Of a stretch of 22,407 bases of DNA, positions 1 through 22,407 are shown one piece after another. Source of the stretch: Candidatus Flexifilum affinis (GTDB lineage Bacteria; Chloroflexota; Anaerolineae; Aggregatilineales; Phototrophicaceae); NCBI GenBank assembly GCA_016713325.1, contig JADJPJ010000045.1, positions 1 through 22,407 of the forward strand, given 5' to 3'. A model generated the notes under the pieces. It was not told the DNA's origin, did no database searches, and was given only the letters and a program-made list of their open reading frames with translations. The translations under genes and the position numbers were made by a program. Every line of letters starts with the position of its first letter. Position 1 is the stretch's first letter.

Positions 1-1905
<1,905 letters not shown>

Positions 1906-2089
1906 CCCGCAACATAAAAACTACGTTGGCGCAGCCATCGAGAATCCGCACCGGGATGGCGACGCGAACCGGGCGGTTTTTATACGAATTTTCGACAACT
2001 CCGTCGTCGTGTTCGCGGTCCCTCAATCTGTGTTAGGGACGCGCTACTGCGCGTCCGCCAGCATAACGTGCACCTGGTTCGATGATCCT
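1906..2089. other. Spacer between truncated clpC and the dockerin relic
   Basis: No convincing gene. This stretch should carry the clpC start, ribosome-binding site and promoter, but the frame in register with clpC closes at 1921-1923 without ATG, GTG or TTG. A strong hairpin at 2037-2056 is the only clear structure. No inverted termini, target-site duplication or transposase remnant is visible at the junction. Confidence 0.5.
2037..2056 (-). terminator. Perfect 8-bp hairpin downstream of the dockerin relic
   Basis: GGACGCGC-TACT-GCGCGTCC forms a perfect 8-bp stem with a 4-nt loop. It lies about 34 bp past the TAA at 2090-2092 that ends the minus-strand relic, where a terminator would be expected. 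No T-tract follows on either strand, so the terminator role is inferred. Confidence 0.4.
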
Positions 2090-3840
2090 TTACGGCGCTC
2101 CGACCTGCCCGGAAATTCGTCGCCAGCAGCGAAAAAGTCCTCGCAATGTTGACGATATTGTCGTCGTTAAGTCGGCCCGCGCGTCGAACTCCGGGTGCCA
2201 GAATTCGCGTCCAAAAGCCGCCGCCAGGAGCGCGAAGTCGCTGATGTTGACGACGTTGTCGTTATTGGCATCACCCTCCGCAGCGTGCCGGATCGACGAT
2301 ATCCCCGGCATGCAACGTCACCGTGACGGCGTTGGCCAGCGCGATGTATCTGTTTGGCGCGAATACGGTATTCGCCTGGGGGCAGGGCATACAGGCTAAA
2401 CACCCCATGCAGCGACGTGTACAGCGTATAATGCGTCGGCAATTCGCCGCCGTCTTCGCGCGTGAACGTGACGGTCAGCGGTAGCTTTCAAAGTAGGTTG
2501 GTGCCCCTCCAGTCCAGCGGTTCCAGTGACTGAAGACGCCGGATGTCAGCGTGAAGTCGATGTTTTGGGTTTGCTCGCGGCCAGGCCTCTACGAGGTGAT
2601 CCCACTGCGTCGTAGGTAGGCCCGGTCATTCCCCATCCGCCGGTAGGCGGGGGACGGTAGCTACCCGTGAGGAGGAGTCGGTACGCCGCTGAATCGGTCG
2701 CAGCTGAGAACCTGCCCCGGACATGACTTCAACGGCCTCGATACTGGTCGATCGATTGGCGTCGTGCCTCCTCTGCGAAGACGGTCCCGCTGATTCGGGC
2801 GGCGCCAAGAAAGAAGTTGATATTCGGCATGTCGCTGTTTGCCGTCACATTGAGAGCATCTGCCGTGATCGAGGAAGTCCGGTCATTGTAGTACTCAGTG
2901 CGAAACCCGGCGCGGGCACTGACGATGAACGGCCCTTGTAGCGCTTATCGACTCATAATAGCCGTCGCTATTTGGTAGGCTACCGATACCAGCGACTGTT
3001 CAGGCTGTATCCGTAAACCGCAGCAGAGGCGATGGGGTGATCCCATCGGCCTGTTTCACCCTACCTGACATCACCGACAAAATTGTCGAGCGTGAAGTCG
3101 ATCCCCATGACATATTGTTCGGAGTCAACACGAAGCAGATTGGCCTCGGTATCCCGGATCTGCTGCTCGTAATATTCGTTGTACTTTCCCTCGAACGACG
3201 CGCTCACGATGTAATTTCCCGGAACGACTTGCACGCCGCACGTTCGTCTGTGCCTGTTCTGAGAAAACAGTAGGATGCCGAGCCATCTCGGTGCACGGCG
3301 ACTTGCATTGGCGATCGGTGTGATCCCGTCCGTGTTGGCACGCCCGACCGCTGATTGCGCCGTATTTATCCAGGGTGAGTTGTATGTTTGGAGTCGCCCG
3401 CCCCGGGGACGACCATCACAGGCCGAGCAAACGCCGGGTCGAGCCTATCCGCGTAGTATTCGGTGACGTATCCGCTGAAGCCTGTACTACATCTTCCAGC
3501 GGAGAGACTTGCAGGTAACTACCGTCCGCGTATACGCCTGAGCAACTGCCACGTACGGGCTGCCCGGCATAATCGAAAAGGCAACGAGTGCCCTGCGATG
3601 GGTGTCATCCCATCGGTTTCGGTGACAATGCCGCTGATACCGCCGGATTCATCTGCGCTCGGTGCGGAGATCGATGTCGAAATAGGGAAGACGATTGCCA
3701 GCAGAACAGAACCGTGGCAAGTGAAAAGAGAATACGCCTGTTCAATTTCTCGCCAACCTCTCGTGACCAAGTTTGCGGGATCATCAGGATGATGCCAAAT
3801 ACACTGGCGAATTTCCGGCTAGCCAGCGTATAAAACCATG
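2090..3840 (-). pseudogene. Decayed secreted repeat protein with dockerin-like C-terminus
   Basis: Relic of an exported multidomain protein, readable only by switching frames many times. In order on the minus strand: a signal-peptide-like stretch (RRILFSLATV, then LLAIVFPISTSISA in the next frame, about 3670-3745). Then come carboxypeptidase-regulatory-like units opening ISGIVTETDGMTPIAG (about 3605), ISGRVANTDGITPIANA (about 3320), SGRVKQADGITP (about 3035) and ISGTVF (about 2790). Each runs on to strands such as GNYIVSASFEGKYNEYYEQQ and YRVSARAGF-like segments. A section with PPGEYRIRAKQ precedes a dockerin-like pair: GDANNDNVVNISDFALLAAAFG, then in shifted frames NDDNIVNI and DFSLLATNF. 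The stop is TAA at 2090-2092. Base composition is visibly less G+C-rich than the neighbours. Surface adhesion or polysaccharide binding is only a family-level guess. Confidence 0.75.
3034..3610 (-). repeat. About 284-bp spaced repeats encoding regulatory-like domains
   Basis: A 10-mer of the form GG(T/G)GTxATCC, antisense to the codons for DG(I/M)TPI, starts at 3601, 3317 and 3034, giving periods of 284 and 283 bp. A weaker relative lies near 2757. This matches domain repeats of about 95 residues in the relic protein. Confidence 0.6.
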
Positions 3841-3845
3841 AGTAA

Positions 3846-3866
3846 CTCTTTCTATTTTATAAAGAG
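3846..3866 (-). promoter_or_regulatory. AT-rich palindrome with possible -10 upstream of the relic
   Basis: CTCTTT-ctattttat-AAAGAG is a perfect 6-bp inverted repeat just upstream of the relic's 5' end. On the minus strand it contains TATAAAAT, which could be a -10 element, but no convincing -35 sits at standard spacing. It may be a promoter or operator remnant. Confidence 0.25.
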
Positions 3867-4000
3867 AGCGTTGAGTGGAAGGCCATTCAAATGACCTGTT
3901 CTGGTGTGATAACTGTCACGACATGGAGAGGGTGTGCCCATGCGCGCAGGCACAGACAGGCCCTCCCTCGGCGCTGCTCATGCTGATCTGTCTTCTTGTG

Positions 4001-4425
4001 TCATTGTTCCGCAGGATCAGCAACCTCAGCCGGTTCCAGAATCAGCTCCGTGGTGGTGCTGGCGGGCGCGACGCCGGCTTCCCACCTGGCTGAGGCGGGC
4101 AGCGCGCAGCGAGAACCCCAGTCGCTCGATCAGCCCGGCCAGGGCATCGGCGATCTGGGCATAGGATGTCTCGCTCAGGCCCCACTCGCGGCTGAACTCG
4201 ACCTCGGTGTCGCGCAGCTCGTTTACGAACCAGCCGCTCAGCCGCAGATCGCGCATGCCGCTCTTGTTGACCGACCGGCCCAGCCCCGCCTCGGCCACCG
4301 TCACCGGCCGCTCACCCGGGCACGATCGGCGCGACCTCCAGCCGGAGCAGCCGCAGGTCCAGCCGATCCTCCTCTTCCGCCCCGGAACAGATCACCCCCC
4401 AGTACCTTCTTGACGACCGAGATCC
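4001..4425 (-). pseudogene. Uncharacterised soluble protein, frameshifted
   Basis: Not recognised. The clearest segment (about 4304-4080) reads VTVAEAGLGRSVNKSGMRDL, then a stretch including GWFVNELRDTEVEFSREWGL and AQIADALAGLIERLGFSLRA: acidic and helical in character, with G/C-biased third codon positions. Upstream, a different frame reads AEEEDRLDLRLLRLEVAPIVPG and ends at a TGA near 4312, right where the clear segment takes over. That suggests one frameshift. Downstream, a third frame continues with an Ala/Glu-rich tail to a TGA at 4001-4003. No signal peptide or membrane segment is seen. It directly follows the two-helix membrane gene that ends at 4426 and was probably co-transcribed with it. 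The intact start cannot be placed with confidence. Confidence 0.45.
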
Positions 4426-4734
4426 TCAGTCTTCGCCGGGGTCACTTTCGCTGCGGGCGACCCGCTCCAGGACAGAGGCAATCTCCAGGATGGCGATGCG
4501 GCGGAGCGGCGGAGGCCCCGACGACCAGCGGCGCAAGGTCAGCGCCAGCCAGACGGCGAGGACGATTGGCACGGCCGCAAACGGTTCGAGGGCGAAGGAC
4601 AGATCTGCCAGCAGGACGAGGGTCATGATCACCGCCAGCAGAATACCGTTGAGCACCAGCAGGCGCAGCGCACTCGACGACTCGGGGCTGTCCGGCTCGC
4701 CTTCCTGGGCCAGATCGCGCTTCAGGGCGCGCAT
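4426..4734 (-). CDS. Small two-helix membrane protein
   Basis: Uncharacterised integral membrane protein of about 102 residues. The start is taken at the ATG of MRALKRDLAQEGEPDSPESS; 10 further in-frame residues lie upstream to another possible start at 4764. An acidic, Ser/Glu-rich head of about 25 residues precedes two hydrophobic helices (RLLVLNGILLAVIMTLVLLA and PFAAVPIVLAVWLALTL). The loop between them is short, and the helices are followed by a basic turn (RRW) and an acidic tail ending ESDPGED. The basic flank after the second helix suggests both termini are cytoplasmic. It lies 195 bp downstream of the Trp-rich repeat gene on the same strand, with a hairpin between them, and may belong to the same transcription unit. 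The frame is intact, which makes it more likely to be expressed than its neighbours. Confidence 0.6.
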   Translation of the reverse strand: MRALKRDLAQEGEPDSPESSSALRLLVLNGILLAVIMTLVLLADLSFALEPFAAVPIVLAVWLALTLRRWSSGPPPLRRIAILEIASVLERVARSESDPGED

Positions 4735-4816
4735 GTTTGCAGTAGGACTCGACGTCCACCCCACGGGGAACGACGCCGCGCCATCCAGCGCAGCGCGACG
4801 TTGACCGTGAGGAGGA

Positions 4817-4834
4817 GAGCGCCCTGAGGCGCTC
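4817..4834 (-). terminator. GC hairpin after the Trp-rich repeat gene
   Basis: GAGCGCC-ctga-GGCGCTC is a perfect 7-bp stem with a 4-nt loop, between the inferred end of the Trp-rich gene (4930) and the small membrane gene (4734). There is no T-tract. It could be a terminator or an mRNA-processing hairpin. Confidence 0.35.
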
Positions 4835-4929
4835 CCCGATCAGGCTGAGGATCATCGTCTGACCATGACAGTCTCCTTGCGCCTGCCCACCAGGCGTTGT
4901 TTGATACGCGTTGTTTGACCTGACCGGCC

Positions 4930-5762
4930 TTATCGTTTCGACGAAAGCATGCCCCGAACGACCTGCGCGGTATGGCGGATATCCCCGGCAACCGACGCCC
5001 GTAGTTCTCGAATGGGTCGGACCAGATTTGGCCCAGGACGCGAAGCTGCGTCTTGACCCGCCCCGCCAAAGGCGCGGATCTGCGCCATGATTTTGCTGGC
5101 GGTAGCCCCGGAGTGTCGTGGCGATTCTCGTCCACACGGCGCGGATGTCGGCTCGAACCTGAGCCCACAGCGCCTTGATCTGCGCCCAGATAGCGCGCAT
5201 GACTGCCGCCAGCCAGGCGCGCACGGCGATCACCACCTGCCGGACCATTCGCCATGCAGAGCGGATCGCCGCCATCACGGAGCGCCAGATCTCCAGCGCG
5301 AAACCGCGCCAGACTCCCCAGCAGCGCCGCGACCATGTGCCGAACCGCCATGAAGATGCGAACGAGTCCCTGTTGTACCCATCTGATGCCGGCCGTGAGG
5401 GTATGCCAGGCCCAGGCGGACGCGCGCCAGATCGGCGTGACGACGGCGGAGATGAGACGCACGATGCCGTTCCACACCCAGCGGACCCCGGCGGTGATGG
5501 TGTGCCAGGCCCAGGTGGACGCGCGCCGGATCGGCGTGACGACGGCGGAGATGAGACGCACGATGCCTTGCCACACCCATCGGACCCCGGCGGTGATGGT
5601 GTGCCACGCCCAGGCGGACGCGCGCCAGACAGGTGTGAGGAAGAACGAGACGACGCGGACGATGCCGTGCCACACCCAGCGGACTGCCGCAGTCATTCCG
5701 TTTCGCACCGAGACGAGCGCCCGGCCGATTGACCTCAGCAGCGCGGCGGCGCCCTGAACCAC
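4930..5762 (-). pseudogene. Trp-rich 11-residue-repeat protein, C-terminal part (frameshifted)
   Basis: C-terminal part of the repeat protein that starts at 7032. It contains near-identical 33-residue units (TPxxRASxWAWHT, then ITAGVRWVWxGIVRLISAVV), each equal to three 11-residue amphipathic turns. It then moves into another frame near 5290 as ALEIWRSVMAAIRSAWRMV, followed by RAIWAQIKALWAQVRADIRA, the same 11-residue rhythm with W, I, L, V on one face and R, K, Q on the other. Near 5095 it changes frame again, giving KIMAQIRAF, then segments near RELRASVAGDIRHTAQVVRG and a TAA at 4930-4932. The preserved chemistry across frames shows one ancestral coding region. No enzyme motif is present. 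Family membership is unknown; a membrane-surface or lipid-binding role is inferred from amphipathicity. Confidence 0.6.
5404..5700 (-). repeat. Three tandem 99-bp units within the Trp-rich gene
   Basis: Copies at 5404-5502, 5503-5601 and 5602-5700, each opening TGCCA(G/C)GCCCAGG(C/T)GGACG on the plus strand. The first two are nearly identical, sharing ATCGGCGTGACGACGGCGGA and the bases that follow. The third is diverged in its last third. 99 bp equals 33 codons, so copy-number change keeps frame. Confidence 0.85.
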
Positions 5763-6057
5763 GAGGCTCAGAGTTGGCGGAGGCCGGTGATCAGCGCGTG
5801 CCAGGGCTCACCAGGCGCGCCAGCCGAGCGTCATCCAGCTTCGCAAGGCGCGGACCGCCTGCGCGAGACCGCGCCACAAGGTGCGCAAAGCGACCACCAC
5901 CCCGTGCCAGACGGTGACCACGCCGCGCCACCCCGTTCGAATGACGGTGGCGATCCAGGTGCGAATGGCCGCCCCGAGGCGCGCCACCGCCTGCCAGATC
6001 CGGCGGACACCGGCGACCAGCGGGGTCCAGACCATCAGGAAGAGTGGTGAAGCGCGG
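5763..6057 (-). pseudogene. Trp-rich 11-residue-repeat protein, middle part (frameshifted)
   Basis: Middle part of the same coding region, reading LFLMVWTPLVAGVRRIWQAV, then ARLGAAIRTWIATVIRTGW and RGVVTVWHGVVVALRTLWRG, and on to ALRSWMTLGWRAW. Stacked as 11-mers, each repeat places a hydrophobic or Trp pair at equivalent positions. The frame closes with TGA at 5808-5810, but another frame supplies WHALITGLRQL across the next 35 bases before the first frame resumes as SLVVQGAAALLRSIGRALVS. That suggests a compensating pair of indels. Near 6020-6057 the segment WGWVAGGLTALHHSS in the third frame bridges to the upstream part. No catalytic motif or known domain was recognised. Confidence 0.55.
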
Positions 6058-6684
6058 TCAACCCGCCGGCCACCCAACCCCAGACCGTCGGGCAATGGTT
6101 TGCACGACGTGCCCCATCCACCGAAACAGTCGCACCACCGGCGAGAACAGCCAGTGGAGGAAGCGCCCAATGCCGTCGAACACCCATTGGATGGCGGCAG
6201 CAATCAGCTCGAACACCCACGTGATGGCCTCGCCAATACGCTCCAGTGCCGATCCGATTGCGCGGCCGATAGCGTGCCAGATACGGGTGACGGCATGGCG
6301 CAACCCGGCCGTCATCTGCCACAAGAAATGAAGGATGCGGACCAGATGCCGCGGAAGCGAGGCCAGCCAGCCCCACGCCATCTTCAGCACAGCGACGATC
6401 CAGGTGCCGAGCTGAGCCAGCAGAGGGGCGAGCGCCGCCGCGGCCGCGACGAACAGCCGCCGTGCGTTGTGCATGCCCCAGCGTTCCGCGTTGACGATGG
6501 CGCGCCCCAGAGCCGCCGCCGAGGCCACGACCAACTGCACCAGCGCCCACAGTCCCAGAGCGGGCGCGGTGACGGGGAAGGCGGCCACGGTCATTTCCCG
6601 GTTGTGCCAGGGGGTTGGCGCATTCTGCGGCCCGCCCAGCGCATAGGCGGCCACGCGAAGCGCCAGGCCTTCGATCAGGTACGC
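6058..6684 (-). pseudogene. Trp-rich repeat protein, N-proximal repeats after amber codon
   Basis: Open for about 200 residues in exactly the same frame as the segment starting at 7032, separated from it only by a TAG at 6685-6687. It begins AYLIEGLALRVAAYALGG, which would complete the transmembrane helix cut by that stop. Hydrophobic, Trp-containing helices follow (FPVTAPALGLWALVQLVVAS, then LLAQLGTWIVAVLKMAWGWL). The rest is repeated amphipathic turns (GRAIGSALERIGEAITWVFE, then LIAAAIQWVFDGIGRFLHWL). A separate start within this part is possible (an ATG at about 6594, MTVAAFPVTAPALG), but no strong ribosome-binding site precedes it. The end at 6058 is a frameshift artefact, since the repeat pattern continues in other frames downstream. 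Confidence 0.55.
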
Positions 6685-7032
6685 CTAGAGCAGCGCCGAT
6701 CCCACCAGGGCGTAGATCACCAGCGGGATCATCTTCTTCTCAACCGGCCTGGCCGGCGCGGCTGCGTCGAACGTGTTTTCGTTGAAGGTTGCGACGGGTG
6801 GAGGAAATTCGCCCAGCGGCTCGACCGCTTCAGGCGGTTCTGGCGAGACTGGCGCGTCAGAGATGTTCGCGTCTGCCTCTGGCTGCCCCGCAGAAGGTTC
6901 TGTCTCGTCGGGCGGGCTATCCGGCATGGGTCGGTCGATGGGTCCCCATTCCGCTGGAGATTCCGGCTGATCGGGGAGGTTCTCCGGAATCCCCTCAATG
7001 ACCTGGTGGGTCTCTCTCTCCTGCTTCAGCAT
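6685..7032 (-). CDS. Acidic Pro-rich N-terminus of the Trp-rich repeat protein
   Basis: 115 residues with a good start: GAGGAGGG lies just upstream of ATG at 7032. Residues 1-98 are acidic, rich in Pro, Glu and Asp, and probably disordered (for example PESPAEWGPIDRPMPDSPPD). They lead into EKKMIPLVIYALVGSALL, the first half of a membrane helix, where a TAG stops translation. Translation past the TAG in the same frame completes the helix and enters the Trp-rich repeats, so this is best seen as the head of one large gene of about 700 codons (7032 to 4930), not a free-standing small protein. The KK before the helix suggests the acidic head is cytoplasmic. The function is unknown. Confidence 0.6.
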   Translation of the reverse strand: MLKQERETHQVIEGIPENLPDQPESPAEWGPIDRPMPDSPPDETEPSAGQPEADANISDAPVSPEPPEAVEPLGEFPPPVATFNENTFDAAAPARPVEKKMIPLVIYALVGSALL

Positions 7033-7269
7033 GTCCGTACCCTCCTCGGCGCATAGCCAATCTGGCGTACTGCCTGTTCAGAAGGTGCCGTTCGAACGTC
7101 GCCTTATTACTGAATCCTAATATATAGAAGGTCGAAGTCTGTAGTGTCGAATGTCATCACCCGGGCCCGGCTTGTCGGGCAGCTTGTCCCGGTTCGGCGG
7201 GACTTGTGCAACGATTTGTCCCGAGACGCGTAGAAAATAGCGCTGCAAGATGTGAAAAGGGGGCATGTA
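7033..7269. promoter_or_regulatory. Divergent promoter region
   Basis: Spacer between the divergent genes starting at 7032 (-) and 7270 (+). It holds an AT-rich core (TATATA around 7120-7130) in an otherwise GC-rich area. It also has an inverted repeat GTCCCG-gttcgg-CGGGAC at 7186-7203, with related TTGTC-CGG words at 7172 and 7213. I could not settle on a -35/-10 pair for either direction. The GTCCCG repeat may be an operator for the hydrolase gene. Confidence 0.35.
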
Positions 7270-8501
7270 ATGAGATTGCACAGGATTGTGCGTCAGGTTG
7301 GGGTGTTGGGGACAGCGCTGGCGCTGCTGGTCGGGGGCGGGGTCTTCGCCCAGGAGAATTCATTCGGGGTCACGTTTCCGCCGCTCACGGGTGATTTTCC
7401 GGTCGGCATGACCATACGCAATTACACCGACGAGTCGCGGCTGGAGATCTACACCGAGGATGCATCCGATTCGCGTACGATCCCGGTCACCTTCTACTAC
7501 CCCGCCGCGCCGGCGGCCGACGAAGCGAGCGGCGTCTATGCCACGCCCGCCGAAGTTGAAGCTTTCACATCGGCGTTGGGCCTGCCGCCGTTCGTCAGCG
7601 ACGCCTTTCACCCGAACTTCATCCGTGATGCCGCGGGGCAGCCGCCGAGGGCGGCTATCCCATCCTGTTGTTCATGCCCGGCCTGGGCACGCCGCCGCGC
7701 TTCTACGTCTCACTGCTGGAGCAGGTCGCGAGCACGGCTATGTCGTCGCCGTTGTCGATCCGGTCTACAGCACGGCGCTGTCGCTGTTTCCCGATGGCTC
7801 CTATGCGTCGAAGCCGTGCCGCAGGGACTGGACGTCAGCACTCCCGAACTGCGCGACGCGCTCGGCGCCTCCTGGGTGAACGACGCGCGCTTCATCCTTG
7901 ACACCCTGACCGCCGTCAACGCCGACGATCCGCTGCTGGCCGGGTTGTTCGATCTGACGCGCTTCGGCATGTTCGGGCACTCGTTCGGCGGCGCCGCGGC
8001 GTTTCAAATGGCGCACGACGACGATCGGGTGCTGGCGGCGATCAACATGGACGGCTCCCCATTCGGCACAGTGATCGCCGAAGGCGTCGGCAAACCGATC
8101 CTCTATATGCTCTCCGAAGAGGCGATCGCGGCCAGCACGACCATCACCGACGAGGCGCTGGAAGCGGCCGGAATCACCGAGAAGCGTTTGACGCCATGCT
8201 GGCCGAGCAGCTCGCGGACCGCGCCAGCCTGCTGGAGTCTTCGCCGAGCGCCTACCAGTTCGTGCTGGCCGGGTCGAAGCATAATACGTATTCCACCGAT
8301 TCAGGCCTGGCACGCCGTCTGCTGCCGCTGCTGGTGCCCGAGGAGATGGTCGGCACGATCGAACCGGACCGCGCCGTGAAGGTGATCAGCGACTATGTGG
8401 TCGCCTTCTTCGACCAGCACGTCAAAGGAGAAGCCGTCCGCCTGTTCAATGGCCCCAGCGCCGATTACCCGGAGGTCACGCTGGAGGTCTTTGGCTCATA
8501 A
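7270..8501 (+). pseudogene. Secreted alpha/beta hydrolase (PAF-acetylhydrolase-like), four frameshifts
   Basis: Exported esterase or lipase-like protein. The start at 7270 is preferred because AAGGGGG precedes that ATG at good spacing. A signal peptide follows (RLHRIVRQVGVLGTALALLV, cleaved near VFAQ). The order of motifs fits the platelet-activating-factor acetylhydrolase branch: YPILLFMPGLGTPPRFYVSL for the oxyanion region, VVAVVDPVYS, the nucleophile elbow FGMFGHSFGGAAAF, INMDGSPFG, and GSKHNTYS near the C-terminus as the likely catalytic His region. The chain passes through four frames, with shifts near 7650, 7735, 7815 and 8185. All go the same way and each is explained by loss of one base; adding four bases gives exactly 412 codons. 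The gene is either inactive or misassembled. The specific substrate is unknown. Confidence 0.75.
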
Positions 8502-8588
8502 CCTGAGTTTTCCGCCTCCCCGGCGCGCGCTGGGGAGGCGGGACATCTGGCGATAATTACTTTTACAAACTTCGTCGCGCAGATTGCA

Positions 8589-8594
8589 TATAAT
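8589..8594 (+). promoter_or_regulatory. Perfect -10 box for the CAP-domain gene
   Basis: TATAAT lies 32 bp upstream of the chosen ATG at 8626. The -35 is weak; TTTACA at 8562 is 21 bp away, longer than normal. If the box is used, the upstream ATG at 8584 would not be transcribed, which supports the start at 8626. Confidence 0.4.
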
Positions 8595-8625
8595 GAGAAC
8601 GACACCACGCGGATGGAACAAAATC

Positions 8626-10002
8626 ATGAGACTGCTGTTTCATAAGATGGTTTTTGCTTTTGCGATTGTCTTGATCACGACCGCCTTTGCCTTCTCTGCC
8701 GGACCACTTCCGGCGCAGGATTTCGCCAGCCAGAACGAGCCGGCGCTGGCAGCCGAACTGCTGGCCCAGGTCAACGCCTGGCGGGTCAGCGAGAGCGTGC
8801 CGCCCCTGCGCGTCAACGCCACCCTGGAAGAAATGGCCATCGAGCAGGCGGCGTACGTGCGCGGCCGCATGGCGGCGGGACAGCGAGTCGACAATTTCCA
8901 CCTCGACGCGCGCGGGCTGGACCCCCAGCAGCGCGCCTACAGCCTGTACGGCTGGCAGACCTACGGCGACTCGGCGCAGATCGAGATCAGCGAAAATGCC
9001 GCCGTCGGCAATGTGCGCTACGCCATCAACTACTGGCGCAACTCGGAGATCCACCGCCGCGCCGCGCTCAGCCTGACGTATCGCGAAGTGGGCGTCGCCG
9101 CCATCCCCACCGCCAGCGGCGATCGCGTGTTCATCATCGTCTTCGGCGCGCGACCCGGCGTGCTGCCGGTGATGGCCGATCCGGGTGGCACGGCGCTCTA
9201 TATCTCCCGCGAGTACTCGCGCTACAGCAGCGCGCGCACCATTGAGCCGATCGTCCGCCTGTTCAACGCCAACGGCCAGGCGGTCACGCCGTCGCAGCCC
9301 TGGCGCTATGCCGTGCCGATCCCCGCCAATGCCGGCGATCGGCTCCTGGTGCTGATCACGGCTGGCGACTCGCAAACCATCGCCCAGGTCGATCTCAAGC
9401 AGGATCTGGCGGCCCTTCCGGCGGGCAGCGCTCCGGTGCTGGCCCCGACCGCCTTCCCGGCGACCGCGACCCTCGCCCCCGCGCGCGCCACGGCAATCCC
9501 ATCGGCGACGGCGACGAATACGCTGCGCCCCGGCGTGACGCCCACCAACACGCTCGTCCCCACGGCGACGCTGACGCCCTCGCGCACTCCGACTTTCACG
9601 CCGACGCTTCCTCCAACCGTCGCGCCGACCGACATGCCCGATCCCGACCTGATCATCACCTACGACCGGGACAGCCTGGTCGTGCGAGCGGTCAGCACTC
9701 GGCGGCCAAATTTGACGACCATGCGGCTGATCAACGGCGTGGGCAACATCGCCGTGACGCGCTGGCTGCAAATCGCCACCTTCCCGGCCGAGTCCTTCCC
9801 GCAGAACCAGTGCCTCGTCCTGTACCGCGCCGGCACCAGCGTGCCCCAACCGTCGGGCTGCGCCTTTGTGCGCAGCGCCATCCAGGTGTCCGGCGATCGC
9901 GTCTTCTGGATGGCCGGGACGTTCGACGTGCAGTTCAACGATCAGGTCAACCGCACCTGTCCGCAGGGGCCGGGCCAGTGCCTGGTCAAGGTGGGAGGGT
10001 AA
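8626..10002 (+). CDS. Secreted CAP/SCP-domain protein with Thr/Pro-rich linker
   Basis: Intact 458-residue exported protein. MRLLFHKMVFAFAIVLITTA is a signal peptide ending near LPAQD. Residues of about 35-180 resemble a bacterial CAP (SCP/PR1) domain: LAAELLAQVNAWRVSESVPPL, an early helix with AIEQAAYVRGRM, SENAAVGNVRYAINYWRNS, HRRAAL, and a closing strand VFIIVFGARPG. The first canonical CAP histidine may be the one in NFHLDARG, but the site is not certain. A linker of about 70 residues made of (S/T)(A/P)T and TPT-type repeats follows, then a C-terminal beta-rich domain (DPDLIITYDRDSLVVRAVST) with several Cys. The upstream frame extends to 8584, but the TATAAT at 8589 argues against that start. 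The role is extracellular and not more precisely known. Confidence 0.8.
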   Translation: MRLLFHKMVFAFAIVLITTAFAFSAGPLPAQDFASQNEPALAAELLAQVNAWRVSESVPPLRVNATLEEMAIEQAAYVRGRMAAGQRVDNFHLDARGLDPQQRAYSLYGWQTYGDSAQIEISENAAVGNVRYAINYWRNSEIHRRAALSLTYREVGVAAIPTASGDRVFIIVFGARPGVLPVMADPGGTALYISREYSRYSSARTIEPIVRLFNANGQAVTPSQPWRYAVPIPANAGDRLLVLITAGDSQTIAQVDLKQDLAALPAGSAPVLAPTAFPATATLAPARATAIPSATATNTLRPGVTPTNTLVPTATLTPSRTPTFTPTLPPTVAPTDMPDPDLIITYDRDSLVVRAVSTRRPNLTTMRLINGVGNIAVTRWLQIATFPAESFPQNQCLVLYRAGTSVPQPSGCAFVRSAIQVSGDRVFWMAGTFDVQFNDQVNRTCPQGPGQCLVKVGG

Positions 10003-10219
10003 AGACAGCACGGTCTCGCGAGTGCGAGGGGCGTAGGTGCGGGGCAATGTGCCCACCTACGTCCGTCCCCGTCGAACAGGTCGGTTAGGCCCGCACGGGG
10101 CGACACATTGGTCGTCCCCTACACCCTTGGATGGTGCGGTGTGTGCCGTAGGGGCGGGGCAATGTGCCCACCCACGCTCGTCGCCGTCGAACAGTCGAAC
10201 AGGTCGGTAAGGCCCGCAC

Positions 10220-10239
10220 GGGGCGACATTGGTCGCCCC
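10220..10239. terminator. Hairpin GGGGCGAC-attg-GTCGCCCC
   Basis: Perfect 8-bp stem with a 4-nt loop inside repeat copy 2, between two convergent genes. It could act as a bidirectional terminator, but it lacks a T-tract and is part of a repeat. Confidence 0.4.
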
Positions 10240-10256
10240 CACCCTACGGGTGGTAG

Positions 10257-10276
10257 GGGCGGGCCAGTGCCCGCCC
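10257..10276. terminator. Hairpin GGGCGGGC-cagt-GCCCGCCC
   Basis: Perfect 8-bp stem with a 4-nt loop in the shortened third repeat copy, 71 bp beyond the end of the exporter gene at 10347. Bidirectional termination is possible; no T-tract is seen. Confidence 0.4.
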
Positions 10277-10346
10277 ACAGACGCGTTCCGCCAACCGGTT
10301 CCCCTCTCCAGATGGACAGGGGGCCAGGGGTGAGGTTTGCTGAGGT

Positions 10347-11171
10347 CTACTTCCGCTTGGTGCGGGAGCGCAGGCCGGTGTAGGCCCAGATGAACAAAAC
10401 GAGGCCCATAGCCGCGCAGGCGCCGATGCCGCGCAGGATGATCTCGCCATCCCAGCCGGTGTTGAGGATGGTGCGCATGGCGTCGAGGATGTAGGTGATG
10501 GGATTGATGAACGCCGCCGTCTTGATCCAGCCGGTGAGCAGGTCGTAGGGCACGAAGGTCGCCGTCAGGAACGAGAGCGGGAAGAACAGGAAGCTGGCGC
10601 CGGAGGTCGCAGCGGCGTTGCCGGTGCGTAGGGCGATGCCGACGGTGAAGCCGGAGAAGCCGACGCCGAGCAGCAGCGCGATGCCGATCACCCCCACCAG
10701 GCCGAGCGGGCCGGTCACCGGCTCCAGGCCGAGCAGCAGGGCGATGACGACGACGACGACGGTCTGCATGGCCAGCAGGATGGCGCCGGCGATCATCGGG
10801 CCGAGCAGCAGGGCGGCGCGGTTGACCGGGGTGAGCATCAGCTTGTCGAAGTAGCCGTTCTCGATGTCACGGACGATCGACTGGCCGGCCACGCTGGCGC
10901 CGCTCAGCGCCGCGCTGACGATCGACAGGGGCAGGATGAAGCCAAGGTAGCTCTGGCCGCGCAGGAAGAAGTTGGCGGCGCCGCTCAGTGTCGAGTTGTA
11001 GACCAGCAGGAAGAAGCCGCTGATGATCAGCGGGGGCAGGATGACGCCCGGCACGCGGATGTTGGTGATGAGCGTGCGCCAGGCCATCGTCGTGACCTGA
11101 AGCAGGAACGGCATCTTTTCGGCCGGAGCGGCGGCAATGCCGGGACGAGCAGTAGTGGTAAACGCAGCCAT
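10347..11171 (-). CDS. ABC-2 type transporter permease (DrrB-like)
   Basis: Membrane half of a two-gene ABC exporter, 274 residues. After a soluble head (AAPAEKMPFLLQVTTMAWRT), six hydrophobic segments follow in ABC-2 order: VPGVILPPLIISGFFLLVYN, YLGFILPLSIVSAALSG, LLLGPMIAGAILLAMQTVVV, VGVIGIALLLGVGFSGFTVG, FLFFPLSFLTATFVPYDLL and IGACAAMGLVLFIWAYTGLR. The conserved ABC-2 stretch DIENGYFDKLMLTPV sits between helices 2 and 3, and NPITYILDAMR before helix 6. The start is the ATG at 11171; AGGAG lies about 11 bp upstream. It follows the ATPase gene by 162 bp on the same strand. Drug, lipid or polyketide export is typical of the family; the substrate is unknown. Confidence 0.9.
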   Translation of the reverse strand: MAAFTTTARPGIAAAPAEKMPFLLQVTTMAWRTLITNIRVPGVILPPLIISGFFLLVYNSTLSGAANFFLRGQSYLGFILPLSIVSAALSGASVAGQSIVRDIENGYFDKLMLTPVNRAALLLGPMIAGAILLAMQTVVVVVIALLLGLEPVTGPLGLVGVIGIALLLGVGFSGFTVGIALRTGNAAATSGASFLFFPLSFLTATFVPYDLLTGWIKTAAFINPITYILDAMRTILNTGWDGEIILRGIGACAAMGLVLFIWAYTGLRSRTKRK

Positions 11172-11231
11172 GAGTGTCAAGTCTCCTGATCGCTAGGAAG
11201 GTTTGAAGTTGAAAGAGATGAGAAACGAGAG

Positions 11232-11317
11232 ATGAGAGACGAGAAACGAGAGATGAATTTGCTGGCGACGTGAAGCTGTCATCGCGGCCGGCGTTTTCCT
11301 CATTTCTCGTCTCTCAT
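11232..11317. repeat. 15-bp perfect inverted repeat between drrA- and drrB-like genes
   Basis: ATGAGAGACGAGAAA at 11232-11246 is matched by its exact reverse complement at 11303-11317, with 56 bp between. The left arm is embedded in imperfect GAGA(A/T)(A/G)CGAGAGATGA tandem words from 11215 to 11256. In the minus-strand transcript this would form a long stem-loop between the ATPase and permease coding regions. Confidence 0.75.
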
Positions 11318-11333
11318 GTCTCATAACTTCGTC

Positions 11334-12347
11334 CTACGCCGACTTCCGCCGGCCGAAGCCGCGGCGGGCCTTCTTGCCGGGAGCGGCGTTGGCATTGGTC
11401 TTGGCGTCTTCCTCGAAGCGTTCGCCGGTCACGTGCAGGAACACGTCGTCGAGGGTGGGGGTGGTCAGCGTGAGGGCGACCGGCTCCAGGCCGGTGCTGT
11501 TCAGCCGGTTGACCACCGCCGGGATGATCTCGGCGGCCTTGTTGCGGTATAGGCGCAGCGTCTTGCGATCGACCTGCACGCGGTCGAACATCTCGCTCAC
11601 TGCGGTCTGCGCGCGGGCCACATCGCTGTCTTCCTTGAAGGTGAGGTTGATCGACTCGCTACCCAGGGCGGCCTTGAGTTCCGCCGGCTGGCCTTCGACG
11701 CGGATCTGCGCCCGGTCGATGATGGCGATGCGGTCGGCCAGTTCGTCGGCCTCTTCCAGGTACTGCGTGGTCAGGAAGATGGTCATGCCGAACTCGCGGT
11801 TGAGGCGGCGCACCTCGGTCCAGATGTCGCGGCGGCTGGCCGGGTCGAGGCCGGTGGTCGGCTCATCGAGGAAGAGGATCTCTGGCTGGTGCACCAGCGC
11901 CATGGCCAGGTCGAGACGGCGGCGCATGCCACCGCTGTACTTGCCGACGGGACGGTCGACGAAGTCGCTCAGCTTGACCAGCGCCAGCAGCTCGGCGGCG
12001 CGGTCCTGCGCCTGCCTGCGGGTCATGCCGAACAACTGGCCCTGGATGGTCAGCAGCTCGGTCGACTTCATCAGGTTGTCCAGGCCGATCTCCTGGAGGG
12101 CGACGCCGGCGATGCGGCGCACGTCGCCCGCCTGCGACACGATGTCGAAGCCGCCGACGGTGCCTGTGCCTTCGCTGGGCAGCGCCAGCGTGGTGAGCAT
12201 CTTCACGGTCGTGCTCTTGCCGGCGCCATTCGGCCCCAGGAAGCCGAAGATTTCGCCGGACTTGACGGTGAACGACACACCGTCGACGGCGGTGAAGTCG
12301 CCGTAGCGTTTGAACAGATTGTTTGCGGTAATCTCGCCTCTAGACAT
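11334..12347 (-). CDS. ABC exporter ATP-binding protein (DrrA-like)
   Basis: 337-residue ATPase that would power the downstream permease. Walker A GPNGAGKST is at residues 38-46, the Q-loop in GVALQEIGLD at about 81-90, the signature YSGGM at 137-141 and Walker B LFLDEPTTGLDP at 158-169. The switch histidine position reads FLTTQYLEEADELADR, with Q in place of the usual H, as in other DrrA-like ATPases. The C-terminal extension of about 110 residues includes VALTLTTPTLDDVFLHVTGE, the DrrA family tail. It ends in a basic, disordered stretch (KKARRGFGRRKSA). AGGGGGG lies 8 bp before the ATG. It is probably in one transcription unit with marR upstream and the permease downstream. Confidence 0.93.
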   Translation of the reverse strand: MSRGEITANNLFKRYGDFTAVDGVSFTVKSGEIFGFLGPNGAGKSTTVKMLTTLALPSEGTGTVGGFDIVSQAGDVRRIAGVALQEIGLDNLMKSTELLTIQGQLFGMTRRQAQDRAAELLALVKLSDFVDRPVGKYSGGMRRRLDLAMALVHQPEILFLDEPTTGLDPASRRDIWTEVRRLNREFGMTIFLTTQYLEEADELADRIAIIDRAQIRVEGQPAELKAALGSESINLTFKEDSDVARAQTAVSEMFDRVQVDRKTLRLYRNKAAEIIPAVVNRLNSTGLEPVALTLTTPTLDDVFLHVTGERFEEDAKTNANAAPGKKARRGFGRRKSA

Positions 12348-12460
12348 GGAAGTATCCCCCCTGCGTGCTCGGACAGCAGTCGACGTTACGTTCTTGACGG
12401 TGAATGGTGTTCCTGTGAACCGGTTGGCGGCGCGTCCGTTCGTGGGCGCCCCCTGCTGAT

Positions 12461-12925
12461 TTACTCGTTGCGCAGCTTTGGATCGCTCGCCAGCCCGGTG
12501 CGGAAGGCGTCGCGCAGGACGGTCAGGCCGTCGGCCAGCGCTGTCGCGTCTTCCTCGCTCAGGTCGCCGAGCAGGCCGGACAAACGCACTTCCACGTTCT
12601 CATTCACCTGGTCGAGGACTGATTTCCCCGAACCGGTGATTTCGATCCAGACGAGGCGCCGGTCGCCTTCATCCCGCCGCCGCTGCACCCAGCCCCGCTC
12701 TTCGAGGGTGCTGATGGTGTTCGACATGGTCGGCGGGCTGACGGACAGCCGGTCGGCCAGATCGCCCAGGGTATGCGCCCGGTAGTCGAGAATGCCCAGC
12801 AGCGACAGATGTCCGGGTTGAATGCCCGGCAGCGTGTGGCGCATCTCGGAGGACATGACCCGCATCACCAGCGGGATGATGTCCAGGGTGCGGCGAGAGA
12901 TCTCGCGGCGGATCGATTTTGGCAT
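12461..12925 (-). CDS. MarR-family transcriptional regulator
   Basis: 154-residue winged-helix repressor. The ATG at 12925 (MPKSIRREISRRTLDIIPLV) is preferred over an upstream TTG at 12961 because it gives a normal MarR length. The wHTH reads TLGDLADRLSVSPPTMSNTI for the recognition helix and STLEERGWVQRRRDEGDRRL with the DxR wing, flanked by dimerisation helices. It is upstream of the drrA-like gene by 113 bp on the same strand. Two palindromes overlap its promoter (12966-12998), so self-repression relieved by a ligand exported by the pump is the natural model. The ligand cannot be read from the sequence. Confidence 0.9.
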   Translation of the reverse strand: MPKSIRREISRRTLDIIPLVMRVMSSEMRHTLPGIQPGHLSLLGILDYRAHTLGDLADRLSVSPPTMSNTISTLEERGWVQRRRDEGDRRLVWIEITGSGKSVLDQVNENVEVRLSGLLGDLSEEDATALADGLTVLRDAFRTGLASDPKLRNE

Positions 12926-12965
12926 GAGCGTTGTGAAGCCCTCTCTGCGATCCCCCCCCAAAATG

Positions 12966-12998
12966 ATTAGGAGTGCTAATTGATTACAGTGCTAATCA
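12966..12998. promoter_or_regulatory. Double palindromic operator for MarR
   Basis: Two adjacent inverted repeats, ATTAG-gagtg-CTAAT (12966-12980) and TGATTA-cagtgc-TAATCA (12981-12998), share the half-site GTGCTAAT. They are centred about 16-17 bp apart, in an AT-rich island 41-73 bp upstream of the marR start. The second palindrome covers the putative -10. Confidence 0.75.
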
Positions 12999-13011
12999 TA
13001 TGGGCAGGCAA
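12983..13011 (-). promoter_or_regulatory. Putative marR-drrAB promoter
   Basis: On the minus strand TTGCCT (13006-13011) is followed by exactly 17 bp and TGTAAT (12983-12988). It matches the sigma-70 consensus at 4/6 and 5/6. Its -10 and spacer lie inside the operator palindromes. Confidence 0.6.
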
Positions 13012-13040
13012 TATCGGAGTCAAGTCATTTGGATGAGCGT

Positions 13041-14228
13041 TTATGAAGCGTGTCCTGAAGCCATTCTCATGTTGGCATAGAGCGTTTCAACCTGCCGTGC
13101 CACCCCTTCCCAGGTGAAGCGCTCGCGCACCAGCGCGCGGGCATTGGCCCCCATGGTGTCGCTGCGACCCCGGTCGGTGAGCAGTAGCCAGAGCGCGGCC
13201 GCCAGCGGCTCGACCTCCGGCTCGACCACCAGCCCGGCGTCGTTCTCGGCGGTTTCCGGCATGTTGCAGCCGGGCGAGAGGATGACCGGCAGACCGGAGG
13301 CCATGGCCTCTAGCGCCGCCATGGGCAGCCCTTCGCCGACGGCAGGCAGCACGAACAGCGATGCTGCCGCCAGCGCTTCCAGCCGTTCCCGGTCGGCCAG
13401 GTAGCCGGTCAGGATCACCCGCCGGTCGCCCGCCACCAGCGGCAGCAGGGCCGAGAGCGCGCCATCGTCGGGACCGGCCAGGACCAGGCGGGCGTCGGGG
13501 ATGTTGGCCGCCAGAAAGGCGCGGGTCAGCGTCTCCACCCCTTTGCGCGGGTGCAGCCGCCCCAGGAAAAGGCAGATCGGCGCGTCGCCCAGGCCGTAGC
13601 GGGCGCGGAAGGCGCTGCCGTCGGGCAGATCGGCGAATGTCGCCAGATTGACGCCGTTGGGGATGGTGAGGAAGGCGGGATGATGCGACGGGACGATGCG
13701 CGACCAGGCGGTCCGCGCTTCGTCGGTCTCGGTCTGCGTCAGGCCGACGACGGCGGAGAAGCGTTTGGCCATGGCCGGCGAGAGCAGCGCATCCCACAGC
13801 GTTTTCAGCCCGCCGCGCCCCGTCTCGAGGGAGAGGGTGCCGTGGGCCGACAGAATGATCGGCAGCCCGGCCCGACGGGCGGCGGGCGTGACGAGCAGGT
13901 TTTCCAGCGTGCGGAATTCGTGGCAGTGGACGATGTCGATCTCGGCCAGCAGGTGCTGGGCGCGCCGGCCCATGCCGAGCGGGGTGCCCAGGTTGAAGCG
14001 CCCGCGCATGCCGACGGAGAGGTTGGGGATGCGCACCACCCGCACGCCGCCGCGACTCTCTTCCGGCGGAGCTTCCAGCCGCGCCCGCTGCGACCCGGCG
14101 TCGGTGGTGAGGACGGTCACCTCGTGGCCGGCCTCGACCAGCGCCAGTGCCAGCCCCTCGACGGCGCGCGTCACCCCGCCGAAGGCGTAGGCCGGCGCGT
14201 AGTAGGGGGCAACGTGCAGGATGCGCAC
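13041..14228 (-). CDS. GT4-family glycosyltransferase
   Basis: 395-residue GT-B fold retaining glycosyltransferase. The N-terminal domain opens RILHVAPYYAPAYAFGGVTR, with the acceptor-side Gly-rich loop and DIVHCHEF. The C-terminal domain has LFLGRLHPRKGVETLTRAFL, then GEGLPMAALEAMASGLPVIL (the E-x7-E region that binds the nucleotide sugar) and RFTWEGVARQVETLY. The start is a GTG at 14228, lying 3 bp after the methyltransferase stop, so translation is probably coupled. It should act at the cytoplasmic membrane face in surface-glycan or glycolipid assembly; the sugar and acceptor are unknown. It is the last gene of the three-gene cluster that begins with a response regulator. Confidence 0.9.
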   Translation of the reverse strand: MRILHVAPYYAPAYAFGGVTRAVEGLALALVEAGHEVTVLTTDAGSQRARLEAPPEESRGGVRVVRIPNLSVGMRGRFNLGTPLGMGRRAQHLLAEIDIVHCHEFRTLENLLVTPAARRAGLPIILSAHGTLSLETGRGGLKTLWDALLSPAMAKRFSAVVGLTQTETDEARTAWSRIVPSHHPAFLTIPNGVNLATFADLPDGSAFRARYGLGDAPICLFLGRLHPRKGVETLTRAFLAANIPDARLVLAGPDDGALSALLPLVAGDRRVILTGYLADRERLEALAAASLFVLPAVGEGLPMAALEAMASGLPVILSPGCNMPETAENDAGLVVEPEVEPLAAALWLLLTDRGRSDTMGANARALVRERFTWEGVARQVETLYANMRMASGHAS

Positions 14229-14231
14229 CGG

Positions 14232-15033
14232 CTATCCCGGCGGCAAAAAGGTCTGTACGCGGAACTCGGACTCAATTCGCCGCGGCTGGTCGGGGTCGAT
14301 GGCGTTCTCGGTCAGATAGGCGCGCACCGCCGTGAGGCCGGCCTCCAGCACCTCGTCGGGCATCGACCAGCACATGGAGTAGACCCGCGCGCCCATATCG
14401 GCGAGGAATTCCGTCGGCGTGCGCTCGACGGGGTAGCGCAGACTGTTTTCATCCTTCAGCCGCCAGCCGCTGGCCGGCAGCATGGCCGCCCGCTCGATGA
14501 ACGGGACCGGCCGGGGACTGTTCGACGCTTCTTCCAGCGAGCGCGCTTCTGCCTGGATGGTCGCCTGATTCCATACCTGCTGAAGCGAATCTTCGGTGTG
14601 GCGGACGTTCCAGCCGTGGGCCAGCACCGCGCCCGGCTTGAGGACGCGGGCCACTTCCGCAAAGGCGTCGCGGTAGGCCGGGATGAGGTGGAAAATGTGC
14701 ACGGCAATGGCGGCGTCGAACGTGGCGTCGGCGAAGGGCATGCGGGTGGCATCGCCGATGACCGGATAGATCGGCTCGCCGTTCCGCTTCCCGACCAGTC
14801 GGTCGACCATCGGCATGGCCAGATCGACGCCGTAGTAGGCGCGCACGTAGGGGCGAGAGGGGCGGCGCAATGCGCCCCGTGCCGATGCCGATCTCCAGCA
14901 CACGGGCGTCCGGCGCGAGTCCGGCGGTGCGCGCCATGAGGGCGGCCACCTCGCGCTCGACGCCGGGCGGAAAGCCGCGCGTCTGGTCGTAATAGCCGGC
15001 GGCCCGGTCGAAAGCGATCGAATTCTGGCTCAT
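14232..15033 (-). CDS. SAM-dependent class I methyltransferase (one frameshift)
   Basis: Type-11-like methyltransferase of 266 residues once a single-base insertion is corrected. The N-terminus SIAFDRAAGYYDQTRGFPPG leads to motif I VLEIGIGTGRIAPPL. Near 14865 the frame changes and continues YVRAYYGVDLAMPMVDRLVG, then GDATRMPFADATFDAAIAVH (motif II) and EVARVLKPGAVLAHGWNVRH (motif III). The break lies in a CCCC run, TCGCCCCTACG, where one extra C is the simplest explanation. 802 bp minus one gives exactly 267 codons. Its ATG abuts the TGA of the response regulator, and its stop is 3 bp before the glycosyltransferase start. The substrate is unknown; a small molecule or glycan precursor is plausible from context. 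Confidence 0.82.
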
Positions 15034-15721
15034 TCAGCGGCTCGCGAATCGATAGCCCACGCCGCGCGAGGTGAGGATGTACTCCGGCTTTTCGGCATCC
15101 ACCTCGATCTTCTGGCGCAGATAGTGAATGTACAGTTTGAGGCTGTCGATGGCATCGGCATATTCTTCGCCCCACGCCTCGATGACCAGCTCGCTGCGCG
15201 TGCACGACGCGGCCGGCATTGCGGACCAGGACGCTGAGCAGGTTGAATTCCTTCGGCGTCAGGTGGCGGATTTCGCTGCGCACGCGCACTTCGCGGTTCA
15301 TAAAGTTGATGCGGAATTCGCCGTTGTCGAAGACCAGTTCCTCGCTCATCTGCGGGCGCGGCGCGCGCCTCAGGTGGGCGCGGATGCGGGCGATCAGCTC
15401 GTCGTGGTCGAAGGGCTTGGTCACGTAGTCGTCCGCGCCGATCTCCAGGCCGCGCACGATGTCTTTCACCGAATCCAGCGCCGTGAGGAAGATGATCGGC
15501 ACGTCGGACAGGTCGCGCAGCCGTTTGCAGACTTCCCAACCATCCATATCCGGCATCATGATGTCCAGCAGCACCAGATCGGGCTGGTGGCGGTAAGCGC
15601 GGCGCAGACCTTCTTCGGCGCTCTGCGCCTTGATCACCTCGAAGCCTTTTCGCTCCAGCAGCATGGTGATCAGGTTTACCGTCGTCAATTCATCATCAAT
15701 AACGAGAATTTTTTCGCTCAT
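15034..15721 (-). CDS. OmpR/PhoB-type response regulator (one frameshift)
   Basis: 228-residue two-component regulator after correcting one extra base. The receiver starts MSEKILVIDDELTTVNL, with acidic pocket D9/D10, phosphoacceptor D53 in LVLLDIMMPDMDGW, the T80 region in PIIFLTALDS and K102 in DYVTKPF. The winged-helix effector includes EIRHLTPKEFNLLSVLVRNA. Near 15210 the frame shifts, and the helix continues TRSELVIEAWGEEYADAIDS, KLYIHYLRQKIEVDAEKPEY and ILTSRGVGYRF. The junction GTCGTGCACGCGCAGC fits one inserted base. The ATG at 15721 is chosen because it starts the receiver fold exactly. No histidine kinase is in the window, so it is an orphan here. It leads the methyltransferase-glycosyltransferase cluster. 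Confidence 0.85.
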
Positions 15722-15779
15722 GACCTGATGCCCCATACAGGTTGGGCCGATCAAATGTTTGTTGCAGGATTCTAACGCC

Positions 15780-15808
15780 AATGTAACACGATACGGTTTT
15801 GCGTGCAA
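15780..15808 (-). promoter_or_regulatory. Possible response-regulator promoter
   Basis: Minus strand TTGCAC (15803-15808), 17 bp, TACATT (15780-15785); 4/6 matches at each box. It lies about 60 bp before the ATG at 15721. Confidence 0.35.
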
Positions 15809-15825
15809 GTCGCAGAAACAGGTTT

Positions 15826-15841
15826 CACTAATGTTTTAGTG
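15826..15841. promoter_or_regulatory. Palindrome CACTAA-tgtt-TTAGTG
   Basis: Perfect 6-bp inverted repeat with a 4-bp spacer, between the two divergent putative promoters. It is a candidate operator for one of the flanking regulators. Confidence 0.45.
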
Positions 15842-15901
15842 GACATACTGTTGAGCGACCTTCGCCGAGGTGTCTATCAAGGCGTCTCATTGAAATACAC
15901 A

Positions 15902-15930
15902 ATGACAACCATACGAATTTGCTATATCAT
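15902..15930 (+). promoter_or_regulatory. Possible promoter of the LuxR/NB-ARC gene
   Basis: ATGACA (15902-15907), 17 bp, TATCAT (15925-15930): 5/6 at each box. The mRNA leader to the ATG at 16051 would be about 110 nt. Confidence 0.45.
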
Positions 15931-16050
15931 GAGAACTATCCGATTCAGCTCCCCGCAACCGACGTTTCACCTCTCCGCAGGCTTACTTTCCGCTCGGCCC
16001 CTGCTGCCTGCGCACCTGAATCGCTCTTACCGGAAGGGAGGCGTATTGGG

Positions 16051-17682
16051 ATGGCCAGGTCATTGGGGGATCCATCCACGGAGTTCAACGAGCGGGAACT
16101 CGAGATTCTGCGCCGTATTGCCGAGGGGCAGTCCAATCGCGAGATCGCCGATCAGCTTTTTCTCTCCGTCAACACGGTCCGCTGGTACAACAAACAGATC
16201 TACGAGAAGCTGGACACGCACTCGCGCACCACGGCCATCGCCCGCGCCCGCACGCTCGGCCTGCTCACAGCGGACGGTGACGGTGCGATTGACGGCGATG
16301 GCGCGAACGACCGTAACAGCGCGGGGTGTGACGTTGAGCGCTTTGCCGATGACGGTGGGGGCGCGGCGGGCGTAGACGAGCTGGAGGCCATCGGCCCTTC
16401 GTCCACCCCGTCCAACCTGCCCTCGCAGCTCACCCCGTTCATCGGACGCGAGCGGGACATGGCCGAACTGGCCGCGCAGTTCGCCGACCCGGCCGTGCGC
16501 CTGCTGACCATTCTCGGTCCGGGCGGCATGGGGAAGACCCGTCTCTCGCAGGAGTTCGCCCGCGGGCGGCTGGCCGAATTTCAGCACGGCGTCTACTGGA
16601 TCGCGCTGGCGCCGGTCACCGCCGAGGGCGAAGACGCCCATACTGCCGTCATGAACACCCTGGCCAGCACGCTGCACATCACCCTGCACGCCGGCGCCGA
16701 CCCCGAAGCGCAGATCGCGACCTATCTGCACAACCGGCGCATGCTGCTGGTCATCGACAACTTCGAACACCTGCTCAGCGCCGCCGGCATTGTGCGCCGC
16801 ATCCTGGAGAGCGCGCCGGGCGTCAAGGTGATCGCCACTTCGCGTGAGGCGCTGGGGTTGTACGGCGAAGTCGTCTACGCGCTGGCCGGCCTGGCCGTGC
16901 CCGAGCGCGACGCCGCCGACCCGTGGGCGTACGACTCGATCAAACTCTTCCTTCAGACGGCGCGCCGGGTCCGCGGCGACTTCACCCCCGACGAGGGAGA
17001 CCTGGGCGAGATCGCCCGCATCTGCACGCTGGCCGACGGGCTGCCGCTCGGCATCGAACTGGCTGCCGCCTGGGTGCGCTCGCTGAGTCTGTCGGAAATC
17101 CGCGAGCAGTTGGAGAACGGGCTGGACATTCTCGAAAGCCGCACCCACAACATCCGCCATGTCTTCGATCGCTCCTGGTGCCTGCTCGCTGAATCCGAGC
17201 AGGTGGCCTTTGCCCGCCTGTCGATCTTCCGCGGCGGCTGCACGCGCGAGGCGATCCAGTCGGTCACCGGCGCCAGCCTGCGCATGATCGCCTCGCTGGT
17301 CGACAAATCGCTCCTCTGGCATCTGCCCGACGGCCACTACGCGATGCACGAACTGCTGCGCCAGTACGCGACGGAGCAGCTCGATCGCCTGTCGGGAGAG
17401 GAAGCGGTGCAGACGCGGCACTGCGACTACTACGCCGCCCTGGCCGGTCGCTGGGGGCGCGGCGTGCAGGGCCTCCAGCAGCTCGAAGGGCTGGAGATCC
17501 TGGAACAGGAATACCAGAACATCCACGCTGCCTGGCAGTATGCCGCGCAGCATGGGCGAGAGGAAGCGCTCAAGGAACTGCTGGAGATGTGGTACTTCTT
17601 CGACATTCGCGCGCTGGCGCGGGGCGAGGAGCTGTTCCGCACGGCGGCGGCCAGCGTGGAGGGGCTGACGCGCGCCGTCTGA
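16051..17682 (+). CDS. LuxR-HTH / NB-ARC ATPase regulator, N-terminal part
   Basis: STAND-type transcription regulator. The start at 16051 is set by GGAAGGGAGG at 16032-16041; a frame open from 15919 adds 44 non-conserved residues. Residues 8-72 form a LuxR/GerE helix-turn-helix (EFNERELEILRRIAEGQSNR, EIADQLFLSVNTVRWYNKQI, then YEKLDTHSRTTAIARA). An Asp/Gly-rich linker covers about 74-115. An NB-ARC module follows: FIGRERDMAEL, P-loop GPGGMGKT at 156-163, Walker B MLLVIDNFEHLL, the sensor region KVIATSREALG and LADGLPLGIELAA. A winged-helix and helical part ends YHAAWQY-like repeats before a TGA at 17680. The HTH is N-terminal, unlike MalT/LAL proteins where it is C-terminal. The TPR half continues in the next frame, so the stop is probably a frameshift. 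Confidence 0.88.
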   Translation: MARSLGDPSTEFNERELEILRRIAEGQSNREIADQLFLSVNTVRWYNKQIYEKLDTHSRTTAIARARTLGLLTADGDGAIDGDGANDRNSAGCDVERFADDGGGAAGVDELEAIGPSSTPSNLPSQLTPFIGRERDMAELAAQFADPAVRLLTILGPGGMGKTRLSQEFARGRLAEFQHGVYWIALAPVTAEGEDAHTAVMNTLASTLHITLHAGADPEAQIATYLHNRRMLLVIDNFEHLLSAAGIVRRILESAPGVKVIATSREALGLYGEVVYALAGLAVPERDAADPWAYDSIKLFLQTARRVRGDFTPDEGDLGEIARICTLADGLPLGIELAAAWVRSLSLSEIREQLENGLDILESRTHNIRHVFDRSWCLLAESEQVAFARLSIFRGGCTREAIQSVTGASLRMIASLVDKSLLWHLPDGHYAMHELLRQYATEQLDRLSGEEAVQTRHCDYYAALAGRWGRGVQGLQQLEGLEILEQEYQNIHAAWQYAAQHGREEALKELLEMWYFFDIRALARGEELFRTAAASVEGLTRAV

Positions 17683-18718
17683 TGGCGCGGCAGTCGGTCT
17701 TCACTTTCGGCTCGGGCTGGGCGAACAGACCCGCCAGCTTGTCGAGCGCAGCATGGACGCCTTCCGCTCCGCAGGCGCCGAGGCCGAGCTGGCGATGCCG
17801 CTGCTGACTCTCGGCCACCTCATCTTCTTCCAGGGCGATCTCAGTGGGGCGCCTGCCTACTATGAGCAGGCTATCGCGCTGGCCACGCGCTACAACGATG
17901 CGCTGGTCGTCGTCACTGCGCTGATTCGACTCGGCGCCAGCGCCATCAATGCCGGCGACTATGCTGAAGGGCGCTCGTCGCTCCAGCGCGCGCTGGAGCT
18001 CAGCCGCCGCATCGGCGATACCATGTCCACGTCGCTGGCGCTGATCAATCTGGGGGAACTGGAAATGCTGGTGGGCGATGTCGAGGCGGCGGCCATCTAC
18101 TATCGCGGGGCGCTGGGGACGGCGCAGCGCATCCGCCAGCACTACGTGATCGCCGGGGCGCTGGCGGAACTGGGCCGGGTGGCGTTCCTGCACGGCCGCT
18201 ATGAGGAAGCCGAGCGCCTGGTCGAACAGAGTCTGAGCCTGCATCTGGAGCACGGCAACCTCCGGTTCGCCGTCCGCTGTCACGCCTATCTGGCCAGCAT
18301 CGCCTGCGCCCAGGACGACTACGCTCGTGCGAATGCCCATTTTCTGCGCGCCTTCGAATACACTTTCGCGGTGCATGCGTTTGGTCCCGGCGTGCGTCCG
18401 CTGCTCTTCCTGGCCGACTGCTTTGCCAGGCAGGGGGATTTCGCCCGCGCGGTCGAGATCTGGACGCTGGTCGCCCGCTATGACGGCAGCAGCCGCGAAC
18501 AGCAGGAGGAGGCGGCCCGTCGCTGCGAAGAAACGGCCTCCCTGATTCCTGCCGAGCGCTTCGATGCGGCGGCGCGGCGCGGCAGCGGGATCGACGTCGA
18601 AACGATGCTCACGTCGCTCATGACGGAACTCGCAGGGGCAGGCTGGGGCGCTCGCAGCCCCTCGAACAGATCCGACTCCACCGCTCGCCCGCCGTTGACC
18701 AGGCTGAAAGCGCGGTAG
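17681..18718 (+). CDS. TPR sensor half of the LuxR/NB-ARC regulator
   Basis: Continuation of the regulator after an apparent one-base insertion near 17670-17680. The new frame reads DGAAVGLHFRLGLGEQTRQL, VERSMDAF and then at least six TPR-like helical hairpins. Examples are LSGAPAYYEQAIALATRYND, GDYAEGRSSLQRALELSRRI, GDVEAAAIYYRGALGTAQRI, GRYEEAERLVEQSLSLHLEH and DDYARANAHFLRAFEYTFAV. Joined to 16051-17682 and with one base removed, the gene is 889 codons. An independent start at the ATG at 17753 is possible but has no good ribosome-binding site. TPRs would sense a partner or ligand and control the ATPase switch. The last 80 residues overlap the 3' end of the PIG-L gene on the other strand, and about 30 of them (after LTSLMTELAG) look non-native. 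Confidence 0.82.
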   Translation, partial: DGAAVGLHFRLGLGEQTRQLVERSMDAFRSAGAEAELAMPLLTLGHLIFFQGDLSGAPAYYEQAIALATRYNDALVVVTALIRLGASAINAGDYAEGRSSLQRALELSRRIGDTMSTSLALINLGELEMLVGDVEAAAIYYRGALGTAQRIRQHYVIAGALAELGRVAFLHGRYEEAERLVEQSLSLHLEHGNLRFAVRCHAYLASIACAQDDYARANAHFLRAFEYTFAVHAFGPGVRPLLFLADCFARQGDFARAVEIWTLVARYDGSSREQQEEAARRCEETASLIPAERFDAAARRGSGIDVETMLTSLMTELAGAGWGARSPSNRSDSTARPPLTRLKAR

Positions 18719-19452
18719 TAGGTCTGAACGCCGAAGATGCGGGCGCGGCCGTCGTCGTCGAGCCGCAGCAGGCCCTCGAAGCCGCCGACCTGCGACTGAT
18801 GGCACTGGACGGCCTCCCAGACCCAGGAGGACGGCGTGGTGTCGATGCGCGTGGTGATCGCCCAATCCGCCCAGGCGACCGTCCGGCGCTCCGTCCCGTC
18901 CACCTGCATGACCAGATCGCCAAACGCCGCCTGGTAAGCGCTCATCTCGTCGCTCGATGCCACGCGGTAGTGGAGCTTGGCGACCCGGTGCGGCAGACCG
19001 CCGAAGCCGTAGGACCGGTCGGCCGCGGCCACCACCGCCGCCGTCGTGAACTGCGAAATGGCGATGTGGTCGGGATGTCCGTAGATCCCATTGGGATCGA
19101 AGGTCAGCACTACCTGTGGGCGGATGCGGCGCAGGTGCAGCACGAGCTGGAGGATGGCCTCGCGCGGCGGGACGCGGTCGAGTTCGCCGTCGAGATAGTC
19201 GAGGAAGGCGACATCCTGCACACCCAGGGCACGGGCGGCGCAGAGCAGCTCCGGTTCGCGGATGCGCCCCAGGGCTTCTTCGCCGGGGTACAGCGCCGGG
19301 TCGCCGGGCCACCCCCGTTCGCCGCGCGTGGCCGTCACGACATACGTTTCCACTCCCTCGACCGCCGCTAGAGCCAGCGCTCCGCCCATCCCGAGGGTTT
19401 CATCGTCGGGATGAGCGGTCACCGCGAGCAGGCGCAGACGTTCAGGTCTCAT
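18478..19452 (-). CDS. PIG-L family LmbE-like zinc deacetylase
   Basis: 324-residue deacetylase of the PIG-L/LmbE/MshB group, which removes N-acetyl groups from GlcNAc-type sugars. The metal motif AHPDDETLGMGG is near residues 13-24, and the second zinc ligand region is GIYGHPDHIAIS. Between them are VVTATRGERGWPGDPALYPG and REPELLCAARALGVQDVAFL, typical of the family. The start at 19452 has GAGGA 6 bp upstream; longer readings are non-conserved. The gene begins 16 bp after the inferred MFS stop, so the two likely form an operon. The natural end appears to be near LVNGGRAVESDLFEGLR (about 18650). The frame then runs on about 55 more residues, antisense to the TPR gene, to 18478, so the C-terminal tail is suspect. 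The actual substrate is unknown. Confidence 0.88.
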   Translation of the reverse strand: MRPERLRLLAVTAHPDDETLGMGGALALAAVEGVETYVVTATRGERGWPGDPALYPGEEALGRIREPELLCAARALGVQDVAFLDYLDGELDRVPPREAILQLVLHLRRIRPQVVLTFDPNGIYGHPDHIAISQFTTAAVVAAADRSYGFGGLPHRVAKLHYRVASSDEMSAYQAAFGDLVMQVDGTERRTVAWADWAITTRIDTTPSSWVWEAVQCHQSQVGGFEGLLRLDDDGRARIFGVQTYYRAFSLVNGGRAVESDLFEGLRAPQPAPASSVMSDVSIVSTSIPLPRRAAASKRSAGIREAVSSQRRAASSCCSRLLPS

Positions 19453-19468
19453 GATCTTCCTCGCTTCG

Positions 19469-20711
19469 TCAACTGGTCGAACTGGTCGCCAGAGCACGGC
19501 GGGGCGAAAGAGCCAGCCGCACCACCGGCACCGCGGCAAATACCAGCACCATGGTGAGCGCCAGCGTCAGCGAGACGCCCAGCACCTGCACCGCCATCCC
19601 GGCCCCGGCAAAACTGACCACCGCGCCGATCCAGCGGGTGGCGGCGAAGCGCCAGACTGCTCTCCAGCGCGGATGGCGGGGCCATCTCGGTCACCAGCGC
19701 CGAACCGATGGCGAAGCCGGAGTTGACCAGGGCGATCAGCGCCGCGGCGATCCAGAAGTGCCAGGCGGCGGTGGCCGGGATCATCAGGGCCACGCCGACG
19801 GCCGCCAGCGTATAGCAGGTATACAGGACGCCCCGCCGCCCGATCCGGTCAGACAGCCAGCCCATGACAAAGGGCAGCGGCAGGTTGATCAGCCCGGCGA
19901 AGGCGACCGCGCCGGTGATCTCGCTGGTGCTGAAGCCGTTCGCGTCCATGGCGAGCGGGCGGACCATCTCGCCGACGAAATTGCCGCTAAACGCCATCAC
20001 GCTGGCCGCCAGGATGAGCAGGAAGGCCCCGCCGAGCGGCGCGCTGGACCGCAGGGCGGCGAAGGTCCCGGTCTGGACGGCGGCATAGCTGCCCGTCTGC
20101 GTGAGCAGATAGCTGCCGGTCTGCCTGGCCGCCGCAGGTGAAGCCGGCGCCGCTTTGGCCGGCTGCTTGTCGGCCAGCCCCAGCGCGATCACCGCCAGCA
20201 GCAGCCAGAGCGCCGCGGAGAAGGTGAACAGGGCGGGGAATCCCCACCGGTCGACCAGCGCGCCGGAAACCAGCCCGCCGATCACCTGGCCGAGCGCCAG
20301 CGCCACGCCCATCACGCCGAAGGTGCGGCCCCGGCTGCGATCGTCGGCAAAGAGGCCGGTCAGGATGGTCAGCATGGAGGTGGAGATGCCGAACAATCCC
20401 CAACCCAGCGTCGTCAGCAGGCCGAGCTGAACGACGTCCTGCGCCGTGCCCATCAGGAAGAACAGCGGCGCGTTGAGCAGGGCCGGCGCGATGATGAAGA
20501 GCTTGCGCCGTCCAAAGCGTCCCGACAGCGAACTGCTGCCGATGGTGGTGATGGCCAGCAGCGCGAAGGCGATGGCCAGGAACAGGCCGGTCTGCGCGGC
20601 GTCGGCGCCCAGCGTGCGGGCGTAGAGCGACATGACCGCCATGATGCTGCTGCCCACCGTGCTGGGGAGCAGGTAACACATGAAAAGCAAGATGAGCTGC
20701 TTTCGGGTCAT
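19469..20711 (-). CDS. MFS transporter, DHA1-like (one frameshift)
   Basis: 12-helix major facilitator of 413 residues after removing one inserted base near 19648. AAGGAGGG precedes the ATG. The first half has MAVMSLYARTLGADAAQTGL and the MFS motif A-like loop SSSLSGRFGRRKLF, then LTGLFADDRSRGRTFGVMGV and GQVIGGLVSGALVDRWG. The second half has NLPLPFVMGWLSDRIGRRGV. The frame changes after TEMAPPSALESSLA; the next frame reads FAATRWIGAVVSFAGAG and continues with two more helices to a TGA at 19469-19471. The central cytoplasmic loop carries an unusual repeat, TGSYLLTQTGSYAAVQTGTF. Proton-driven efflux is typical; the substrate is unknown. It is likely co-transcribed with the PIG-L gene. Confidence 0.86.
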
Positions 20712-20790
20712 CGTGGGACCCTCCTTTCAAATTCCGTTCTGAATTTGGATGGCGCCTGTGAACCTCACCCGTCAATCCATTCTCCGGGGT

Positions 20791-20862
20791 GAACCTCACC
20801 CCTCAATCCCCTCTCCATACTGGAGAGGGGAGGCTAAGCGAAGCGCAGCAGGGGTGAGGTTC
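20791..20862. repeat. Nested inverted repeat, intergenic element
   Basis: Outer arms GAACCTCACCCCT (20791-20803) and AGGGGTGAGGTTC (20850-20862) are perfect 13-bp complements. Inside lies TCCCCTCTCC-atact-GGAGAGGGGA (20807-20831), a perfect 10-bp stem. An incomplete extra arm (AACCTCACCCGTCAATCC) precedes it at 20761. A diverged copy is at about 10299-10337. It sits between the DinB-like and MFS genes and may act as a terminator, but it looks like a dispersed mobile-type element. Confidence 0.75.
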
Positions 20863-20869
20863 GCCAGAA

Positions 20870-21382
20870 CTAGACGTGGAACTCGATGGTGCGGCGGATG
20901 TGCATGGCCATCCGCCCGCTGCGGTAGGCGCGGGATTTGCGCCGCGTGCTCGCGTTTGTGCCCGTAGAAGGCGCCGACGATCAGGTCTTCGGCATCGCGC
21001 AGGCCGGCGCCCCAGGGCACCGGGACCTGCTGGCGCAGCTTATCGTCCGGCAGGTGCAGCAGCAGGTCGATCGCCGTCTCGTAGTAGGCCTGGTACTCGT
21101 CGACAATACGGTTCAGGGGCAGATCCTGCCGCCGCGCGATGGCCGCCACGTCGAAGCCGTCGGGATCGGCCACCCATCGATCGAAGTCGCTGGTCGGCGT
21201 TGCGTCGTCCAGCCGCACCAGGATATCGACCAGGACCGCCTCGCTGGAGGCGATGTGGGCCATCACCTCCTTGATCGACCACAGCTCGCAGGCGCCGGCC
21301 TGTGCGCTCCTCTTCGCCGATCCCCTTGATCGAGGTCGAGCAGAATCCGGTGCCCCTGCTCCATGATGCTGAGAATGTGCAT
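20870..21382 (-). CDS. DinB-like four-helix protein (frameshifted)
   Basis: Small protein of the DinB/YfiT superfamily, four-helix metal-binding proteins that include thiol-dependent transferases. The start at 21382 (MHILSIMEQGHRILLDLD) has GGGGAG about 9 bp upstream. After one or two indels near 21300-21330 the frame gives LWSIKEVMAHIASSEAVLVD, matching the family's W-S-x-K-D/E-V-x-x-H-I helix. It continues RWVADPDGFDVAAIARRQDL, NRIVDEYQAYYETAIDLLLH and FYGHKREHAAQI, with His positions suited to metal binding. Near 20930 a third shift restores AYRSGRMAMHIRRTIEFHV and a TAG at 20870-20872. The total of 513 bp stays divisible by three. The exact role is unknown. Confidence 0.7.
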
Positions 21383-21505
21383 GCTGCTTTGCTCCCCTAC
21401 CGTTTCAATGCGGTCTCTGCTCTGGTTGTTCAGCCACGGATGTTCTGCAGAGGGGCCGACGCGCCAACGAAGTTTGACCGTGTCTGCCCGCAAAAAATCC
21501 CCACC

Positions 21506-22407
21506 CTATGCCGGCCGCACCGAAGGATCGCGCAGGCGCGCGATGTGTTCGATGTCCTGCTGAACCTCCGCCCGGCTGATCAGCGTGTCGAAGGTACTGC
21601 GCTCCATGCACAGCAGTTCCACCGCGATCCGGGCGCGCACGGTCGCATGACGCACGCCGTCGCGCAGCAGGCCGACCTCGCCGAAAAACTCCCCTTGACC
21701 CAGTTGCGTGATGACTTCCTGCCCGCCATCCGGTTGTTCGGCGATCACTTCGACCTCGCCGCGGGTGATGATGTAGAAGGGCTGGCCGGCTCCCCCTGCC
21801 GGACGATGGTCTCCACCCGCCCTGAAGCGCACCGGTTCCAGAGCCGGCGTGATGCGGGCGGCCTCCTTCGTGGTGAGCTGTGGCATGGCCCGGCGCAGAT
21901 AGCGGTCGGAGACGCGGCGCAGTTCGCCGGCGAAGGCGATGGCCAGCGGCACCGTGACGATCAGGTTGTAGTAGAAGTGCAGGTACGGACGGGTGGGCAG
22001 CAGCGGGTTCAGGTCCGGGAAGAAAGTCCCGATCAGCCCGCCGCGCGCCGCAATGCCGTTCTTGCCGGCCACGTCATAGAAGTTGAGCATCGCCGGCTCG
22101 GTCCCCAGCGGCACCGCCGTGACGAGGTTGCCGTCGGCGACGGTTCCCCAGAGCGCCGCGTCCCTTCGTAGATGAAGTGGTTGTCGAAGAAGAAGGTGTA
22201 GCAGATGAAGAGATGCTCGACCGTATGCACCGAGGCGAACGCCAGCGCGATCCACAGCCAGATATTGCGTGGATAGCGCAGCACCAGCATCAGGATCAGC
22301 ATCCAACCGGCGACCTCCCCGGATCAGATGCACGATCTCCAGGTCGAGCTGGCCGAAGATGCCGCAGGCCGGCGGCGTGGTCACCGGGGCGCCGTCCGCG
22401 CCGATCA
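21506..22407 (-). pseudogene. Membrane protein fused to cyclic-nucleotide-binding domain, partial
   Basis: The gene enters from the right edge and ends at TAG 21506-21508. The N-proximal part is polytopic: FGQLDLEIVHLI, then in the next frame GWMLILMLVLRYPRNIWLWI and ALAFASVHTVEHLFICYTFF. It returns to the first frame near 22150 (DAALWGTVADGNLVTAVPLG) with another helix, YLHFYYNLIVTVPLAIAFAG. The C-terminal part is a Crp/cNMP-like beta-roll: ETIVRQGEPA (only in an alternate frame, 21795-21825), FYIITRGEVEVIAEQPDGGQ, GQGEFFGEVGLLRDGVRHAT and VRA, the phosphate-binding cassette with E and R. No DNA-binding helix-turn-helix follows, so it is not a transcription factor. It would couple nucleotide binding to a membrane activity, which I cannot name. 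Two pairs of compensating indels are needed to read it through. Confidence 0.7.

Follow-up and report, generated by a model that had tools for sequence, protein, structure and literature searches.

A frame-broken gene pair in Candidatus Flexifilum affinis with a predicted membrane-coating giant amphipathic helix

What does a bacterium encode where tryptophan- and arginine-rich hydrophobic helices run through several reading frames of one strand? The question is raised by a stretch of 22,407 nucleotides from Candidatus Flexifilum affinis, here called the window. A sequence-only reading had placed there, at 4930..7032, one large protein with hydrophobic and Arg-bearing helices over about 2.1 kb. 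The helices are present on the minus strand from 7032 to 4931, spread over three alternating frames, and the region is a single Trp/Arg-rich protein of about 700 amino acids (protein A), frame-split in the window. Gene A does occupy that extent, but the unit is a gene pair reaching to about 4026. Its parts and neighbour are listed here.

6739..7032, minus strand: acidic Pro-rich head of protein A, residues 1-98, with 22 D+E, 4 K+R and 21 P; acidic heads also occur in the relatives G823 and G803
6463..6765, minus strand: conserved domain and predicted anchor, from alignments with the relatives: hydrophobic segment, T-x-W-H-x-x-E-M loop, AFPVTAP, second hydrophobic segment
4936..6462, minus strand: body of protein A, an amphipathic Trp/Arg helix in several frames (residues 191-700; 8.2% Trp and a net charge of +55)
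5388..5684, minus strand: three tandem copies of 33 aa (99 bp)
4931..7032, minus strand: gene A as a whole, about 700 aa in a broken reading frame (acidic head, predicted membrane anchor, giant Trp/Arg amphipathic helix); open in one frame in the relatives
4026..4716, minus strand: gene B, broken; two stretches match an open 289-aa gene of G823
4083..4304, minus strand: soluble domain of gene B; its counterpart in G803, 73% identical over 74 aa, is fused to protein A
1..1893, minus strand: clpC, the downstream neighbour

Genes A and B and their relatives

Protein A was read through by joining the frames with an X at each join, giving about 700 residues. On the minus strand, GC content by codon position starts in frame 0 at 7060, passes to frame 2 at about 6086 and to frame 1 at about 5336, and keeps this last frame to about 5036; the shifts roughly coincide with the frame shifts of the hydrophobic pattern. 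Two intervals in the head give frame 2 a narrow preference, and past 5036 the signal is weak. A Shine-Dalgarno-like GAGGAGG lies eight bases upstream of the ATG at 7032. The acidic Pro-rich head of the earlier description is borne out by its composition. A hydrophobic segment follows it as described, but there may be two membrane segments in the anchor and not a single helix: hydrophobic segments lie at residues 102-120 and 158-176 of the read-through, with weaker ones at 198-216 and 325-343.

The first database and family searches with protein A gave no relative. The order of genome G001 was chosen for a further search because the locus L001 (Anaerolineae bacterium MAG_05) shares LuxR-like, LmbE-like, MFS and DinB-like genes with the window. 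These genes stand in the same order in L001 and at 15919-21329 of the window; the names MFS, DinB-like and LmbE are in part our presumption. The set comprised 154 genomes of that order, including an Anaerolineae MAG, and two of them, G823 and G803, hold relatives of A; in the G001 genome itself, the searches made revealed no gene A. Four of the 154 genomes matched in the search with A, of which three were judged to be chance matches and G823 (E 4.5e-7) was retained. BLASTP of a window piece against G823 gave E 6e-23 over 243 columns. A profile of the conserved domain found G803 at E 2.7e-23; at E <= 0.1 it matched 14 of the 154 genomes, and the 12 others lie at E 0.005-0.083 once G823 and G803 are set aside. 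Over this domain the window is 40% identical to G823 and 65% to the G803 piece.

In G823, gene A is one open frame of 464 codons up to the contig end. A second G823 contig starts inside the same type of repeat (DNA 89-94% identical) and bears a C-terminus, which we infer to belong to the same gene. The G803 protein is intact but short (316 aa): an acidic head and the conserved hydrophobic segment lead into a helix some 90 residues long, and a soluble domain forms the C-terminus. In the sequenced pieces of both relatives, a single frame thus runs through the head, the hydrophobic domain and the W/R helix, in agreement with the earlier proposal of one gene for a reconstructed protein of about 700 residues. 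That proposal had called for a search for intact homologues and had named unrelated genes as the alternative source of the segments; with G823 and G803 found, the segments do not come from unrelated genes. Among the loci examined, tblastn with the G803 protein (0.01) matched only the window, G823 and G803. The motif T-x-W-H-x-x-E-M is invariant in three sequences (window 6463-6765, L137 927-1256, L142 1495-1680); AFPVTAP follows it in the window and G823 and is absent in G803.

Gene B of the window corresponds to the 289-aa G823 protein in two frames (4716-4321, 34% over 134 aa; 4304-4083, 59% over 74 aa), and its N-terminal part would lie further upstream, unmatched by this comparison. In G823, gene B comes directly after the C-terminus of A, and three hydrophobic segments precede its soluble domain; in both the window and G823 the protein has predicted membrane segments plus a soluble domain. 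As read from the sequences, the window carries gene A and then gene B, both frame-broken, while G803 carries an A-B fusion. A B-domain profile, whose rows include G803 and the window, matched two of the 154 genomes, the same two that have A, and two of 298 genomes in a class sample (G803, which is itself among the profile rows, and, weakly, G261 with E 0.009). Protein B stayed below cut-off with VTT_dom (17.7 bits; cut-off 33.9) and a holin family (E 0.19), and had no match among plasmids at E <= 1e-3. The fused gene of G803 also has clpC downstream, separated from it by one long ORF; neither of the two G823 contigs showed a clpC. In the window, a stretch of about 2.1 kb with lower GC (1906-4025) separates clpC from gene B; here no minus-strand frame exceeds 130 aa and no Rfam match was obtained.

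Further frame changes occur in unrelated genes of the window, namely the LuxR-like gene (17600-17760), the MFS gene (19496-19660) and the start of clpC (1893-2060), which points to indel errors being widespread in the contig. Because the relatives are open and other window genes are also frame-broken, sequencing or assembly errors are likelier than decay as the cause of the breaks in gene A. Runs of at least four equal bases lie near only four of the nine inspected joins. A frame of 391 aa is open on the plus strand opposite gene A (5881-7056) and reads like the antisense of a GC-rich gene. It is very unlikely that gene A has decayed or is an artefact, with a pseudogene or antisense frame that yields no working product. 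The several frame changes, the one in-frame stop in the conserved domain (6463..6765) and the overlapping plus-strand frame would fit such an origin, but the same protein is kept open in the sequenced pieces of G823 and G803, only two of 44 base changes between the 33-aa repeats fall at second codon positions, and the breaks in other genes, including the clpC start, point to sequencing errors.

The helical rhythm

Residues 191-700 of protein A follow one coherent hydrophobic period of 3.645 (power 65.0; maximum of 300 shuffles, 13.8), and the whole read-through peaks at 3.64 (power 32.2; maximum of 200 shuffles, 5.6). Pairs of bulky hydrophobic residues, of Arg/Lys and of Trp are each in excess at lags of 11, 22 and 33, with z 6.2, 4.1 and 5.5 for Trp. 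Along the body the hydrophobic phase shows only a slow drift, and it continues through the frame joins. Both relatives share the rhythm, with periods of 3.630 in the N-terminal piece of G823 (power 61.7; largest shuffle 11.3), 3.640 in its C-terminal piece (24.0; 10.5) and 3.635 in G803 (12.7; 7.7). The repeat of G823 measures 69 aa, with identity of 162/180 at lag 69 and 27/183 at lag 66. The rhythm of A is therefore amphipathic-helical and not strictly 11-residue: of the strict 11-residue rhythm first described, the amphipathic character and the lags of 11, 22 and 33 stand, but the period is 3.64 rather than 3.667 and the G823 repeat is 69 aa long. Repeat lengths of 33 aa in the window and 69 aa in G823, with periods of 3.630-3.645, suggest that the helical face is held constant.

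Residues 191-700 hold 64 K+R, 9 D+E and 42 Trp. In the four segments compared (window, two of G823, G803), the polar face is 22-30% R+K and the apolar face 0-6%, a split that is partly circular, as the faces were assigned from the same residues; each of the four carries a net charge between +1.1 and +1.5 per 11 residues. Pairwise comparison of the three 33-aa copies gives 44 base differences, distributed 20/2/22 over codon positions 1/2/3, the pairs not being independent. Among the six frames, gene A's own has the most silent codon changes between these copies (20 silent versus 21 not). AlphaFold models of pieces of A, made from single sequences without an alignment and hence weak, contain long helices (mean pLDDT 66.1 and 75.2; pTM 0.31 and 0.35), and a Foldseek search of the PDB with the model of a 152-aa repeat piece gave no match; the other model is of a 313-aa piece.

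When 3532 stop-to-stop frames of at least 150 aa from 121 loci were screened for the rhythm, the window scored 36.9, a tape-measure protein at locus L081 33.8, and the next frame, on the opposite strand of the L081 locus, 15.2. The L081 protein (1-3204), a phage tape-measure protein, comes from a genome of the same class and combines a Trp-rich 3.64 rhythm with an almost neutral net charge.

Database searches and the tape-measure likeness

The sequence-only reading had recognised no family for protein A. This holds insofar as neither A nor B scored above the cut-off of any Pfam or NCBIfam model, but the Trp-rich rhythm has a parallel in phage tape-measure proteins. Protein databases searched with the 700-aa read-through (whole, 90-330 and 414-700; about 8000 candidates each) returned nothing except a tail-type protein, P0001, at E 0.02. 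The middle piece of A had no relative in genome contigs or viral contigs. Solved-structure sequence searches yielded weak rows (best E 0.42 and 0.31) or none, PADLOC a single row at E 0.44, and Rfam no match. Among the literature matches listed, seen as titles and the starts of abstracts and mostly outside subscription papers, no such bacterial protein was described.

In wider genome searches, the read-through matched none of 16 genomes at E <= 0.001, and the four of these 16 touched by the repeat piece (E 0.26-0.80) were taken as chance. Among 396 genomes of the class, with at most two candidates scored in most genomes, the read-through matched 50 at E <= 1 (52 matches), the best being the L081 tape-measure protein; the frames under 23 of the 52 matches were read, and the 22 besides L081 were dropped. 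Three or four of these 22 (L085, L088, L093 and perhaps L099) presumably carry tail-sheath or tail-tube genes. A window frame at 4764-4429 matched 11 of the 396 genomes (best E 8.5e-4). The repeat piece matched ten of 400 genomes of the phylum at E <= 0.01 (11 matches), of which four loci were examined.

These matches raise the question of whether protein A is itself a tape measure in the tail of a phage or in a tail-like machine. All four scanned window pieces touch PHROG tape-measure profiles (best E 0.011, 4.3e-6, 0.0045 and 0.0081), with an 'endolysin' profile scoring better in the first piece (E 0.0051), and A of G823 reaches such profiles at E 5.1e-8. P0001, the sole database match at E <= 10, carries PF10145, which we take to be a phage-tail domain. 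The 19 phage records that match the 33-aa repeat piece are annotated as tape measure (16), minor tail (2) and hypothetical (1), the two best genomes for the repeat piece (G506 and G499) seem, by reading, to hold tail-type proteins, and L081 has the same period and Trp content as A. However, two register-keeping shuffles of the window repeat piece match tape-measure profiles equally well (E 3.1e-6 and 1.3e-5), whereas its reverse gives E 0.23 and its full shuffle nothing. Rhythm and composition in that direction thus explain the tape-measure matches of the window, the piece that these controls cover, and the Trp-rich amphipathic central helix that A shares with tape-measure proteins is not specific to them. 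Such controls also carry a warning that tape-measure profile matches can arise from rhythm alone.

Gene content and charge speak against a tail protein as well. A lacks the tape-measure core (TIGR01760 or PF10145), while L081, as a control, has TIGR01760 at 2.5e-15. No tail gene or family appears among the nine scanned ORFs of the window, and none was noticed on reading the ORFs in L153, in L155 or in the opening 2.6 kb of the other G823 contig. Alignments of the A domain and of the B domain found no counterpart in viral contigs. Net charge per 11 aa is +1.2 in A against +0.2 in L081. A tape-measure protein is accordingly the least probable of the readings considered here; a distant homology to such proteins, through the rhythm alone, is conceivable.

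A candidate membrane coat and its known parallels

The reading that we prefer, with about an even chance of being right, is that of a gene pair in which A is an anchored giant amphipathic helix whose tail is predicted to coat the cytoplasmic leaflet, likely together with B. Protein A would comprise the acidic head, the conserved hydrophobic domain as predicted anchor and a continuous amphipathic tail of about 500 residues, which would coat the lipids by lying flat on the leaflet, likely with protein B. In the window, three K/R precede the first hydrophobic segment and three follow the second; these flanking charges predict that head and tail are cytoplasmic, with the short T-x-W-H-x-x-E-M loop outside. 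The topology is uncertain because the charges agree less well in the relatives, the second hydrophobic segment of G803 having three K/R before and one after, and that of G823 one on each side. The bulky V/I/L/W face may insert among the lipid chains while the arginines pair with phosphates. At 0.15 nm per residue, the 510 residues would make a helix up to about 76 nm long, which could then cover, stiffen or bend the membrane, with protein B perhaps acting at the same site. The function of the pair as a membrane coat is proposed by analogy, and a point that counts against it is that tape-measure proteins share the rhythm yet are not membrane coats.

Being rich in bulky residues, the tail might instead insert or form helix bundles. 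Amphipathic helices that are cationic and rich in Trp are similar to membrane-active peptides, and several further stretches of the body exceed a hydropathy of 1.6, so that additional membrane passes are possible. On this basis the helices could bundle across the membrane as a pore or channel, a conduit or permeabilising assembly in which the acidic head would neutralise the basic tail. The slow phase drift along the body and its lack of pass-length units make such a pore unlikely. Alternatively, the basic face of A could keep an anionic polymer, DNA or polyphosphate, at the membrane, for which the excess of K+R over D+E in residues 191-700 and the predicted cytoplasmic position of the window tail may be cited. 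Since no nucleic-acid-binding family reaches its cut-off in A, and the wide bulky hydrophobic face favours lipid first, this tether is improbable to a slightly greater degree than the pore.

The lipid-coating reading has its closest parallels among lipid-surface proteins, the analogy drawn at the outset, which remains the best physical match for A. Apolipoproteins A1/A4/E (PF01442) and apolipophorin-III (PF07464) likewise have amphipathic lipid-surface helices; the C-terminal piece of G823 scores far below the cut-offs of both families (12.5 bits against 90, and 13.4 against 36.3). Phage tape-measure proteins resemble A in the Trp-containing amphipathic helix with its 3.64 period (L081) and in the weak profile matches; A differs in its acidic head, conserved hydrophobic domain, strongly basic polar face and partner gene B.

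Giant amphipathic lipid-coating helices have been described in eukaryotes, in perilipin-4, where lipid-droplet targeting increases with the length of the helix and the helix has a weakly hydrophobic face with a net charge of +1 per 33 aa (PMC5889406). Protein A is likewise a very long, repetitive and basic amphipathic helix, and the giant 11/33-residue repeat of perilipin recurs in the window as three 33-aa copies with the excess at lags 11, 22 and 33. A differs in its predicted membrane anchor, its bulky V/I/L/W face, its net charge of about +3.6 per 33 aa and, in G823, its 69-aa units. Pfam scans of the window pieces and the relatives gave no perilipin match at E <= 1. Perilipin-4 is the nearest physical parallel to A, with relatedness unsupported by any test here. 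Selection may, as the nearly equal periods of the 33- and 69-residue repeats suggest, hold the helical phase alone constant and not the repeat length or sequence. If the reading is true, a bacterial two-faced helix of about 500 residues, hydrophobic on one side and Arg-rich on the other, would together with its predicted anchor and its partner gene make a simple, ruler-like scaffold for the membrane. More tentatively, the pair may represent a bacterial membrane-coat system, an independent counterpart of perilipin-4, in which an anchored helix of up to about 76 nm and a dedicated membrane partner coat and shape the inner leaflet, the repeat unit (33 or 69) being free while the rhythm of about 3.63 is kept.
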